Shown in pieces: positions 1-64,000 of a DNA stretch of 64,000 bases. The stretch's first letter is position 1. Every line of letters starts with the position of its first letter. This stretch comes from Verrucomicrobium sp. BvORR034 (GTDB lineage Bacteria; Verrucomicrobiota; Verrucomicrobiia; Verrucomicrobiales; Verrucomicrobiaceae), in the NCBI RefSeq assembly GCF_000739635.1, contig NZ_BATQ01000113.1, positions 1 to 64,000 of the forward strand, given 5' to 3'. The notes under the pieces were generated by a model. That model worked only from the letters and a program-made list of their open reading frames with translations. It ran no database searches and was not told the DNA's origin. A program made the translations under genes and the position numbers.

Positions 1-416
1 CGGAAGCTCATCTCCCGCCGCTCGATCTGCGGATCTCTGAACAAAGTGCTCAACCGGGACTTGGTCTCCGTGAGTTGATCAGCGGTGAGCTGGTCGCAGG
101 TGTGTGCCACGCCCCTGCCAGTGCTCATCTCCAGATCCAACACCAGACACAGAGGCGGGCGGCTCGCCTGCTGGTCGAAGGCATGCGGTTGCCCTGGCGG
201 CACATGAATGACCGTGCCAGGCCTGGCGGTGTAGAGCGCGTCCCCCAGCCTCTGCTGCCCCCGTCCCATCAGGTAGATCAGGAGCTGGTCGTGATCGTGG
301 GAGTGCTCGTTCCACCGGGCCTCGGGCAGGTGGCGGTTGATCCGCAGTCGCATGACCTTGATCCCCGCGATTTGCAGATTCAGATCCTGGATGAGCAGAG
401 GGCGGTAGTTCTTCAC
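1..416 (-). CDS. AraC-family regulator, N-terminal cupin part (truncated by window edge)
   Basis: Reading leftwards from a GTG at 416, an open frame runs off the window start and encodes about 138 residues. The translation has a cupin-type sugar-binding fold: residues around NEHSHDHDQLLIYLMG and a later VPPGQPHAF segment are typical of AraC-type ligand-binding domains. The DNA-binding HTH would lie outside the window. The frame is closed upstream by a TAG near 480, so GTG 416 or a GTG about 10 codons upstream are the possible starts. It is divergent from the sugar isomerase gene at 548, which suggests that it regulates that operon (inference). A stand-alone cupin protein is the alternative. 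Confidence 0.6.
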   Translation of the reverse strand, partial: MKNYRPLLIQDLNLQIAGIKVMRLRINRHLPEARWNEHSHDHDQLLIYLMGRGQQRLGDALYTARPGTVIHVPPGQPHAFDQQASRPPLCLVLDLEMSTGRGVAHTCDQLTADQLTETKSRLSTLFRDPQIERREMSF

Positions 417-547
417 AGGTCGGGCTCCGCCTAGACAAAAGCGCACTGTCGAAAAAGTGCTAGTGCAAATGCCATAGTTCTAGCAGGTTGCGATTAACCT
501 CAACCCGTCAACTTCATCCAGTGCGATCCCCCTCCCGTCTGACCCCC

Positions 548-1363
548 ATGAGCCGCTGCTGCATTCACACCATGACGACCAAGCCCTGGTCGCTCGACGA
601 CTGTGCCCGCCACTACCCGGCGGCCGGTGTGGGCGGCATCACGGTCTGGCGGCAGCACCTGGCAGGCCACGACATTGCGAAAGCTGGCCAGAACCTCCGG
701 GGCGCAGGACTGGAGATCATCAGCCTCTGCCGCGGCGGTTTCTTTCCCAGCCACTCCCCCACCAGCCGACAGGCGGCCATCGACGACAATCTTCGGGCCA
801 TTGATGAAGCCCACGCGTTGGGTGCCCCGCTGATCGTCCTGGTCTGCGGTGCCGTCCCCGGGCAGCCCCTCTCCGAGTCGCGCCGCCAAATCGCTGATGG
901 CATCGCCGCGGTCCTTCCGGCAGCACAACAAGCCGGGGTGAAACTGGCGATCGAGCCTCTGCATCCCATGTACGCCGACGACCGCTCAGCTGTAAATACG
1001 ATGCGTCAGGCCAACGAGATCTGCGACCACCTCGGCTCACCCGCCAACCTCGGCCTGGCGGTGGATGTGTACCACGTGTGGTGGGATGATGCCCTCGAGG
1101 CCCAGATCAAGATCACCGGCAACAAGAACCGCCTCTTCGCCTTTCACGTGTGCGACTGGAAAACGCCCACGACCGACTTTCTCAATGATCGCGGTCTCAT
1201 GGGTGAAGGCTGCATTCCCATCCGCCAGATCAAGGGCTGGGTGGAAGCGACCGGCTTCCGCGGCTACTCCGAGGTGGAGATCTTCTCCACCCGCTACTGG
1301 TCCATGGACCAGACCTCCTACCTGGCCCAGATCACACAGGCCTTTCAGGAGCATGTGGCCTGA
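548..1363 (+). CDS. sugar phosphate isomerase/epimerase (xylose isomerase-like TIM barrel)
   Basis: A 271-residue protein of the AP-endonuclease-2/xylose-isomerase-like TIM-barrel superfamily, which isomerises or epimerises sugars and cyclitols with a divalent metal. Metal-ligand candidates sit at the expected strand ends: Glu136 (AIEPLH), Asp173 and His176 (AVDVYHVWWD), His200 (FHVCDW) and Glu242/Glu244 (SEVEIF). I chose ATG 548 because MSRCCIHTMTTKPWSL begins the conserved fold; a longer frame from 488 adds only a non-conserved 20-residue leader. It is followed 65 bases later by an oxidoreductase gene, a pairing typical of polyol or inositol-type catabolism. The exact substrate cannot be read from the sequence. 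Confidence 0.88.
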   Translation: MSRCCIHTMTTKPWSLDDCARHYPAAGVGGITVWRQHLAGHDIAKAGQNLRGAGLEIISLCRGGFFPSHSPTSRQAAIDDNLRAIDEAHALGAPLIVLVCGAVPGQPLSESRRQIADGIAAVLPAAQQAGVKLAIEPLHPMYADDRSAVNTMRQANEICDHLGSPANLGLAVDVYHVWWDDALEAQIKITGNKNRLFAFHVCDWKTPTTDFLNDRGLMGEGCIPIRQIKGWVEATGFRGYSEVEIFSTRYWSMDQTSYLAQITQAFQEHVA

Positions 1364-1428
1364 CCAGCGAGGCCGTTCTTTCCTGATACCCCATTCCTTT
1401 TTCCTTCAATCCACGCCAACCTTATTCC

Positions 1429-2583
1429 ATGGAAACACGCAGAATCGGCATCATCCTGAACGGCGTCACCGGACGCATGGGTACCAACCAGCACCTCATC
1501 CGCTCCATCCTGGCCATCATCCAGCAGGGCGGCCTGAAGGTGAATGACGATCTGACGCTGATGCCTGATCCGATCCTCACTGGGCGCAATGAGGACAAGC
1601 TGCGCGCCCTCGCGGTGCGCACCGGGGTGCAGAAGTACAGCACCAACCTGGAATCGGTGCTGAAAGATCCTTCCTACGAGATCTTCTTCGATGCCTCCGG
1701 CACCCTCCAGCGTGCCCGGTTCGTGGAAATGGCCGTGCAGGCCGGCAAGGCCATCTACTGTGAAAAGCCCACCGCCGTGGAGACCCACGAGGCCCTGCGG
1801 CTCGCAAAGCTTTGTGAAGATGCCGGAGTAAAGAATGGCGTGGTGCAGGACAAGCTGTGGCTGCCAGGCATTCGCAAGTTCAAGGTCCTCCGCGATCAAG
1901 GCTTCTTCGGCAAGATCCTCAGCGTCCGAGGCGAGTTTGGCTACTGGGTCTTCACCGGTCTGGATGAGGATCAACCGGCCCAGCGCCCCTCCTGGAACTA
2001 CCGCAAGGAGGACGGTGGCGGCATCATCGTGGACATGCTCTGCCACTGGCGCTATGTCGTGGACAATCTCTTCGGCGAAGTGAAATCCGTCAGCTGCCTG
2101 GGAGCCACCCACCTCCCCCAGCGTGTGGATGAGCGCGGCAACAAATACGACTGCACCTCCGACGACGCCTGCTACGCCATCTTTGAAACGGAGACCGGAG
2201 TGGTCTGCCAGTTCAACAGCTCCTGGACGGTCCGCGTGCGTCGTGATGACCTCTTCACCATGCAGGTGGATGGCACCCACGGCTCTGCCATCGTGGGCCT
2301 CCGCAAGTGCTGGGCCCAAAGCCTCGGCACCACGCCCCGGCCCATCTGGAATCCAGACATTGACCAGCCCATCGACTTCAACGGCAGCTGGCAGGAGGTA
2401 CCGGACGCAACGACCTACGACAACGCCTTCAAGATCCAGTGGGAGCTCTTCCTGAAGCACGTTGCCATCGACGCCCCCTTCCGCTGGACCCTTCGCGAAG
2501 GCGCCAAAGGTGTGCAACTCGCCGAGGCCGGCCTCGCTTCCTGGGAGCAACGCAAGTGGATTGATCTTGAGAAGCTGGGTTGA
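1429..2583 (+). CDS. Gfo/Idh/MocA family NAD(P)-dependent oxidoreductase
   Basis: A 384-residue cytoplasmic oxidoreductase. The N-terminal Rossmann segment carries a glycine-rich nucleotide loop (GVTGRMG, residues 12-18), and the family signature EKP is at 112-114 (CEKPTAVETHEA). The C-terminal alpha/beta domain includes WNYRKEDGGGIIVDMLCHW, a conserved active-site region. Such enzymes oxidise sugars, inositols or sugar derivatives. It lies 65 bases after the sugar isomerase gene on the same strand and ends at a strong terminator, so the two form an operon, probably under the divergent AraC-type regulator. The substrate is not predictable. Confidence 0.9.
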   Translation: METRRIGIILNGVTGRMGTNQHLIRSILAIIQQGGLKVNDDLTLMPDPILTGRNEDKLRALAVRTGVQKYSTNLESVLKDPSYEIFFDASGTLQRARFVEMAVQAGKAIYCEKPTAVETHEALRLAKLCEDAGVKNGVVQDKLWLPGIRKFKVLRDQGFFGKILSVRGEFGYWVFTGLDEDQPAQRPSWNYRKEDGGGIIVDMLCHWRYVVDNLFGEVKSVSCLGATHLPQRVDERGNKYDCTSDDACYAIFETETGVVCQFNSSWTVRVRRDDLFTMQVDGTHGSAIVGLRKCWAQSLGTTPRPIWNPDIDQPIDFNGSWQEVPDATTYDNAFKIQWELFLKHVAIDAPFRWTLREGAKGVQLAEAGLASWEQRKWIDLEKLG

Positions 2584-2601
2584 GTACTCACAGTTCTTTT
2601 T

Positions 2602-2633
2602 GGCGGAGTGTCCTCGGGCACTCCGCCTTTTTT
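2602..2633 (+). terminator. Rho-independent terminator after Gfo/Idh/MocA gene
   Basis: A perfect 9-bp stem (GGCGGAGTG at 2602-2610, CACTCCGCC at 2619-2627) with an 8-base loop is followed by six T (2628-2633). It lies 18 bases after the stop codon of the oxidoreductase gene. Confidence 0.9.
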
Positions 2634-2639
2634 GTGTCA

Positions 2640-2694
2640 ATTGATCCGTCCCTTCCGCATTGACAACTTTGTTACAATCTCCTGACGGATCAAT
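2640..2694. repeat. 11-bp inverted repeat upstream of the cytochrome P460-like gene
   Basis: ATTGATCCGTC at 2640-2650 is exactly complementary to GACGGATCAAT at 2684-2694, with a 33-base AT-richer spacer. It sits between the terminator and the start of the P460-like gene, where an operator or an RNA hairpin in the leader could be. No known regulator site was recognised. Confidence 0.55.
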
Positions 2695-2757
2695 GACTCA
2701 AGCAATGGGGCCATGGCGGAAACTGCGGTGCAACGCTCAACCTGCTGCTATCTCGCC

Positions 2758-3384
2758 ATGCAACGATCCTTTCTGGCTTCATCCCTGATTGTCCCGCTTG
2801 TGATGTGGACCCTCGACCTGTCAGGCGCTGATCATCGTTCTGTCACGCAACCTTCCGTCAAGCAAATCGCCGCGGAACACCTCACCTACGAAAAGCTCAC
2901 TCGTGAGCCCGTCGCGGTGAATCCCTGGCTGGCCATGTTGTGCCGTGGCGCATCGAAGTCTGAGGTGGAGAAGCAACGTCTCCAGCACGGGCCACACGCC
3001 CACTCGATGATCGAAATCCGGATGAACCCACTGGCCGCAGCCGCATTCAAGGCCGGTGCCAAGACTTACCCGGTGGGATCCGTGATGGTAAAAACCAAGA
3101 GTTACCACAGCTACGTCAACGACCAGGGCAAGATGGAAACACCGATCAAAAATGGCGTGGGCGGCATGGTGAAACGATCTTCCGGATACGATCCCAACCA
3201 CGGCGACTGGGAGTACTTTTTCATTGACGATGTCGCAAAAATCGAGAGCGGTCGTCTCACCTCCTGCCGTAACTGTCACGATACCGCCAAGGCCTCAGAT
3301 CATGTCTTCGGCACATGGAGTCGCCCATCCATTCCTACCGAACTTAAAAAATCACCCCAACCTTCCCCTGCGAAAGTACGATGA
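2758..3384 (+). CDS. cytochrome P460-like exported protein
   Basis: A 208-residue protein with a signal peptide from ATG 2758 (MQRSFLASSLIVPLVMW) and a cytochrome P460-type domain. The central part has the pattern YPVGSVMVKTKSY followed by GVGGMVKRSSGY and GDWEYFFID. Near the C-terminus a single c-type heme motif, CRNCH, lies at residues 170-174. P460 proteins are periplasmic mono-heme enzymes or redox proteins (the family includes hydroxylamine oxidising members). The physiological substrate here is unknown. An in-frame ATG at 2713 would add 15 residues before the signal peptide and is less likely. The stop overlaps the next ATG (ATGA), so the two are translationally coupled. Confidence 0.75.
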   Translation: MQRSFLASSLIVPLVMWTLDLSGADHRSVTQPSVKQIAAEHLTYEKLTREPVAVNPWLAMLCRGASKSEVEKQRLQHGPHAHSMIEIRMNPLAAAAFKAGAKTYPVGSVMVKTKSYHSYVNDQGKMETPIKNGVGGMVKRSSGYDPNHGDWEYFFIDDVAKIESGRLTSCRNCHDTAKASDHVFGTWSRPSIPTELKKSPQPSPAKVR

Positions 3385-3911
3385 GAAACATCTGCCTCCC
3401 CATCCTTGCCTTGATTGCGGCGCCCCTGCTTTCAGCCAATGACCAGGTCGACCAAACCAAAATTCCGGGGAAAGTGGTCAGCTTTGAACCGGCCACCAAA
3501 GTCACGCCCCTCGATGTGCCACCCCAATTGTTCCGGAACCTGCTGCACAATTTTTCCGTCACACGCGAAAGCGAATCCTCCAGCTCGTACATTGTTGCCG
3601 GCACCGTGACGAACAACAATAGCGGAGCAGCGATGGAACTCGTTCCTATTTCCTTCGCCTCGCCGTTGCATGGCCCCAAGCTTGCTGGCATGACGAACGC
3701 CTTCGGTGAGTTTCGGTTTCGCATTTGGATCAAGAAGGAGAATCAGAATCTCCGGCTTGAAACTCCGACATTGGAAGAAGGCATCCTGTATCTTGGAGAC
3801 ATGCCCTCGGGATTCATTTCCGTGGGACTGGTGGCAAAGGAGATGTCCACAACAGGCTACGCCTACACATTCCGCGACCTGCTCAACCCGCCCAAAGCTC
3901 CCGGCAACTAG
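3381..3911 (+). CDS. exported protein of unknown function
   Basis: A 176-residue protein with a clear N-terminal signal peptide (MRNICLPILALIAAPLLSAN) and no other membrane segment, so it is predicted periplasmic or outer-membrane associated. The middle part (SYIVAGTVTNNNSGAAMELV, then GMTNAFGEFRFRIW) resembles carboxypeptidase-regulatory or transthyretin-like beta folds, in which a GTVT strand is followed by T-x-x-x-GEF-x-F. I assign no function. It overlaps the P460-like gene by four bases and probably belongs to the same transcript. Confidence 0.7.
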   Translation: MRNICLPILALIAAPLLSANDQVDQTKIPGKVVSFEPATKVTPLDVPPQLFRNLLHNFSVTRESESSSSYIVAGTVTNNNSGAAMELVPISFASPLHGPKLAGMTNAFGEFRFRIWIKKENQNLRLETPTLEEGILYLGDMPSGFISVGLVAKEMSTTGYAYTFRDLLNPPKAPGN

Positions 3912-3926
3912 ACTCAAAAGCCCATC

Positions 3927-4350
3927 ATGAAAACCACCGCCTACGTCTTTGGAGCGTTGGCAACCTTTGTCATCGCAACCATTCTCACCATCTTGTAACC
4001 GGGCGGCAGCGGCGTGGTAGCCTCCTTGCGGTTGCCAGACGGTTCCGAGTACATGGTCGTCCAGAAATGCAACTGGAGCCTGGAGCCCTACACCGTCGGC
4101 TTCTACATGCGCTCGCCAGACGGCCCCTGGGGCTGGTGCTACATTGACCACCAGGCGACCCGATGGCGCAATGTCGTCATGACCCATGACCCATGACCCC
4201 GCCTCAGACATCATCACGGTGACGGAGCGCGGCGTCTGGCAAGCAGCACTGGATCGCCAGCACAACAGCTTTTCGGTCGGAGATGGCAGTCCCAAACGCA
4301 GTCTGGCGGCACCTCAGGAGCATCGAATGCCTGAGTACGCTTTTCCATGA
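3927..4350 (+). pseudogene. broken gene for a small signal-peptide protein (in-frame stop plus 7-bp duplication)
   Basis: ATG 3927 opens a signal-peptide-like stretch (MKTTAYVFGALATFVIATIL) that meets TAA at 3996. The same frame stays open after that stop and encodes a plausible folded sequence (DGSEYMVVQKCNWSLEPYTV, then SPDGPWGWCYIDHQATRW). At 4178-4198 the heptamer CATGACC occurs three times in tandem, and the frame is lost there. Removing one heptamer restores an open frame (DIITVTERGVWQAALDRQ) to TGA 4348-4350. The total length minus 7 is divisible by three. I read this as one ancestral gene of about 138 codons with two lesions. It follows the exported-protein gene by 15 bases. Confidence 0.65.
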
Positions 4351-4408
4351 TTCAACGAGGTGGAACCTTCCGGCCCACGCTGACTGCCACCTCTCGCTCG
4401 TAGGCTGA

Positions 4409-4507
4409 CTACTTATTTTTCTTCTTCTCGGCCTTGGCGAACTTCTTCTCCTTGGGAGTTTTGCTTGGGGCCTTCTTCTTCTCTTTTCTGGCGTCGTTGG
4501 ATTTCAT
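4409..4507 (-). CDS. 32-residue lysine-rich small protein
   Basis: A short minus-strand frame from ATG 4507 to TAG 4409 encodes 32 residues that are about half Lys/Arg: it begins MKSNDARKEKKKAPSKTPKE and ends KAEKKKNK. The opening M-K-x-N-x-x-K/R-K-E-x-K-K-K and the later T-x-KEK resemble a widespread family of tiny highly basic bacterial proteins annotated as hypothetical, as I recall it. No SD is visible, as for most genes here. Role unknown; nucleic-acid or ribosome association would fit the charge (inference only). Confidence 0.55.
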   Translation of the reverse strand: MKSNDARKEKKKAPSKTPKEKKFAKAEKKKNK

Positions 4508-4636
4508 AGGGATTGCTTGGTTGCTGAAATTTTGACCCTACTAGAATACCTTGTTCTCGAATCGAAGCAAAGGGCACTTCGGCAAAGAGCAGGATGACAT
4601 TCGTGAGATCTTCGCCCGAGACTGCGTTTTTGCTCC

Positions 4637-4923
4637 ATGCCAACTGCTCCCCACCCGCTCCCATGTCCCTGCTGTGGGGAGAAGATGACCTTGGGCAAAG
4701 CGGACATTCACTCGACAGGCCTGGGCTTTCTGCTGTTCGGCTATGGTTACCAGCACCTGTACTTCAAACCGCGGCGGGAAAATCCCGAAGCACCTCGAAC
4801 CAAGGAGGTCAAAGTGCTCGACTACACCCAGATACCCTCGTGCTTTCTCTGCCCCGATGCGGAACTTTCGTGTTGCCGCCCGGTCCAGTCTCGGGCTTCC
4901 CAAGACCAAGCCCCCCAGCTTGA
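4637..4923 (+). pseudogene. frameshifted CPCC-type zinc-ribbon protein gene
   Basis: From ATG 4637 the frame encodes a small zinc-ribbon-like protein: a first knuckle CPCCG at residues 10-14, then GLGFLLFGYGYQHLYFKP, and a second knuckle CFLCPD near residues 69-74. After GAT at 4856-4858 this frame turns into nonsense. The next frame reads CGTFVLPPGPVSGFPRP and stops at TGA 4921-4923. One missing base near 4857 would give CFLCPDCG, the normal second zinc knuckle, and a 95-residue protein. The gene is therefore disrupted by a 1-base deletion, or there is a sequencing error. The gene-free 183 bases that follow hold nothing recognisable. Confidence 0.6.
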
Positions 4924-5106
4924 CGGACGCCAACCCGGCAGGGAAATGCCAATTCACGGGTCTCCTACGCGCAAGCTTCTCGACGGGATCGTATTGAGTG
5001 TTATGGTGTTTAAGACTCGATTCTCCGGGCACCCTTGCGGGAATGTGTGCGGACGATCGTCTTGTGTCCTTCGCACCTGCCTTCGCTTCCCCCGGATCGA
5101 AAACGC

Positions 5107-5544
5107 ATGAGCATGAACCACATTCCGGCCATCCTCAGCCTGCTCATCGCGCTGGCGGTTGGGTATTTGACGCTGACCGTGGAATCACGCGTGGTGCATC
5201 AGGAACACGCGTTGGTAAAACTGCGGCAGGAACTAGAGGACACCCGCAAGAAGCTTGAGGAGACCACCCAGACCGCGGCATTTCTGGACGACCAGGTTTT
5301 TGCCCTCAAGGAAGACTTCAGCAAGGGACCGACGGCTGGCATCCCTGTGGATGCGCCTGTGACCCGCGCTCAACTGGATGCAGCGCTGAAGGAGTACACC
5401 CTCATCATGGATGAGAAGATCAAGCCTCTGATGGCACGTCCCATCGAGCTGAAAATCTGGGACATGGCCAACCCGACCGCCGAAGTCACGCCCCTCGTGC
5501 CGCCCCCGGAAGCAGGTGCAAAAGAGGAAAAGAAGGGGCCTTAA
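5107..5544 (+). CDS. membrane-anchored coiled-coil protein of unknown function
   Basis: A 145-residue protein from ATG 5107 with one N-terminal membrane segment (IPAILSLLIALAVGYLTLTV, residues about 5-24). A heptad-rich coiled coil follows (about 30-65: LVKLRQELEDTRKKLEETTQ), then a helical segment and a Pro/Lys-rich tail (VPPPEAG, KEEKKGP). It is predicted to be anchored in the inner membrane with the coiled coil on one side. A longer frame from 5035 has no conserved features. No family recognised. Confidence 0.65.
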   Translation: MSMNHIPAILSLLIALAVGYLTLTVESRVVHQEHALVKLRQELEDTRKKLEETTQTAAFLDDQVFALKEDFSKGPTAGIPVDAPVTRAQLDAALKEYTLIMDEKIKPLMARPIELKIWDMANPTAEVTPLVPPPEAGAKEEKKGP

Positions 5545-5609
5545 CCATCCGTGGAAAGTTTATTTCCCGGATGCGCCAATCGCCTGGAGGTGACAGCCCT
5601 GCCTCCACT

Positions 5610-5677
5610 GTAGAAGAACCGTCTCGGTTGTTGTTCCCTAGGGACCCTGCGGCCAAGAGCCGGGACGGCTCTTCTAC
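5610..5677. repeat. REP-like imperfect inverted repeat
   Basis: The left arm at 5610-5627 (GTAGAAGAACCGTCTCGG) pairs with the right arm at 5660-5677 (CCGGGACGGCTCTTCTAC) in 16 of 18 positions. The 32-base centre contains the palindrome CCCTAGGG at 5637-5644. It can form a long hairpin on either strand and has the size and look of a dispersed REP/MITE-like element. No second copy of this sequence was seen in the window. Confidence 0.6.
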
Positions 5678-5780
5678 CTTGCCACTGTGTCGGCGACGCC
5701 GAGAAAGTAGTGCCTGGCTTTGGAACCGTCCGCCAGCCTCCAACGCCGCCAATCTACCGAGTGCCAAACGCCTGCCGTTT

Positions 5781-5908
5781 AAAGGAGGCGGGATCTCCGG
5801 TCCCGCGCATGAACGGAGGAGAAAGCAGGCAACTGATTTGAGCGCAGCCATCGCGCAAAACCTCAGGGGCTCTGCGATTGAGCGGGACTGGAACCCCCGC
5901 CTCCTTTT
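5781..5908. repeat. long-span inverted repeat downstream of ffh
   Basis: AAAGGAGGCGGGATCTCCGG and the next bases (5781-5806) are matched in reverse complement by 5881-5908 (AGCGGGACTGGAACCCCCGC, then CTCCTTTT) with a few mismatches. About 75 bases separate the arms. The pair lies 40 bases beyond the ffh stop. It could be a MITE-like element, a paired REP unit or a structured RNA end. Confidence 0.5.
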
Positions 5909-5947
5909 GCTGACGCCCCGCGATCTCCTGTATCCTGAACAGCCTTT

Positions 5948-7390
5948 CTAGAACTTGAAGCCCTTGGGCCGCTTGCTCATTTTGGGCATTCCTCCTTTGC
6001 CACCGCCGCCAAAGCCCGGAGGCATGCCCCCCATCCCACCAAGGCTGCTGAGATCCGGCATGCCACCAGCACCGCCGCCGCCGCCCATCATGCTGCCCAT
6101 GAGACCCTTCATCATGCCCTTGTTCCGCATGAGTTTGCGCATCATCTCAAACTGCTTGAGGAGCTGATTCACTTCCACCACGGGGCGCCCACTGCCATTG
6201 GCGATACGCTTGCGACGGCTGCCGTTGAGCAATTCCGGCTTGGTACGCTCCTTGGCGGTCATGCTCAGGATGATCGCCTCCACATGCTTCATCCGCTTCT
6301 CCTCCACATTGAGCCCCTTGAGAGCCCCCATGCCAGGCAGCATGCCCAGGATGGACTCCAACGGCCCCAGCTTGCGCATGAACTTCATCTGGCCGAGGAA
6401 ATCATTGAAGTCGAACTTCGCCTCCTGCACACGCTTGGCGATGCGCATGGCATCTTCCTCATTGATGGCATCTGCGGCCTTCTCCACGAGAGAGACGACG
6501 TCACCCATGCCCAGGATGCGCTGGGCCATGCGATCCGGGTGGAAGACTTCCAACTGGTCAATCTTCTCCCCCATGCCCACAAACTTCACCGGGCATCCGG
6601 TGACCTGTTTCATGGAAAGCAGCGCCCCCCCACGGGCATCGCCATCCAGCTTCGTCATGACGAGGCCGGTGATCCCGATGGCATCATTGAAGGTCTTGGC
6701 CACGCTCACGGCCTGCTGACCGGTGGCCGCGTCTGCCACGAGCAACACTTCACGCGGCTGCACCACGTTCTTGATCTTGATGAGCTCTTCCAGGAGGCCC
6801 TCGTCCACTTCCTGACGACCGGCGGTGTCAAAGATGGCAATGCCCCCACCCTGCTTCTCCACCCACTCCAGCCCTTGCTTTGCTGCACGGACGGCGTCTT
6901 TCTCCCCTTCCTCGGGCTGGAACACCGGCACCCCGATGCTCTCTCCCAACACCACGAGCTGCTTCACAGCCGCGGGTCGGAACACATCGCAGGCTACCAG
7001 CAAGGGCTTCTTGCCCTGTTTCTTGAGATAGGCGGCCAGCTTGCCTGAAGTGGTGGTTTTACCTGCCCCGTTCAAACCGGCAATGAGCAGCCGTTGGGGA
7101 GGGTTCAAATCGAGAGTGGCGGTACCCTCGCCCAGCAGGACAACCAACTCATCGTGGAAGATTTTAACGATCTGCTGGCTGGGTGATACGGTTCGCAGCA
7201 CTTCCTCACCCAAGGCCTTGGTCTTGACGTTCTCGACAAGATCCTTGGCCACTTTGAAGTCCACATCTGCCTCCAGCAATCCCATGCGGATTTCACGCAT
7301 CGAATCGCTGATGTTGGATTCACTGATCTTGCTGTGACCGCGGAGCTTTTTGAAAGCGCCTTCGAGTTTTTCCTGGAGTGCTTCGAACAT
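5948..7390 (-). CDS. ffh: signal recognition particle protein Ffh (SRP54 GTPase)
   Basis: A 480-residue SRP54 homologue of normal length. It binds signal sequences of nascent membrane and secreted proteins, with the SRP RNA, and docks to FtsY. Domains in order: N helical bundle (about 1-90), GTPase G domain with P-loop GLNGAGKTT (105-113), DTAGRQ switch and TKLDGDARGG, then the Met-rich M domain (about 325-440), and a Gly/Met-rich tail (GLMGSMMGGGG). The minus-strand ATG at 7390 starts the conserved MFEALQEKLEGAFKKL. It lies 42 bases downstream of the deacetylase gene. No SRP RNA gene was found in the window. Confidence 0.98.
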   Translation of the reverse strand: MFEALQEKLEGAFKKLRGHSKISESNISDSMREIRMGLLEADVDFKVAKDLVENVKTKALGEEVLRTVSPSQQIVKIFHDELVVLLGEGTATLDLNPPQRLLIAGLNGAGKTTTSGKLAAYLKKQGKKPLLVACDVFRPAAVKQLVVLGESIGVPVFQPEEGEKDAVRAAKQGLEWVEKQGGGIAIFDTAGRQEVDEGLLEELIKIKNVVQPREVLLVADAATGQQAVSVAKTFNDAIGITGLVMTKLDGDARGGALLSMKQVTGCPVKFVGMGEKIDQLEVFHPDRMAQRILGMGDVVSLVEKAADAINEEDAMRIAKRVQEAKFDFNDFLGQMKFMRKLGPLESILGMLPGMGALKGLNVEEKRMKHVEAIILSMTAKERTKPELLNGSRRKRIANGSGRPVVEVNQLLKQFEMMRKLMRNKGMMKGLMGSMMGGGGGAGGMPDLSSLGGMGGMPPGFGGGGKGGMPKMSKRPKGFKF

Positions 7391-7432
7391 GGCAGATGTA
7401 AAGAGTAAGGAGGAGGAGGAGCCGGCAGAAAT

Positions 7433-8815
7433 TTATGCTTTGGGCGCGGGAGGAGGAGTTGCCGTGGCGGCCGAGCCGGCGGTCGGTTGGTAAGACGAGG
7501 TCTGGTCCACTTTGAACTTCCAGCTGAGGACCTCAGCCTTGTCTGCGCTGGCGCGGCGGAAAGAAAGCTGCGCGGTGCATTCCTCCAAACGCAGCATCTG
7601 CGGCACACGGAAACGCACCGTCTGCGTTGTGGGATCGAACTCCACCGGGACCAGCCCGAAGCCACTGACGCGGAGAGCCAGACTGTCCGGCAGCACGGGG
7701 CCCACCCGGGCGAGATTGGCCTCGATCAAGGGCCTGCGATCCGTGATGGTCGCTCCCGGCTGGGGCTGAAGCACGACGAGCTTGTTGCCATGCTCGTCCA
7801 CTTCGTCGGTTCTGAGAAACTTGCTGTCGGCGATGTTGCCACCACCTCCGCGGAAGTTGGTTGCCAGGCGGAAGTTCACATCCTTGTCCCCGATCTGCAC
7901 AAAGCGCGGAAGCTTGCCGTTGGGAGTGTCCCAGGTGGTCTTTTGCGGGTTTACCGTGACGGCGGCTTCGTAGCCGGCATCCAGACACATCTGGGCGATC
8001 TCGTCGGACTTGTTGCCATACGGGTAGGCGAAGGTTCTACAGGGGACGCCAAAGGTCTCCTCCAGGAACTTCTTTGATTCGACGATTTCCACTTCCAGCC
8101 ACTTGCGGTACTGCTCATCCGTCTTGCCATGCCGGGCGGTGAGCGCCTGGTGGGACACGCTGTGGCTGCCCAACTCGGCACCGTACTTCATCATCTCCCG
8201 AATCTGGGTGAGCGTCAGAGAACGACCACCACGGTTCACGTAGTTTTTATAGAGATATACCGTGAACGGGTAGTTGAATTCCTTGAGGATCGGGAAGCAA
8301 TACTCATGCACGCCAAGCCAGCCGTCATCCATGGTGATGACCACTGATTCTTCAGGGATGTTCTTCTCTCCGCGCTTCCAGGCCAGGACGTCCGCGAGAG
8401 GGATCACCGGGATCTTCGCGTCCTTCAGGGCCTGCATTTGCGTCCGGAAGGTGGTGGCAGTGATCACCATGTCGCTTCGGGAGGGTTTCTCCGCGAAGTC
8501 GTGGTAACACATGATGGAGACCAACGCTGACTTGTTGAGCTCAAACAGCTCGGCCTTGGGCACCTCGATCTCGCTGCCATCCGCTGCGAACATTTTGCCA
8601 TTCTCCAACGTCTGCTGCAGTCTCTCCTCCTCAGCCGAGAGCGGAGCTTCCACCGGCGGCGGGGGTGCGGGTGGAGGGGGCTTGGGGAGGAATTCTTTGA
8701 GCTTCTCCAAGCATGAAGTCAGGACACACAGGCACAGTACCGCCACTGCCAGCTGCTTCAGCCAGGGCAGGAGACGGGTAAATGTGACACCAGAAATGGG
8801 TCTGCGGGGGCGCAT
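7433..8815 (-). CDS. lipoprotein polysaccharide deacetylase (NodB domain, CE4)
   Basis: A 460-residue protein with an Arg-rich lipoprotein signal peptide and lipobox LTSC (Cys35), then a Pro-rich linker (about 44-58) that places the catalytic part in the periplasm. The CE4/NodB domain covers about 100-330: MCYHDF, TMDDGW with Asp163/Asp164, metal ligands in GSHSVSH (His218, His222), and TFAYPYG. The C-terminal 120 residues form an extra beta-rich domain of unknown role. Probable activity is N- or O-deacetylation of a cell-wall or extracellular glycan; the substrate is unknown. The short Ala/Pro tail (ATATPPPAPKA) is odd but in frame. Confidence 0.88.
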   Translation of the reverse strand: MRPRRPISGVTFTRLLPWLKQLAVAVLCLCVLTSCLEKLKEFLPKPPPPAPPPPVEAPLSAEEERLQQTLENGKMFAADGSEIEVPKAELFELNKSALVSIMCYHDFAEKPSRSDMVITATTFRTQMQALKDAKIPVIPLADVLAWKRGEKNIPEESVVITMDDGWLGVHEYCFPILKEFNYPFTVYLYKNYVNRGGRSLTLTQIREMMKYGAELGSHSVSHQALTARHGKTDEQYRKWLEVEIVESKKFLEETFGVPCRTFAYPYGNKSDEIAQMCLDAGYEAAVTVNPQKTTWDTPNGKLPRFVQIGDKDVNFRLATNFRGGGGNIADSKFLRTDEVDEHGNKLVVLQPQPGATITDRRPLIEANLARVGPVLPDSLALRVSGFGLVPVEFDPTTQTVRFRVPQMLRLEECTAQLSFRRASADKAEVLSWKFKVDQTSSYQPTAGSAATATPPPAPKA

Positions 8816-8928
8816 CCCGTGACGTTACGTACGGAGCGGGAAAATGCGAGCAGGTTGTGCATTCAACGAGCACACGAATCCCCTGCCCGGAAGTGCCCTT
8901 TCACCGTCCAGATCCACGCCAATCCCGA

Positions 8929-10068
8929 CTACTTGGCGAGTTCCGCGAGGAGCAGCACGATATCAATCACGAACATGAGCACAATGGACGCTTCCAGCAC
9001 CAGCATGATGCGGTGATTCTGCTCCTGTTTCAGCATCTCATACAGGTCGTCCAGCGTCTTCAGCTTCTCGTCGATGCTGCGATGCCAGTCAGGCAGGTGG
9101 AACCGTCGGGAGACCGTGTCGTAGAGCCGGGCCAGGTGCCAGTCACCGAAGAACTTCGTGATGTTGGAAAGCTCGTCGCTGAACCGGGCCAGATCGATAC
9201 GCACCTCCCGCAGATGGGGCAGAAGCCGCTTGTGCTCCCGGATTCGGGGCGGGCGCTGGAGGTCCGCGTAGGAGCGTTCCAGCGCCGTATCGATGAGCTG
9301 GTCGTAGGCCTCCAGTTCCTCCAGCTGGACATTGGCCAGTTCCATCACAAACAGCGATTCCTCAAAGTCCGCCGGCCGGTCCACAATGAGGGCAGCGTCC
9401 CAGTCCACCACGATCAAGTCGGACTGGTAGTAAGAGAGGTGCTTGCTGGTGGATTCGAGTGCCTCCTGATGTGACAGCGGCGGGTCGGATGTTTCCTGGG
9501 TGATGAGCGTGGCGATGGTCCTCCGGTTGGCGCGAAACCACTCCTCCGCATTGAACCACCGGCCGCCCACAGCCTCACCGGGTGACTCTACGCAGAACAC
9601 GGTGTAGGCCTCCTCCTCCTGGAGCGTCTCGACGGGGCGGACTGCCACGGTCCCAAGCTCCTGCCGTAGCGTCTCAGACAGCTCCCTGGCATGTCTTTGG
9701 AGGGCTCCGCCAGCAAACTGGTACCTGTGGAACTGGCTAAGCTGTTCCAGGCGATCCACTTCAAACGACACTTTTAGCGTCAGACTGATCGCCCCAATCG
9801 GGAGCACCTTCACCGACCGCTCTACCTTCACGACTTTGCCCCCTTCCAGAGACAGGTCTAAAGGTTCCAGCCGGGCCATGCGCGGCTGATAGAACAATTG
9901 CTGCCGTGGGCTCCGTTTCGAAACGCCCACAGGCTGAGCCACCAACGGCTGACCGAGGAGGTGCGTTAGTCCGGGACGCCGCAGTTCATAGGCAATGTCG
10001 AACGCATAAAAGTAAACAACTTCGCCCTTCAGTGCTGATCCTGCGACTGCGCTGTCCCCTTCTGCCAT
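8929..10068 (-). CDS. RMND1/DUF155-like membrane protein
   Basis: A 379-residue protein with one C-terminal membrane segment (about 352-375, ASIVLMFVIDIVLLL). The C-terminal half follows the DUF155 (yeast Rmd1, human RMND1) architecture: an acidic N-terminal alpha/beta part, a long helical region, FFGDWHLARLYDTVSRRFHL, the invariant-looking WHRSIDEKLKTLDDLYEMLK, and the terminal TM helix preceded by HRIMLVLE. RMND1 supports mitochondrial translation, but the bacterial role is unknown. The stop lies about 110 bases upstream of the deacetylase start, and the gene starts 82 bases beyond the accA stop. The family match is from motif pattern only. Confidence 0.65.
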   Translation of the reverse strand: MAEGDSAVAGSALKGEVVYFYAFDIAYELRRPGLTHLLGQPLVAQPVGVSKRSPRQQLFYQPRMARLEPLDLSLEGGKVVKVERSVKVLPIGAISLTLKVSFEVDRLEQLSQFHRYQFAGGALQRHARELSETLRQELGTVAVRPVETLQEEEAYTVFCVESPGEAVGGRWFNAEEWFRANRRTIATLITQETSDPPLSHQEALESTSKHLSYYQSDLIVVDWDAALIVDRPADFEESLFVMELANVQLEELEAYDQLIDTALERSYADLQRPPRIREHKRLLPHLREVRIDLARFSDELSNITKFFGDWHLARLYDTVSRRFHLPDWHRSIDEKLKTLDDLYEMLKQEQNHRIMLVLEASIVLMFVIDIVLLLAELAK

Positions 10069-10150
10069 GCCTCACTCTACCCCGTCCGGCGATGGCGTAT
10101 CAAGCCGTGGGTCACGTTTCCGTCACCCACGACTCCCTGGTCGGAAGGGC

Positions 10151-11113
10151 TTACTCGCCCTCTGTGAACTTGCCGTAGGCGCGGAACTTTTCGTACCGCT
10201 TCTGCAGAAGCTCTTCCGAACCCAGAGGGGTCAGTTCCGCCAAAGCGGAAACGAGGGCGGATTTCAGAGATGCCGCCACCGCATGGTGGTCGTGGTGGGC
10301 GCCTCCATGGGGCTCAGGGACGATATGGTCAATGATCCCTAGCTCCATAAGGTCGGGAGCACTGAGCTTCAGCGCCTGCGCAGCCTCGGGAGCATGCTGC
10401 CGATGTTTCCAAAGAATGGCGGCGCAGCCTTCCGGTGAAATCACCGAGTAGTAGGCATTCTCCAGCATTATGACGCGGTCCGTCACACCGATGCCCAGAG
10501 CCCCACCGGAACCGCCTTCACCGATGACCACAGAGACCATCGGAGTGCGGATCTTCATCATTTCCAACAAGTTGAAGGCAATAGCCTCCGCGATATTGCG
10601 CTCCTCAGCCCCAATGCCTGGGAAGGCTCCAGGGGTATCAATCATGCAGATGACCGGCAGGCCGAACTTCTCCGCCATACGCATGAGGCGAAGGGCTTTG
10701 CGGTACCCTTCCGGATGTGCGCTGCCGAAGTTGCGCAGCAAGTTTTCCTTCGTATCACGCCCCTTCTGCTGCCCGATCAGCATCACGCGCTGGCCGTTGA
10801 GCGTGGCAAACCCTCCTGGCATCGCATTGTCATCCCCGATGTGGCGGTCCCCGTGCAATTCGACAAACTCGTCAAAACAGAGTCTGGCGTAATCTAGCAT
10901 ATACGGGCGCTGGATGTGGCGCGCGATTTGCACCCGCTGCCACGGGCTGAGGTTGGCGTAGGTTTCCTCCTGTAGCTCTGCCAGTTTCTTCTCGAGATCG
11001 GCAATCGCAAGCGTGACTTTGCTTGTGTTCTTCAAAGCCTGCTTGCGGCGCAGCTCTTCCAGCTCTTCCCGCGCCTTGACCAGCGGTTTTTCGAATTCCA
11101 AAACTTGTTTCAT
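10151..11113 (-). CDS. accA: acetyl-CoA carboxylase carboxyltransferase subunit alpha
   Basis: A 320-residue AccA of normal length. With AccD it transfers the carboxyl group from biotin-BCCP to acetyl-CoA, the first committed step of fatty-acid synthesis. The start MKQVLEFEKPLVKAREELEE is typical. Conserved parts include DRHIGDDNAMPGG, IGQQKGRDTKENLLRNFG, the CoA-site region MIDTPGAFPGIGAEERNIAE and the oxyanion region GEGGSGGALGIGV. The stop of the upstream LysM gene is 27 bases away, so the two are probably co-transcribed. accB, accC and accD are not in the window. Confidence 0.97.
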   Translation of the reverse strand: MKQVLEFEKPLVKAREELEELRRKQALKNTSKVTLAIADLEKKLAELQEETYANLSPWQRVQIARHIQRPYMLDYARLCFDEFVELHGDRHIGDDNAMPGGFATLNGQRVMLIGQQKGRDTKENLLRNFGSAHPEGYRKALRLMRMAEKFGLPVICMIDTPGAFPGIGAEERNIAEAIAFNLLEMMKIRTPMVSVVIGEGGSGGALGIGVTDRVIMLENAYYSVISPEGCAAILWKHRQHAPEAAQALKLSAPDLMELGIIDHIVPEPHGGAHHDHHAVAASLKSALVSALAELTPLGSEELLQKRYEKFRAYGKFTEGE

Positions 11114-11140
11114 GTTGCTGACAAAAAGTTGAATTTAGAG

Positions 11141-12109
11141 TTAGCGCGCGACGAACAATTTCGTCTGCGTGCGGACGATTGTGAACAGTTCTTCGATGTC
11201 CTCCCGGGCCAGAAACACCCCGGTTTCCGGGATGCCCGCCAGGTCATCATCGTCGTCGTCCACAACTTTGTTGGCAGCCTTGGAGCCGCCTTTGGACTTC
11301 CCTTTGGTCGCCGCAGCGGGCTGGGAAGGAGTCGTCGTCTTATCAACCAGCGGCTTTGCCTTGGGCAGCCCCCGGAGATTAAATCCGGTCTTGTGACCAA
11401 CCAGCCATTTGTCAGCACTGATGAAAATGGGATTCTCCGAGGTCACGGCCTTGCCATTGTGCCAGGCGCTTTTTGCCTGAATCACCGTCTCGGCGGGTGC
11501 CTTCATGCCAGGGGGCAGGCGGATTTCCAGAGCCTGGTATTCCTTGAAGAAATAGCCTTTCTCCCGGGTCCCGCGCCAAAGCTGGACGGTCTTGGACGAC
11601 AGATCTACCACGATCTCGAAGTCCAGGGGAAAAACAAAAAGGTGATCGCCTGGCTGCAAGTTGGTGCTCAGCATGCCATTGGCCCGCATGATGCACTCCA
11701 CACTGGTCTGGTTTTTGCTGGCAATCCTCCCCATGGAGTCACCTGGCTGGACGATGTAGTCCTTTCTTTGCGGGTTGGCCTCCTGGGAAAAAAGCATATC
11801 CATGTTCAGCTCACCGATGATCCGGCGGGCCTCGGGCCCTGTAGAGGTCTCAGGAAAGCTGTCCAGCAAGCGGTAGAGAGCCTTGCGACCCTCGGTGTAG
11901 TTGGAGGTGTTGATGAGCTCCATCGCCTCATCAAAACGGCGCACCCCTGGATCCGGCAGATTGGTGTGCTTGCCCTGCAGGTTCTTGATCTGGCCCTGCA
12001 CCACCGACTCATGCCCGAGGACACGAGTGTAGTACCAATAGGCGGCCGCAAGCACCGAACCTGCGATACCTACCGCAAGAAGGAAGACGAGGATTTTGAA
12101 ACGGCTCAT
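11141..12109 (-). CDS. LysM protein with degenerate L,D-transpeptidase-like domain
   Basis: A 322-residue inner-membrane-anchored protein: N-terminal TM (about 5-27), a short helical repeat, a LysM domain (about 117-160: YIVQPGDSMGRIASKN and LQPGDHLFVFP), then a YkuD-like fold beginning FEIVVDLSSKTVQLWRG. The C-terminal ETGVFLAREDIEELF aligns by pattern with the catalytic SHGCIRM...DIEELF block of L,D-transpeptidases, but the nucleophile Cys is absent. The only Cys, about residue 139, lies in LysM. A Lys/Gly/Ser-rich insert and an Asp run (VVDDDDDD) interrupt the domain. It probably binds peptidoglycan without cross-linking it (inference). Confidence 0.72.
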   Translation of the reverse strand: MSRFKILVFLLAVGIAGSVLAAAYWYYTRVLGHESVVQGQIKNLQGKHTNLPDPGVRRFDEAMELINTSNYTEGRKALYRLLDSFPETSTGPEARRIIGELNMDMLFSQEANPQRKDYIVQPGDSMGRIASKNQTSVECIMRANGMLSTNLQPGDHLFVFPLDFEIVVDLSSKTVQLWRGTREKGYFFKEYQALEIRLPPGMKAPAETVIQAKSAWHNGKAVTSENPIFISADKWLVGHKTGFNLRGLPKAKPLVDKTTTPSQPAAATKGKSKGGSKAANKVVDDDDDDLAGIPETGVFLAREDIEELFTIVRTQTKLFVAR

Positions 12110-12127
12110 CGTATCCGTGGCGTCACA

Positions 12128-12655
12128 TCAGCCCAGCAGGCCCCGACGCTTGAAATCGAACATGTTGATGTTGTGGGACTTCTCAATCATTTCGAAAAAG
12201 AACCGCAGCAGCGAGATCTCCCAGGTGTCGTCAACACCCTGGATGATGGCTCGCATGGGATTGCCAGAGGCGCGCTGTTCGGTCAGCAGCTTGTCGCACA
12301 CGGTGGCAAATGACTCATGAACGATCTCCTCGCTCACGGTGGTACGCTTGAAATTGAACCGGTAGCGCAGGATCGCAAGATCCTTGAGATGGTTCTTTAC
12401 CCACTGGCCAAAAGCCTCCGCTTCCGCCCCGAATCCCTCGAAACTCCAGTCGTCGGTCACCGTGGGGGTGACGATCATGGGGCGTTCCGCCTCGATCCGG
12501 CCATGGCGCACCCGCGTGACATTGGTGGAGTCCATGAGTTCGGTCACCAGTTGAAACTCGAACTGGGTGGTGCCAAACGTATCAATGCGACGATCAGGCT
12601 CGTGGAGAACCTTCGTATTTTCGATCGCGTACTGAAAATCGAACTCAGAATGCAT
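12128..12655 (-). CDS. conserved protein of unknown function
   Basis: A 175-residue soluble alpha/beta protein without signal peptide or membrane segment (MHSEFDFQYAIENTKVLHEP). It is acidic, with a cystatin-like or meiotically-up-regulated-like mixed pattern that I cannot assign to a family. It ends 18 bases before the start of the LysM/L,D-transpeptidase-like gene on the same strand, so it heads that transcript and may be functionally linked to it. Codon use and length support a real gene. Confidence 0.65.
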   Translation of the reverse strand: MHSEFDFQYAIENTKVLHEPDRRIDTFGTTQFEFQLVTELMDSTNVTRVRHGRIEAERPMIVTPTVTDDWSFEGFGAEAEAFGQWVKNHLKDLAILRYRFNFKRTTVSEEIVHESFATVCDKLLTEQRASGNPMRAIIQGVDDTWEISLLRFFFEMIEKSHNINMFDFKRRGLLG

Positions 12656-12782
12656 TTCTTGGTGGGAGCAGAGGGTAGTGCGGAATGGCTTCGTGGCTAG
12701 TGTTTTTTGAGGCTTGGGTCTGCGGGAGGGATTCCATCAGATCGCTCTTGAATGCAGAACTGACCCCCGTGAATCTGCGGCG

Positions 12783-13715
12783 ATGTTCTTTGACCTCTTC
12801 CTGAATGTTTGTGCTCCCATTTTCTTTGTGGTGGGTCTGGGATGGCTCTTGGACCGGAAATTTCGCCTCCACTTGGAGACTTTGGTCAAACTGAACATCT
12901 ACCTTTTGGTCCCGGCTTTCATTTTCACCCGGGTGCTCGACACCGAGCTGGGCGGTCAGGAAGCGCTGCAGATCGTGGGGTTCACCCTGGCCACCATCGC
13001 CCTCATGTTCATCGGTAGCACGATCGCTGCCAGAGTGCTCAAAATGCATGCTCAGCAGAGGCAGGCTTTGCGCCTGGCCACCATGTTCTACAACTGTGGA
13101 AACTATGGCCTGCCCCTGGTGACGCTGGCCTTTGGCCACGAAGGGGCTGCGGTACAGGTCTATGTACTGGCGACTATGAACGTGGCCACTTTCACTATCG
13201 GCCTCTTTCTCGCTCAGGAACGCGGTGAAAAACCGGGGGCCCACTGGCGAGCCCTCAATGGCATGCTGCGGCAACCTACGCTCTATGCACTGGTGGCCGG
13301 GGTGCTGGCAAAATCCACTGGACTGCGCCTTCAGGAGGTGACCTGGCTCTGGCAGCCGCTGGACCTGCTCCAGGCCGCTTTGGTAGGATTTGCCCTCCTC
13401 ACCTTGGGGGTCCAGATGTCCCAAACCCGGCCCGCCCCCTTCCGGGCTCCGCTGTTCGCCGCCTTGGGCATCCGCCTCATCCTCAGCCCTCTACTGGCTC
13501 TTGGATTAACTCAGATCATGGGGTTTCCCCCAGCGGTCGCAGCTTCTCTGGTCCTCGCTACCGGGGCTCCCACAGCCGTAAATACGGCCCTGCTGGCCCA
13601 TGAATTTGGTGGCGATGTGTCGTTCGCCACCTCTTCAGTCTACTACACAACCTTGGTCAGCATGCTCACGACCACCGTGACCCTGAGCCTGCTGAAGTTG
13701 TGGCTGGCCGCCTGA
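12783..13715 (+). CDS. AEC (auxin efflux carrier) family transporter
   Basis: A 310-residue integral membrane protein with about ten hydrophobic helices in two repeats, as in AEC/BART superfamily permeases. Family features include LVKLNIYLLVPAFIFTRVL in the first repeat, FYNCGNYGLPLVTLAFG (the conserved NxGNxGLP motif) and ATGAPTAVNTALLAHEFGGD in the second. Bacterial members move malate, malonate and other organic anions. ATG 12783 starts the first helix (MFFDLFLNVCAPIFFVVGLG); an upstream in-frame start at 12714 adds a hydrophilic leader and is unlikely. Substrate not predictable. Confidence 0.88.
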   Translation: MFFDLFLNVCAPIFFVVGLGWLLDRKFRLHLETLVKLNIYLLVPAFIFTRVLDTELGGQEALQIVGFTLATIALMFIGSTIAARVLKMHAQQRQALRLATMFYNCGNYGLPLVTLAFGHEGAAVQVYVLATMNVATFTIGLFLAQERGEKPGAHWRALNGMLRQPTLYALVAGVLAKSTGLRLQEVTWLWQPLDLLQAALVGFALLTLGVQMSQTRPAPFRAPLFAALGIRLILSPLLALGLTQIMGFPPAVAASLVLATGAPTAVNTALLAHEFGGDVSFATSSVYYTTLVSMLTTTVTLSLLKLWLAA

Positions 13716-13730
13716 CGAGCGATCCGCGGA

Positions 13731-14735
13731 TCAGACCAAAGTCTCTTCGAACTTGGCGTTGGAAGCCTCAAGGTGCTTTTTGTACTCCTTCATGCGAAGG
13801 GTCACGCGCTCTTCAAGAGTGCGCTCACCCAGCCCCTGATGCTCTGTACCCACCAGGGCCACAACCAGGTTCACCGTGGCTTTCACGTCTTCCAGCATCA
13901 CATATTCCGCAGAGACATTCTGGTCGTCGTCCAGATTGTGATAGTTGCCCAGAGGCACGCTCAGACCAGCACTGCGAATCCCGCAGGCCTGGAGCGCGGT
14001 GGCCTCGCAGGCCCCGGCATCCAGAAGGCAGCGCTGCACCCGGATCCCCTGCTCTGCTGCGGTGCGCATCACCGTCGCGATCAAGTCATGGTCAAACACC
14101 GAAAGGCGGTCGCCGACACGAACGATGGGGCCATCTCCCATTTCTGCACCGTTCACCGGGCGGCTGGTTTCAACGGAGAGAAACGCGGCTTCTTTGCCGA
14201 AGGGCCAATGCTTGCCCAGGTGCCAGGCACCCAGGAAGCCCACTTCCTCAGCGCGGGTGAAGGCGGCATGCACCGTTGCATCCAGACCCAGACGAGCCAG
14301 TTCCTTGATGGTGGCGATAATCACGGCACAGCCAACCAAGTCATCACAGGCCGCAGCGCCCACTTTGCCTTCCTCGATGGTGACGGGGAAACCCCACGGT
14401 GCAATGTCACCGTTCTCGCGACGGAGGGCGATGTTTTCAGGAAGATCGACAATCGATTTCGGCACGCCACCCAGAAACTCCCAGTCCCCGTTCTTGCCGG
14501 GGTTCTTCACCCATGCTGGGTGATCCATGTGTGCGCCCAACACCCAGACCGGGTTGGACTTGCGCTTACCCTTGCGATAAGTCGCCAGCAAATTGCCAAA
14601 GGCATCGGTGGACAGCTCCACATGGGGCACGTCCAGAAGGAGCTGCTCAATTTGCGCCCGCACATGATATTCATGAAATGGGGCGGTCGGTTGATTCAGG
14701 AGCTTCTTGAGGATAGAGGTCAGCGTGTCGGCCAT
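13731..14735 (-). CDS. M42/M20-like zinc aminopeptidase
   Basis: A 334-residue metallopeptidase of the M20/M25/M40 - M42 clan. Zinc ligands are visible in order: His69 and Asp71 (GAHMDH), Asp131 (AACDD), Glu163/Glu164 (TRAEEVG, the catalytic glutamate pair), Glu189 (LSVETS) and a late His in LGNYHNLDD. It lacks a signal peptide, so it acts in the cytoplasm on peptides. It ends 15 bases after the convergent AEC transporter and starts close to the divergent acyltransferase gene. M42 is favoured over M20 because of the single catalytic domain with an inserted lid. Confidence 0.85.
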   Translation of the reverse strand: MADTLTSILKKLLNQPTAPFHEYHVRAQIEQLLLDVPHVELSTDAFGNLLATYRKGKRKSNPVWVLGAHMDHPAWVKNPGKNGDWEFLGGVPKSIVDLPENIALRRENGDIAPWGFPVTIEEGKVGAAACDDLVGCAVIIATIKELARLGLDATVHAAFTRAEEVGFLGAWHLGKHWPFGKEAAFLSVETSRPVNGAEMGDGPIVRVGDRLSVFDHDLIATVMRTAAEQGIRVQRCLLDAGACEATALQACGIRSAGLSVPLGNYHNLDDDQNVSAEYVMLEDVKATVNLVVALVGTEHQGLGERTLEERVTLRMKEYKKHLEASNAKFEETLV

Positions 14736-14770
14736 TGCCTACTCTATACTCATTTCTCCCAGTACCAAAC

Positions 14771-15748
14771 GTGATCGTGAAGAAGATTCGCCACCGGATT
14801 GAGACATTTCTAGTAAACTTTGGAGTCTGGTGGCTCCCAAAACTCTCCAGGGAACAAGTTTTGCTCCTCAGCAAGGTGGTCGGACTGCTCGCCTTCGCCA
14901 TCGACTACCGCGGCCGAGGCACCGCCATTGCGAATCTCAAGGCGGCATTCTCCCGGGAGAACATCACCCCTGATCAGGCGCGCCGCATCGCGATCGGCAG
15001 TTTCCAGAACTTTGCCCGTACCTTTCTGGATCTTTTCTGGATCGCCGGCCATCCCAAGGAGGAATTGCCCCAGATCGCGAGGCTCTCCTGGCAGGACCCG
15101 AAAACGCCCGCCATGGCTCAATCCCGGGGTGCCCTCTGGGTGACGCCGCATTTTGGCAACTTTGAGGTGCTCAGCCTCATCGTCGGACTGCAGGGCTTCA
15201 CCCAGCTCACCATCGCTCAGGACTTCAAAAACGAAGCGCTGACCGACATCTTCGCCCGCCTCCGGCAGAAAACCGGCCACGAAATCATCCCACAACAAGG
15301 GGCAATGTTGCGGATCTTCAAGCAACTGAAACGGAACGGGCATGCTTCATTGCTCGCCGATCTCACCGTCAAACCCGGTCGCGCTGCCACGGTAATCGAG
15401 TGCTTTGGGTTGAAAACTTGTGTCCCCAACCTGCATACCAGCCTGGCATTCCGGCTGGGGCTGCCCCTCCTGCCCGCGACCGCCCTCCCCCTGTCAGACG
15501 GGACGTACCGCTGCCATTTCCTCGACCCCATGGAGGCTTCAGACTATCCCTCCATCGACACCATGACCCAGGCGGTGTGGGACCGGTTCGAACCTCAAAT
15601 CCGCCAGTACCCCGAGTGCTGGATGTGGATGTACAAGCACTGGCGCTACCTCCCCGGCCCGGAACGCGATTCCCGCTACCCTGCGTACGCCAACCCCAAT
15701 CGCCAGTTCCGGGAGATGCTCCCCGTCGCGCAGCTGACCCCACAGTGA
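14771..15748 (+). CDS. LpxL/HtrB-family lysophospholipid acyltransferase
   Basis: A protein of about 325 residues of the lipid A late acyltransferase family. The catalytic HxxxxD/E motif appears as HFGNFE (WVTPHFGNFEVLSLI). Other family parts are ANLKAAFS near the N-terminus, SLLADLTVKPG, a VPNLHTSLAFRLGLP segment and the C-terminal PECWMWMYKHWRY, close to the usual PEQWLWxHRRW. It likely adds an acyl chain to lipid A or a related envelope lipid at the inner membrane. The start is uncertain: GTG 14771 or GTG 14777 are reasonable, and a TTG at 14735 would overlap the divergent peptidase start. Confidence 0.85.
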   Translation: MIVKKIRHRIETFLVNFGVWWLPKLSREQVLLLSKVVGLLAFAIDYRGRGTAIANLKAAFSRENITPDQARRIAIGSFQNFARTFLDLFWIAGHPKEELPQIARLSWQDPKTPAMAQSRGALWVTPHFGNFEVLSLIVGLQGFTQLTIAQDFKNEALTDIFARLRQKTGHEIIPQQGAMLRIFKQLKRNGHASLLADLTVKPGRAATVIECFGLKTCVPNLHTSLAFRLGLPLLPATALPLSDGTYRCHFLDPMEASDYPSIDTMTQAVWDRFEPQIRQYPECWMWMYKHWRYLPGPERDSRYPAYANPNRQFREMLPVAQLTPQ

Positions 15749-15800
15749 TTCGCGGGGCGGGTGGGACGATGCCATGAACCACCGGGACAACTGAACGCAA

Positions 15801-15826
15801 GAAAGGCACGGTAAACCGTGCCTTTC
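15801..15826. terminator. bidirectional terminator hairpin between acyltransferase and acpP
   Basis: GAAAGGCACGG (15801-15811) pairs perfectly with CCGTGCCTTTC (15816-15826) around a TAAA loop. T-rich ends appear on both strands because of the AAAGG/CCTTT arms. It sits between two convergent genes. Confidence 0.75.
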
Positions 15827-15864
15827 CCAGAAATAGATGAAGGGTCAGTCCGGTAAGCGGAAGC

Positions 15865-16107
15865 TTACTCAGCGTTCTCTTCGACGTAACGGATCACATC
15901 ACCCACGGAGAGGAGCTTTTCAGCCTCTTCATCGGGCACGTCGATACCGAACTCTTCTTCGAAAGCCATGACCAACTCCACGGTGTCGAGTGAATCGGCG
16001 CCAAGGTCTTCAATGAACTTGGCTTCAGGAGTGACTTGTTCGGGGTTCACGCCGAGCTGTTCGACGATGATGTCCCGGACTTTGTCTGCAATGTTGGATT
16101 CGGCCAT
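15865..16107 (-). CDS. acpP: acyl carrier protein
   Basis: An 80-residue acidic ACP of standard length, carrier of growing acyl chains in type II fatty-acid synthesis. The phosphopantetheine attachment Ser39 lies in the canonical [12 protein letters not shown] motif. Helix 2/3 sequence ([20 protein letters not shown]) is typical. The gene is monocistronic here, with no fabF directly downstream, since the next feature is the convergent acyltransferase. Confidence 0.97.
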
Positions 16108-16231
16108 AAATGCGTGTTGTAGGTTGCTAAGTGGCGGGGAGCATTAGCGGGTGCGCCATTTTTCGCAACTGGGAAAATGCGATTTTTTACGTCCCCTTTT
16201 TGCCTGATTCCAGGCGGAAAGGGCTTGCCCG

Positions 16232-16993
16232 CTATGCGGTATTTTTAGGGGAAGATTCGGAGTTCTCCTTCTCTTCGCCGCTCGCTCCATGATCGTCCGC
16301 TACTTTTTCGATTAATTCTCCGGAAAAGCCCTCCAAAAGGCGTTTTAGGACACGATCCGCGCCGTGGAACTTGAGATCGTCCACTACAGCCTTGCGCTCG
16401 GCTCCAGAGCCCCCCTCACGGTAGTACACCGTCGCGAGCCCCTTGTTGTCCCACTTGCGCTTGTCCACCTTGAACACATCAGCAAACACCACCTTGGCAC
16501 CATTGGGCATCTGCATGTCGGATCGGTGGCCGATCAGCACCTTGTTGTGGTTGAGCAGAACGAGAATTCCCGCAATAGCCGCGCCGACGATCATCGCCGC
16601 CCCCCAGTAAAACTGCTGTTCGATCTCCTCCGGGCTGTATTTCTTCGGATCGCTGGGCCAGTCATGCGGTGCAGCATAGTCGTCCCACCGAGGCTGCTGG
16701 AGGTTCGGATTGACGATCCACCCCCTCTCCCGGGCATCTTTCAGCCAGGCGGCTACAGCCGCCTCCCCGGCGCTCTGCGCAGTGTCGTAGCTCTTGAGAA
16801 CCGTTTCTTCAAACCAGACCTTCTTGGCAGCTACCGCATTCTTTTTGGGGTAGCCCACCTTCCCATCGTAAAAAAAGAACAACCCCATTCCCAGGAACAT
16901 GGCCGCGAGCAGCCCCATTCTCCGGTAGTACCACGAGGTCACATGACAGGTAATGGTGTCGGGATCTTTTGGTGGATGGGCCGCATTGGTCAT
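16232..16993 (-). CDS. two-TM membrane protein of unknown function
   Basis: A 253-residue protein with membrane segments at about 27-42 (GLLAAMFLGMGLFFFY) and about 133-148 (GAAMIVGAAIAGILVLL). A roughly 90-residue periplasmic Trp/Pro-rich loop lies between, and the C-terminal cytoplasmic domain (about 150-235) has a PH-like beta pattern (HRSDMQMPNGAKVVFADVFK, WDNKGLATVYYREG). The tail is acidic. It lies just upstream of acpP on the same strand (125 bases). No characterised family recognised. Confidence 0.65.
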   Translation of the reverse strand: MTNAAHPPKDPDTITCHVTSWYYRRMGLLAAMFLGMGLFFFYDGKVGYPKKNAVAAKKVWFEETVLKSYDTAQSAGEAAVAAWLKDARERGWIVNPNLQQPRWDDYAAPHDWPSDPKKYSPEEIEQQFYWGAAMIVGAAIAGILVLLNHNKVLIGHRSDMQMPNGAKVVFADVFKVDKRKWDNKGLATVYYREGGSGAERKAVVDDLKFHGADRVLKRLLEGFSGELIEKVADDHGASGEEKENSESSPKNTA

Positions 16994-17333
16994 GTGAGGT
17001 CATTGAAGCGTCTTTCCAACCTGCGTGCAAGCCCATGGCAATGATCAATTCGCAACCACCAGATGGCCACTTTTTGACCGCTGCCACTTCTATGAGATCA
17101 AAAAATGCCCCATCACACCAGGGTCCACCTTAGCCTCGAACACGATTTATCCAGCACTCACGCAGGAGGCGCTGCTTTTTCCACAGGCTGGCACGATGTG
17201 TGCCATCTGGCGCAGCCCCCCACACCCATGTCCCTGCTCCTGGCCACCTTTTCGAAGGACGACTTTTCAGCACTGCGCTCTTCCCTTGGCCTCGGGAAGA
17301 TACGATGATGAGCGATAACCCAAAATTGCCGCC
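16994..17333. other. gene-free stretch
   Basis: About 340 bases between divergent genes (the two-TM protein and the YdjY protein). No convincing coding frame, RNA gene or strong hairpin was seen. It presumably carries both promoters, but no clear -35/-10 pair could be picked. Confidence 0.5.
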
Positions 17334-18128
17334 ATGATCGCTCTCCCTCGCCGCTTTACGCTGCCTACCTTGCTGGTCGCCGCAGCTGTCAGTTCTGCCC
17401 TGCTCCTGGCCCAGGATGGGGAACCCACGAAGCAACCCACGCCCAATGATGCGGGCAAAACCGTGGCCGCCAAGGAAATGGCTGAAGCCCAGTCCAGGGT
17501 GAAGAAAGTTGCGGACAACGAGTACGATCTGGGCGGCATCAAAATCAACAGCAAGACACGCCAAATCAGCGTGCCCTGCGTGCTCAACATGACAGAGGGT
17601 CTCCTGGAGTATGTCCTGGTGCACGAGCACGGGAAGACTCACGAGAGCCTTTTGCGCACGTCTGTCAGCCCGACGGAACTGAACGTGGCTCTGCTGCTGG
17701 CTCACTATGAGCCCAATATCAAAGAGGCTGCCCAGTTCCTCCCCGACCCGACCCCCATGACCCAAAAGCTCATGGCAGAACCCATGGCCAAGGCCGGGGC
17801 CAACCAGATCACCCTGAACGTGCAGTGGAAGGATAAGGACGGCAAAGAACAAACCGCGCCCGTCACCCGCTGGATTCACGAGAAGGATGCCAAAACCGCC
17901 CGGGAAAGCCAGCACTGGACCTACACAGGCTCCATGATCAGCCAGACCGGGTTTGCCGCCCAGTTCGATGGGTCCATGGTGGCGATCTACTTCGATCTCA
18001 TCTCGCTGGTGAACTTCCCCGTGAAGGAAAACGCCAACGACGATCTCTGGAAGGTTGAAACCGCCAAAGTACCCGCAGTGGACACCCCGGTGACCTTGGT
18101 GATCAGCCCCAAGAATCCTGGTGCCTGA
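17334..18128 (+). CDS. YdjY domain-containing exported protein
   Basis: A 264-residue protein with an N-terminal signal peptide (LLVAAAVSSALLLAQ). Its mature part follows the YdjY pattern: YDLGGIKINSKTRQISVPCVLNMTEGLLEYVLVHEHGKTHESLL, with the characteristic isolated GK-x-HESLL stretch, and an SPTELNVALLLAH motif next to it. It is predicted periplasmic. YdjY proteins have no firmly known function. It is followed 27 bases downstream by the prenyltransferase-repeat protein on the same strand, a pair that I take to be one operon. Confidence 0.8.
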   Translation: MIALPRRFTLPTLLVAAAVSSALLLAQDGEPTKQPTPNDAGKTVAAKEMAEAQSRVKKVADNEYDLGGIKINSKTRQISVPCVLNMTEGLLEYVLVHEHGKTHESLLRTSVSPTELNVALLLAHYEPNIKEAAQFLPDPTPMTQKLMAEPMAKAGANQITLNVQWKDKDGKEQTAPVTRWIHEKDAKTARESQHWTYTGSMISQTGFAAQFDGSMVAIYFDLISLVNFPVKENANDDLWKVETAKVPAVDTPVTLVISPKNPGA

Positions 18129-18155
18129 TCCCGACCCGCTTCTCAATCTCCTCAA

Positions 18156-19346
18156 ATGAAAACACGCACACAACGCTCCCTCATCACCGCTGGTCTGGCT
18201 CTCGGGCTGGGACTCACAGGCCTCCAGGCCCAATCGACTCAACCGGATCGCAACGCATCCCTGCGCCAGGAAATCGACCTGGCCATCAGCAAGGGCCTGG
18301 CATTCCTCAAGACCCAGCAAAAGGACACCGGAGCCTGGAGCAACCCTGAAGAACCTGCCATCACGGCGCTCGTGCTCAGCGCTTTCGCGGCTGACCCCGC
18401 CCGCAAGCCAGCGGATCCCCTCCCTGCGGAAGCTGACAAGGGCTACAAATTCATCCTCAGCAATGCGAAGGAAGACGGCGGCATCTACGCCAAAGGACGC
18501 GCCAACTACAACACCTCCCTGTCGCTTTTGGCCCTGACGCTCAACGCCAAACCAGAGTATGAGCAGACCATTTTAAAGGCTCGGCGCTTCGTCGTCGGTC
18601 AGCAAAATGACTTCGACACCAAGGGCAGCGCCGACAATGCCTTTGATGGCGGCATCGGCTATGGCCGTCCGGGCCCCAACAGCCCGGCTCACGCGGATCT
18701 TTCCAACACGCATTTCGCCCTCGAGTCCCTCTACTACTCGAAGCGCCTTTTCGAAGACAAGGGCACTCCCGAGGACAAAAAGAACGACCTCAACTGGGCC
18801 GCAGCCATCAAGTTCGTAGAGCGCTGCCAGAACCGCCCTGAGTCCAATGACCAAGCCTGGGCCAGCAACGACCCGAAAAACGCTGGTGGCTTCGTCTATG
18901 AGCCGGGCGTGAGCAAGGCGGCAGAGGTGGACAAGCTTCCCGATGGCCGCACTGCACTGCGCTCCTATGGCAGCATCAGCTACGCTGGGATGCTCAGCTT
19001 CATCTACGCTGGTCTTACCCCGGAAGATCCCCGGATCCAGGCCGTTCTGAAGTGGCTGGGTGACAACTTCACCCTGGAAGAAAACCCGGGCCTCGGCCAG
19101 GAAGGCAAATTCTACTACTACCACACCATGGCCAAGGCACTGTCCGTGGCGAATCTGGATGAGTTGAAGACCAAAGATGGCAAGACCGTGGACTGGCGCA
19201 ATGAACTGGGCCGCCATCTGCTTAATATCCAGAAGCCCGACGGCTCCTGGCTGAATGACACCGGCCGCTGGATGGAAAACGATCCCGTGCTGGTGACCGC
19301 CTACACGCTGCTGGCGCTCGAACACACCTACCGTGCTCTCCAGTAA
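18156..19346 (+). CDS. exported prenyltransferase/squalene-oxidase-repeat protein
   Basis: A 396-residue protein with a signal peptide (ITAGLALGLGLTGLQAQ) and an all-helical alpha/alpha barrel built from prenyltransferase/squalene-cyclase-type repeats. Repeat signatures: ISKGLAFLKTQQKDTGAWS, YKFILSNAKEDGGIYAK, LLNIQKPDGSWLND, and a SYGSISYAGMLSFIYAG segment typical of this exported subfamily. There is no DxDD triterpene-cyclase motif, so a cyclase is unlikely. It is probably a periplasmic protein- or glycan-binding barrel. The upstream YdjY gene is in the same operon, and a hairpin terminator follows at 19372-19404. Confidence 0.82.
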   Translation: MKTRTQRSLITAGLALGLGLTGLQAQSTQPDRNASLRQEIDLAISKGLAFLKTQQKDTGAWSNPEEPAITALVLSAFAADPARKPADPLPAEADKGYKFILSNAKEDGGIYAKGRANYNTSLSLLALTLNAKPEYEQTILKARRFVVGQQNDFDTKGSADNAFDGGIGYGRPGPNSPAHADLSNTHFALESLYYSKRLFEDKGTPEDKKNDLNWAAAIKFVERCQNRPESNDQAWASNDPKNAGGFVYEPGVSKAAEVDKLPDGRTALRSYGSISYAGMLSFIYAGLTPEDPRIQAVLKWLGDNFTLEENPGLGQEGKFYYYHTMAKALSVANLDELKTKDGKTVDWRNELGRHLLNIQKPDGSWLNDTGRWMENDPVLVTAYTLLALEHTYRALQ

Positions 19347-19371
19347 TTCCGCCTCCATCTGAGGATTTGAT

Positions 19372-19404
19372 CGCGCCGTTTCTCCCGCGGGGAGGAACGG
19401 CGCG
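19372..19404 (+). terminator. terminator hairpin after prenyltransferase-repeat gene
   Basis: CGCGCCGTTTCTCC (19372-19385) pairs with GGAGGAACGGCGCG (19391-19404) over 14 positions with one G-U pair. TTGCATTTT follows. It lies 25 bases after the stop and before the carbonic anhydrase start. Confidence 0.7.
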
Positions 19405-19441
19405 TTGCATTTTGGCCCTTGCGCTGCTAACCAAACATTGC

Positions 19442-20113
19442 ATGTCGACTGCCAACCTTGCCCCTCTGCTCGCCCAAAACCGTCTTTGGTCCGATGCTCG
19501 CCGCGCCGAGGACCCGGAATTCTTCTCCCGTCTGGTGGCCCAGCAGGCCCCAGAGTACCTCTGGATTGGCTGCGCGGACAGCCGCGTCCCAGCCAATGAG
19601 ATCGTTGACCTCCTGCCCGGTGAGCTCTTCGTCCACAGGAATGTGGCCAATCTGGTCGTTCACACAGATCTAAACTGCCTCAGCGTTCTACAGTACGCGG
19701 TGGAGGTGCTGAAGGTGAAGCACATCATGGTGGTGGGCCACTACGGTTGCGGGGGGGTGCGCGCGGCCATGCTCAACATGAAGCTGGGCCTCATCAACAA
19801 CTGGCTGCGCCACATCCAGGACGTGAACCAAAAACATGACCCCCACCTGGCCACCATCATCGAAGAAAGCGACCGCGTGGACCGGCTCTGCGAACTGAAT
19901 GTCATCGAGCAGGCCGTCAACGTCTGCCAGACCACCGTGGTAGAGCAGGCTTGGGAGCGTGGCCAAGAACTGTCGGTCCACGGCTGGATCTACCGGCTCA
20001 GCGACGGCCTGGTGCGCGACCTCAGCATGAGCGTCAACAACTCTGACGAGATTGGCTCCAAACGCGAATCCGCGGTGCACCGGTTGATGACCAAGCCGCC
20101 CTTGTGGATCTAA
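19442..20113 (+). CDS. beta-class carbonic anhydrase
   Basis: A 223-residue beta-carbonic anhydrase (CO2 + H2O to bicarbonate). The zinc ligands and catalytic dyad are complete: Cys44, Asp46 and Arg48 in GCADSR, then His100 and Cys103 in VGHYGCGG. The sequence ELFVHRNVANLV and HGWIYRLSDGLVRDL are typical of the can/cynT type. ATG 19442 begins MSTANLAPLL; a longer frame from 19367 would start inside the terminator hairpin. The gene overlaps the convergent NTPase gene by four bases at the stop. Confidence 0.95.
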   Translation: MSTANLAPLLAQNRLWSDARRAEDPEFFSRLVAQQAPEYLWIGCADSRVPANEIVDLLPGELFVHRNVANLVVHTDLNCLSVLQYAVEVLKVKHIMVVGHYGCGGVRAAMLNMKLGLINNWLRHIQDVNQKHDPHLATIIEESDRVDRLCELNVIEQAVNVCQTTVVEQAWERGQELSVHGWIYRLSDGLVRDLSMSVNNSDEIGSKRESAVHRLMTKPPLWI

Positions 20114-20673
20114 GGAGAGGCTGAGTTCCGCCGTGCGGCGCCGAGTTCCTCCTCAATCAACGCCAGTCGCCTGGCCACGCCTGTGGCCAGGTCGACATCC
20201 GTGGCCCAGGGCAGATCAATGACCCGGCATCCGAGTTCGAGGTAAACTTCCCGCAGCAGCCGCTCGATTTCGCGGGCGCGTTCGGCATCGTCTTTGCGGA
20301 TGCCATCCGCAATATGCTGACCGAAGCCGCACATGAAGACGGCAGCATAGCGTTCGGGACGAATCAGAGCATGCAGATCCGTCACATCCGCTCCTACCAG
20401 ACGGCGATAGGCCAATGAATCGGGGAGCGCACGATCCAGCACGACGACTTGATCTGGCGAAATCCTTTCCTCCTTTGCCCGCTGGCGCAGTTCAATAAGG
20501 GTCTGGACGTCGGAGCGCGACTCATCGAGTTCGCCGCTAGAAAGAACCTCCCTGGCCGATTCCGGCACCACTGTGTACCCGCGCTGCTGCAACTCATGCA
20601 GCAACGTGGTCTTGCCTGAACTTGGCGCTCCTGTAATGACGATCCACACACTCAAGTGTGAACCGTCCTTCAC
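20110..20673 (-). CDS. P-loop nucleotide kinase-like AAA ATPase
   Basis: A 187-residue P-loop NTPase of the AAA_28/NadR-like nucleoside or nucleotide-kinase type. Walker A is GAPSSGKTTLL at residues 15-25, and a Walker-B-like VVLDRALPDSLAY follows. Later FMCGFGQHIADGIRKDDAERA contains a lid-type RxxDxxRA pattern. It is cytoplasmic and its substrate is unknown. It is encoded upstream of the DUF1501 gene region on the same strand but transcribes away from the CA gene; the gap to the DUF1501 stop is 14 bases, so it is co-linear with that operon at its end. Confidence 0.75.
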   Translation of the reverse strand: MKDGSHLSVWIVITGAPSSGKTTLLHELQQRGYTVVPESAREVLSSGELDESRSDVQTLIELRQRAKEERISPDQVVVLDRALPDSLAYRRLVGADVTDLHALIRPERYAAVFMCGFGQHIADGIRKDDAERAREIERLLREVYLELGCRVIDLPWATDVDLATGVARRLALIEEELGAARRNSASP

Positions 20674-20687
20674 CGTTGCTCAAGGAA

Positions 20688-22118
20688 TCAGCCCAGGATC
20701 TTCGTGTACGGGTGACCTTCGTTTTGGTCGATGCGCTCTGGCCGTCCCTTGTTGTTGTACACCACCTGGGTGTGATCCAGGCCCATCAGGTGCATCACTG
20801 TGGAGTGGATGTCATGCACATGCAGGCGGTCTTCGACAGCATAAAGCCCCAGCTCGTCCGTGGACCCAATGGTCTGCCCGCCTTTGACACCGCCACCCGC
20901 CATCCACATCGTGAAGCCCGTCGGGTTGTGGTCGCGTCCCCCACCCTGTTCACTGATCGGTGTACGACCGAATTCACCGCCCCAGATGACGAGAGTTTCC
21001 TCCAGCATGCCGCGGGACTTGAGGTCCGCGAGAAGGCCCGCAATGGGCAGGTCCACTCCGCGGCAGAGCTTGCCGTGGTTGCCTTCAATGTTGGCATGGG
21101 AGTCCCACTTGCTACCTGCTCCACTGTAGAGCTGGACGAAGCGCACACCGTTTTCCACCAGGCGACGTGCCAGGAGACAATTGCGGCCATACACCGCGGT
21201 CTCCGGCTGGTCCATGCCGTAGAGCTTTTTGGTGGCTTCGGATTCCTTGGAAATGTCTACAGCCACTGGAGCCTCCGCCTGCATTTTGAAGGCCAGCTCG
21301 TAGCTGCGAATACGAGCTTCCAGCTCAGTGTTGTCGCGGCGCTTTTCGGCATGAATGCCGTTCAGGCCGGCCAGCAGATCCAGCTTCTCTCGCTGACGTT
21401 CCGGCGTCATGCCTTTCGGGTTGTCCAGATACTTGATCGGCACCCCTTCCGGACTGAACTCCACGCCCTGATAGACTGCGGGCATGAAGCCAGTGCCCCA
21501 GTTGCGCACGCCGTTGATGACGCCGCTCTCGCTGTCTTTCAAGACAACAAAGGCCGGCAGGTTCTGGTTCTCCGTACCCAGACCATAGGTGACCCACGCA
21601 CCAAGTGAAGGGCGGCCGCCAAAGATGGAGCCAGTGTTCATCTGGCACACTCCGCCTGCGTGATTGATGCCGTTGGAATGGCAGGAACGGATGACCGCCA
21701 GATCATCCACATGGTTGGCCACATTGGGGAACCAGTCGGAGACCCAGAGTCCGCTCTCACCATGTTGTTTCCACGCACGCTTGGAGCCCAGGATCGGGGC
21801 ACCATACTCACCCATGGCCAGCACCGGCTGCTTGAAGCTGGGCGGCAGAGGCTGCCCATCCAGCTGATTGAGCAACGGCTTGTAATCGAAGGTGTCCAGA
21901 TGGCTGGGGCCACCTTCCATGAACAGGAAGATGACACTCTTCGCCTTGCCGAACCGATGCGGAAGCTTGGCCGCCACGGGGTTCAAGGCGTCGGCTGTGC
22001 CTGCTCCGAAAGCGTTTTCCCCCAGGAGAGCCGACAGGGCCACGGCTCCAAAACCGCAACCTGCGGTGCGAAGGAAGTCACGGCGGCTGGAAGCGTAAGT
22101 GATGTTATTGCAAGCCAT
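20688..22118 (-). CDS. DUF1501 Tat-exported protein
   Basis: A 476-residue protein with a Tat signal peptide (SRRDFLRTAGCGFGAVALSA) and the DUF1501 (sulfatase/alkaline-phosphatase-like) fold. Visible family features are KSVIFLFMEGGPSHLDTFDYKP at the start of the mature part, RSCHSNGINHAGGVCQMNTG, GRNCLLARRLVENGVRFVQ, GGEFGRTP and GRDHNPTGFTMWMAGGGVKG. DUF1501 is characteristically paired with DUF1549/DUF1553 proteins in Planctomycetes and Verrucomicrobia, as here. I set the start at ATG 22118 because it opens the Tat signal; a long upstream extension has no conserved content. Exact reaction unknown. Confidence 0.9.
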   Translation of the reverse strand: MACNNITYASSRRDFLRTAGCGFGAVALSALLGENAFGAGTADALNPVAAKLPHRFGKAKSVIFLFMEGGPSHLDTFDYKPLLNQLDGQPLPPSFKQPVLAMGEYGAPILGSKRAWKQHGESGLWVSDWFPNVANHVDDLAVIRSCHSNGINHAGGVCQMNTGSIFGGRPSLGAWVTYGLGTENQNLPAFVVLKDSESGVINGVRNWGTGFMPAVYQGVEFSPEGVPIKYLDNPKGMTPERQREKLDLLAGLNGIHAEKRRDNTELEARIRSYELAFKMQAEAPVAVDISKESEATKKLYGMDQPETAVYGRNCLLARRLVENGVRFVQLYSGAGSKWDSHANIEGNHGKLCRGVDLPIAGLLADLKSRGMLEETLVIWGGEFGRTPISEQGGGRDHNPTGFTMWMAGGGVKGGQTIGSTDELGLYAVEDRLHVHDIHSTVMHLMGLDHTQVVYNNKGRPERIDQNEGHPYTKILG

Positions 22119-22173
22119 AACCAAATGTGCTGAGTGAGAATTGAGGGGGGGTTTGAAGGGACTGGACTCCGGA

Positions 22174-25100
22174 TCAGTGCAGATAGAGGAACTCGTTGCT
22201 GTTGAGCAGCACGTGGCAGAGGTCAGCGAGGGCGCGCTGGAACGGATTGTCGGAGTCTGACTTCCCATCGTAGCCAGCCCACTCCAGGCGAGCATCCAAG
22301 GGGCGGTTGGCATCCCAGATGACGAGACTGTCCTTCCAGCTGGAAGCATTGGGTGTGGCCTGATCCGCGGGCAGTTCCCCACGGGTGATCCTCAGCGCGT
22401 CCAGACGACCGTCCCACTGGTGAGGGGCCGCTCTCTGGTTCAAGCCACCAACCACCAGTTCGGACACGCCCTTGCCCAAGCCACGACGCACCCGGTGTTT
22501 AACCTCTGCCGTCTGCGGCGGAGAGCCGGGAGAATTCAGATCCGTGACCTTGAACTCCACCACGCCTTCGGTGGCGGAGACATGCACCACCACATGGTAG
22601 GGTTTGCCAAGACCAATGCGAATATCAGACGCCACGACCTCGTGGGCGATGTTGGCGTTGTCGTCTTCTCCCACCAACTGCACGATGAGATTGCCCGGCT
22701 TGAAGCGGGACTTCTCGCCTGTGACGCCAAGACTCCAGCCAAACGACTCCAGAGTGTCTTTGCCACTGTTCCAACGGGAAGCCACCGTGCGCACCGAGGC
22801 ACCAGCGTCCACGCTGTTAAGAGTGAAGACCGATTCAATCGTGAAATCGTCCCCTTCCTCGGGCCCACCTTTGACCAGCAGCCGCTCCTGTGGAGTGCCA
22901 ACCTTGAAGTCTGCATGCGAATCTGCTGACGAGGGATGGCCGTTGGCGGCGGGAGCATCGGCCCCCAGTCGTTGTTTGAAGAAGACATCGACCAGCTTCT
23001 TCTCGCGAGCCGTGGGCGAGCGGCCCAACGTGAATCTCCAGGCCTCCTCCACGCTCGTGGCACGAGTGGCGAGCTTGCGGGAACGCGAGTTGATCCATTC
23101 GCCATTCACCATCAGCAAGGCCTGAGTGGGCGTGGTCGTGCTTTGACGCTCAGAGGTGCTGGTGAAGTTGGCGGGCGCGTCGAGACTCCGCAGGAGTTCG
23201 TCCTGGCTGTTGCGCTTCTTCCGGGTGTAGATGGAGCGCCGGGGTTCCTTCGCGTCCGAAGCTGCACCGCCCATCTTCAAGTCCAGCTCTCCGCTGGCCA
23301 TGAGCATGGCATCACGAGCCTGTTCCGCATCCAGACGACGGGGCGGGAAGCGCCAGAGGAACTTGTTGCCAGGGTCGATCTGACCGTATTCAGCCGGAGG
23401 CTGCCGAAGCGCTGTCTGCCGGTAGGTGGCTGACATGAGGATCTCCTTGTGAAGCTTTTTCAGACTCCAGCCTTCTGCGACAAACCGGCGGGAGAGCCAG
23501 TCCAGCAGCTCGGGATGGGTGGGCTTTTCGCCCATGTTGCCCAAGTCGCTCGGGGTGCCAGAGAGGCCCCGGCCAAAATGGTACTGCCAGACCCGGTTCA
23601 CGATCACCCGGGTGGAAAGCTGGTTGTCAGGCCGCGTGATCCAGTTCGCCAGCGCACTGCGGCGGCCAGTGGACTTGCCGATGGGCTGAATCTCGGGCTC
23701 ATTCGGCTCAAGGATGGTGAGAAATCCGGGCGCAATGTCAGCCTCCCCACGACGGGTCTTCAGCAGGTTCGCAGGTCCTTTGGGACCAGCATCCGTCGCC
23801 ACGAACGCATCCATCAGAGGCTTCGGCTTGACGTTGTCGAACTTTTTGAGCTCTTCGACCAGTGCCTGATATGCTGCTTTGTCCTCAGGCTTCTTGAGCG
23901 TCTTCATGGGGTCGAAACGCACACGCTCATATTCCACCTGACGTTCAGCCAGACAGGCCAGCTGCTGCTCCAAGGTTTCCCTTTGATCGGGTTCCTTGTT
24001 CATCATGACCTGGAGATCTTCCGAGAAGCGGCCCTTCGCGCGCTTCATGCTGCCGTCTAGAGACTTCAGGGTCATCGCGTCCATCTTGCTGCGGACGTCC
24101 ACAGTGGCGGCTTCCCACTCTGCTTGCAGCTTGGCGTGAGCCGCCTGCTCCTCAGCGGTGGCGAGCTTCATGTCATCCCGCCAGAGCACGGGGGCAAAGA
24201 ATGCCTTCAGACGATAGTAGTCCTTCTGCAAGATGGGATCGAACTTGTGGTCGTGGCAGCGGGCGCAGCCGAAGCTCAGCCCCAGGAACACCTCACCAGC
24301 ATTGTCCGTCATGTCTGTGACGATCAGGTCCCACTGGCCCCGCACGTCACGCTGGTTCCATTCATAGATCCCGTTCCGGAGGTAGGACGTGGCAATGAGG
24401 ACATCAGGATTGCCCGGATCGATCTCGTCTCCAGCAAGCTGTAGCCGGACGAACTTGTCATACGGCATGTCGTCATTGAGCGCCTTGATCACCCAATCGC
24501 GATAGGGCCAGACGGCATCGCGGTAGCCGTCTGCATTGTAGCCGTCGCTTTCCGCATAGCGCACCAGGTCCAGCCAATGCTGAGCCCAGCGTTCCCCGTA
24601 GCGGGGGCTGGCCAGCAGCTCATCCACCAGCTTCTCGTAGGCCTTGTCATCGTGACGGGCGGAAAAGGACTCGATTTGCTCCGGCGACGGCGGAAGTCCA
24701 TGCAAGTCAAAGTACACCCGCCGGACGAGTTCTTCTGGAGTGGCGGCTGGTGCGGGAGCCAGTTTCAGCTCAGCCTGCTTGGCAGCCACAAACGAATCGA
24801 TGCTCCCCTTCGTCCACTTGTTCCCTGAGAGCACAGGAGGCTTCGGATTGGCCAGCGGCTGAAAGACCCATTGAGCCCGATCCTCTTTGGTGAAGCCAAA
24901 CTCATCCACCGTGGAGCGCACGGTGGCAGCAGTCTTTGGCCAGGGCGCCCCCAGCTTGACCCACTTCTCAAGCTTGGCGATCTCATCATCCGGAAGCTTC
25001 TCCTTGGGGGGCATCTGGAAGTCTTCCTTGGTGTAGCGGATGGACTGGACGATCAAAGAATCGTCTGGCTTGCCTGCCACCAGCGCCGGGCCGGAATCGC

Positions 25101-25305
25101 CGCCCGATAGCACATGCCCGATGTCATCAAGCCGCAGGCTGCCTTTCTGCTTGTCCTCGCCATGGCAGCTGTAGCACCGGTTCGCGAGAATGGGCCGGAT
25201 CTCCTTCTCAAAGAACTCCATTGCGACCCGGTTGGCGTCCGGCTCGGCAGCAGGGGTCAGGGTGGCGACAGCCAGTACAGGAATGATGAAGCTGAGGCGA
25301 ATCAT
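22174..25305 (-). CDS. planctomycete-type cytochrome c (PSD1), DUF1549/DUF1553 protein
   Basis: A protein of about 1043 residues. Signal peptide, then a planctomycete cytochrome C domain with heme motif CYSCH (RCYSCHGEDKQKGSLRLDD). The DUF1549 domain follows (VRRVYFDLHGLPPSPEQI, YGERWAQHWLDLVRYAES) and then DUF1553 (GRRSALANWITRPDNQLSTR, LPPRRLDAEQARDAML-like). A LamG/concanavalin-like beta domain (about 850-1000) is inserted before the C-terminal NPFQRALADLCHVLLNSNEF. It is predicted periplasmic, perhaps acting on sulfated or complex polysaccharides with its DUF1501 partner, 55 bases downstream. ATG 25305 is chosen for the signal peptide; 25332 is possible. Confidence 0.9.
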   Translation of the reverse strand: MIRLSFIIPVLAVATLTPAAEPDANRVAMEFFEKEIRPILANRCYSCHGEDKQKGSLRLDDIGHVLSGGDSGPALVAGKPDDSLIVQSIRYTKEDFQMPPKEKLPDDEIAKLEKWVKLGAPWPKTAATVRSTVDEFGFTKEDRAQWVFQPLANPKPPVLSGNKWTKGSIDSFVAAKQAELKLAPAPAATPEELVRRVYFDLHGLPPSPEQIESFSARHDDKAYEKLVDELLASPRYGERWAQHWLDLVRYAESDGYNADGYRDAVWPYRDWVIKALNDDMPYDKFVRLQLAGDEIDPGNPDVLIATSYLRNGIYEWNQRDVRGQWDLIVTDMTDNAGEVFLGLSFGCARCHDHKFDPILQKDYYRLKAFFAPVLWRDDMKLATAEEQAAHAKLQAEWEAATVDVRSKMDAMTLKSLDGSMKRAKGRFSEDLQVMMNKEPDQRETLEQQLACLAERQVEYERVRFDPMKTLKKPEDKAAYQALVEELKKFDNVKPKPLMDAFVATDAGPKGPANLLKTRRGEADIAPGFLTILEPNEPEIQPIGKSTGRRSALANWITRPDNQLSTRVIVNRVWQYHFGRGLSGTPSDLGNMGEKPTHPELLDWLSRRFVAEGWSLKKLHKEILMSATYRQTALRQPPAEYGQIDPGNKFLWRFPPRRLDAEQARDAMLMASGELDLKMGGAASDAKEPRRSIYTRKKRNSQDELLRSLDAPANFTSTSERQSTTTPTQALLMVNGEWINSRSRKLATRATSVEEAWRFTLGRSPTAREKKLVDVFFKQRLGADAPAANGHPSSADSHADFKVGTPQERLLVKGGPEEGDDFTIESVFTLNSVDAGASVRTVASRWNSGKDTLESFGWSLGVTGEKSRFKPGNLIVQLVGEDDNANIAHEVVASDIRIGLGKPYHVVVHVSATEGVVEFKVTDLNSPGSPPQTAEVKHRVRRGLGKGVSELVVGGLNQRAAPHQWDGRLDALRITRGELPADQATPNASSWKDSLVIWDANRPLDARLEWAGYDGKSDSDNPFQRALADLCHVLLNSNEFLYLH

Positions 25306-25474
25306 GGGAGGAGCAAAAGTCATGATAAACATCCGGCCGAAAGGCAAACGGGCCGCACGAGAGAAGAAGGCGATTTTGCCCATCGAGTTGGACAGAAATC
25401 ACCTGTTTTTTTCCGTCAGTCGCTACCGCCAAAAGACACCCCATCTTTCAGGAATCTCTCTCAGAAGGAAGCGG

Positions 25475-26452
25475 TCATGCTGGGGGTAGGCCCGAATGAG
25501 CACGGCTAAGTTCATCGTGCACTTTCGCCACCGAGGCGACTTTCGCATCAATCACCCCGCTGCCGAGGTCTTCCACGAACTGGCAGGAGGCAAAGCCAGG
25601 CGCTCTGGCGTTGTAGCGATCCAGCCATTTTTGACGGAGGGGCAGGCGGTCTGGGTGCACTGGCCATACACCGGGCCGGGGTCGAAGGTGCTTTCCAATG
25701 CCGATCCGCCACGGCTTGGGCCCCACCCTGGCTCGAAAACAACGCTGGTTCCGGCACATCCGGGCGTACATCTCGTCCACATCCAGGGACCTGAACGCGG
25801 TCTCAACCTCAGGCTCATCGGACCGGAAGGTGCGATGCAGCGCCAACAGCCGAAATCCCGCGGGAGTGCGGTACACCCGCATGTTCCAGTCCGGGTGAGC
25901 CTTCAGGAAGTGGTCAATACGCTTCCTTGCCACCTTTTCCAGTCCGCCACTCCAGCGGATCCAGGTCTTTTTCAGAAAGGATGCTAACATGGGCGCGAAG
26001 GCCGCCGAGATGGCCAACCCGATCGCTGCGTACTTCCACGAACGCTCGACGATAGCGTACGACACCACAATTAGGGCCAGCAACTGCCAGATTTTCACCA
26101 TCAGGCCACAGCCCGCCTTCTCCTCGAAATCGACATCCAGAAACAGGACGTCCGGAGTGTTCAGACACGGGGCACCGTAGGAGTTCCGGGTAATGACCAC
26201 ATCCCCATGCCGGGCCAGGATTTCCTCCCGGATCGGCACTCCATCCGCTCCGTTGTAGGGTATCTTGAACTCGCGCCTGTCCAGTTTCTCTCCGGCGCGC
26301 ACCCGCTGCATGGCTTCTGACGCCCTCTCTTGAGCCATGGCCTCGGCGGCCTCCTGACTGTCATCGGACCACCCGAACCGCCGGATGGTGATCTGGCGGC
26401 CATCTTCCTTGGTCTGCAGGCGGGCTTCTGCCCAGTATTCAGGAACGATCAT
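25475..26452 (-). CDS. conserved membrane protein of unknown function
   Basis: A 325-residue protein with membrane segments at about 120-155 (KIWQLLALIVVSYAIVE and YAAIGLAISAAFAPMLA). The N-terminal half is strongly patterned: MIVPEYWAEARLQ, FGWSDDSQEAAEAMAQERA, PYNGADGVPIREEILARHGD, TRNSYGAPCLNTPDVLFLDVDFE. The cytoplasmic C-terminal part (RVYRTPAGFRLLALHRTF) looks like an intact soluble domain. I recall this N-terminal pattern from many proteobacterial hypothetical proteins, so it is likely widespread. No function known. Confidence 0.72.
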   Translation of the reverse strand: MIVPEYWAEARLQTKEDGRQITIRRFGWSDDSQEAAEAMAQERASEAMQRVRAGEKLDRREFKIPYNGADGVPIREEILARHGDVVITRNSYGAPCLNTPDVLFLDVDFEEKAGCGLMVKIWQLLALIVVSYAIVERSWKYAAIGLAISAAFAPMLASFLKKTWIRWSGGLEKVARKRIDHFLKAHPDWNMRVYRTPAGFRLLALHRTFRSDEPEVETAFRSLDVDEMYARMCRNQRCFRARVGPKPWRIGIGKHLRPRPGVWPVHPDRLPLRQKWLDRYNARAPGFASCQFVEDLGSGVIDAKVASVAKVHDELSRAHSGLPPA

Positions 26453-26531
26453 GGATGGTCGGGTGGGCGTTGGAAAAATTCCATCAAACTTACCACGAAC
26501 CGGGCCTGCGAGTCTTTAACTATTCGAGGCT

Positions 26532-27491
26532 TCAGATCTCCGAAGAATGCACCCACCACTCATGGCCCTTGTCTGAACTGATATTGTGACCATACACTGC
26601 GGCCGGAGCAACGGTCGGCACCAGATCTGCCAGACAGTACTGCAAGGCCTGTGCCCTGGAAGCGGGCACACACACGAACAATGCAGGAAACCCGGCACGC
26701 TCTGCCACCGTCAGCGCGCTGCGGATCAACCGCGCGCCTTCGTCGGCCGAACGGAAGGCGAAGTGAGACAGATGTGCCGCTTTCATTTCCCGGCCTCCAC
26801 TGGCCACCAGTTGTTTTCCAAGCCTGGTGTCCTCCACCAGTCCGCATGCTTGCACTGGACTCCCCAAGATGAGCGGCACTGGATTCATTGATGATCGATA
26901 TGACGGCCTTCCTTCAATGGGCACCATCCCCCTCCCTGTCAGCTCAGCAAACGCACTCTGAACCTCGCCAAACTCCGCCACCCGAACTTCATCATCCAGC
27001 ACGGCAGTTCCTGGAACAGGCAGTCTAAAAATCACCAACTCGGCCACGTTGACGAAGCCAGGGAGAAGGCCTCTGCCCGTGTAGACAGTGGGAGCCTGGG
27101 ACGTGCCCTGCATCACCACTCCGTAGCCCGGTCCACCGCCAGCCTCCTGCCACAGCCTCTCCAAAGCCCTGCCCAGACTCAACAAGACCCTGCCGCGGAG
27201 CGTCCCTGGCGCCACCTTGAGATCACAGACATACGTGACCGTGACCACGCGCCCATCCACCTGCCTCATGGGCCGCCGTACTCCCACCAGCGTGCCCATC
27301 ACCTTTTCCCGCCTCAAGACGACGAAGAGGCTGGCTTCTCCCATCGCTCGAAAGAAGTTCAAGTAGCCGCCACCATGGGACACATGGAACGACTCCCCTT
27401 CTCCAAGCGGATAGGTGAATTGCTCCTCGAACTCCCTCAGCGCCAGCTCAAGCCCGGATGGCACCACGCCCTGAAAGCGCAGCACCTCCAT
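26532..27491 (-). CDS. two-part GNAT-fold protein of the di-iron oxidase operon
   Basis: A 319-residue protein whose N-terminal half has a GNAT acetyltransferase pattern: a beta strand TYVCDLKVAPGTLRGRVLLSLGRAL resembles the acetyl-CoA-binding V-x-P-x-x-RG segment. The C-terminal half (FAFRSADEGARLIRSALTV, then FPALFVCVPASRAQAL) may be a second, degenerate GNAT unit. It is the last gene of the 30.3-26.5 kb operon; the start is ATG 27491, one base after the stop of the DUF3419 gene, with AGGAGG inside that gene's final codons. It may N- or O-acylate a product of the operon. Acyl donor unknown. Confidence 0.65.
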   Translation of the reverse strand: MEVLRFQGVVPSGLELALREFEEQFTYPLGEGESFHVSHGGGYLNFFRAMGEASLFVVLRREKVMGTLVGVRRPMRQVDGRVVTVTYVCDLKVAPGTLRGRVLLSLGRALERLWQEAGGGPGYGVVMQGTSQAPTVYTGRGLLPGFVNVAELVIFRLPVPGTAVLDDEVRVAEFGEVQSAFAELTGRGMVPIEGRPSYRSSMNPVPLILGSPVQACGLVEDTRLGKQLVASGGREMKAAHLSHFAFRSADEGARLIRSALTVAERAGFPALFVCVPASRAQALQYCLADLVPTVAPAAVYGHNISSDKGHEWWVHSSEI

Positions 27492-27492
27492 C

Positions 27493-28617
27493 TCACTCCC
27501 TCCTCCCCACATGAATGGCAGAGTAGAAAAAGCTGCGATCTCTGGCCTGAAGACTCGCCCCCAGAGCGGCATCCCATTGGAAGTCAGAAGCCAGTGTGGG
27601 AATGTCCAACGAGGAGTTCAACTGTCGGATCAACACCCGCCCACCAGGACGCAACACCCGGGCAGCGCTCTTCAAGCTGGCAGTGGCCTCTTCCGGAGAA
27701 AGCCAGTCCAGGATGTTCGACAGGTGGATGAAATCAGCGCTCGCATCCGGCAGACTCTCCAGCACCTCATTCATCCTGCCCGGCAGATACTGGATCCGGT
27801 CGGGAGGCAGCCAGTCCACCTGGGAGGAAAGAGGCCCCGGCAACAGCCAGTCATAGGGCTGTGCAGGAGGAAACATGCCCACCAGCATCTGCCAGAGGAA
27901 AGGGTTCTCCGCGGCGAAACCGCGCGTCGCATTCGCCCGCAAACGTGCGGCGAAATGACGGTCAAACGGCTGACGAGGATTGCGCGTGGCCTCCTCTCCA
28001 AATAGGCAGACCAGATTCTGCAAACTCATGACCCTGCCCAGCGCCTGATCCAGCAATTGCCCCAACTGAGTCTCAGGTCCCAACAGCTCCGCTGCGCCCG
28101 GCATCCGGTCAGACATGAGCAGCACCTGCAAGGTTTCCGGATTAGCTGAAAGCTCCTTCCACAACTCCGCAAAGGTAATTTCATAGCGCCCCACATGATC
28201 AGGTCCCAGCGCCGCCACGCCTTCCAGCGGGCCCAGGATTCCCCTGTCGAGTTCCAACGTATCCAGCAGCGCGGAGAGCGCCACCTGTCTGGCCCCGGGA
28301 GGCATGCTGGCATGTCCGAGTAGCGGCAGGGAAAGGACGGTCGCATGATGCCGGGCCAGATGCCGCTTGAGCTTCGCCAAAGCGAGTTGTGCCGGGTTGA
28401 TGTCCACGAGGGTGAGCCGCCCCAGGCCATACCTTTCCAGACAGACAGCCGTCTCGCCCCCTGAGGCGATCATCACCACCTCGGCACGAGGCGGGAGCAA
28501 TCGGATCACCTCCAGGTCAACACGAGGGTCTTCGCGAACTTGGGCAAACGCCAACGGCCAGGTGGCGGCCTCGACCGCCCAGGCATCCGGTGGCGGCAGT
28601 TTGGCAACTGCGGTCAT
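27493..28617 (-). CDS. DUF3419 (BtaA-like) S-adenosylmethionine-dependent aminocarboxypropyl transferase
   Basis: A 374-residue SAM-binding protein with the DUF3419 pattern: FAQVREDPRVDLEVIRL, motif I IASGGETAVCL (50-60), VDINPAQLALAKLK (71-84), and a second methyltransferase-like segment FIHLSNILDWLSPEEA with LRPGGRVLIRQ. The best-known member, BtaA, moves the 3-amino-3-carboxypropyl group of SAM onto diacylglycerol to make the homoserine-type betaine-lipid precursor. BtaB, the N-methylase, is not present. It overlaps the desaturase gene by four bases (ATGA). Lipid headgroup synthesis is the favoured role; another acceptor is possible. Confidence 0.75.
   Translation of the reverse strand: MTAVAKLPPPDAWAVEAATWPLAFAQVREDPRVDLEVIRLLPPRAEVVMIASGGETAVCLERYGLGRLTLVDINPAQLALAKLKRHLARHHATVLSLPLLGHASMPPGARQVALSALLDTLELDRGILGPLEGVAALGPDHVGRYEITFAELWKELSANPETLQVLLMSDRMPGAAELLGPETQLGQLLDQALGRVMSLQNLVCLFGEEATRNPRQPFDRHFAARLRANATRGFAAENPFLWQMLVGMFPPAQPYDWLLPGPLSSQVDWLPPDRIQYLPGRMNEVLESLPDASADFIHLSNILDWLSPEEATASLKSAARVLRPGGRVLIRQLNSSLDIPTLASDFQWDAALGASLQARDRSFFYSAIHVGRRE
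27499..27504 (-). promoter_or_regulatory. strong Shine-Dalgarno inside the end of the DUF3419 gene
   Basis: AGGAGG lies 7 bases before ATG 27491, within the last codons of the upstream gene (V-G-R-R-E-stop). This decides the start of the GNAT gene and shows translational coupling. It stands out because most genes in the window have no clear SD. Confidence 0.75.
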
Positions 28618-29594
28618 GACTTCCTCCCGTCGTCCCCGACCGTTACCCGGTCAACATCACTGGCCGTCTCACGGCCTCGATTCACACTGTAGCGCATAAA
28701 CTTCAAAACAAAGGCCGAGTACGACCCGATGTACGGTGCCCCCATGGCCGCCAGCTGCGGACGGAGCGCCTGATGAACCTTGGGCAGATGATACCACGGC
28801 ACTCCGGGATAGAGGTGGTGCTCGAGATGCAGGTTCTCGTGGCACATGAAAAACGAAACCACGGGACCGGTAAGAATACTGCGTGTCCCCCGCACCTCAT
28901 CTGCCGCCTCCGGCAGCAGCGTGTGCTGACTCATGCCCCGCACATTGACCATGAAATTGATGAAGATCATCGGCACCACCCAGCCATGCCAGAGCAGCCC
29001 TGCGGGTAGAGGAGCCAACAGCAATACCATCCCCAGAGCCAGAGTGACCGCCAGCTCCACCAGGATGCCGATGCGATCACGGCTCGATCCCTGTTTGAAT
29101 CCGAGAATCGGGATGGCAACGATATACACGGGATACCCCACGAGCAGTCGCAACCAGTTCAGCACTGACACCATCCAAGACCACCGGGTGTAGTTGGCGT
29201 AGTGATCAGGATCCCCGCCCTCTCCCAAGTGGTGATGATGCCGCAGGTGCAACACCCGGTAAGCGGAGCAGTTCTGCAAGACGGGGATCGCGCAAGCCGC
29301 ACCCAAAATGCGATTCCAGGCCGGATGCGAGGACAAAGTCTGGTGCACAGCCTCATGAGTGAACAGGCTGATGCCATGCAGTGCCCCGGCCGCCGCCAGA
29401 TAAAGCGGCAGCATCAGCAACCACCACAGCGATTGTGATGCCGCGAATGCAGAGCACCACCAGGCCGTGCCGGCACAGGCTGCATAGATGGCCACGAAGC
29501 ATCCCAGCCGCACATAGTGCTGCAGTGGCTGATGCTCATGCAACTCCCGGGCCAACTGAGCCTCCAGCCGGGGACGATCCTGCGTACCGTTCAT
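28614..29594 (-). CDS. membrane fatty acid desaturase
   Basis: A 326-residue integral membrane desaturase/hydroxylase with the three His boxes that bind the di-iron centre: HEAVH at 80-84, HLRHHHH at 116-122 and HENLHLEHH at 252-260. Four or more hydrophobic helices flank them (LLMLPLYLAAAGALHGIS; ELAVTLALGMVLLLAPL). It overlaps both neighbours by four bases (ATGA), so it is in the middle of a strictly coupled operon. It may act on a fatty acyl chain, or on a compound made by the neighbours. Confidence 0.9.
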   Translation of the reverse strand: MNGTQDRPRLEAQLARELHEHQPLQHYVRLGCFVAIYAACAGTAWWCSAFAASQSLWWLLMLPLYLAAAGALHGISLFTHEAVHQTLSSHPAWNRILGAACAIPVLQNCSAYRVLHLRHHHHLGEGGDPDHYANYTRWSWMVSVLNWLRLLVGYPVYIVAIPILGFKQGSSRDRIGILVELAVTLALGMVLLLAPLPAGLLWHGWVVPMIFINFMVNVRGMSQHTLLPEAADEVRGTRSILTGPVVSFFMCHENLHLEHHLYPGVPWYHLPKVHQALRPQLAAMGAPYIGSYSAFVLKFMRYSVNRGRETASDVDRVTVGDDGRKS

Positions 29595-30322
29595 CCTTCG
29601 GCCAGTGCAGGGTTCAACGCGTCGAGGTCCGCATAGAGGCGGGAGAAAAGATGCCGCCCCAGTTCAAGGCCCCGCTGAATGGACCGCCGCCGGTACGAAG
29701 ACTCCTCCCAGCGTGGCTCAATGACAACAAAGCACTCCTCAGCATGGCGATGATCCAGTTCCGCATGCAAGGCGTAGTGGACCAGCCGGTCTGGAGCAAT
29801 CCACCCACGATCCACCACAGCGCTGCCGATCCACGCGGATATCTCTGCGAAGGCCAGCTCTATAATTCCCAGGCAAGCAAACGCCGTCTCCAGATCTTCG
29901 CCATAACAGGTGCCGAGCAGAGCGCAATTGAAGGCCCGGACTTCCGGTCCCTCCTTGCTTGAAGCTCCTGCCCCCAAGCTCTCCAGGAAGCTCAAGAACG
30001 TGCGATCATGAGCATGAGAAGGGAGAAAGCCACCTTGCTCCTCCGCCAGATTCTCCACGAGATTCATCCGCATGGCGGAGTCCGGACACCGCGAAACCAG
30101 GGCAGCGATGGGACGCGAAAAATACCGCACCGCGAAATAAAACTGCTGCTGGGAACCGACAAACTCAGCATGGGACATGGAACCATCCCTCAGGCGTGTG
30201 AAATACGACTGGGTGATGATGGGACGCTCTTCCAACACCGCCCTGGCAGCAGCCAGAATATGCGGAGCAGTGGCGAGCGACGGCGGATGATCGACGGGGG
30301 AACCGATGCTTCCAGCACTCAT
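29591..30322 (-). CDS. heme-oxygenase-like di-iron oxidase (iron-containing redox enzyme family)
   Basis: A 243-residue all-helical protein of the heme-oxygenase-like di-metal oxidase (HDO) superfamily, which includes UndA, SznF central domain and CADD. Candidate metal ligands are at the expected helices: Glu94/Glu95 (ENLAEEQGG), His103/His105 (PSHAHDRTF), Glu155 (GIIELAFAE), and the closing His186, Asp190 and His193 in HAELDHRHAEE. ATG 30322 (MSAGSIGSPV) is chosen; 30349 or 30358 would add a few residues. It heads the operon with desaturase, DUF3419 and GNAT. Known relatives oxidise amines, amino acids or fatty acids, so the substrate is open. Confidence 0.75.
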   Translation of the reverse strand: MSAGSIGSPVDHPPSLATAPHILAAARAVLEERPIITQSYFTRLRDGSMSHAEFVGSQQQFYFAVRYFSRPIAALVSRCPDSAMRMNLVENLAEEQGGFLPSHAHDRTFLSFLESLGAGASSKEGPEVRAFNCALLGTCYGEDLETAFACLGIIELAFAEISAWIGSAVVDRGWIAPDRLVHYALHAELDHRHAEECFVVIEPRWEESSYRRRSIQRGLELGRHLFSRLYADLDALNPALAEG

Positions 30323-30438
30323 GCGACAAAGTCTTCGTGATTTCGCCATGGGTGTCAATACACCTTTGTCCGGTGTGACCGTTCATCCTCAGTCATTTGA
30401 CAAATCATCCACCGAGACAAGCATGGTGGGACGAACCG

Positions 30439-31329
30439 ATGATCCGGCGAGAGTCCATTCCCCACTACGGCATGACCGCAACAGGTCAGGCCGAACTGCG
30501 ACAGCAGGGCGTGGTGGTCGTGCCCTTCATGGACTCGGTGCGCATGGATCCGGAGCGGCTCCAGCCCCATTACCACGAGTTCTTCCAGATCTTCATCCTG
30601 CAAGGACGGGCGCAGGTGATGCATGATTTTCAGGAGTACCGAGTGAGCGGCAGCACACTCGTCTTCCTGAGCCCAGGCCAGGTCCACACCGTTCGTCCCG
30701 GAGACAATCTGGGAGGCACCACCCTTTCCTTCTCCCAGGAGTTCTTTGATCTCCGATCCACGCCGCCCAGCGTCCTGTATGACTATCCGTTCTTCTTCTC
30801 GGTGGATGTCGCGGCGCTGCTGCAAATTCCAGACGGAGATCCTGATGGCATTCTGCCCCTGGTTCCTCTCTTGCAGTCAGAGTTTGACGCGGCGCTCCCG
30901 GATGCGGCTGACGCCATGCGCTCCATCCTGCGTCTCTTCCTGGTGCGGGTAAACCGGCTGTACGCCCGGCTGCATCCTCACAAGGAAGCATCCCGGGCCG
31001 GACAGCTGGTGAGGCACTTCCATCTCTCCGTGGAACAGCGATTCAAAGAAATAACCACCGTGGGCGGTTATGCAGAGATGCTGGGAGTAAGCGCCAATCA
31101 TCTCAATGACATCGTCCATGAGCAGACCGGACGGTCGGCTGGGGACATCATTCGCCAACGCCGCCTGCTGGATGCCAAACGCCTGCTGCTGCATTCCGAC
31201 TTGAGCGTCTCCGAGATCGGCTACGACCTCGGCTTTCACGACCCCTCGTACTTCAGCCGCTTCTTCCGCAGGTATGCTGGGGCGGCACCGGAATCGTTCC
31301 GCGACCAAATCCGAGAAAAGTACCATTGA
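30439..31329 (+). CDS. AraC-family transcriptional regulator
   Basis: A 296-residue AraC-type regulator. The N-terminal cupin domain includes QPHYHEFFQIFILQGRAQVM and FLSPGQVHTVRPGD. Two helix-turn-helix motifs lie at the C-terminus: YAEMLGVSANHLNDIVHEQT and the conserved LSVSEIGYDLGFHDPSYFSRFFRRYAGAAPESFR. ATG 30439 starts MIRRESIPHYG; a TTG at 30397 would extend it by 14 residues. It diverges from the di-iron oxidase operon with about 115 bases between starts, and 64 bases before an MFS exporter gene, so it probably controls both. Confidence 0.9.
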   Translation: MIRRESIPHYGMTATGQAELRQQGVVVVPFMDSVRMDPERLQPHYHEFFQIFILQGRAQVMHDFQEYRVSGSTLVFLSPGQVHTVRPGDNLGGTTLSFSQEFFDLRSTPPSVLYDYPFFFSVDVAALLQIPDGDPDGILPLVPLLQSEFDAALPDAADAMRSILRLFLVRVNRLYARLHPHKEASRAGQLVRHFHLSVEQRFKEITTVGGYAEMLGVSANHLNDIVHEQTGRSAGDIIRQRRLLDAKRLLLHSDLSVSEIGYDLGFHDPSYFSRFFRRYAGAAPESFRDQIREKYH

Positions 31330-31393
31330 AATGCAGCTTCTCACCTGCCAGTGATTTTGCGTCCGCCGCCAGATCCAGGAAGTTGGCGGGGTT

Positions 31394-32620
31394 ATGGAAT
31401 CCACCTGCAATGAAGACATGCCGTCGCCCGCCATGCGGACGGCGGAGACGACCGTGTACGCTGTGCTGTTCGCCATCAGCTTTTCCCACCTGCTGAACGA
31501 CACCATCCAGGCCCTCCTCGTCTCCATCTATCCCCTGCTGAAAGAGTCGTATCACCTCACTTTCAGCCAGCTCGGGATGATCACCTTTGCCTTCCAGGTC
31601 ACGGCCTCCCTGTTGCAGCCCCTGGTGGGCTGGTACACCGACAAGCGCTCCCTGCCGTTCTCATTGCCCATCGGCATGGGGCTGACCCTGTGTGGTCTGG
31701 TGGCACTCTCGATGGCCGGCAGTTTTGCCTCCATTCTGGGCTCAGCAGCGTTGGTGGGCATGGGTTCTGCCATCTTTCACCCTGAAGCCTCCCGTATTGC
31801 TCACATGGCGGCGGGACGTCGCCGCGGCCTCGCGCAGTCCCTGTTCCAGGTGGGTGGCAACGCTGGCAGCTCCATTGGCCCCTTGCTGGCCGCCTTGATC
31901 ATTGTGCCGCACGGTCAGGGTTCCATCGCCTGGTTCTCTGTGGTGGCATTTCTGGGAGTGGCCGTGTTGTGGAACGTGGGTCTGTGGCAGGCTCGCAATC
32001 TGCATCGGGTGCACCGCAAGTCCGCGAAATCTCTGGAATCAGCTCATGCGGCACTTCCCACCTCCACCGTGGTGTGGTCGCTGACCATTCTGGGAGCGTT
32101 GATCTTCTCAAAGTACTTCTACCTGGCCAGCATGACCAGCTATTACACCTTCTACTTGATGGACCGCTTCCATCTGCCGGTGCAGAGCGCACAGATCTAC
32201 CTGTTCGTGTTCCTGTTCGCCGTAGCAGCCGGGACGATCCTGGGTGGACCGGTGGGTGACCGCTTCGGTCGCAAGCGCGTGATCTGGACCTCCATTCTGG
32301 GCGTGGCTCCCTTCACCCTGTGGCTGCCGCATGCCGGATTGTACACCACTGCTGTGTTGAGTGTGGTCATCGGTCTGGTGTTGTCCTCCGCCTTCTCCGC
32401 CATCCTGGTGTATGCCCAGGAATTGGTGCCGGGCAAGGTGGGCATGATCTCCGGCCTCTTCTTCGGCTTCGCCTTCGGAATGGGCGGCATCGGATCTGCC
32501 CTGCTGGGCAATCTGGCTGACCACACCAGCATCAATTATGTGTATCAAGTGTGCGCCTATCTGCCGCTGATCGGCCTGCTGACGGCATTCCTGCCGGACG
32601 TGGGAGGGCAAAAGAGATAG
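31394..32620 (+). CDS. fosmidomycin-resistance-type MFS transporter
   Basis: A 408-residue MFS protein with about 12 hydrophobic helices and a Fsr-like pattern: FAISFSHLLNDTIQALLVSIYPLLK in helix 1, GWYTDKRSLPFSL in the loop 2-3 motif, IFHPEASRIAHMAAGRRRGLAQSLFQVGGNAGSSIGPLL (the Fsr signature around helix 4-5), and GGPVGDRFGRKRVIW in the second-half loop. Fsr exports fosmidomycin in E. coli; relatives pump out small acids and unknown metabolites. Following the AraC gene and opposite the oxidase operon, it may export that operon's product or a toxin. Confidence 0.88.
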   Translation: MESTCNEDMPSPAMRTAETTVYAVLFAISFSHLLNDTIQALLVSIYPLLKESYHLTFSQLGMITFAFQVTASLLQPLVGWYTDKRSLPFSLPIGMGLTLCGLVALSMAGSFASILGSAALVGMGSAIFHPEASRIAHMAAGRRRGLAQSLFQVGGNAGSSIGPLLAALIIVPHGQGSIAWFSVVAFLGVAVLWNVGLWQARNLHRVHRKSAKSLESAHAALPTSTVVWSLTILGALIFSKYFYLASMTSYYTFYLMDRFHLPVQSAQIYLFVFLFAVAAGTILGGPVGDRFGRKRVIWTSILGVAPFTLWLPHAGLYTTAVLSVVIGLVLSSAFSAILVYAQELVPGKVGMISGLFFGFAFGMGGIGSALLGNLADHTSINYVYQVCAYLPLIGLLTAFLPDVGGQKR

Positions 32621-32674
32621 AGGAACAAACTTCAAATCTCCAGGCACCAGACCTGATTCTTGGAGGAAAATCAA

Positions 32675-32706
32675 AGGAGGGCGGGACGGCAATGTCCCGC
32701 CCTCCT
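32675..32706. terminator. strong hairpin between MFS gene and HNH gene
   Basis: AGGAGGGCGGGAC (32675-32687) is perfectly complementary to GTCCCGCCCTCCT (32694-32706), a 13-bp stem with a 6-base loop. It lies between two convergent genes. No T tract follows on the plus strand; the minus-strand side has TTTGATTTT, so it fits the HNH gene's terminator slightly better. Confidence 0.6.
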
Positions 32707-32760
32707 CAGTTCCAGGGGGGCTTTACGACGGCCGGTGAGGCCATCGTCTGAAAGGGGGGC

Positions 32761-33258
32761 CTAGGCTACCATGGCAGCGGGTGCTGAAGCGGCCGCAAGA
32801 TCGCGACGGGTGCGGACCGTCTCCATGATGCTGTCATAACCCAAACGGCAAATTTCATCCCAGGGCCGGGGACCACGCAGGCGGGCGAGAAAATCGAGGC
32901 GTCCTTTGTCTCCGTGAAAGCAGTGGCGGCACAGCGTGCGCACATCTTCGGCCACATCCTCTCCCCCCACCTTCTGGTAGTCTTGGTGGTGCACCTCAAG
33001 ATACCGGCCCGCCTCCCCGGTGGAGCCGCAGCACACACAGCGATGCTGATCCAAGGCCAACCGCTGCTGACGCACTTCGCACCAGGCTTGCGAGTCCAGG
33101 TAGGTCTCGTACAAGTGCCGCCACTGCGGCGCGGTCTCGATGGTGCTGACCTTGGAGAACAGGCGGCGCCACTGCGCGCCGTCGGCGAAGAACTTCAAGA
33201 GCTCGTAGGGAGTCAATTGTCGTTGGTGTCGCATAGTGTTCAAATGAATAATTAACAT
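32761..33258 (-). CDS. HNH-type zinc-binding protein (possible endonuclease)
   Basis: A 165-residue protein with an HNH/zinc-knuckle core: CVCC (Cys74-Cys77), VHHQDY (His90-His91), then CRHC (Cys110-Cys113) with His115 and DKGRLDF. This is the spacing of HNH nuclease domains, in which two CxxC pairs bind zinc and the His acts in catalysis. The N-terminal helical part (LTPYELLKFFADGAQWRRL) is not recognised. ATG 33258 is preceded by AAGG at good distance and is preferred over ATG 33234. The start lies inside an 11-bp inverted repeat. The C-terminal tail is Ala-rich. Confidence 0.7.
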   Translation of the reverse strand: MLIIHLNTMRHQRQLTPYELLKFFADGAQWRRLFSKVSTIETAPQWRHLYETYLDSQAWCEVRQQRLALDQHRCVCCGSTGEAGRYLEVHHQDYQKVGGEDVAEDVRTLCRHCFHGDKGRLDFLARLRGPRPWDEICRLGYDSIMETVRTRRDLAAASAPAAMVA

Positions 33259-33266
33259 TTGAACAC
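33236..33266. repeat. perfect 11-bp palindrome overlapping the HNH gene start
   Basis: GTGTTCAAATG (33236-33246) and CATTTGAACAC (33256-33266) are exact inverted copies separated by AATAATTAA. The chosen start codon (33256-33258) is inside the right arm. It could be a repressor operator or an mRNA hairpin masking the start. Confidence 0.75.
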
Positions 33267-33320
33267 CTTGCAATAGAAAATATGAAAAAACCTCAAAGTC
33301 TGGGTTGACGTCCCTTTCTC

Positions 33321-34586
33321 CTATACGCCGAGAACCTTACGCAGCACCCCCATCGTGTCCTTCTGCCGCTGCTGCACAAAGGCCTGCGCCTGGGCAGCCT
33401 TGGCCTTGGCTTTTGCTGGATCTGATGCCATCGCCAAGGCGGTCGGAGCCACGGCAGACAGTTCCTGCGGCACATCCAGGTCAAACAGCCAGTCGCCCAG
33501 GCCAATGTCCCGCCACATGAAGCCCTTGGTGGTCTGCTCTACAAACCGGCAGACAATGGCGGGAATGCCATTCCCAACAGCCATGATGGGACTGTGCATC
33601 TCATTGCTGATCAGCCCCGCAGACCGCACGTAGGTACTGATGGCCTCGTTGGTCAGCCAAAACTGCTCCCGCCACACCACCTGCTTCTTCACATCCGCCG
33701 GAAGTGGGTCAACCAGGAGTTCCTTCCCTGTTTCCATCTGAGTGGAGTCTTCCGGACACACCAGCACTTTCATCCCGGTCTTCTTGATGATGGCTGTCAT
33801 GGCATCCCGGAGCGGAGCATGGTCATGCTCCTTCATCTCTTCGTTCCTGCGATGCTTCTCCTCATTGAAGGCGTAGTTGGGTTTCACTTTCCAGTAGGGT
33901 GCGTTGCGCAAGTTCGGCAGCACGCAGACAAAGCGCCCCTCCTCCAGTCCATGAGCTTCAAGGAAGGTCTTGGCCTTGGCGTCGTCCCGAATGTCGGCCC
34001 CGAAGGCTCCGTCAGGACCAAACTCGATGACTGGGCTCTGCACCCCTGCGTCTTTAACGACTTTTAGAGAGATGCTGTCCCGCAGGAAAACGAAACTGGC
34101 CTGATCCAGTTCTGCCTTGCACGCGGCATCCAGCCCGTTGTTCCGCATGACCTTCATGCCAGGATCCCCTGCCGCGGCCATGGTGATGCCGTACACGCCA
34201 TACGGCTTGCCAGTCTCCCTCCGCCACTCTGACACATCCTTCTGCGCCGTCAGATAAGGCCCCGAACCATGCAGGAGAAAATCACACCCGCGCACCACGG
34301 CAGGATCTTTGGTGATGGTGAGCTTGGGGAACCGTTGCTGAAGCATCTCCTCCACCCCGTTGCGCACGTCCATGGGCCAGAGCACGAGTTCCGCCTCCGG
34401 GATGTGTTTTTCCAACAGAGCCAGAACTCCAGGGGTGTGACCGATGTCGCCAATGTTCACCGTCTGCCATGAAGAACGCAGGACAATCCGGGGTGCCCGG
34501 CCTGCGGCACCTGAGACGATGGCGGGAAAACCCCAGGCCGTGGCGGCAGCGGCAAGGGAACCTTGGAGGAGGCAGCGGCGTTTCAT
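33321..34586 (-). CDS. exported polysaccharide pyruvyl transferase-family protein
   Basis: A 421-residue protein of the PS_pyruv_trans family: TVNIGDIGHTPGVLALLEKH in the N-terminal nucleotide-like half, RDSISLKVVKDAGV (the SRD/xR-D-SxS pattern), VLVCPEDSTQM, SNEMHSPIMAVGNGIPAIV and KGFMWRDIGLGDWL near the C-terminus. It starts MKRRCLLQGSLAAAATAWGF, a Tat-like or Sec-like signal peptide ending near GAAG. Members normally add pyruvate from PEP to glycans in the cytoplasm; an exported copy is unusual. The reaction is therefore uncertain. Confidence 0.78.
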   Translation of the reverse strand: MKRRCLLQGSLAAAATAWGFPAIVSGAAGRAPRIVLRSSWQTVNIGDIGHTPGVLALLEKHIPEAELVLWPMDVRNGVEEMLQQRFPKLTITKDPAVVRGCDFLLHGSGPYLTAQKDVSEWRRETGKPYGVYGITMAAAGDPGMKVMRNNGLDAACKAELDQASFVFLRDSISLKVVKDAGVQSPVIEFGPDGAFGADIRDDAKAKTFLEAHGLEEGRFVCVLPNLRNAPYWKVKPNYAFNEEKHRRNEEMKEHDHAPLRDAMTAIIKKTGMKVLVCPEDSTQMETGKELLVDPLPADVKKQVVWREQFWLTNEAISTYVRSAGLISNEMHSPIMAVGNGIPAIVCRFVEQTTKGFMWRDIGLGDWLFDLDVPQELSAVAPTALAMASDPAKAKAKAAQAQAFVQQRQKDTMGVLRKVLGV

Positions 34587-34695
34587 TACTGTATTTAGTC
34601 AGGAAGCCCGGCGCTTTGACAAGGAAACTGCAGGGCAGTCATACTCCAGGACATTTGGCGGTTTACCCGGCTGGCAATCCACCGTATTCACGGCC

Positions 34696-35154
34696 ATGGA
34701 ACACACTCTGGACTATGAGATCAAATTCCCGGCTCCGCGGGAACAGGTGTTTGCCTTCTTCTCCGACGCCACCAACCTGGAAAAGATCACTCCTCCAGAG
34801 CTCAAGTTCCACATCATCTCCCCGCTTCCCCTTGAGATCAAAGAAGGGGCGCTCATCGACTATAAACTTGGGATCTTCGGCATGTCCTTTCACTGGACCA
34901 CGCTCATCTCCGCATGGGATCCGCCCAACCAATTCGTGGATACCCAGCTCAAGGGACCCTACGCCCTGTGGGAACACACCCACACGTTTGAAGAACTGCC
35001 AGATGGCGGCACGCTGGCACGCGACCACGTGGTGTACAAGCTTCCGCTGACACCACTGGGCGATATCGCCTTCCCCCTCGTCAAAAAGCAACTGACGAGG
35101 ATATTCGCCTACCGTCAGGAGAAGCTGGTGGAAGAGTTCGGCCGATGGGAGTGA
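34696..35154 (+). CDS. SRPBCC-family protein (START/polyketide-cyclase-like fold)
   Basis: A 152-residue SRPBCC helix-grip protein: MEHTLDYEIKFPAPREQVFA, FFSDATNLEKITPPELKFHI, then WDPPNQFVDTQLKGPYALW and the long C-terminal helix QLTRIFAYRQEKLVEEF. These proteins bind hydrophobic ligands; a ligand cannot be named. A start at 34444 would add 84 non-conserved residues and is not used. It is isolated between the pyruvyl-transferase homologue and the convergent glycosyltransferase. Confidence 0.85.
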   Translation: MEHTLDYEIKFPAPREQVFAFFSDATNLEKITPPELKFHIISPLPLEIKEGALIDYKLGIFGMSFHWTTLISAWDPPNQFVDTQLKGPYALWEHTHTFEELPDGGTLARDHVVYKLPLTPLGDIAFPLVKKQLTRIFAYRQEKLVEEFGRWE

Positions 35155-35216
35155 CTCCCCCCTGGCTCCGGCACACAAATTACCTAGAACCTTTCAGAGA
35201 CATCTATGGGCGTTGA

Positions 35217-36416
35217 TCAATATCCAGTGGCCAGGGCTCTGGCGTATCCCGATGCGATGCGCTGCCGGTAGTGATCCCAGGTGAACTCACGCTCCACCAG
35301 GGCACGGGCCTTCCTGCCCATCTCGGCAAGTTCATCCCGGTGCTTTGCGGCGTGCTCCAATGCGGCACAGAGGGCGTCCACGTTGTTGGGCGGGATGAGC
35401 AGACCCGTTTCCTGGTCCACGATCGCATCGCCAGACTCGCGGGTGGCGATGAGCGGGAGGCCGCAAGCCGCCGCCTCGAGCGTGGACTTGGCAAATCCCT
35501 CGCACTCACTGGGGAAGGCGAACGCGGCACAACGACGGAGTTCGTCCTGCACACTGGAGGTGAAGCCAATGATCCGCACTCCGGCCTCCTCGGCCCCCTG
35601 GAGGAAGGGTTTTATTTCCTCGTGCACGCTGCCCACCAGGACCAGTTCGGCATCGCGGAGACGGAGCCTTTTCCAGGCCTCAATCAAATGATGCACCCCT
35701 TTCCTCTGAATCAGCGCCCCGACGAATCCCACGCGAAACACCTCGGGAGGCGCCTCCGCAGGACGATATCGGGCAAGGTCCACACCACGCCCCACATACT
35801 GCAGTTTGTGCTCCGGTATGCCCGCGACCAGAAAGGTCTCCGCAGACTTCCGCGAAGGCATGAGGAGCACGCTGGCAAGGTCGTACTCTGCCAGATTGTG
35901 CAGGCGGGTAGCGTGCAGATGTTTCCGCCAGTCACGCCATCCGCGGTCCTTCAGCCGGGCTTCCCGCTCCTTCTTGGTCTCCGCGGGCTTCACCACCCCT
36001 TTGTTCCGGTGCCAGGTGGGAACGTCCATGACACTGGGAATGCCCCGCAAGCGGGCTTCTACCAGGGATTGAAAACACTCCCCGCTCCAACCGTGGAAGA
36101 AGTCGTAGCCGCCCCGCCGAAGCTCTTGAGCGGCCTGCCAGTCCAAGTAGGTCTTCTTGGCAGCATAGTAGTCCTTGCTCCCCAGGCAGGAGAGCAGCCT
36201 CACAGGATGGTGCTGCAGAGATCTCACCTTCCCCGCCGGAACCTCCTGCTGGCGGTTCGCGTAGCAGATTGCCCTGCTCAGATAACCTCCCCGCCACGAA
36301 GTCAGCACCCCTTCCAGAGAAGTCGTATTCAACCCCGCACCGCCCAGTCCTGCGCTGGTGGCATACAGCAGTCGGGAGGGGGTGGCAGCGGAGGATGGGT
36401 TGGCGACGGACTTCAA
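35217..36416 (-). CDS. glycosyltransferase family 4
   Basis: A 399-residue GT-B glycosyltransferase. The C-terminal half has the GT4 pattern: FRVGFVGALIQRKGVHHLIEAWKRL, VRIIGFTSSVQDELRRCAAFAFPSECEGFAKSTLEAAACGLPLIAT with the catalytic E-x7-E at SECEGFAKSTLEA. The N-terminal acceptor domain includes GLGGAGLNTTSLEGVL and DFFHGWSG. It is a cytoplasmic enzyme using a nucleotide-sugar donor to build an envelope or exported glycan. The nearest other glycan gene is the exported pyruvyl-transferase homologue at 33.3 kb. Confidence 0.88.
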   Translation of the reverse strand: MKSVANPSSAATPSRLLYATSAGLGGAGLNTTSLEGVLTSWRGGYLSRAICYANRQQEVPAGKVRSLQHHPVRLLSCLGSKDYYAAKKTYLDWQAAQELRRGGYDFFHGWSGECFQSLVEARLRGIPSVMDVPTWHRNKGVVKPAETKKEREARLKDRGWRDWRKHLHATRLHNLAEYDLASVLLMPSRKSAETFLVAGIPEHKLQYVGRGVDLARYRPAEAPPEVFRVGFVGALIQRKGVHHLIEAWKRLRLRDAELVLVGSVHEEIKPFLQGAEEAGVRIIGFTSSVQDELRRCAAFAFPSECEGFAKSTLEAAACGLPLIATRESGDAIVDQETGLLIPPNNVDALCAALEHAAKHRDELAEMGRKARALVEREFTWDHYRQRIASGYARALATGY

Positions 36417-36513
36417 AGGAGCACTAGTATCTTGAGGAGATACGACACTTCAAGGTGCAAGACGCAAAGTTGGCAATTCTCGCAGGCCGTGCCAACAAAA
36501 CGGGCAGATGGCA

Positions 36514-38013
36514 TCACCCCAACTGCAAGATCCCATCCACTTCCCGGCGGATCTCGTGGAACCGCCCGGCCATCTCCGGCTTGCGAACGTCAAGATTCCA
36601 GGAAGGAATCAACTCACTCATGCGTCGGCCGCCCTCAGGGGTGTCCAGCAAGTGAGGAAAGCACTTTTTCACGACGTCCAACACGATGTTGACAGAGACG
36701 GACGCACCCGGCGACGCCCCCAGCAAGGCCGAGAGACTGAGATCATCACTGGTGATCACCTCCGTGCCGTAGTGGACGATTCCGGCCTTGCCATCGGTCT
36801 TCTTGATCGCCTGCACCCGGATTCCTGCGTCAATGAGTTTCCAGTCCTGCTCCCGGGCCGCCGGATAGAAGACGTGAAGGACATCCAGGCGATCCTGCAT
36901 GCTCTGGGTACCCTGCTGCACCAGGTACTTCACCAGGCTCAAGTTTTGCAGTCCGACGTTCATCAAAGTGAAGAGATTGTCCGGTCGAATGGAGCCGGGC
37001 AGGTCCATGAGGCTTCCCTTCTTGTGCAGGAACTTGGTGGTCCAGGCGGCAAACGGCCCAAACAGCAACGTCTTCTTGCCATCCAGCATGCGAGTGTCCA
37101 GATGCGGCACCGCCATGGTAGGCGCGGCCTCCAGCGGCTGACCATACACCTTGGCCTGGTGGCGCTCTACGATCTCCGGGTTCTCACAAATCAACCATTG
37201 CCCGCCGATGGGAAAGCCTCCCAGCCCCTTGGCCTCCGCAATTCCGGACTTTTGCAACAAGGGCAAGCTCCCGCCTCCCGCGCCTACAAACACGAACCGG
37301 GCGTCATTGGTGCGAACCCGACCGGTGGCGAGGTCTTTGATCTCCAGCGTCCAACCCGAGGACCCACGTTTCATGTCCGTGACCCGATGGTTTGAAGCAA
37401 TCCCACAACGGTCCTGGGCTCCCAGCCAGTTCAGCAGCTTCCGGGCGATGGATCCAAAGTTCACGTCCGTGCCATTGTCCATCTTCGTGGCGGCCACCGG
37501 CTCACTTCCTCGACCGTCCATCAACAAAGGTGCCCATCTCGCGATGGTCGCACGGTCTGTCGAGTACTCGATGCCGCGGAAGAAGTGATGGGCCGCCATG
37601 CCCTCGTAACGAGCACGAAGAAATTCCACCATCTCCTGCCCGTGCACAAAGCTGAGATGTGGAACCGGATTGATGAACTCCTTTGGCCCCGAGATCATGC
37701 CGCTGACCACGGCGCTGCTCCAGAACTGCTTGGATTGCTCGAACTGCTCAAAGATTTCGATGAGCTTCTGGACATTCACGGAGCCATCCGCTTCCCGCTT
37801 GGGCGTGTAGCTGAGTTCACAGATCCCGGCGTGGCCGGTACCCGCATTGTTCCAGCCATGCGAACTCTCCTGAGCCAGCTCTTCCGTCACCTCATAGACC
37901 TGGATGGAGAGTTTCGGCTCCAGCCGCTTCAGCATCGCTCCGAGATTGGCCGACATGATGCCGCTGCCGATGAGGATGACGTCTGGATTCTCGATGTGGG
38001 AGTCGTATTTCAT
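36514..38013 (-). CDS. mqo: malate:quinone oxidoreductase
   Basis: A 499-residue FAD flavoprotein that oxidises malate to oxaloacetate and reduces quinone at the membrane, replacing or supporting malate dehydrogenase in the TCA cycle. FAD-binding glycines are near DVILIGSGIMSANLGAMLKR, followed by the Mqo signature SHGWNNAGTGHAGICELSYTP. The late FPHLLDTPEGGRRMSELIPSW and SVNIVLDVVKKCF fit the family. ATG 38013 (MKYDSHIENPDVILIGSG) is at the expected site. Monocistronic. Confidence 0.97.
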   Translation of the reverse strand: MKYDSHIENPDVILIGSGIMSANLGAMLKRLEPKLSIQVYEVTEELAQESSHGWNNAGTGHAGICELSYTPKREADGSVNVQKLIEIFEQFEQSKQFWSSAVVSGMISGPKEFINPVPHLSFVHGQEMVEFLRARYEGMAAHHFFRGIEYSTDRATIARWAPLLMDGRGSEPVAATKMDNGTDVNFGSIARKLLNWLGAQDRCGIASNHRVTDMKRGSSGWTLEIKDLATGRVRTNDARFVFVGAGGGSLPLLQKSGIAEAKGLGGFPIGGQWLICENPEIVERHQAKVYGQPLEAAPTMAVPHLDTRMLDGKKTLLFGPFAAWTTKFLHKKGSLMDLPGSIRPDNLFTLMNVGLQNLSLVKYLVQQGTQSMQDRLDVLHVFYPAAREQDWKLIDAGIRVQAIKKTDGKAGIVHYGTEVITSDDLSLSALLGASPGASVSVNIVLDVVKKCFPHLLDTPEGGRRMSELIPSWNLDVRKPEMAGRFHEIRREVDGILQLG

Positions 38014-38315
38014 GGGTGCTGGCGGGAGGACGATGCTCGCCTCAGATCAAGGACTTGGGCAACTGATCTCTTGCAAACGTCGGTGACAAAACCTGATCAA
38101 AAAAGCACTTCTGGCAAAGTGGGAGGAAACACCGGCATCCGTCCATTCATCTGGAATCTTGCCCTCGACTGCTGCCCACCATTCGGTCCAGAGCCGCTGT
38201 TTCACCTTGCCCCCGGCTGCGTTCCTTGCTCTGAATTGCAATAGAGCCTGAGCGGTGCGCGTTACTTTCCGCCCCCTCTCGGTCTCCACCTCACCCATTT
38301 CCCTTTCTCTCCTCC
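38014..38315. other. gene-free divergent intergenic region
   Basis: About 300 bases between divergent mqo and the GMC oxidoreductase operon. No coding frame or RNA structure was recognised; it presumably holds both promoters. No confident -35/-10 pairing was found. Confidence 0.45.
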
Positions 38316-40097
38316 ATGCCTCTCCTCACGGATCGCAAGACCCAACCGCAATATGATGTCATTGTCGTCGGCTCCGGTGCGGGCGGCGGGATGGCCGCAC
38401 TGCAACTCTCCCTGAACGGCATGAAGGTGTTGATGCTCGAAGCCGGGCGCAACTACGAGCCCATGAAGGAGACTCCGATGTTCAATACACCGGAGATGGC
38501 CCCCCTGAGAGGTGATCGCACGCCGGACCGGTTCTTTGGCTACTACGATGCCACGGTGGGCGGCGGCTGGCAGGTTCCCGGAGAGCCGTACACGAACAAA
38601 GCCGGGACGGAAGGATCCTTCTGGTGGTGGCGATCCCGCATGCTGGGAGGCCGCACCAACCACTGGGGACGCATCTCCCTCCGGTTTGGTGAACATGATT
38701 TCATCCCCAAGTCCCGCGACGGCCTGGGCTATGACTGGCCCATCCGGTATAACGACATCGCCCCTTGGTACGACAAGGCGGAGATGCTCATCGGGGTGTA
38801 CGGCGAAAACTGCGGGATCGAAAACGCTCCAGACTCTTCCCCAGGCGTGCTGCAGCCCGCTCCGAAACCGCGAGTGGGTGACCTGCTGGCCCGCAAGGCA
38901 GGAAAGAAGGTGGGAGTACCGATCGTCGCCGCCCGCCGCGCTGTGCTGACCAAGCCCATGAACGGGCCCAAGATCGCGAAGGAACTCTTCCCCAACAATC
39001 CCAAGGCGCAGGAGATCATGGGCACGGACATGTCCATGCGCGCGCCGTGCTTCTGGGCCACAGACTGCATTCGCGGTTGCTCCATCCGGGCCAACTTCCA
39101 GAGCACCACTGTGCTCATCCCTCCGGCTTTGCAGACGGGGAATCTGGACATCATTACCGATGCCATGGTGCGTGAGGTCATCGTGGGCAAGGACGGCCGC
39201 GCTACCGGGGTGCACTACATTGACAAGGTGACCCGCAAGGATGCCGTGGCCAAAGCCCGCGTGGTCATCCTGGCAGCCAGCACCTGCGAGACCACCCGCA
39301 TCCTCATGAACTCCAAGGGCAAGGATGCCGCAGGTCTGGCCAATGCCAGCGGACAGCTCGGCAAGAACCTCATGGACAGCGTGGGCACCAACCTGGGTGG
39401 GCACATCCCTGCGCTGGAAAACCTGCCCCCCTTCAACGAAGACGGTGCTGGTGGGATCCACGTGTACACCCCCTGGTGGCTGGTTCGTGATCATAACAAA
39501 CTTGGATTCGCGCGCGGTTACCACATTGAGATGGGTGGCGGACGCCGGATGCCCAGCGTGGGCAGCCTGGGCGTGCTGGACAGCAAGTCACCCGGAGTCT
39601 ATGGAACCAAGCTCAAAGAAGACGCCCGCCGCTACTACGGGGCGAGTTTCGGGTTCTCCGGCCGCGGAGAAATGGTCCCCAACAAGGACTGCTACTGCGA
39701 ACTGGATCCGTCCGTGGTGGATCAATGGGGCATCCCCGTCCTGCGCTTCCATTGGAAGTGGAGTGACCACGAGATCAAGCAGGCCGAACACATGCAGCAG
39801 ACTTTTGCCGAGCTGATCGAGCTCATGGGCGGCACTGCGAAGCCCAAGTCCGGCCGTGATGCCATCCAACGTCCCGGTGAAATCATTCACGAGGTGGGCA
39901 CCGCCCGCATGGGGCCGGACGAGGCCACCAGCATCACCAACCAGTACTGCCAGACCTGGGAGGTGAAAAACCTCTTCCTCATGGACGGCTCGGTATTGCC
40001 CTCGAACCCGGACAAGAATCCGACGCTCACCATCCTGGCCCTCGCCTGGCGGGGCAGCGAATACCTCATGGAAGAGATGAAGCGCGGCAACATCTAA
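38316..40097 (+). CDS. GMC-family FAD oxidoreductase (catalytic subunit)
   Basis: A 593-residue glucose-methanol-choline oxidoreductase. The FAD Rossmann motif GSGAGGG is at 19-25 (DVIVVGSGAGGGMAALQL). The family signature GGRTNHWGRISLRF follows, and the C-terminal catalytic part has HEVGTARMGPDE with the catalytic His and NPTLTILALAWR. It oxidises an alcohol or sugar and likely passes electrons to the membrane chain with the gluconate-dehydrogenase-subunit-3-like protein encoded two genes downstream. Substrate unknown. It lacks a signal peptide; export would depend on the Tat partner. Confidence 0.92.
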   Translation: MPLLTDRKTQPQYDVIVVGSGAGGGMAALQLSLNGMKVLMLEAGRNYEPMKETPMFNTPEMAPLRGDRTPDRFFGYYDATVGGGWQVPGEPYTNKAGTEGSFWWWRSRMLGGRTNHWGRISLRFGEHDFIPKSRDGLGYDWPIRYNDIAPWYDKAEMLIGVYGENCGIENAPDSSPGVLQPAPKPRVGDLLARKAGKKVGVPIVAARRAVLTKPMNGPKIAKELFPNNPKAQEIMGTDMSMRAPCFWATDCIRGCSIRANFQSTTVLIPPALQTGNLDIITDAMVREVIVGKDGRATGVHYIDKVTRKDAVAKARVVILAASTCETTRILMNSKGKDAAGLANASGQLGKNLMDSVGTNLGGHIPALENLPPFNEDGAGGIHVYTPWWLVRDHNKLGFARGYHIEMGGGRRMPSVGSLGVLDSKSPGVYGTKLKEDARRYYGASFGFSGRGEMVPNKDCYCELDPSVVDQWGIPVLRFHWKWSDHEIKQAEHMQQTFAELIELMGGTAKPKSGRDAIQRPGEIIHEVGTARMGPDEATSITNQYCQTWEVKNLFLMDGSVLPSNPDKNPTLTILALAWRGSEYLMEEMKRGNI

Positions 40098-40111
40098 CAA
40101 TCAGCCCGACC

Positions 40112-40612
40112 ATGGCCCTTTTCACTCGATCTCTCTTTCTCGTCGCCAGCTTGCTGCTGGCGGTTGCTGGTGACGCAGCTGAGCCCGTGACCATCAAGTT
40201 CTGTGAGGTGATGGAGAGCCCTGCGGATGATGTCATCTCTGTCGAGGGACCTTCCGGATCAAAGGACAAGCTGCTGATCCGCAAGGCTCCTCTGTTGGAC
40301 TCCTCTCACCTGAAAGAAGTCTACGTTGGCAAGGCGATAACGGTGCTGAATGGCGTGGCCAAGGATCAATGGACCCTCTCCCTGACGTTCACCGACTCCG
40401 GCTCCAAACGGTTTGCAGAAGCAACTGAGAACTTGCTAGGCAAACGACTCGCCATCCTTGCCAATGACAAGGTGCTGGTGGCTCCCTTCATCCGAGAATC
40501 CATCACCGGCGGCAGAGCCGAAATATCGGGCTCTTTCACTGAACAAGAACTCAAGGATCTGGCTGACGCTGTCACGCTTGGGATCCAACAGGCGAAAGGT
40601 GCCGGCGGCTAA
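40112..40612 (+). CDS. exported protein resembling the SecD P1 head domain
   Basis: A 166-residue protein with signal peptide (SLFLVASLLLAVAGDAAE). The mature part closes with LTFTDSGSKRFAEATENLLGKRLAILANDKVLVAPFI, then SITGGRAEISGSFTEQEL. This is the pattern of the P1-head subdomain of SecD/SecDF (LT-DSx-K-F, GK-lAI-NDkV-sAP-I, GGrAEI-G-FTeqEl). No membrane or RND part is present. It sits between the two subunit genes of the oxidoreductase operon, 14 bases after the catalytic subunit. Function unknown; a periplasmic assembly or binding role is possible. Confidence 0.72.
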   Translation: MALFTRSLFLVASLLLAVAGDAAEPVTIKFCEVMESPADDVISVEGPSGSKDKLLIRKAPLLDSSHLKEVYVGKAITVLNGVAKDQWTLSLTFTDSGSKRFAEATENLLGKRLAILANDKVLVAPFIRESITGGRAEISGSFTEQELKDLADAVTLGIQQAKGAGG

Positions 40613-40678
40613 CTCCACTGAACGCCGAGCCCCTGCCTTTCTCGCCCCTTTTATCTTCACTCTTTTCTCCACCTTCAC

Positions 40679-41341
40679 ATGTCTGACAACCGCGCCCCCC
40701 TTTCCCGCCGCGACGCCCTCAAGTGGTTTGCCGGCACCGCAGCTGGCACTGCTGCCGCGCCAGCTGTGCTCGCTGCCCCCAATGAAACGGAGCCATCGCC
40801 ACCCGCGATTTCCACCCGCAGCCCCATTCACGACCCGGACTACATGAAGCCCGCGGTCTATCCGTGGACCAAACTCTTCTCTCCCGAGGAGCTGAACACA
40901 ACCAAGGTCCTGGCAGATATCATCCTGCCCAAGGACAATCTCGGCCCCGCTGCGAGCGAGGTGGGCGTTCATGACTTCATCAACGAGTGGTGCAGCGCCC
41001 CCTACGATGACAAGAAGGACGACTGCGATGTGATCCGCGGCGGCCTGGGCTGGCTCAATACCGAGAGCTTCCGCCGGTTTGAAAAGACCTTCGTGGAGCT
41101 CAATCCGGCCCAACAAACGGCCATTGTGGATGACATCTGCGACCCCGCCAAGGTCAAGCCCGGCCTGAAGGTGGGCGTCAGCTTCTTCCGCCTTTTTCGC
41201 AAGCTCACCCTGGGTGGCTACTACACCCACAGCTCCACCTGGAAACAACTGGGCTACGTGGGCAACATCAGTCTTCCCGGCGACTATCCAGGAGTGCCGC
41301 TCGAAGTCATCAAAATGTTGGGCCTGGAAGACGTGGCCTGA
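40679..41341 (+). CDS. gluconate 2-dehydrogenase subunit 3-family Tat protein
   Basis: A 220-residue protein with a Tat signal (SRRDALKWFAGTAAGTAAAP), followed by a gluconate-2-dehydrogenase subunit 3 fold: FSPEELNTTKVLADIILPKDNLGPAASEVGVHDFINEW, and FFRLFRKLTLGGYYTHSSTWKQLGY. In characterised enzymes the small Tat subunit chaperones and co-exports the GMC catalytic subunit to the periplasm. A cytochrome subunit is not present in this window. The operon ends at the terminator 41366-41402. Confidence 0.9.
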   Translation: MSDNRAPLSRRDALKWFAGTAAGTAAAPAVLAAPNETEPSPPAISTRSPIHDPDYMKPAVYPWTKLFSPEELNTTKVLADIILPKDNLGPAASEVGVHDFINEWCSAPYDDKKDDCDVIRGGLGWLNTESFRRFEKTFVELNPAQQTAIVDDICDPAKVKPGLKVGVSFFRLFRKLTLGGYYTHSSTWKQLGYVGNISLPGDYPGVPLEVIKMLGLEDVA

Positions 41342-41365
41342 CGCTTGAGTCGATTCACTTAAAAC

Positions 41366-41402
41366 AAAAGCGCCCGCCTCCAATCAGGATGCGGGCGCTT
41401 TT
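41366..41402. terminator. bidirectional terminator between GMC operon and leuA
   Basis: AAAAGCGCCCGC (41366-41377) pairs perfectly with GCGGGCGCTTTT (41391-41402) over 12 bp. It carries a T tract on both strands and serves two convergent transcripts. Confidence 0.88.
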
Positions 41403-41427
41403 CATTTGGGAGCGGAACTCCCCTGAA

Positions 41428-43086
41428 TTATTTCATCGCCCGGTTCACCGCGCTTAGCACTGCTTTGATGGAGGCCAATTCGATGTTGGTGTCCACCCCT
41501 GCTCCCCAGACGTTCTTGCCACCGGCCAGCTTGATCTGGATGAATGACAACGCACTGGCTCCAGTGCCTTCGCTCAGAGACTGCTCACGGTAAGTCGCGA
41601 TCTCAAAGGCGGGGGCACCGCTCTTGACCAGACCATCCACAAACGCTGCAATAGGACCATTGCCCTCTCCAGTGACCTCCACCTCCTGGCCATCACGGAA
41701 GACGCTGGCGCGGCAGCGGAACACCCCCGTGGTACCATCGGCATGGAAGTGTTTCAGCGAAAACGGCTGCTCACGCTCAATGTACTCGTTCCAGAACATG
41801 GTCTTGAGCTCAGCCGCGGTCACTTCTCGGCCCAGACGATCCACTTCGTCGTTGGCCAGCGGACCGAATTCCCGCTGCAGATCCTTCGGCAGTTCGATCC
41901 CAAACTCGGCTTCCAACAGGTACGCCACACCGCCTTTGCCGCTCTGGCTGTTCACGCGGATCACTTCGCGATATTCCCGACCGATGTCCTTCGGATCAAT
42001 CGTCAGATAAGGCACGTCCCAGACGCCACCTTTCTTCTCCCAGCCCGTCAGGCCTTTCTTGATGGCGTCCTGGTGGGAACCACTGAAGGCGGTGAACACC
42101 AGTTCTCCCGAATAAGGATGGCGGGGTGGCACTGACATGCCGGTGCAGCGCTCATACACATCGCGCAGGGCATTCAGGTTCGAGAAGTCCAACCCTGGAT
42201 CAATGCCATGCATGTAGAGGTTCATCGCGACCTGAACGATATCCAGATTGCCCGTCCGCTCACCATTGCCAAACAGCGTGCCTTCGACGCGATCCGCGCC
42301 TGCCAGCAATCCCAACTCGGTCGCCGCAGTGCCGGTGCCACGATCATTGTGGGTGTGCAGGCTGATGACCAGGGACTCACGATTGCGAATGTTGGTGGCG
42401 ATCCATTCGATCTGGTCGGCATACACATTGGGCATGGCGACCTCCACCGTATCCGGCAGGTTCAGAATCATCTTGCGCTCTGGAGTGGGCTGCCACACAT
42501 CAATCACCGCCTCGGAGATCTCCTTGGCGAACTCCACCTCCGTCGCGCTGAAACTCTCAGGAGAATACTGCAACGAGACATCTGATCCCGCCAAACGTGG
42601 CAGGCGATCCTTGATCATTTGCGCTCCGCGCACGGCCATCTTCACGATGTCCGCCTTCTCCATGCCAAAGACATAGCGGCGCTGTGCCGGTGACGTGGAG
42701 TTATACAGGTGAATTATGACCTTCTTCGCCCCGATCAACGACTGCACCGTCTTTTCAATCAGGTCCTCCCGTGCCTGCACCAGCACCTGCACGGTCACGT
42801 CATCGGGAATCCGCCCGTCTTCAATCAGACGACGATTGAAGGCAAACTCCGTGTTGGAGGCGGAGGGGAAACCCACTTCGATCTCCTTGAAGCCGCACTT
42901 CACAAGGGCATCAAACATCTCCAGCTTTTGGGAGACATTCATCGGCACCGCCAGGGCCTGGTTGCCATCACGCAGATCCACACTGCACCACCGGGGTGCG
43001 CGGGTCATGACTCGCGAGGGCCACTGTCTGCCAGGCAGATCGATGGCGGGGAATGGACTGTACTTTTGAGAAGCGGGGACAAACAT
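41428..43086 (-). CDS. leuA: 2-isopropylmalate synthase
   Basis: A 552-residue LeuA, long type with C-terminal regulatory domain. It condenses acetyl-CoA and 2-ketoisovalerate, the first step of leucine biosynthesis. The active-site pattern is clear: RWCSVDLRDGNQALAVPM (the DLRDGNQ motif), HTHNDRGTGTAATELGLLAGA (metal-binding HxH region) and GTLFGNGERTGNLDIV. The regulatory domain begins near 430 with NEYIEREQP and ends with VSA-NRAMK. The start is ATG 43086 (MFVPASQKYSPF). leuB, leuC and leuD are not in the window. Confidence 0.96.
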   Translation of the reverse strand: MFVPASQKYSPFPAIDLPGRQWPSRVMTRAPRWCSVDLRDGNQALAVPMNVSQKLEMFDALVKCGFKEIEVGFPSASNTEFAFNRRLIEDGRIPDDVTVQVLVQAREDLIEKTVQSLIGAKKVIIHLYNSTSPAQRRYVFGMEKADIVKMAVRGAQMIKDRLPRLAGSDVSLQYSPESFSATEVEFAKEISEAVIDVWQPTPERKMILNLPDTVEVAMPNVYADQIEWIATNIRNRESLVISLHTHNDRGTGTAATELGLLAGADRVEGTLFGNGERTGNLDIVQVAMNLYMHGIDPGLDFSNLNALRDVYERCTGMSVPPRHPYSGELVFTAFSGSHQDAIKKGLTGWEKKGGVWDVPYLTIDPKDIGREYREVIRVNSQSGKGGVAYLLEAEFGIELPKDLQREFGPLANDEVDRLGREVTAAELKTMFWNEYIEREQPFSLKHFHADGTTGVFRCRASVFRDGQEVEVTGEGNGPIAAFVDGLVKSGAPAFEIATYREQSLSEGTGASALSFIQIKLAGGKNVWGAGVDTNIELASIKAVLSAVNRAMK

Positions 43087-43558
43087 GGAAATAGGAAAGG
43101 GATAAATGAAGAGAAACGCGCTCCTGACAAGCAGGAGGCAAAGAGAAACCGATGTGCAAGGCCACCTTCATGGGTGGCGGGAGGGGTGAGATCAGTGGGC
43201 CGCCAACCCGAGTCGAAGGAGACCGGGAAGAAGATTCAGGCTGTGCACTGTCGAAGACATCGAGCCCCAAAGTAAGCATCCGGATCCATTTGTCTAGAAA
43301 AACATCATGGGGAGCGGTGCAGTCGTTTTGCGGGCACCTATCGGTCGTATCAGCGTGCAAAACGCAAGAGACTCCGTGCATCCTGAGCGAAAAACTGTCA
43401 CCAAGACGGAACACGTGAAAAATCAACCAATGCCTTCACCGTTGATAATCAAGTAGTTACATCACAACCAAAGGAGATGGCACGCGCCGTGCATAAGGGT
43501 TCGGTGTCGCAACACCCGTTGTGAACCACCAGCCAAAGCCCCCTGCACTATTTCTCCC
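43087..43558. other. gene-free divergent region between leuA and ECF sigma gene
   Basis: About 470 bases. No convincing gene. The leuA side is a long leader with several small hairpins, including CCTCCTGC/TCAGGAG-like arms close to the start. No T-box, no leucine-codon-rich leader peptide and no known riboswitch was recognised. Confidence 0.4.
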
Positions 43559-44170
43559 ATGAAAACCATTCCATTCCCCACCACCTCGGCCCACAATCTC
43601 GCACTTCTCGACGATGAATCGCTGATGGCGCTGATCACTGAGAAACAAGATCAAAAGGCTCTCGAAGTCCTCTATCAACGTCACCGCCCCGTTCTGCGCG
43701 GCGTGATCGGTCGCGTCGTAGGTGTGGATGCCGACGTGGACGACGTGTTGCAAGACGTGTTTATCCAGGTCTGGAAGCAGTCCGCAACCTTCTCCGCCAA
43801 GAAGGGACAGTTGCTTGGCTGGCTGATCACCATCGCCCGCCGCCGGGCGCTTGACCGGGTCCGCCAGCTTACCTCCTACCAGAAAGCCACCAACCGGTAC
43901 GAGGAGTCCATCAAGCCCGAAATCGGGCACGCAGAAGACTCCACGGTGGATCGCGAAGTGCGCCACAACGAACTGACCGAGTTGTTCGACCACCTGATTG
44001 CCGATCTGCCCAAGGAGCAAGGTGTCGCGGTTCAGCTCACCTTTTTCAGCGGACTTAGCCAGCGCGAAATCGCCGCCCGCCTCTCCCTGCCGCTTGGCAC
44101 GGTGAAAACCCGCATCGAACTTGCTGTGCGCAAACTGGGCCGTTCGAACCTGTGCCGCGAAGCTGCGTAA
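43559..44170 (+). CDS. ECF-type RNA polymerase sigma factor
   Basis: A 203-residue sigma-70 ECF factor. Region 2 is at about 35-105 (YQRHRPVLRGVIGRVVGVDA, DDVLQDVFIQVWK, GWLITIARRRALDRVR), and region 4 is at about 140-195 (LPKEQGVAVQLTFFSGLSQREIAARLSLPLGTVKTRI). The layout resembles SigK-like ECF factors. No anti-sigma or zinc-binding partner gene follows: the next features are a terminator and a tRNA. Its regulation is therefore probably by another route or a distant gene. The stop is followed by the terminator at 44232. Confidence 0.92.
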   Translation: MKTIPFPTTSAHNLALLDDESLMALITEKQDQKALEVLYQRHRPVLRGVIGRVVGVDADVDDVLQDVFIQVWKQSATFSAKKGQLLGWLITIARRRALDRVRQLTSYQKATNRYEESIKPEIGHAEDSTVDREVRHNELTELFDHLIADLPKEQGVAVQLTFFSGLSQREIAARLSLPLGTVKTRIELAVRKLGRSNLCREAA

Positions 44171-44231
44171 CCCCCATCTGGAGCCCCCTCCAAAACAGAC
44201 TCTGGTTCTGTATCATCCAAGCAGACTTCCG

Positions 44232-44260
44232 ACCGGTGGCACCCGCCACCGGTTTTCTTT
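44232..44260 (+). terminator. terminator after ECF sigma gene
   Basis: ACCGGTGGC (44232-44240) pairs with GCCACCGGT (44245-44253) over a 4-base ACCC loop. A T-rich tail TTTCTTTT follows. Confidence 0.85.
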
Positions 44261-44357
44261 TGTCCTTATCAATAGGGAGTGGCCCATCCTTTGCGGGAAG
44301 GAGGCTCTACCGCTCCGGCCACCCGAAAAAAACAGCACAAAAAAGTGAAGAAAACAC

Positions 44358-44385
44358 TTGTCTATTTTTGGGATCGCGGTACTAT
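44358..44385 (+). promoter_or_regulatory. candidate sigma-70 promoter of tRNA-Ala
   Basis: TTGTCT at 44358-44363 and TACTAT at 44380-44385 are spaced by 16 bases and placed about 18 bases before the tRNA 5' end. Both boxes match the consensus in 4 of 6 positions. Confidence 0.45.
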
Positions 44386-44403
44386 CTCTTCCTCCCAGAG
44401 CAC

Positions 44404-44479
44404 GGGGCATTAGCTCAGTTGGTAGAGCGTCTCAATGGCATTGAGAAGGTCAGCGGTTCGAATCCGCTATGCTCCACCA
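44404..44479 (+). tRNA. tRNA-Ala (anticodon GGC)
   Basis: A 76-base cloverleaf with encoded CCA. Acceptor arm GGGGCAT/ATGCTCC has the G3:U70 wobble pair that marks alanine tRNAs. D arm GCTC...GAGC, anticodon stem TCTCA/TGAGA with loop ATGGCAT (anticodon GGC), and T arm AGCGG/CCGCT with TTCGAAT loop. No intron. Confidence 0.97.
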
Positions 44480-44502
44480 AACCTAAGAATGGTTTGGTGG
44501 AG
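44472..44502 (+). repeat. 12-bp inverted repeat overlapping the tRNA-Ala 3' end
   Basis: CTCCACCAAACC (44472-44483), which includes the end of the acceptor arm and the CCA, is exactly repeated in inverse as GGTTTGGTGGAG (44491-44502) after a 7-base gap. It may form a 3' hairpin competing with the acceptor stem or marking the transcript end. There is no T-run after it. Confidence 0.65.
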
Positions 44503-45181
44503 TCCCCACAAAAAAGGCTGCAAACAAAAGCATGCCATTTATTTCTCTGAACCTGGTTTAAGGAAACCACCTTCCAAAGGCACCCCTGGTTGACTCCTCG
44601 ATCACTCCTGATTCATGGAGGCACTGCGATCTCATTCGCCAGTCGCAGCCAAGTTCCCAGGTTTCTGCCGACGAAGGAACTTCAGGACTCCCCACTATGT
44701 GCCAATGCCATCAGGGAAAGAAGAGCGGCCACTCCCATAACCTCTCCCTATGGGAACGAACTGAGGGCTGAATGCCCGGAGTCATGCCAGCCTTGGGCAA
44801 CGCTCAAAGTGATCGTGTATTTGAAATGCCCCAGGCTGTAGGCCCGATTCATTCAGGGATGTCTGTAGGCAGGCTTGATGAGACTGGGCCTTCGGTTTTC
44901 TGAGCCTAGCGATTCCCGCCTGCTGTAAAGGGGATAGGCCGCCGCGATTCCAATTCGCTCTCAGGCAATCAATACAGTGGCGCCATCACTTTTCCATGAT
45001 GGTATTGCACCATATGTGTTGGTCCCTTCCACAGGAGACGACAGGATCACACCCTCCCCCTGCCTCTCAACGATGGAGGGACTGCACAGAGCTTCCAGGC
45101 GTCGAGAAAGGAGAGCCCGAACTCCTGCGGCCAATCTCCATCGAGACACGATCAATCCCCAAGGACGTCCGTTTCCAACAA
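44503..45181. other. gene-free region
   Basis: About 680 bases between the tRNA and the terminator of the Sel1-repeat gene. I see no coding frame with credible composition and no RNA gene. Base content is lower in GC than in the flanks. It could carry an old deleted gene. Confidence 0.5.
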
Positions 45182-45211
45182 AAAACCCGCACCGTTTCCA
45201 GTGCGGGTTTT
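45182..45211 (-). terminator. terminator of Sel1-repeat gene
   Basis: AAAACCCGCAC (45182-45192) pairs with GTGCGGGTTTT (45201-45211) in an 11-bp stem. The minus strand continues in a T tract (the A-run at 45181 and before). It lies 38 bases beyond the Sel1 gene stop at 45250. Confidence 0.8.
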
Positions 45212-45249
45212 GATAGAGTGAATCAGCAAGAGATTCTCAGCGAAACCGA

Positions 45250-46992
45250 CTAGCGGGTAGCGGGTTTGCGGGGGGCACCCGTTGCAGGAGCCGCCGGGGT
45301 GGCAGCAGGAGCTGCGGCAGGCGGAGTCACGGCAGGAGCCTTGGCATCAGCGGCGGCCTTTGCCTTGCGGGCTTCACGATCCGTCTTCATGCGGGCGATG
45401 GTGGCCTCTGCCTTCTGGATCTTGTCTTGAGTGAGGGCCTTGTTACCCTTGGTCACGGCATCCAGAGCGCCTTTAACCACTTCGTTCTTGGGATCGATTT
45501 CCTGGGCCTGCTTGAAGAACACATAGGCAGACTCAAAGTCAGGCTTGGCCGTGTCACCAACCGGGACCATGAGGCCGCGGAAGTGAAGGCTGCCCAGACG
45601 GACAAAGGCCTCGAGACGCACGGCGTCGCTGGCGGCGGGAGAATCCGCAGCAGCGAGGTAGGAGGCGGCAGCGGCCTGATAAGGAGACCCTTTGTCGCTG
45701 TCGATCACCAGACCCTGTTCGCTCACGAGACCGTAGCTGAGAAGACCTTCCGGAAGACCTGCAGCAGCGGCGCGGGCGAACCAGCCAGCGGCGGCAACCG
45801 GGTCTTTCAGAGTGCCATTGCCATTGAGGTAATAAGCACCGGCCTTCTGCATGCCATATGCCAGACCGTTCACGGCGGACTGCAGGAAGTAAGTGAATGC
45901 CTTGGTTGGGTCCTTGTCCACAGTGCGTCCTTCTTCGTAGAAGGTGCCGACGTTGTAGATGGCGAGAGGCACATTGCTCTGGGCAGCCAGACGGTACAGT
46001 TCAAGTGCGGCAGCGGCGTTGGGGGCGACGTCGATCTTCTTGTCGTCCTTGTCGAGGTCCACACCCTTGTCGTAGAAGCCGGCAAGACGAACTTGAGCGA
46101 TCGAGTCATTGCCCTGGGCAGCGCGGCGATAGAAGTCGAGAGCCTTGTCGAAGTCTTTCGTCACACCAGCAAGGCCGCTCTCATGCAGTTCACCCATGAT
46201 CCGGAGACCGGTGGCATTGTTCTGCTTGGCAAGTTCTTCGAACTTCTTCACCGCCGCAGCGGGGTCGGCGGCAATCGTCTTCTCACCGATTTTCTTGCCA
46301 TCCAACAGCACTGAACCGAGGCTGGCCAGCGCACCGGGGTTGCCGAGGTCAGCCGCCTCGTTCAACAAAGTCCAGGCCTTGTCGTCATTCTGGCTCTCTT
46401 TGCCACCTGCGCCGAGATAGAACTGAGCCAGCTCAAACTTGGCCTGGCTGTCCTTTTCCTTGCTGGCGACTTCGAGCAGCGCTTCAGCAGCCTTGGGGTC
46501 CACTTTGTAGCCAGCAAGGCCACGAAGATGAATCTGGGCCATGTTGCGACGGGCGGCATTCAGCCCTTTGTCGGCGGACTTCTGGATCCAGTCCACGCCT
46601 TCCTTCGTCACCTTCTCTTCTTTGCCGGAAGCGGCAAGAATGAAGCCGAGGTTGTTCATGGCCTGAAGCTGATTCTGGGCGGCAGCCTTCTTGTAGTAGT
46701 CAAGCGCCTGCTCCAGAGCTCCCTGCTGATTGCTCTGTTGGAGGAAAAGACCCACCGCAAACTGGGCATCCTTGTCCCCCTTGGTGTCGGCGAGGTCCTT
46801 GATCTTCTTGATCGTCTCGTTCACCGCCGTCCCAACCTGGGACGTATCACCTGAGGAAATATTGCCCATGGCGTCGGCCAGCTTCTGCACTTGGGCCGTC
46901 ATTTCGGGCGAGGGGCTCGACCACTCTGCGGTATTGAGTCCGAGGGCCGCTACCATCGCGGCCATCTTGAGGCTAATAAGACTATGCAACAT
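45250..46992 (-). CDS. exported Sel1-like (SLR/TPR) repeat protein
   Basis: A 580-residue protein with an N-terminal signal-like helix (KMAAMVAALGLNTAEW) and about a dozen Sel1-type repeats of 36 residues across 60-480, for example AVGLFLQQSNQQGALEQALD, LAGFYDKGVDLD, IYNVGTFYEEGRTVDKDPTK, and KAGAYYLNGNGTLKDPVAAA. The C-terminus is a Lys/Ala coiled segment followed by Ala/Pro low complexity (TPAAPATGAPRKPATR). Sel1 proteins are scaffolds, often periplasmic. ATG 46992 is preferred; a start at 47049 would add 19 polar residues before the signal. Partner unknown. Confidence 0.85.
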   Translation of the reverse strand: MLHSLISLKMAAMVAALGLNTAEWSSPSPEMTAQVQKLADAMGNISSGDTSQVGTAVNETIKKIKDLADTKGDKDAQFAVGLFLQQSNQQGALEQALDYYKKAAAQNQLQAMNNLGFILAASGKEEKVTKEGVDWIQKSADKGLNAARRNMAQIHLRGLAGYKVDPKAAEALLEVASKEKDSQAKFELAQFYLGAGGKESQNDDKAWTLLNEAADLGNPGALASLGSVLLDGKKIGEKTIAADPAAAVKKFEELAKQNNATGLRIMGELHESGLAGVTKDFDKALDFYRRAAQGNDSIAQVRLAGFYDKGVDLDKDDKKIDVAPNAAAALELYRLAAQSNVPLAIYNVGTFYEEGRTVDKDPTKAFTYFLQSAVNGLAYGMQKAGAYYLNGNGTLKDPVAAAGWFARAAAAGLPEGLLSYGLVSEQGLVIDSDKGSPYQAAAASYLAAADSPAASDAVRLEAFVRLGSLHFRGLMVPVGDTAKPDFESAYVFFKQAQEIDPKNEVVKGALDAVTKGNKALTQDKIQKAEATIARMKTDREARKAKAAADAKAPAVTPPAAAPAATPAAPATGAPRKPATR

Positions 46993-47174
46993 AATTTTCG
47001 AATTGAATGAAGAGTGCGATTCAGACCCGCATGAGGTCGAAGCGCTCATTTTTGGCTAAAAGATTCGCCTAAATCAAGCAAATCTGGTGAATGGCCGAAA
47101 AATGCCGTTTGGGCGCACTGCTACCGGGACTTTTACTTGCTCCCGCAGGGGGCAACAGTTGACAATGCTGACAA

Positions 47175-48899
47175 ATGACCCACGCCAAGGCGACCCTTGC
47201 CCAAGCCCGTGCCCATCTCGCAGCCCTGAGACACCGCCTGAGAGAAGATTTAGGCGAGAAGCGCCTCATGACGCTGACCATCTCAGCCTTCATGCTGCTG
47301 TACATGACGGCCGCCTACCTGCTGGTGAACCGGGGGCTCAGCTTTGTCCATGCCCTCCCCCTGCTGGGGCCGCTGCTCACCGAGCGGATGCTGTACCTGC
47401 TGTTCTTTTTCTTTTTCCTGATGCTGGTGATGTCCAACGCCGCCATCACGGGAATCAGTCTTTTCCGGCGACAGGAGACGGGCTGGCACCTGAGCCTGCC
47501 CATGCCCCATGGCAGCATCGTGATCTGGAAGACCATTGAGGGCCTGCTCATTTCCAGCTGGGGGCTCATTCTGTTGAGCGCTCCCATTTTGGCGGGGTTT
47601 GGCAGAATCTTTGACGCTGGGCCCTTCTTTTACATCTCCAGTCTGGCGGCTGTCGTGTGCCTCATCGCCCTGGCCTCCAATGTCAGCACCTGGTTTCTGC
47701 TCATGGTGGTGAAGTTCTACCGCCCTTGGTGGCTCAAGGTGGGAGGCACTTTGGTTTTGGGCATGGTGGTTTACATCATCTGGCAGATTCGTGACAGCCA
47801 GACGGGGCAGTTTGTCTCCAGTGACGTGGCCAGCAACGTGCGCCAGATCCTCGGGCACACGCAGATCTGCACCCACCCTCTTCTCCCAAGCTCCTGGGTG
47901 GCTGAGGTGGTGATCGCCTCCGGGCGGGAACTCCCGGGTCGGGCGATGTTCTTCACCCTGCTGTTGCTGAGCAATGCCATGGCCGCATGGATCCTCACCG
48001 CCGTAGTCGCCAACCGTTACTTTTACCCCTCTTGGAACCGCGCACTTCAGCACTCAGAGCTGCGCAACATCGCCAACGGTCAGGCGGTGTTTGCCAACCA
48101 CAAATCCCGCCCTGAGTTCCTGCTCCGCAGAGTGACCCCCTTCCGCCGCAGCACCCTGGCCCTGGTGGGCAAGGATGCCCTGACGTTTCTCCGCGAACCC
48201 ATGCAGTGGGGCCAGTGCACGCTCATCTTCGGCCTGCTGCTGCTTTATACCTCGAACCTGCGCAATCTGGGCTACAACTACAAGGACCCCACCTGGAGCG
48301 CCATCATCAGCCACCTCAACCTCACGGTGTGCTGCCTCGCCATGTCCACCCTCACGACGCGGTTTGTCTTCCCCCAGTTCAGCCTGGAGGGGCAGCGTTT
48401 GTGGATTCTGGGACTTGCACCTTTTCCCCTCACCCGCGTCATCCGGCAGAAGCTCTGGCTGAACCTTGCCGCCTCCACACCGTTGACCACGCTTCTGGTG
48501 GTGGTGTCGTGCTTCAGCTTGAAGCTCCCCATGCATCGCGCCGTGTTCTTTGTGTCCGCCATCGTCCTGATGACCGTCGGCCTCAATGCCCTCGCGCTCT
48601 CTCTCGGAACGCTCCTGCCAAATCTGCGGGAGACCAACTCTGCCAAGATCGTGTCCAGCTTTGGAGGCACCCTCTGTCTGGTGGCCAGCTTCTTCTACAT
48701 CGCCATCGCCATGACAGTCCTCGTGGTACCCACGGTGATCGGTCGAAGGTCGGTTTCTCCAATGCCAATGGAAGATACTTATCGACTAGAAGCATCGGCA
48801 ATCGGAGTACTGTTCATCTTAACAGTACTTATTGGTGGAATTCCATACTATTTCGCCCTTCGCCGCACGAAAACCCTCGCAAACTTAGGAGAGCTGTAA
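47175..48899 (+). CDS. ABC-2-like multi-spanning membrane protein
   Basis: A 574-residue membrane protein with about 12 hydrophobic segments in two halves, resembling the putative ABC-2 exporter permeases (PF16949-like). First half: MTLTISAFMLLYMTAAYLLV, SSWGLILLSAPILAGF; middle cytoplasmic part VGKDALTFLREPMQWGQC is a typical coupling region; last helices near 545-565. No ATPase gene is adjacent, so the partner is elsewhere or absent. The last roughly 45 codons (about 48760-48896) use A/T-ending codons, unlike the rest of the gene (see findings). Confidence 0.75.
   Translation: MTHAKATLAQARAHLAALRHRLREDLGEKRLMTLTISAFMLLYMTAAYLLVNRGLSFVHALPLLGPLLTERMLYLLFFFFFLMLVMSNAAITGISLFRRQETGWHLSLPMPHGSIVIWKTIEGLLISSWGLILLSAPILAGFGRIFDAGPFFYISSLAAVVCLIALASNVSTWFLLMVVKFYRPWWLKVGGTLVLGMVVYIIWQIRDSQTGQFVSSDVASNVRQILGHTQICTHPLLPSSWVAEVVIASGRELPGRAMFFTLLLLSNAMAAWILTAVVANRYFYPSWNRALQHSELRNIANGQAVFANHKSRPEFLLRRVTPFRRSTLALVGKDALTFLREPMQWGQCTLIFGLLLLYTSNLRNLGYNYKDPTWSAIISHLNLTVCCLAMSTLTTRFVFPQFSLEGQRLWILGLAPFPLTRVIRQKLWLNLAASTPLTTLLVVVSCFSLKLPMHRAVFFVSAIVLMTVGLNALALSLGTLLPNLRETNSAKIVSSFGGTLCLVASFFYIAIAMTVLVVPTVIGRRSVSPMPMEDTYRLEASAIGVLFILTVLIGGIPYYFALRRTKTLANLGEL
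48808..48827. promoter_or_regulatory. SOS-box-like palindrome inside the 3' end of the ABC-2-like gene
   Basis: TACTGT (48808-48813) and ACAGTA (48822-48827) separated by 8 bases give the TACTGT-N8-ACAGTA layout of gammaproteobacterial LexA sites. It lies about 105 bases before the next gene start. Whether the local LexA binds this type of site is not known from the sequence. Confidence 0.35.
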
Positions 48900-48930
48900 T
48901 ACTTAGACGGGTAAACCAAACTCGTCTGTC

Positions 48931-49626
48931 ATGCCTAAAGCCGCTACAAGTTCGATGTACTATGACAGGGAAGCGCCGGTGCTTCGCTTCGAGGAGTCGG
49001 ATGACTTCAGTGACTATGCTGCCAAGCCCAATGGCCACAGCCAGGTGGTGAACCACAGCGCTCCGGTCTCGTCCGGAAGCGATGACCCGTTCAGTGAGCT
49101 CAAGAGCAAGCAGGAATCCCTGCTCAAACTCCGCCAGGAGCTGGATCGCACCCAGCGCGAAGCGCAGGAACTGGAGGCCCAACGCCTCAAGGAAGAACGC
49201 TTCTCCACCGGTCGCAGGGAAATCACTGAAAAAGTTTCCCGGAACCTCGCCCGCCTGGAGCGTGAGCTCTACAACGCGCAAAAGATCATTGAGGAGATCT
49301 CGGTGGCACGTGAGTCCTTTGAGCATCACCTCGAATCCCTCCGCACCATCCGCCCCGAGACATGGAAGCGTTGCGATCTCAATGAGGAGCTCGATCGCGC
49401 CATCGGTGCCGTCGAAGATGCAGAGAACGAATTTGGCAAGGCAAGCCGCCGGCTTGCCACCGTGCTCCCAGAGGGCAGCCAGGCCTCGTTCCTCGTCGGC
49501 TCCCAACTGGGCGGCGGGGCACTTCCGCAGGATTTCCAGAGCTGGCTTCGCGCCGGATTCGCCTTCACCCTCCCGCTTCTTGCAGGCATCGCCCTGCTCA
49601 TGCTGCTGGGCAAGTTGTTCCTCTAA
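48931..49626 (+). CDS. coiled-coil protein with C-terminal membrane anchor
   Basis: A 231-residue tail-anchored protein. A disordered N-terminal part (about 1-50) is followed by a long coiled coil (about 53-120: LKSKQESLLKLRQELDRTQR, VSRNLARLERELYNAQ). A helical segment follows, and the last TM is at about 207-229 (AGFAFTLPLLAGIALLMLL). The N-terminus (MPKAATSSMYYDREAPVLRF) is conserved-looking but not assignable. The next gene has the same architecture and is 17 bases away, so the two form an operon. No family recognised. Confidence 0.65.
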   Translation: MPKAATSSMYYDREAPVLRFEESDDFSDYAAKPNGHSQVVNHSAPVSSGSDDPFSELKSKQESLLKLRQELDRTQREAQELEAQRLKEERFSTGRREITEKVSRNLARLERELYNAQKIIEEISVARESFEHHLESLRTIRPETWKRCDLNEELDRAIGAVEDAENEFGKASRRLATVLPEGSQASFLVGSQLGGGALPQDFQSWLRAGFAFTLPLLAGIALLMLLGKLFL

Positions 49627-49643
49627 CTCCGAGCCGCACTCCC

Positions 49644-50027
49644 ATGTCCAGCAACGTCCGCGTACGCAAGCCCTCCGCCAAGACTGCCAAGTCTCTGACG
49701 CAGCAGGACAAGGCTGCCAACACCCGCACCCTCAAGGAAAAAACTGATGATCTGCAGACCCGGATTCTGCGGGTGGAGATGGACATTGTGTCCGCCTCCC
49801 GCCAGGCCCAGGAGCGCCGCATCAAGTACCGGGACACCCTGCCCCCAGAGCCCTCGGCCCGCCGTGGATTTGCCCAGGGTGAACGCCGTCTCACGCTCGC
49901 ACAAACCCGCGCCCGCAATCGCAAGACGATGGTCCAGTGGGCCGAGTTCGCCGTTACGGCCATCATCCTGATTGGAGCCTGTGCGTGGCTCTACCAGTGG
50001 TGGATGCGCACCCAGGGCGGCTTCTAA
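49644..50027 (+). CDS. coiled-coil protein with C-terminal TM, partner of the preceding gene
   Basis: A 127-residue basic protein: Lys-rich N-terminus, a short coiled coil (about 30-60: LKEKTDDLQTRILRVEMD), an Arg-rich linker and a C-terminal membrane segment (about 98-120: FAVTAIILIGACAWLYQWW). It mirrors the layout of its upstream neighbour, so the two may form a membrane complex (inference). It ends before a strong terminator at 50051. Confidence 0.65.
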   Translation: MSSNVRVRKPSAKTAKSLTQQDKAANTRTLKEKTDDLQTRILRVEMDIVSASRQAQERRIKYRDTLPPEPSARRGFAQGERRLTLAQTRARNRKTMVQWAEFAVTAIILIGACAWLYQWWMRTQGGF

Positions 50028-50050
50028 GCGTCCTCAGCCTTGATCCATTT

Positions 50051-50083
50051 GCGGGGTCCGTGTCATGCGGCCCCGCTTTTTTT
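50051..50083 (+). terminator. terminator after the coiled-coil/TM pair
   Basis: GCGGGGTC (50051-50058) pairs with GGCCCCGC (50069-50076) with one G-U pair, followed by seven T (50077-50083). It lies 24 bases after the stop. Confidence 0.9.
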
Positions 50084-50179
50084 GTGCCCGGCCACGACTT
50101 CCAAAACCGCGCCCCCATTTTCCTTTCCTCATCTCGCAGAGGCTTGACATTGCCGCCTCCGCCTTTCCATTAGTGGGGC

Positions 50180-50464
50180 ATGGCCCACCACATCGACATT
50201 CAACACACCGCAAAGCTCGCCCGCCTCAAGCTGACCGAACAGGAGGCGGTAAAGTATGAGGCGCAGCTCGCCAAGGTGCTGGACTATATGGAGACCCTGG
50301 AAGGCCATGATCTGTCGGGTGTTGAATTGACCGCCCACGCCATGCCGATCTATGACGTGTGGCGTGAAGATGTGTCCGTGGAAGGGTTGGACCGGGCCGA
50401 GGCCCTGGCCAATGCCCCCCGGAAAACCGCCGGGCAATTCCTGATCTCCCGGGTCGTGGAATAG
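50180..50464 (+). CDS. gatC: Asp-tRNA(Asn)/Glu-tRNA(Gln) amidotransferase subunit C
   Basis: A 94-residue GatC, which stabilises the GatA-GatB heterotrimer that amidates Glu-tRNA(Gln) and/or Asp-tRNA(Asn). Family pattern HTAKLARLKLTEQEAVKYEAQLAKVLDYMETL, and the closing REDVSVEGLDRAEALANAP matches REDxxxxxLxREEALxNAP. gatA is encoded 54 bases downstream on the same strand; gatB is not in the window. Confidence 0.93.
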   Translation: MAHHIDIQHTAKLARLKLTEQEAVKYEAQLAKVLDYMETLEGHDLSGVELTAHAMPIYDVWREDVSVEGLDRAEALANAPRKTAGQFLISRVVE

Positions 50465-50518
50465 TCCGTCGCCGCACCCGCCCCTGCTCCCTCGCACTCT
50501 GCATTTCGTTTTTCTCCC

Positions 50519-51967
50519 GTGTCCCTCGCCGCTCAATCCATCGCCTCCCTCCGCAAGCAGCTTCTCAGCAAGGAGATCACCCCTACGGACATCGTCAAGG
50601 ATGTGCTGACCTCCATTGAAAAGCAGGATCCTGCGCTCAAGGCTTACCTTTCGATCGATGCAGAACGTGCTCTGGCGGACGCTGCGAGTGCGGACATCAG
50701 CAAGCCCCTAGGGGGCATCCCCATCGGCATCAAAGACAACATCAATGTCAAAGGCGCCCCCTGCACCTGCGCCTCCAAGTTCCTCGCTGAGAACTACACT
50801 TCGCCGTACAACGCCACGTGCGTGAACCAACTGCACGCAGCCGGTGCCCTGACGCTGGGGAGATTGAACATGGACGAGTTCGCCATGGGCTCCTCCACGG
50901 AGAACTCCGCCTTTTTCGCAAGCCGGAATCCCTGGGACACGGAACGCGTCCCGGGCGGGTCTAGCGGCGGCTCTGCGTCCGCGGTAGGCGGCGATATCGC
51001 CATCGCAGCCCTGGGCTCAGACACAGGCGGCTCCATCCGGCAGCCCTCCGCCTTCTGCGGATGCGTGGGGTTGAAGCCCACCTACGGCCGTGTTTCCCGC
51101 TACGGTCTGGTGGCCTTCGCCTCATCTCTCGACCAGATTGGCCCCATCACCAAGACTGTCGAAGACGCCGCCTTAGTCTTGAATCATCTTTGCGGCAAAG
51201 ACGGACGCGACAGCACCTCGCTTGACGCGACCGTGCCCGACTTTACTGCCGGACTTGGACAGGACATCAAGGGGCTGCGCTTTGGCCTCCCCAAGGAATA
51301 CCTTGTGGATGGAGTGGACGCCCGCATTCGCAGCGCTGTCGAGGCGGCCATCACTCACATTCAGGGTTTGGGAGGTATCGTGGAAGAGATCAGCCTCCCC
51401 CACACGGACGTGGGCATTGCCACTTATTATGTCATCGCACCTGCCGAGGCCTCCACGAACCTCTCGCGTTTCGACGGCGTTCGCTACGGCCACCGTGCTG
51501 AGAATACCGCAGACGTACTGGATCACTACCTGACGACCCGCGCCGAGGGCTTTGGCCCCGAGGTGAAGCGACGCATCCTGCTCGGCACCTATGTGCTGAG
51601 TTCAGGATATTACGATGCGTACTACGTGAAGGCTCAGAAGGCGCGGACCCTCATTCGCAAGGACTTCGACGAGGCGTTCAAGAAGGTGGACATCGTGCTC
51701 TCCCCCACCACTCCGGAGCTTCCGTTCAAGCTCGGTGCCCACAGCGATGATCCGCTTTCCATCTATCTGGCGGACCTCTTCACCATCCCTGCCAACCTTG
51801 CTGGGCTCCCTGGCATCAGTGTACCGTGCGGGTTCGTGGAAGATGGCGGCACCTCGTTGCCAGTAGGTCTTCAAATGGTCGGCCGCGCCCTGGACGAAGT
51901 CACCCTGCTCCGTGCTGCCCATGCCTATGAGCAGTCCACGTCCTGGCACTTGAAAAAGCCCCGGTAA
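50519..51967 (+). CDS. gatA: Asp-tRNA(Asn)/Glu-tRNA(Gln) amidotransferase subunit A
   Basis: A 482-residue GatA, the amidase that makes ammonia from glutamine for tRNA amidation. The Ser-cisSer-Lys triad is present: Lys72 in GIKDNINVKG, Ser148 in PGGSSGGSASAVGG, and the nucleophile Ser172 in SDTGGSIRQPS. The C-terminal half (ARIRSAVEAAITHIQGLG, TPELPFKLGAHSDDPLSIYLAD) is full length. The start is GTG 50519; no better ATG lies nearby. Confidence 0.96.
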   Translation: MSLAAQSIASLRKQLLSKEITPTDIVKDVLTSIEKQDPALKAYLSIDAERALADAASADISKPLGGIPIGIKDNINVKGAPCTCASKFLAENYTSPYNATCVNQLHAAGALTLGRLNMDEFAMGSSTENSAFFASRNPWDTERVPGGSSGGSASAVGGDIAIAALGSDTGGSIRQPSAFCGCVGLKPTYGRVSRYGLVAFASSLDQIGPITKTVEDAALVLNHLCGKDGRDSTSLDATVPDFTAGLGQDIKGLRFGLPKEYLVDGVDARIRSAVEAAITHIQGLGGIVEEISLPHTDVGIATYYVIAPAEASTNLSRFDGVRYGHRAENTADVLDHYLTTRAEGFGPEVKRRILLGTYVLSSGYYDAYYVKAQKARTLIRKDFDEAFKKVDIVLSPTTPELPFKLGAHSDDPLSIYLADLFTIPANLAGLPGISVPCGFVEDGGTSLPVGLQMVGRALDEVTLLRAAHAYEQSTSWHLKKPR

Positions 51968-52007
51968 GGGGCGTTTGCCACCTCTCTGGTGGTTCATGAG
52001 TCAAACG

Positions 52008-52027
52008 ACCGGCATTCCCATGCCGGT
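52008..52027. terminator. weak hairpin between gatA and DUF456
   Basis: ACCGGCAT (52008-52015) pairs with ATGCCGGT (52020-52027) around TCCC. No T tract follows on either strand. It lies between convergent genes, so it may attenuate both transcripts. Confidence 0.35.
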
Positions 52028-52029
52028 TG

Positions 52030-52563
52030 TCACCACCAGAAGACGTCCACCAGAAAGCAGAGCACCATGGCAATGCTCAGGCCCAGCTTGAGCACCATGC
52101 CCATGGTTGTCCCCACCACGGTGCCCCACGTCGCCTTCATGGCGGGGTTGAACTTCTTTTTCGCAAAGAGAACCTCAAAGGCAAAGCCGCCGATGAGGGG
52201 GCCGAGTATCAAGCCCAGGGGGCCGAAGAACAGCCCCACAATCCCGCCCACCAAGACGCCCCAGAATCCCCAGCGGCTGCCTCCAAACCATTTGGACCCG
52301 ACGGCTCCGCTGAGAAAATCGACGGCGAACGTGCCCGCCAGCAAAAGCGCCATGATGCCCAGTCCCCAGAGACTCATGCCGTGCTCCGGCATCAGAAGCG
52401 TGTGAAGCCCACCCGCCACAAAGAGGAGGACAGGGCCAGGCAGCATGGGAACCACGGTGCCCAGGATGCCAACAAACATCAGCACCACCGTGAGGCACCA
52501 CACCATCCAGTGCCCGATCTCCAGGCCCTGGAACCACTGCACGACATCATGCCACCAGCTCAT
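52030..52563 (-). CDS. DUF456 domain-containing membrane protein
   Basis: A 177-residue, Gly-rich, four-TM protein of the DUF456 family: VLMFVGILGTVVPMLPGPVLLF, then FAVDFLSGAVGSKWFGGSRWGFWGVLVGGIVGLFFGP and the LGLILGPLIGGFAFEVL-type closing part. Membrane protein of unknown function. It overlaps the nitroreductase gene upstream by four bases (ATGA), so they share a transcript. Confidence 0.9.
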   Translation of the reverse strand: MSWWHDVVQWFQGLEIGHWMVWCLTVVLMFVGILGTVVPMLPGPVLLFVAGGLHTLLMPEHGMSLWGLGIMALLLAGTFAVDFLSGAVGSKWFGGSRWGFWGVLVGGIVGLFFGPLGLILGPLIGGFAFEVLFAKKKFNPAMKATWGTVVGTTMGMVLKLGLSIAMVLCFLVDVFWW

Positions 52564-53180
52564 TCTGCAGCGGCCTCTCCATGCCAGGTGATCTTACCTT
52601 GCACTGGGCTGCGACGCCCTTCCGGCCATACAAACCCCGGCTTGGGCCAACCCAGGTAGAACAGGCCCAAACAACGATCTTCGGGTCCCAACTGCAACCA
52701 GTCGGCAAATTGCCGCTCATACACCAAGGCCGGAGTGGACCAATACCCTGCCAGTCCCGCAGCACTGGCACTCAAGTGCAGGTTCTGCACCGCACAGGCG
52801 ACAGCCTCAATCTCCTCCAGTTCCGGGATCTTCGCCCCACCGCGACGGGCCATGACAATCGCGATGATGACAGGCGCGAGTTGGGCGCTCTCAGCCATTT
52901 TCCGGAATTTGTCCTCCCGAAACTCAGAGGCCGGCGTGATCTCCCGGTAAACAGCCTGCATGCTCATGGCGAGTTCAGTGCGGGCGGTTCCCTGCATGAC
53001 ATGAAACCTCCACGGTTCCGTCATCCCATGCGTGGGTGCCTGATTCGCATTCTCCATCAACGCCTCCAAGAGCCCCCGTTCCACCGGCCGGCCTGGATCC
53101 ATGTCCGCTGGTTTGACGGAACGACGGTGCCGGATGTGGTCAGTGATGCTTTGGAGAGGAGTAAGCGCAGCTTCGGACAT
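52560..53180 (-). CDS. nitroreductase-family FMN oxidoreductase
   Basis: A 206-residue nitroreductase-fold protein. The conserved start IRHRRSVKPADM (RRSx with FMN-phosphate Arg residues), NANQAPTHGMTEPWRFHVM, VACAVQNLHLSASAAGLAGYWSTP and the closing FYLGWPKPG match small nitroreductases such as YdjA. It reduces nitro groups or quinone-like substrates using NAD(P)H; natural substrate unknown. ATG 53180 begins MSEAALTPLQS. Confidence 0.9.
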   Translation of the reverse strand: MSEAALTPLQSITDHIRHRRSVKPADMDPGRPVERGLLEALMENANQAPTHGMTEPWRFHVMQGTARTELAMSMQAVYREITPASEFREDKFRKMAESAQLAPVIIAIVMARRGGAKIPELEEIEAVACAVQNLHLSASAAGLAGYWSTPALVYERQFADWLQLGPEDRCLGLFYLGWPKPGFVWPEGRRSPVQGKITWHGEAAAE

Positions 53181-53351
53181 AGAACAGTTCAGGAAGGAAA
53201 CGTACGACGTTCCCCTCGTGACGCGACAGAATCAAGTCAACGTGCGAGCAGGCGAGTTGATTTGTTGACCCCGTCACCGGACCGCCTACAATCGGCCCGT
53301 GCGGACGCCCGGCGTCACGATCACAAACCTGAATCCCAACTCTCTCTTCTC

Positions 53352-53831
53352 ATGCCTCTCGCAGTCGGTACCAAAGCCCCGGATTTCACCCTCAAGAGCA
53401 AAACCGCCGACGGTCTCAAGGACGTGACCCTCAGCGCCAACTTTGGCAGCAAGAACACCGTGCTGCTCTTCTTCCCCCTCGCGTTCACGGGCGTCTGCAC
53501 CCAGGAAATGTGTGACATCACCGCAGGCCTTGGCGGTTATGGCGATCTCAACGCCGACGTCATCGCCGTGAGCGTGGACAGCCCCTTCGCCCAGGAAGCT
53601 TGGGCCCAGAAGGAGAAGATCGGCATCACACTGGTCAGCGACCTCAACAAGGAAACCACCAACGCCTACGACGTTCTCTTCCCTGGTCTGGCTGGCATCG
53701 GCGACACCTCCGCCCGCTCTGCCTTTGTCATCGACAAGGACGGCGTGATTCAGTACTCGGAGCAGACCCCCTCCCCCAAAGAACTGCCTAACTTCGAAGC
53801 CGTGAAGGCAGCCCTTGGCGCCCTCTCCTGA
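53352..53831 (+). CDS. peroxiredoxin (AhpE/thioredoxin peroxidase type)
   Basis: A 159-residue peroxiredoxin that reduces peroxides. The peroxidatic Cys49 is in PLAFTGVCTQEMC, with Cys54 close by. The starting segment APDFTLKSKTADG and VIAVSVDSPFAQEAWAQK match the AhpE-like class. A fold-typical FVIDKDGVIQYSE follows. ATG 53352 begins MPLAVGTKAPDF. A long upstream open frame without conserved content was ignored. The gene ends 37 bases before a strong terminator. Confidence 0.93.
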   Translation: MPLAVGTKAPDFTLKSKTADGLKDVTLSANFGSKNTVLLFFPLAFTGVCTQEMCDITAGLGGYGDLNADVIAVSVDSPFAQEAWAQKEKIGITLVSDLNKETTNAYDVLFPGLAGIGDTSARSAFVIDKDGVIQYSEQTPSPKELPNFEAVKAALGALS

Positions 53832-53867
53832 GGAGCACGACGGATCGTATCATTGCTTTTGCATTCT

Positions 53868-53898
53868 GCGGTCGGGCTTTCGCCCGGCCGCTTTTTTT
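53868..53898 (+). terminator. terminator after peroxiredoxin gene
   Basis: GCGGTCGGGC (53868-53877) pairs with GCCCGGCCGC (53882-53891) with one G-U pair and a TTTC loop, followed by seven T (53892-53898). Confidence 0.9.
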
Positions 53899-53913
53899 GG
53901 CCCCTCGTGCCCG

Positions 53914-56004
53914 CTATCGCAGCCGTTCTATCGCCCGCAGAAGATCAGGGAAATTCACCGGCTTGACCAGGTGCTCCTGAAAACCCGCTTCACGGGATCG
54001 TTGATGATCTTCTTCCATCCCGTAGCCGCTCAAGGCGATGGCACGAAGCGGCAAACGGTTCCGAATGGACTTTATCAAATCCAGTCCGCTTCCATCGGGC
54101 AGGCCCAAATCACTGATCAGCAGATCCACAGGCTCCCCGTGATCCAACAAAGCGAGGGCGGTGGCCACGCTACGAGCCACGAGCACCTCGTGCCCACGCC
54201 GCTGCAAGAGCTGTCGCATCACCTCGCGGGTGTCCTCGTGATCCTCCACAAGGAGAATGCGCAACCCAGCGGCTTTCGCAGCTGGAACAGCCGGTGCCGA
54301 TGACGGCTGGCAGACAGGAAGCACCAGATCTGCTACGGAATGCCCCTGGAACACGGGCAGCGTAAGGGTGAAAGTCGCCCCTTTGCTCCGGCCTGCACTC
54401 GCGGCCGTGAGTGTGCCGTGGTGCAGCTCCACAATGGCCCTGCTGATGGCCAGCCCCAGCCCCAGCCCGCCAAACTGCCGTGTCACCGCTCGATTGCCCT
54501 GGTCGAAGGCATTGAAGATCCGGTCCATGTCTTCGGCAGCGATGCCAATGCCTGAGTCCGCCACCTCAATCACCATCGTATTTCCTCCCTCCCTCCCCGC
54601 CGGGCCAGGCTTCAGGCTCACCTGTACGGAACCGTCCTCAGGGGTGAACTTCACTGCATTGCGCAGCAGATTCCACAACACCTGCGTGAGACGCATCGCA
54701 TCCCCTCGCACCCGGGTCTGTGTGGCAGTGTCATGAGTGACAATGCGATCGGGCTCTGTGCGGGACTCCCGGCATATCTCTATGGCGTGGCTCAGCAGTT
54801 CACGCAGGTCCACTTCATCATCCCGCATCTCCATCTTGCCTTTGATGATCCGGGTCAGGTCCAGCAGATCGTCAATCAGCCTCGCCTCCAGATCAATGTT
54901 GCGCTTGACCATCTCAAGGTCACGGCGCAGCTCCTCCGGCACCTCGGGACGATCGCACCACTCTGCCACCACCGCCAGCACCGGGCTCAACGGCGTGCGC
55001 AGCTCATGGCTCAGCACGGCCAGGAACTGGTCCTTCGCCTCATTGGCCCTCTTGAGTTCCTCCCTGGAATTGCGCAGTTCCTCCTCCCGTTGCTGCAGTT
55101 CTTCAACAAAGGCCGCCCGGGCTTCTGCGGCCTCCTTGGCCACGCGCTCACGTGCCGCCTCCAGCTCCCGGGACCGGAATTCATGCAGAATGCGTGAGTT
55201 CTCCTCTTCGTAGAACTTCCGCCTCAGGAGGGCACGGATGCGACCTTTGAGGATCGCGTAGTCACCGGACTTCCCCACAAAGTCGTCCGCTCCGGCCTCG
55301 AGGGCACGGAAAAGATTGTCCCGGGACTCAGCCCCGGTCAGCACGATGGTGATGAGTGGCACCTCCAGCTGATGACGCAGCTCATTGATTCTGCGACATA
55401 CCTCGAACCCATCCATGTTCGGCATGAGGAGATCGATGATGACGCCGTCGTACTTGTTCTTCCTCACCAGTTCCAGGCTTTTCAGGGGATCCAGGGCAAT
55501 GTCCACCTTGTACCCCTCGCCCTCCAGCTCCCCTCTCAGGTGTTCCAGGAAGGTGACGCTGTCATCGATGGCGAGCAGGCGGGCCGTCCGGAAGCCGTTG
55601 TCACCGCCGGCAAAGATGCGACCTTCAGGCCTCGACTTTTGCAGGAGCGTCCGCACCCTCAGCAGCAGGTACTCTGGATTGCCTGACTTCAGGATGAAGT
55701 CGTCGGCCCCGCTGTCCAGACCTTGCAGTTCCTTGTCCTCCTGGGCAGTGAGGATCACGATCGGCAGACTGCGGCTGTCGACGTGCATTCTGATGCGACG
55801 GCAGACCTCATCACCCCGCATGCCGGGGAGATAGTAGTCCAGCAGCACCAGATCTGGCCGCTTGTCGCGCAGGGTGATAAAGGCCTCCTCCGCGGTGGAA
55901 ACCCAGGTCACCAGCCAGCCTTCAGCTTCCAGCAGGGAGATCAGTTTGAGCGCCTGGCTGGCGGAATCTTCCACCAGGACGATATGACTGCGATGCTCAG
56001 CCAT
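53914..56004 (-). CDS. hybrid sensor kinase REC-REC-HisKA-HATPase-REC, output of chemosensory operon
   Basis: A 696-residue hybrid. REC1 is about 7-125 (IVLVEDSASQALKLISLLEA) and REC2 about 140-265 (LLAIDDSVTFLEHLRGEL), both with the phospho-Asp (LVLLDYYLPGM; GVIIDLLMPNMDG). Then a coiled coil and HisKA (LAVLSHELRTPLSPVLAVVA). HATPase follows with WNLLRNAVKFTP, DSGIGIAAED and GGLGLGLAISRAIVELH. The C-terminal REC3 (ILLVEDHEDTREVMRQLL) ends at IERLR. It has no membrane segment or GGDEF. It is the last gene of the operon and overlaps cheB by eight bases; ATG 56004 starts MAEHRSHIVLVED. It may pass signals on to other regulators. Confidence 0.9.
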   Translation of the reverse strand: MAEHRSHIVLVEDSASQALKLISLLEAEGWLVTWVSTAEEAFITLRDKRPDLVLLDYYLPGMRGDEVCRRIRMHVDSRSLPIVILTAQEDKELQGLDSGADDFILKSGNPEYLLLRVRTLLQKSRPEGRIFAGGDNGFRTARLLAIDDSVTFLEHLRGELEGEGYKVDIALDPLKSLELVRKNKYDGVIIDLLMPNMDGFEVCRRINELRHQLEVPLITIVLTGAESRDNLFRALEAGADDFVGKSGDYAILKGRIRALLRRKFYEEENSRILHEFRSRELEAARERVAKEAAEARAAFVEELQQREEELRNSREELKRANEAKDQFLAVLSHELRTPLSPVLAVVAEWCDRPEVPEELRRDLEMVKRNIDLEARLIDDLLDLTRIIKGKMEMRDDEVDLRELLSHAIEICRESRTEPDRIVTHDTATQTRVRGDAMRLTQVLWNLLRNAVKFTPEDGSVQVSLKPGPAGREGGNTMVIEVADSGIGIAAEDMDRIFNAFDQGNRAVTRQFGGLGLGLAISRAIVELHHGTLTAASAGRSKGATFTLTLPVFQGHSVADLVLPVCQPSSAPAVPAAKAAGLRILLVEDHEDTREVMRQLLQRRGHEVLVARSVATALALLDHGEPVDLLISDLGLPDGSGLDLIKSIRNRLPLRAIALSGYGMEEDHQRSREAGFQEHLVKPVNFPDLLRAIERLR

Positions 56005-57130
56005 GGGCGACCTCCCCGCTCTGACAGACAACATTGAGCCGTGGTCCGATTTCTGAAACCGGCAAAATCTCACGGGCCGCCCCCAGGCGTACCGCAGTGC
56101 CCGGCATGCCATACACCACGGCGCTGGACTCATGCTCAGCAAAGGTAAACCCGCCGGAATCACACATTTCCTTTAACCCCTCCGCGCCATCCTCTCCCAT
56201 CCCAGTGAGCAGCACGCCAAGCGCCTTGGCACCGTGAACCTGGCTCATGGAGCGAAACAGGACCGTCCCTGAGGGCTTCTGCGCACAGACAGCGGGCGTG
56301 TCCAGCAGCCCGAGGCGCATGCCCGGCACACATACGGCATGCCGGTCTGCCGGAGCCACATAGACCCTGCCTTCTTCCAGCGGCATCTGCGACATTCCCT
56401 CGATCACCTCGCGGTCGGGAAGCACGTCATTCAGCCAGTTGACAAACCCGCGCACAAAACCCGGCGTAATATGTTGCACCACTACAATCGGTTGTTTGAC
56501 CTCAGGGGAAAGATCCCCGAGCACCCGGACCAGAGCACTCGGGCCTCCGGTGGAGGCCACCATGCCAATCACAGTCGGTCGCCAGCGTCCTGCTTTCGGC
56601 AGAGGCAACCTCGTTTCAGGGGAAGGCTCGGGCATCCCTGGCCAGGTGACACGATAGCGCTGCCGGATCACCCGCACCTGGCTCATGATAAAGAGCTTCG
56701 TGCACAACGCTGCCGCGAGGTCGGCATAGTCGTTGTGGCTCATGCCCACGGGCTTCTGCACCACGGAAAGCGCCCCGATCCGCAGCGCATTCATGGAGAT
56801 GTTGAGCTCATCATCCTCCACGTTGGAGGAAACAACCACAATGGGGGTCGGGTGCTCCGACATGATACGGCGGGTCACCTCCAGGCCGTTCATGCCTGGC
56901 AGGCGGATGTCCAGAGAGATCACATCGGGATGCACTCGATCCAGTACGGCCAGAGCCTCCTCCCCACTCCTGACTGATGCGACCACCTGCAGCCGCGGAT
57001 CCTGACTGATGATGTGCTCCAGGAACATGCTGATCACCGGAGAGTCCTCAACAATCATCACTGTGGTCTTTTTCGTCAATGCAGGGAAAGGTTGGGAAGT
57101 TTGGGGAGACAGACAGGCGGTCAGCGGCAT
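55997..57130 (-). CDS. cheB: chemotaxis protein-glutamate methylesterase CheB
   Basis: A 377-residue CheB: REC domain (VMIVEDSPVISMFLEHIIS, SLDIRLPGMNGLEV) and methylesterase domain with catalytic Ser in GMVASTGGPSALVR, His in QHITPGFVRGF and Asp in GMGEDGAEGLKEM. It removes methyl groups from chemoreceptors for adaptation. It lies between the CheA gene (2-base gap) and the hybrid kinase gene (overlap), matching the WspF position of Wsp operons. Confidence 0.96.
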   Translation of the reverse strand: MPLTACLSPQTSQPFPALTKKTTVMIVEDSPVISMFLEHIISQDPRLQVVASVRSGEEALAVLDRVHPDVISLDIRLPGMNGLEVTRRIMSEHPTPIVVVSSNVEDDELNISMNALRIGALSVVQKPVGMSHNDYADLAAALCTKLFIMSQVRVIRQRYRVTWPGMPEPSPETRLPLPKAGRWRPTVIGMVASTGGPSALVRVLGDLSPEVKQPIVVVQHITPGFVRGFVNWLNDVLPDREVIEGMSQMPLEEGRVYVAPADRHAVCVPGMRLGLLDTPAVCAQKPSGTVLFRSMSQVHGAKALGVLLTGMGEDGAEGLKEMCDSGGFTFAEHESSAVVYGMPGTAVRLGAAREILPVSEIGPRLNVVCQSGEVAHG

Positions 57131-57131
57131 G

Positions 57132-59270
57132 TCAGACCAGCTGGCGTACGGTATCGAGCAGCTCGCGGTGGTCGAAGCGCTCCTTCACGATGTAAGCATC
57201 GGCACCCAGGGCCAGACCGCGCTCCTGATCTTCACGGCTGCTCAGGGAGGTCACCAGCACCACGGGCAATTCGGCAAGGCGGGCGTGATTCTTCATCGCA
57301 GACAGGAGCTGGAAGCCATCCATCTCCGGCATCTGAACATCGGACACCACTGCATCCACCGGCTCCGTTCTCAGCAGATCATAGGCAGCTTTTCCATTCA
57401 CAGCCACCCGCACCGCATAGCCTGCGGCCTCCAGGATGGATTTCTGGAGGGTACGGGCGGTGAAGGAGTCATCCACCACCAGGACCACCGGCTTTTTCTT
57501 CACGGTCACGACGGGCTTCTCTTCACGCAAAGTGGCCCCGAGGAAGCGCTGCATCAGCCCGGGAAGATTGATGACCAGAGCCACCTCCCCCCCTTCGAGA
57601 AGGATGGCGCCTGAAAAGTGCGGTGACAACGAAGCGGGATGTGGCAGCGCCTTGATGAGGGCGCTTGTCTCACCCACGAACTCCTCGACATTGAGCGCCA
57701 GGGGGCGGTCCCCTTTCAGCACCGCGACGAGCAGATGGCCGTCCTCATGGCGCACCAGACTGGGCGGCAGCCCACAAGCCGGGCCGAGCGTCACAAGCGG
57801 GACCGGACGACCTCCGTGCATAATCACGGAGCGACCTTCCACGGTGTGGACCTTCGTCACCCGGTGCAGGGAATCGAGCCCACGCATGCCCAACGCGAAA
57901 GTGCGTCCGGCCGTTCGCACTAGAAGGAGGCGATGGGTGGAGACGCTCACCGGCACTTCCACGATCAACTGACAGCCCCCTCCCGGACTTTGCAGCATGC
58001 GGGCAGTCCCCTGCAACTGGGTGGCGCGGTCTTTCACCACCGACAAACCCACCCCGCGTCCCGAGACGCGAGTCACCTCTGCGGTGGTGGAGAAACGTGG
58101 CTCAAACAGAAAATCCAGCCACTGGGAGTCGTCCAAGTTTTCAGCCACCTCTGGAGTCACCAGGCGATTGCGCAGAGCTTGGGCACGCACCGAAGAAAGA
58201 TCCACCCCTTGCCCATCATCCAAGACGGACAGCCGAAGCACCTGTCCGATCACTTCAATCTCCAACCTGACCCTCCCTGTCTCGTCTTTGCCCGCCGCGC
58301 GACGCCGTGAGGGTGACTCGATCCCATGAGCCATGGCATTCCGCAAAGCATGCATCACAGGATCCTTCAGGGATTGAAGCACGGCACGGTCGGCCTGCAG
58401 TTCACCACCGTTGATCGTGAATTCCACCTTCTTCCCGGTCTCAGCAGCCAGGTCGCGCATCATCTTGGGAAATCCCTCAAACACGGTGTTGATGGGCACC
58501 ATCCCAATATGACGCACTTCTTCCAGCTGACGTTCGCCCAGCATACGCAGAGACCATCCCGCCTGCTGCTGCTGCAAGCGCACACGCTGGAGTTGTTTGC
58601 TCAGCGCCACCAGGCCTGCATGCAGTTCACCAGGGCCCGCCGTATTGCGGTCACTGGACTGCCTCAGCGTCTCGGTTTGCTCAAACAACTCCTCGAGTTC
58701 GCGTCCAAGCGCTTCCTGCCTGGAGGCTTCTGCCACCAGCTGTCCGCTGGATTGCAGCAACCTGTCCAGATGACCTGCATGGATCCGCAAGCTGTCGTGC
58801 CCGCCCCCACCAGTCGGCAGCGTCTTTTTGGCAACAGGCAGCCGGTCTCCGGACTCAGGCTCGGAATGGAATGCCAGTTCATGCTCCTGGTTCACCATCA
58901 ACTCTGCCGGTGTCATGATCGCATCGGTGCCGGAGCCTGTTGCCCCGCTCCGTTCAGCAATCATGAGGTCATCGACTTCGTCAATGATCCGGCCCATCCG
59001 CTCTTTTGCGGCGGCATCCGCCGGCACGTGCCCTTTAGCCACTTCGGAAAGCAGGCTTTCCAGATCATGTGCCAGATGCTCCACGTCCAGCAGATCACAG
59101 ACCCGGGCCCCACCCTTCATGCTATGGGCCATGCGAAACGCCTCGTCGAACAAGGGCCCCTCCGCCAGGGGCCAAGCCTCCATCAGCATGCGAATCGCCG
59201 TAATCTGCTCACGATATTCCAAACGGAACGCCGCGAGCACACGCTGGTGGATGTCAGAAGAGGACGACAC
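57132..59270 (-). CDS. cheA: CheA-type histidine kinase with C-terminal receiver (WspE-like)
   Basis: A 712-residue CheA hybrid. Hpt domain with His49 (RMAHSMKGGARVC), dimerisation/HATPase with MHALRNAMAHGIE, DDGQGVDLSS and GRGVGLSVVKD, CheW-like domain (about 445-570), and a C-terminal REC (VVDDSFTARTLQKSILEAAG, SDVQMPEMDGFQLL). The CheA-REC fusion is the WspE-like or FrzE-like form used by non-flagellar systems. It is cytoplasmic, working with the CheW proteins of this operon. ATG 59270 starts MSSSSDIHQRVLAAF. Confidence 0.95.
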   Translation of the reverse strand: MSSSSDIHQRVLAAFRLEYREQITAIRMLMEAWPLAEGPLFDEAFRMAHSMKGGARVCDLLDVEHLAHDLESLLSEVAKGHVPADAAAKERMGRIIDEVDDLMIAERSGATGSGTDAIMTPAELMVNQEHELAFHSEPESGDRLPVAKKTLPTGGGGHDSLRIHAGHLDRLLQSSGQLVAEASRQEALGRELEELFEQTETLRQSSDRNTAGPGELHAGLVALSKQLQRVRLQQQQAGWSLRMLGERQLEEVRHIGMVPINTVFEGFPKMMRDLAAETGKKVEFTINGGELQADRAVLQSLKDPVMHALRNAMAHGIESPSRRRAAGKDETGRVRLEIEVIGQVLRLSVLDDGQGVDLSSVRAQALRNRLVTPEVAENLDDSQWLDFLFEPRFSTTAEVTRVSGRGVGLSVVKDRATQLQGTARMLQSPGGGCQLIVEVPVSVSTHRLLLVRTAGRTFALGMRGLDSLHRVTKVHTVEGRSVIMHGGRPVPLVTLGPACGLPPSLVRHEDGHLLVAVLKGDRPLALNVEEFVGETSALIKALPHPASLSPHFSGAILLEGGEVALVINLPGLMQRFLGATLREEKPVVTVKKKPVVLVVDDSFTARTLQKSILEAAGYAVRVAVNGKAAYDLLRTEPVDAVVSDVQMPEMDGFQLLSAMKNHARLAELPVVLVTSLSSREDQERGLALGADAYIVKERFDHRELLDTVRQLV

Positions 59271-59318
59271 GAAGGGGTTTCAGATTTCGGAACTGGATGA
59301 GGTCGACGGCGGAAACAT

Positions 59319-60947
59319 CTACAGCTGGTACTTGCCGACAGCCATGCGGAGCTGGATGCTGAGTTCGTTGAGATTACCCAGCGCCTTCTCCAGCTGGGCG
59401 GTCCCTATTGCAGTCTGCTCCGCCGCTTGGCGGATGTCGCGCATCCCCTGGGTCACCTGATCAAAGCCAATCTGCTGCTGACTGGTGGCACCGATGATCT
59501 GCTGGAAGGCGTGCACACTTTCCACCGTCGTCTCCGTCATCTGGTGAATGGTCTGCTCCGTCACCTGGGCCTGCTGCCTTCCGGAATCAGAGCGCTTCAC
59601 CGCTTCCTCCGTGAGCATCACCGTGCTGTTGATACCCCGCTGGATCTCTCCCAGGATGCCCCCCACCTGCACCGTGCTCTCCTTGGCCCGCTGGGCGAGA
59701 TTGCGCATCTCGCCTGCCACCACGGCAAATCGTGTGCCGTGCTCACCCGCGCTGGCCGCCTCAATGCTGGCGTTGAGAGCCAGGAGGTTGGACTGATCCG
59801 AGATTTCATTCACGGTGCTGATGATGTCGCCAATGGCCTGCATCCGCTCACTCAGCCCCACAATCTTCACCGCCACATCCTCCACCTGCTGACGGATGCC
59901 CTCCATGAGCCTGGTGGTTGCCTGCACGGCCCCTACGCCAGACTGGCTGGCAGCGGACGTGGCTTCTGCACTGGCGGCCACCTGCCTGGCCTTGTCAGCG
60001 ATCTCGGCGCCGGACTGCGTGATTTCCTGCATCGTGGCTGAGACCTCCTGCACCGTCGCCGCCTGCTCCTTGGTGCTGGAGGCCTGCTGCTGGGTGGAGG
60101 CAAGGATCTCCGCGGCAGCGGAGTTGATATTTCCCGTAACCCCAAGAATCTGGCCGCTCAAATCTTTGAGATTGTCCACCATGTTGTCAAAGGCGTCCCC
60201 CAGCTGCCCCAGCTCATTGCGACTCGCAATCGCCGCTTTCTCCGTGCGCAGATTGCCACGGGAGACATTGTCCGCCAAGATGACCAGACGCTGAAGCGGA
60301 CCTGTGATGCTCGTGGCCACCAGCCAGCTTATCAGGAAGCCCAGAGTGCCCACAAACACCGTGATGAGCACTTCCTTCGTCACCAGCTCCTGTGACTGCT
60401 CCTGCAGCAGTTGCGTGTATCCCTTGTTGATGACGATGCCGAGATCCTGAATCTCCGTCTCCCGCTGCAACAGACTTGTCAGGAGCGGCGCGAAGTCGGG
60501 AGACGTTTTTTCCATGGCGACCAGCCGGTCCGTGTCATCGATAGATACTGTAATGAGCTGGGCCTGCTTCAGCATGTTGTCGCGCACAGTGCCTTCAGGC
60601 GCAGCCGGCACCCTCACCGTCTCTGGTCGATTGAGGCGCTCAATCACCTCTCCACCATTGAGCAGCCCTTCCTGGGTACCCACCCAGACCTTCCGCACAT
60701 AGTCCAGTTTTTCCCGGGTAGCGCGCTTCTCCATGAGAAGCAAGGCCGTGGAGAAATGCTGCTGCTGCAAAGTCCGCTGACGCCCTACCAGCTCAAGGAC
60801 GAGAAATTTGTCCCGCTGGCTGTCCAGCGTACTGACCGTGAAGTAGAGGATCGTGGCCAGGGCCCCGAGGAAAAATAGCGGGATGAGAGTGAGTTTGGTG
60901 CCGACCTTGAGATCACGCCAGACGTTGGGAGAGGAATTCATGAACAA
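59319..60947 (-). CDS. methyl-accepting chemotaxis protein with PilJ-like sensor
   Basis: A 542-residue MCP: TM1 about 18-38, periplasmic sensor about 40-200, TM2 about 203-226, HAMP, then the coiled-coil signalling domain with the hairpin tip NEISDQSNLLALNASIEAAS, GTRFAVVAGEMRNLAQRA. The sensor start LELVGRQRTLQQQHFS resembles the type IV pili transducer N-terminal (PilJ-type) motif AGRQRMLSQ. ATG 60947 or 60941 are both possible. Encoded between cheW and cheA, it is the only receptor in the operon. Ligand unknown; surface or pilus-linked sensing is suggested (inference). Confidence 0.92.
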   Translation of the reverse strand: MFMNSSPNVWRDLKVGTKLTLIPLFFLGALATILYFTVSTLDSQRDKFLVLELVGRQRTLQQQHFSTALLLMEKRATREKLDYVRKVWVGTQEGLLNGGEVIERLNRPETVRVPAAPEGTVRDNMLKQAQLITVSIDDTDRLVAMEKTSPDFAPLLTSLLQRETEIQDLGIVINKGYTQLLQEQSQELVTKEVLITVFVGTLGFLISWLVATSITGPLQRLVILADNVSRGNLRTEKAAIASRNELGQLGDAFDNMVDNLKDLSGQILGVTGNINSAAAEILASTQQQASSTKEQAATVQEVSATMQEITQSGAEIADKARQVAASAEATSAASQSGVGAVQATTRLMEGIRQQVEDVAVKIVGLSERMQAIGDIISTVNEISDQSNLLALNASIEAASAGEHGTRFAVVAGEMRNLAQRAKESTVQVGGILGEIQRGINSTVMLTEEAVKRSDSGRQQAQVTEQTIHQMTETTVESVHAFQQIIGATSQQQIGFDQVTQGMRDIRQAAEQTAIGTAQLEKALGNLNELSIQLRMAVGKYQL

Positions 60948-60974
60948 TGGGATGGATGGGAAACTGGAGACGTT

Positions 60975-61550
60975 CTAGGCGGGAACAAGACTGTAAAAGG
61001 GTTCAAGAATAACATTCGCGTCCAGGAGGACCCCCAGCCTTCCGGCCGCCTCAAATACGTTGTTTTCTTTGATTTCTTCAGGTGCCAGACGGACAAACCC
61101 CAGCACCTCGTGACAGCCCAGTGCCAGACGAAGTGAGGGATGGCGGAGCACCGCTCCACGCACAAATTCGGAGACATCACCCCCAGTCGTCTTGAGATAC
61201 GGATAAGGGCTGCAGAGACTAACCAGTTCACTCCGCACATTCACAACGCCCAGGAGGGCGTCATGAGCGTCCGGCACGGCAGCCCAATGCTGGAAGCTGA
61301 TGATCTGGGAGACCTGGGACGCGTCCAGGCCAATCACCGATTCCCCCACGCGCAAGAGGAGCACTTGCTGGGTGTGCTCATGGTTTGGCCGCCCTGCTTC
61401 CTTTTTTTCCGCCAAAGCGGCAGCTCGGCGCAGCAATACGGCTTCCCGCTCCTCCGTCCCTGGCTCAAAAGCCCGTTGCAGGGTAGCCTCCGCATCTTTC
61501 ATGCGTAGCCTTACCAGCTCCCAATCGATTCGTTCTGTCTCAGGCTTCAT
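60975..61550 (-). CDS. cheW: CheW-type adaptor, second
   Basis: A 191-residue CheW-domain protein with a longer N-terminal helical extension (about 1-60), then VLLLRVGESVIGLDASQVSQIISFQ, DAHDALLGVVNVRSELVSLCSPY and the LAPEEIKENNVF closing region. CheW couples receptors to CheA. Its start overlaps the CheR stop by 11 bases. It is next to the MCP gene, so it may be the main adaptor of that receptor. Two adaptors of differing length is the usual number in Wsp-type operons. Confidence 0.9.
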   Translation of the reverse strand: MKPETERIDWELVRLRMKDAEATLQRAFEPGTEEREAVLLRRAAALAEKKEAGRPNHEHTQQVLLLRVGESVIGLDASQVSQIISFQHWAAVPDAHDALLGVVNVRSELVSLCSPYPYLKTTGGDVSEFVRGAVLRHPSLRLALGCHEVLGFVRLAPEEIKENNVFEAAGRLGVLLDANVILEPFYSLVPA

Positions 61551-62994
61551 GTGTCAAGGTGCCTCCATGGTAAGGTTGCAAGAGGGCGCGCAATTCAGCG
61601 GCGGTCAATCCATCTCCCCAAGGGAGCACCGTCATGCCATCCTGGCGGGAGATCAACCGGCGTGCATTCTGGAAACTCCGGCCTGCGGGCTCCCCCAAAC
61701 TGAGCTGCACCAGCCCCAGATAGTAGTGCGCGACAGCCAAATCCCGGCGCAGGTAGAGGCTACGCTTCAATGCATGGCGGGCCTTCACCCATTCTCCCTG
61801 CTGAAACAATACCAGCCCTAGTTGGAAGTGCGCCCCTTCATGAAGGGGTTGTGCGGCAACAAGGCCCTCCGCCATCTTCCGGGCAGAAAGCAGGTCACCA
61901 CTGTCTGCGAGCTTGGATATTTCCTCAATCTCCGGCACCCCTGCTGCCACAGCCTTTGACAAAAGGGCCGGCTCCGGAGTGGCCCTCCTGGTCTCAACCC
62001 ACTTCGCAGCCTCGGCTTTCTTCGGAGGCAATTGCATCTGCGCATTTGCTGGAAGAGCAGGTTTTGCCGGAGTGTGGCACACGGCAGCTGATGCAGCGGT
62101 GGAAGAAACCTTGCGCCCGTCCCCATCGGCGGCCCTCTGATACAGCACCGCCCCTGGCGCATTGACGGTCTGGAAGGCGCGGAAGATCTCCGTATGAGGC
62201 TCTGCATGCCCGACAGCCAGCCATCCGCCCGGCACGAGACTGCGGTAGAACTGATCCGCAAGCCGCCGATTGGTCGCGGTGTCAAAGTAGATAATGACGT
62301 TGCGGCAGATGACGAGGTCAAGGCCGCTCAGCTCGTGTTCGATCGACGGAAACTTGTCTTGGACCAGGTTGTGATGACGAAAGGTCACCGCCTCCCGATA
62401 AAGGTCGTTGATGCGCCAGCGGGCTCCAATCCGGTGGAAGGTGCGCTGGAGCAAGGCCGGCTCCATCCCTCTGAGCGCCCAGTTGTCATAGACACCTGTA
62501 CGGGCGAGCGCGAGGAATCGACGATTGATGTCCGTCGCCACGATCTTGAATGACCAGTCCTGTGCCGCATCCCCCAGCAAATCATGCAGCAGGATCGCCA
62601 GCGAGTAGGGCTCCGCTCCAACGGAACAGCCCGCACTCCAGATGCGAATGGACCTGAGGGCAGAACGCCTCTGGATGAGATCCGGCAGCACGTGATCTCG
62701 CAAGGCATGGAACATCTCCAGATGTCGGAAGAAGAATGTTTCCCCAATGGTCAGCTCTTCCACCAACCGGTCCAGAGCTGGGTCTGGCCTGCTAGTCAAG
62801 ACATCGAGAACCTCCCGTGCTGGCAGGCCTTCCAGCTGCTGGCAACGTCCTACGGCCGTGGCGAGGTCGCGATCCTTGTCGTCATAGTAGGACAGGCCGG
62901 TAGTGGCGATGATCCACTCCTTCAGTTTTTGAAACTCCGGATCGCTGAGCAGGCTGGGCACCCCGGAATCCGCCATGGGTTCCACTGTGCTCAT
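61540..62994 (-). CDS. cheR: CheR methyltransferase with C-terminal TPR (WspC-like)
   Basis: A 484-residue CheR with TPR. The CheR part (about 15-290) includes TTGLSYYDDKDRDLATAVGR, SAGCSVGAEPYSLAILLHDL with SAM-binding glycines, NLVQDKFPS and DLVICRNVIIYFD. The C-terminal TPR-like part (about 365-445) has GAHFQLGLVLFQQGEWVKAR and SLYLRRDLAVAHYYLGLVQL. It methylates receptor glutamates. The CheR-TPR fusion is the WspC form. It overlaps the first CheW gene by four bases (ATGA). Confidence 0.94.
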   Translation of the reverse strand: MSTVEPMADSGVPSLLSDPEFQKLKEWIIATTGLSYYDDKDRDLATAVGRCQQLEGLPAREVLDVLTSRPDPALDRLVEELTIGETFFFRHLEMFHALRDHVLPDLIQRRSALRSIRIWSAGCSVGAEPYSLAILLHDLLGDAAQDWSFKIVATDINRRFLALARTGVYDNWALRGMEPALLQRTFHRIGARWRINDLYREAVTFRHHNLVQDKFPSIEHELSGLDLVICRNVIIYFDTATNRRLADQFYRSLVPGGWLAVGHAEPHTEIFRAFQTVNAPGAVLYQRAADGDGRKVSSTAASAAVCHTPAKPALPANAQMQLPPKKAEAAKWVETRRATPEPALLSKAVAAGVPEIEEISKLADSGDLLSARKMAEGLVAAQPLHEGAHFQLGLVLFQQGEWVKARHALKRSLYLRRDLAVAHYYLGLVQLSLGEPAGRSFQNARRLISRQDGMTVLPWGDGLTAAELRALLQPYHGGTLTHEA

Positions 62995-63506
62995 GCCTCC
63001 TGTTCCGCCAATTCAAAAGCCTCCTGACGAAGCTTCTCACGAGTCGTCAACTGCCGCAGCCGGAGATTTTCACCTTCCAGCAGCACCTTGGAGGGGCTGA
63101 GCAGCACGATCGACATCTCGGGAGCCGGACGGGCAACGACCCGGTCTGCGCAGTTGTTGAGCACATGATCCGCCGGAAGCCGCACGGTCTGAGCGGCCTC
63201 GTAGCGCAAGAGCTCCACGCCCTCGTCTGCCAGCCAGGCCACGTGCAGATCTCCCAACCGGGCCACGACGATGCGTGACTGAAGCTGTTCCTCTGGATCC
63301 CACCCCGCGTTCTGCAAGGCCAGTTGCAGCACACTTTCCAGCCGAAGGACGGGCACCATCTCACCACGCAAGTTGAGGAACCCACGCAGCACATGCGGGG
63401 TCTCCGGAGGATGCACAAGGCGCACGCAGGGCAGCACCTCCCGCACATGATGAACATCGATCCCCAGCCGGACGCCACAGAGGGAAAATGTCAAAGCGGA
63501 AGGCAT
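62991..63506 (-). CDS. cheW: CheW-type adaptor, first (head of operon)
   Basis: A 171-residue CheW: TFSLCGVRLGIDVHHVREVLP, PPETPHVLRGFLNLRGEMVPVLRLES and IVVARLGDLHVAWLADEGVEL match the CheW beta-barrel pattern. It lies at the start of the chemosensory operon. ATG 63506 starts MPSALTFSLCG. The stop overlaps the next start (ATGA). No promoter was recognised in the 46-base gap to the preceding membrane protein gene, so that gene may be co-transcribed. Confidence 0.9.
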   Translation of the reverse strand: MPSALTFSLCGVRLGIDVHHVREVLPCVRLVHPPETPHVLRGFLNLRGEMVPVLRLESVLQLALQNAGWDPEEQLQSRIVVARLGDLHVAWLADEGVELLRYEAAQTVRLPADHVLNNCADRVVARPAPEMSIVLLSPSKVLLEGENLRLRQLTTREKLRQEAFELAEQEA

Positions 63507-63552
63507 GTGCGCAAATCGGAAAGAGAGGGGGTAGGGCCAGTCAACACGTCTT

Positions 63553-63972
63553 TCAACGGATGTCAGGCTCCGGTTGGCTGTCCCTTTGTTTGCTCAAGCC
63601 ATCAATTCTCCGAACGAGGACCAGATAGATCAGCCCAACGACCACCACCTGGCCCCCCAGTGCCAAGGGAAACATCCCCATCTTCATCGCGCCCCACCCG
63701 GCCATGGCTACGGCAGAGGAAACGCCCATCACCACCATCATCGTGAGGCACCCCCACCGGGCTTGATCCTTGGCATCATACGGGGTGGCAAACGGACGCC
63801 ATTCGTTCAGCAAGCCCGGAACAAGGGACCACACGGGCAGCATCACCACGTTGGGCAACAGAAGCAGCAACCACTTGCTGATACCATGGGTGGCGAGCAC
63901 GACCGTCAAGAGCAGGGCAATCAACGGCATGGCCAGCAGGACCAGGACCGCTTTCCTCGCCCCATGAAACAA
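63553..63972 (-). CDS. small membrane protein of unknown function
   Basis: A 139-residue protein with about three to four hydrophobic segments (AVLVLLAMPLIALLLTVVLA; LLLLLPNVVMLPVWSLV; GQVVVVGLIYLVLVRR). ATG 63972 begins MFHGARKAVLVLLAM. It lies 46 bases upstream of the chemosensory operon on the same strand and could be its first gene. No family recognised. Confidence 0.6.
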   Translation of the reverse strand: MFHGARKAVLVLLAMPLIALLLTVVLATHGISKWLLLLLPNVVMLPVWSLVPGLLNEWRPFATPYDAKDQARWGCLTMMVVMGVSSAVAMAGWGAMKMGMFPLALGGQVVVVGLIYLVLVRRIDGLSKQRDSQPEPDIR

Positions 63973-64000
63973 GGGTTGCCAGCGTCCTTCCGGTGAAGAC

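Follow-up and report, generated by a model that had tools for sequence, protein, structure and literature searches.

A seven-gene chemosensory operon, on the minus strand of the 64,000-nucleotide stretch of DNA analyzed here (the window), ends in a hybrid kinase (HHK) that is very probably the output of the operon's CheA, judging from gene order, co-occurrence, and intact phosphorylation sites. We consider reasonably probable a model in which CheA would phosphorylate the tandem receivers of HHK and thereby switch autophosphorylation at H333, with neither cyclic-di-GMP nor a flagellar motor taking part. The gene content, the intact sites, the kept gene order, the co-occurrence, and a genome free of GGDEF, EAL, and FliM matches are observed; from these we infer the transfer from CheA to REC1 and REC2, the sign of its effect, and its onward target.

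Gene content and conservation of the operon

The operon described in the earlier note is real: all seven genes lie on one strand, and their domains were assigned with Pfam. They encode a first CheW (62991..63506, 171 amino acids [aa]; PF01584, E 3.9e-16), which holds the same position in all seven family loci; a CheR methyltransferase (61540..62994, 484 aa; PF01739, E 1.4e-48); a second CheW (60975..61550, 191 aa; PF01584, E 1.7e-12); an MCP chemoreceptor with HAMP and MCPsignal domains (59319..60947, 542 aa from a TTG, the start being uncertain); a CheA with Hpt, HATPase, CheW-like, and C-terminal REC domains (57132..59270, 712 aa); a CheB methylesterase with an N-terminal REC (55997..57130, 377 aa, start codon uncertain; PF01339, E 5.6e-48, and PF00072, E 8.5e-21); and HHK, with three RECs, HisKA, and HATPase (53914..56004, 696 aa). 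The C-terminal TPR part of CheR is only probable, as four TPR models match, each under its curated cutoff (best, TPR_2, 26.8 bits versus 27). CheA carries the motifs MAHSMKGG, DDGQGVD, and SGRGVGLS in addition to receiver motifs, and a separate dimerization or P2 domain was not recognized in it by Pfam at E 0.001. The earlier note had described the genes as overlapping, which proved true of three of the six junctions (CheW/CheR, 4 nt; CheR/CheW, 11 nt; CheB/HHK, 8 nt); at the other three, the assigned starts leave 27, 48, and 1 nt between the genes.

With MCP, CheW, CheA, CheR, and CheB all present, the core of an ACF-type (alternative cellular function) system is complete. A multidomain response regulator as output is a stated ACF trait in the available part of a published survey (PMC3447774), and here such a protein (REC-REC-HisKA-HATPase-REC) adjoins CheB, its role as output being a prediction.

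The survey of gene order that the earlier note had called for covered 68 family genomes. A CheA of the window type was found in 7 of them, and all 7 carry these seven genes in identical order, so a chance neighborhood or an assembly artifact is ruled out. Full-length HHK (>780 bits) was found in exactly those 7 of the 68 genomes when 17 candidates were scored per genome, and the next-best match reached 380 bits and covered residues 300 to 695 only. A further same-genus genome (G066, 76% complete) yielded neither the window-type CheA nor HHK.

It is conceivable that HHK is a cotranscribed neighbor serving another sensor, with CheA acting on a receiver elsewhere, for example at C16 or C152, and the genome does hold three chemosensory clusters and many receivers. 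This reading has a slim chance, however, given the shared distribution over the same 7 of 68 genomes and the four operon genomes outside the genus, each of which has a single CheA match at E <= 1e-60 and still keeps HHK with both front receivers intact.

Domains and sites of the hybrid kinase

The layout of HHK is REC1 (residues 6 to 122), REC2 (139 to 262), a coil, HisKA/HATPase (321 to 552), and REC3 (581 to 696), where the 696-aa length presumes the ATG start at 56004 of a frame that stays open to 56163. The kinase is of the HisKA plus HATPase_c type, and a PAS domain match was absent (Pfam, E 0.001). The phosphorylation sites D56, D191, H333, and D632 are invariant in all seven orthologues, as are the receiver Thr/Ser and Lys. 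The proposal that the hybrid kinase serves as the output of CheA thus gains support from its place as the seventh gene in 7/7 loci, from its co-occurrence with this CheA, and from its intact sites.

Among the folded domains of HHK, REC1 (55639..55989, minus strand) is the most strongly conserved, at 63 to 72% identity in the four nongenus orthologues versus 49 to 53% for REC3; the coil is conserved as well as REC1 (60 to 75% in the same four). We propose REC1 as the likely target of CheA from this conservation and from a short receiver tree of 85 rows and 115 columns, which had SH-aLRT support values only and left 36 of its 81 inner branches open. In the AF2 model, one continuous helix runs from alpha5 of REC2 into the DHp helix that bears H333 (residues 249 to 336; 54997..55260, minus strand), with a mean pLDDT of 58 to 80 by blocks of ten, and is our candidate for a signal rod; the full HHK model has a pTM of 0.34 and gives no domain contacts.

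In the model that we prefer, an ACF-type membrane array, made up of a PilJ-like MCP and two CheW proteins with CheR and CheB for adaptation, would control CheA. CheA would phosphorylate the tandem N-terminal receivers of HHK, most likely REC1, and the phosphorylated REC1-REC2 pair would alter the coiled coil that leads from REC2 into the DHp helix, raising or lowering autophosphorylation at H333. The phosphate would then pass from H333 to REC3, to a separate regulator encoded elsewhere, or to both. The C-terminal REC of CheA is probably a phosphate sink, as in CheA3 of Rhodospirillum centenum, whose action on the receiver of a second kinase, CheS3, is the biochemical precedent by analogy for this scheme (PMC3868531, available text).

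HHK might instead be a linked output that works mainly in cis, with H333 passing phosphate to REC3, and perhaps to REC1 or REC2, as a sink or relay, while CheA touches it physically or has CheB and the CheA REC as its main targets. That REC3 is intact in 7/7 orthologues and that CheA carries a REC of its own fit this reading, as does the description, in the accessible part of PMC3868531, of a CheS3 REC1 aspartate that controls the kinase without receiving phosphate from it. What it leaves unexplained is why the REC-REC pair stays with this CheA lineage and shows higher conservation than either the kinase or REC3, and we hold this reading to be unlikely, with an appreciable minority chance. The HisKA-HATPase-REC half of HHK also belongs to a large paralogous group across the bacterial family of the window genome, and because of these many paralogues, the kinase half could have a driver other than CheA.

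Output candidates across the genome

The GGDEF model (PF00990) found no match across the whole 8.58-Mb assembly, the control being positive in 8 of 14 genomes. The absence of GGDEF that the earlier note had reported for the window therefore extends to the whole genome, and a linked GGDEF regulator to the right of the window, on this contig of 93,790 bases, is excluded by the same search. EAL matches were absent from all seven operon genomes, that of the window included; one of the seven (G012) encodes two GGDEF proteins, on contigs other than that of the operon. FliM (PF02154), the sole flagellar marker searched, was matched in none of the seven operon genomes (control positive in 4 of 14). 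Since the window genome lacks GGDEF and EAL matches, cyclic-di-GMP output of this operon is unlikely, which supports the suggestion, made before from the letters alone, of another kind of output.

As for partners of HHK, the locus holds no linked downstream regulator. Elsewhere, the genome encodes a lone 142-aa receiver protein on contig C16 and four Hpt domains, three of them inside CheAs and one on contig C190; no stand-alone Hpt protein was found in it.

Relation to the Wsp lineage

The operon had previously been called Wsp-like, with the output WspR replaced by the hybrid kinase, and neither description survived comparison with a Wsp locus. Published criteria, as given in the available text of PMC8552884, are wspA-wspF synteny (MCP-CheW-CheR-CheW-CheA-CheB) and core proteins at least 30% identical to those of Wsp. 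Our reference was one Pseudomonas locus (L233, genome G541), named from its gene order and its REC-GGDEF gene. The window order is CheW-CheR-CheW-MCP-CheA-CheB, with the MCP gene fourth instead of first, and identities to this single reference ranged from 27 to 38%: 27% for MCP, 28% for the first CheW, 27% for CheR, 33% for CheB, and 37.5% for the second CheW over 56 residues only. CheA, at 29.8% identity to WspE in one direction and 30.6% in the other, is borderline to 30%.

The CheA tree placed WspE in an 11-row clade (100/99) together with contig C16 and its kin, and a branch of length about 1.03 with 100/100 support lies between this clade and the window CheA family; four rows that were long in a 68-row tree (L209, L183, L215, and L191) had been left out beforehand. 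In this unrooted tree, the window half (33 rows) includes two other Pseudomonas CheAs, which we take to be one ChpA-like and one flagellar-type protein, and a 25-row set (100/98) containing the window CheA family excludes both.

The window genome's real Wsp relative is, by sequence and gene order, the cluster on contig C16. It keeps the wspA-F order at 34 to 62% identity to Wsp, its CheA is 52% identical to WspE, and its WspR is reduced to the 142-aa receiver. The C16 MCP matches 4HB_MCP_1 at the cutoff (27.0 bits versus 27), and the window MCP has no such match. In the receiver tree, the WspR receiver stands apart from the HHK receivers.

Could the window still hold a true Wsp operon whose WspR gave way to a hybrid kinase, comparable to Burkholderia WspH? 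The same kinds of genes occur, including CheR-TPR and CheA-REC, and the window CheA scores WspE at 260 bits, versus 219 and 191 for the other two Pseudomonas CheAs of that one genome. Set against the separate CheA clades, the 52% versus 30% identity to WspE of the C16 and window CheAs, the low identities of the other proteins, the fourth place of the MCP gene, and the contrast in 4HB_MCP_1, this reading is barely credible, and Wsp membership of the window locus was rejected on synteny, identity, and the CheA tree.

The assignment is thus corrected to another locus, and that locus, C16, lies outside the beta- and gammaproteobacteria, where the published survey, in its available text, placed Wsp (PMC8552884). 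A literature search returned no paper about the window locus among the matches listed (many subscription papers lay outside its scope), and a search combining the Wsp system with Verrucomicrobi returned only unrelated work (waste ponds, shipwrecks).

The MCP sensor domain

Hydrophobic peaks at about residues 15 to 42 and 188 to 215 of the MCP correspond to two transmembrane helices, which bracket a predicted periplasmic four-helix sensor (60378..60842, minus strand; motif VGRQR(T/M)LQ). Its AF2 model (residues 36 to 190, pLDDT 90.5) best matches the McpN ligand-binding domain (PDB 6gcv) at Z 15.8, with other four-helix sensors scoring up to 14.9. Because matches to the four-helix-bundle fold are common, we call the modeled sensor PilJ-like only tentatively; the Pfam PilJ model did not match the window MCP and scored 23.9 bits in locus L116 (cutoff 26.6) and 16.2 bits in L113. 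When the sensor alignment was used as a profile against the PDB, no useful relative emerged: a designed TIM barrel came up because one short match was repeated, and an Mce-family chain had an E of 1.6.

In McpN, R61 contacts nitrate, and the N-box reads [IVL]-[ND]-x-A-G-x-Q-R-M-L-[ST]-Q (PMC6381276, available text). Arg58 of the window sensor aligns with this R61 in a motif alignment made by eye, and GxQR with the key Arg occurs in 7/7 orthologous sensors. The strict N-box pattern occurs in 0/7, so only the Arg hints at nitrate sensing by the MCP.

Receiver-bearing genes after CheB

Among 57 loci of the same phylum, 34 encode a receiver protein immediately behind CheB: 17 REC-SpoIIE, 14 kinase bearing, 2 REC-GGDEF, and 1 REC. 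The SpoIIE label was Pfam checked in 6 of the 17 and was assigned to the other 11 with a local model based on these six, and kinase architectures were Pfam checked in 10 of the 14; the local domain models derive from sequences of the window and the loci. Two CheA candidates were scored per genome, so that third clusters escape, and the C16 cluster is for this reason missing from the 57; L209, L183, L215, and L191 are included in the tally.

REC1 and REC2 of HHK group with the front receivers of REC-REC kinases at two distant same-phylum loci, L165 and L183 (SH-aLRT 97 for the REC1 group and 89 for the REC2 group). The L165 kinase has no REC3, and REC3 of L183 falls in another group; because the front receivers group with those of L165 and L183 and REC3 does not, the REC1-REC2 tandem looks like a constant input and REC3 like the variable part. 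The REC-REC-HK-REC label needs two changes on the 68-row CheA tree, since L183 sits there on a long branch away from the window family; the arrangement may have a single origin. With L183 and the other long rows omitted, the evidence for a wider spread of REC-REC kinases comes from L165 in the second CheA tree and, in the receiver tree, from L165 and L183 together. In L178, L193, and L203, also of the same phylum, WspR-type receivers are followed by HK-REC-REC.

What is new here is an intact tandem-receiver input common to three lineages, plus a slot after CheB with swapped effectors. The slot suggests a testable rule, namely, that in this phylum the post-CheB gene often retains a conserved receiver while its effector is exchanged (SpoIIE phosphatase, kinase, GGDEF, or nothing). 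To a more far-reaching version we give a small chance: a periplasmic PilJ-like, anion-sensing (possibly nitrate-like) array would steer gene expression in a bacterium that has neither a flagellar motor nor cyclic-di-GMP, and CheA would mark REC1 and REC2 of one kinase separately as a two-step gate, an inherited address module for kinases with differing tails.

Comparison with known systems

Like the Pseudomonas Wsp system, the window locus combines these kinds of genes with a CheA-REC, but Wsp has a REC-GGDEF output, places the MCP gene first, and falls in a separate CheA clade. A hybrid kinase replacing WspR is already in print: Burkholderia WspH stands in WspR's place, and wsp mutants there showed no significant change in cyclic-di-GMP (PMC8552884, available text). 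Both systems join a chemosensory core to a hybrid kinase in the position expected for the diguanylate cyclase WspR. They differ in that wspH lies 5' of its operon and encodes a REC related to the WspR receiver, and in that the window CheA lies outside the WspE clade.

A survey of cheR-TPR clusters found that about 40% of their response regulators carry HisKA plus HATPase modules and proposed that REC phosphorylation modulates the autokinase (PMC3447774). The window shares the combination of CheR-TPR with a kinase-bearing regulator; neither this locus nor a tandem front receiver together with a REC3 is among the cases described in the survey's available part.

Che3 of R. centenum is likewise an ACF cluster with a CheA-REC, two CheW proteins, an MCP, CheR, CheB, and a second kinase bearing a pair of N-terminal receivers, and the available text of its report describes no GGDEF output (PMC3868531). 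There, CheA3 phosphorylates REC1 of CheS3 and thereby controls the CheS3 kinase, the transfer having been observed only with a CheA3 mutant that lacks its own REC aspartate. As far as that text describes it, CheS3 is a REC-REC-PAS-HWE kinase without a C-terminal REC, whereas HHK is of the HisKA type, has no PAS, and has the extra REC3; the target of CheS3 is the linked CheY3, and the window locus has no linked CheY. The window operon would be a second natural case of kinase-to-kinase signaling from a chemosensory array; our literature search turned up a single case worked out biochemically, namely Che3. REC2 of CheS3 is degenerate, its aspartate missing (PMC3868531, same text), and because both front receivers of HHK, unlike those of CheS3, retain the aspartate, the proposed gate is open to dissection by point mutants.

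Conservation of the operon and its hybrid kinase

The window operon is real, intact, and conserved across at least three genera. All seven genes lie on the minus strand where the earlier note had placed them, and every one has Pfam matches (CheW, CheR, CheW, MCP with HAMP, CheA, CheB with a receiver [REC] domain, and hybrid kinase). Coordinates and domains bore out its reading of CheW, CheR, CheW, MCP, CheA-REC, and CheB plus a hybrid kinase on one strand. CheA carries Hpt, HATPase, CheW, and REC domains, and the hybrid kinase (HHK; 53914 to 56004, minus strand), 696 aa counted from the ATG at 56004, carries three receivers, HisKA, and HATPase; the Pfam matches to the CheR TPR region all fell under the curated cutoffs. 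The claim that the genes overlap held for three of the six junctions; the other three, with the start codons chosen here, are gaps of 1, 27, and 48 nt. Directly upstream, a gene spanning window positions 63553 to 64000 and running on to position 5181 of locus L081 encodes a 542-aa product with no Pfam match at an E value of 0.001; beside the operon it was also seen in genomes G065 and G067, and in none of the four loci from other genera.

We searched 68 genomes of the family, of which 47 had ≥90% completeness and ≤5% contamination. Close orthologues of the window CheA (47 to 93% identity) were found in six other genomes, and none was found in G066, which is 76% complete and a fourth member of the window's genus. 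The order CheW-CheR-CheW-MCP-CheA-CheB-HHK was kept in all seven loci, with the first CheW of G047 detected by profile only and missed by BLAST. With 17 candidates scored per genome, full-length HHK occurred in exactly the seven genomes with the window-type CheA; the next best match had less than half the score and covered only the HisKA-HATPase-REC half, which is a member of a large paralogue family. The kinase and receiver residues examined were invariant in all seven proteins, and identity in comparisons with the four orthologues from other genera was 63 to 72% for REC1, 61 to 65% for REC2, 60 to 75% for the coil, 51 to 59% for the kinase, and 49 to 53% for REC3.

Cyclic-di-GMP genes and the Wsp system

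The earlier note had seen no GGDEF gene in view, and this extends to the whole genome (G000), where GGDEF had zero matches. EAL and FliM likewise had no match in any of the seven operon-bearing genomes, G000 included; six of the seven had no GGDEF, and G012 has two, on other contigs. G000 has three chemosensory clusters: the window operon, one on contig C16 (L099, contig positions 10001 to 30000; 6523 to 14425, minus strand; MCP-CheW-CheR-CheW-CheA-CheB-REC), and one on contig C152 (L100, contig positions 75001 to 95000; 7653 to 17759, two strands; CheA, MCP, CheB, CheR, CheWs, REC-SpoIIE, and REC-kinase). In the C152 cluster, REC-SpoIIE (484 aa) and REC-kinase (467 aa) both stand beside CheA and CheB.

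A Pseudomonas genome reached via locus L041 has a wsp operon (L233; MCP-CheW-CheR-CheW-CheA-CheB-REC-GGDEF), whose Wsp names we assigned from gene order and domains. Its WspE was 52% identical to the C16 CheA over 587 positions and 30% identical to the window CheA. In a 67-row CheA tree, WspE shared an 11-row clade (100/99) with CheAs of the C16 type and of six loci having a kinase in the slot, that is, straight after CheB; the window family lay across a 100/100 branch of length about 1.03 from this clade. The window side also includes two other Pseudomonas CheAs, which fall outside a 25-row set (100/98) containing the window family. The tree and the 30% identity, against 52% for C16, make it very unlikely that the window operon is a Wsp system, and the label "Wsp-like" does not stand: the WspE clade contains the C16 CheA, not the window CheA.

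C16 encodes counterparts of the full set of six core Wsp proteins, in the same order, at 34 to 62% identity (for the receptor, measured over the signalling part), and the WspR receiver has a 142-aa counterpart with no effector, 51% identical over 122 residues. Given these counterparts, the Wsp system without WspR cyclase in G000 is the C16 cluster and not the window operon. The C16-type core of G067, tested likewise, agrees, and the layout (wspA-F order, lone receiver, no GGDEF) also occurs in G065, G067, and G070, the last from another family of the order. A survey of 794 clusters places Wsp in beta- and gammaproteobacteria only, by synteny and 30% identity (PMC8552884); judged by that synteny and identity against one Pseudomonas reference, C16, L178, L193, and L203 would count as Wsp. 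Since the survey, as described there, used a bounded hit list, C16-type Wsp extends rather than contradicts it. Loci L178, L193, and L203 (same class, other orders) have Wsp-type cores and then a fusion of a WspR-like receiver (64 to 69% identity with WspR across about 150 aa) and HK-REC-REC; these outputs are WspH-like and lie outside Burkholderia.

The gene after CheB across the phylum

Among 387 genomes of the phylum, with two candidates scored per genome, 52 gave CheA matches at an E value of ≤1e-50, 57 in all. Thirteen of these loci had no same-strand CheB within three genes after CheA, seven had no same-strand gene after CheB, and 37 had one. The commonest slot gene was REC-SpoIIE, a PP2C-type phosphatase (17 of 37; for example, L187, 6533 to 7747, and L166, 9140 to 10369), which suggests partner-switching outputs. 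Fourteen were kinase bearing (six REC-REC-HK-REC, four REC-HK-REC-REC, and four others), two were REC-GGDEF, one was REC alone, one was CheW with REC-GGDEF two genes on, and two had no recognised domain.

When six output labels, one of them "other or none", were mapped on a CheA tree of 68 rows, at least 15 changes were required, versus a shuffled mean of 37. The receiver tree contained a 25-row clade (SH-aLRT 99) in which the WspR receiver stood with the first receiver of each of 24 slot proteins, irrespective of the effector behind it (SpoIIE, kinase, or none); the receivers of three SpoIIE proteins sat outside this clade. REC1 and REC2 of HHK grouped with the REC1s (SH-aLRT 97) and REC2s (SH-aLRT 89), respectively, of L165 and L183, while REC3 is missing from L165 and in L183 belongs to another group. 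The survey suggests a rule in which a conserved receiver recognised by CheA is joined to a swappable effector; in the window lineage, REC1 and REC2 together would form the conserved part.

The receptor's sensor domain

The sensor domain of the window MCP gave a confident four-helix model (pLDDT 90.5) whose best PDB match was the nitrate receptor McpN (Foldseek E value 3.1e-3; Z 15.8, rmsd 2.2, 126 aligned), with other four-helix sensors scoring close behind. Pfam PilJ matched weakly, below cutoff, in two of three MCP proteins tested and did not match the window MCP. The motif VGRQR(M/T)LQ aligned by eye to the McpN N-box as set out in PMC6381276; an Arg matching the nitrate-binding Arg described there was present in all seven orthologous sensors, and the strict N-box in none of the seven. 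As a lead only, an anion is a candidate ligand.

Signal transfer and the R. centenum precedent

At the Pfam level, G000 has four Hpt domains, three in CheAs and one on contig C190, within an 876-aa open frame also holding a receiver. The genome has 10 matches to HHK at an E value of ≤1e-60 (HHK itself counted) versus only these four Hpt domains. For REC3 to relay the signal onward, an Hpt partner would be required; with so few candidates, it is no less likely that H333, the HisKA phosphosite, passes phosphate directly to an unlinked regulator or that REC3 serves as a sink. A bolder and purely speculative reading would have REC3 return phosphate to the Hpt of one of the CheAs. The AF2 model of HHK shows one helix (residues 249 to 336) that leaves REC2, spans the coil, and enters the DHp helix, a plausible signal rod; its pTM of 0.34 makes the model unreadable for domain contacts.

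In R. centenum, according to PMC3868531, REC1 of CheS3 is phosphorylated by mutant CheA3 that lacks the aspartate of its own REC, and genetics indicate that this phosphorylation reduces the output of CheS3, which phosphorylates CheY3; CheA acting on a receiver of a second kinase is established there. The window operon and this Che3 system have similar parts. HHK, however, is of another kinase type than CheS3, with REC2 intact and REC3 added, and the window operon, unlike Che3, has no linked CheY. By analogy, transfer from CheA to a second kinase is a plausible mechanism for the window operon, one already known in kind.
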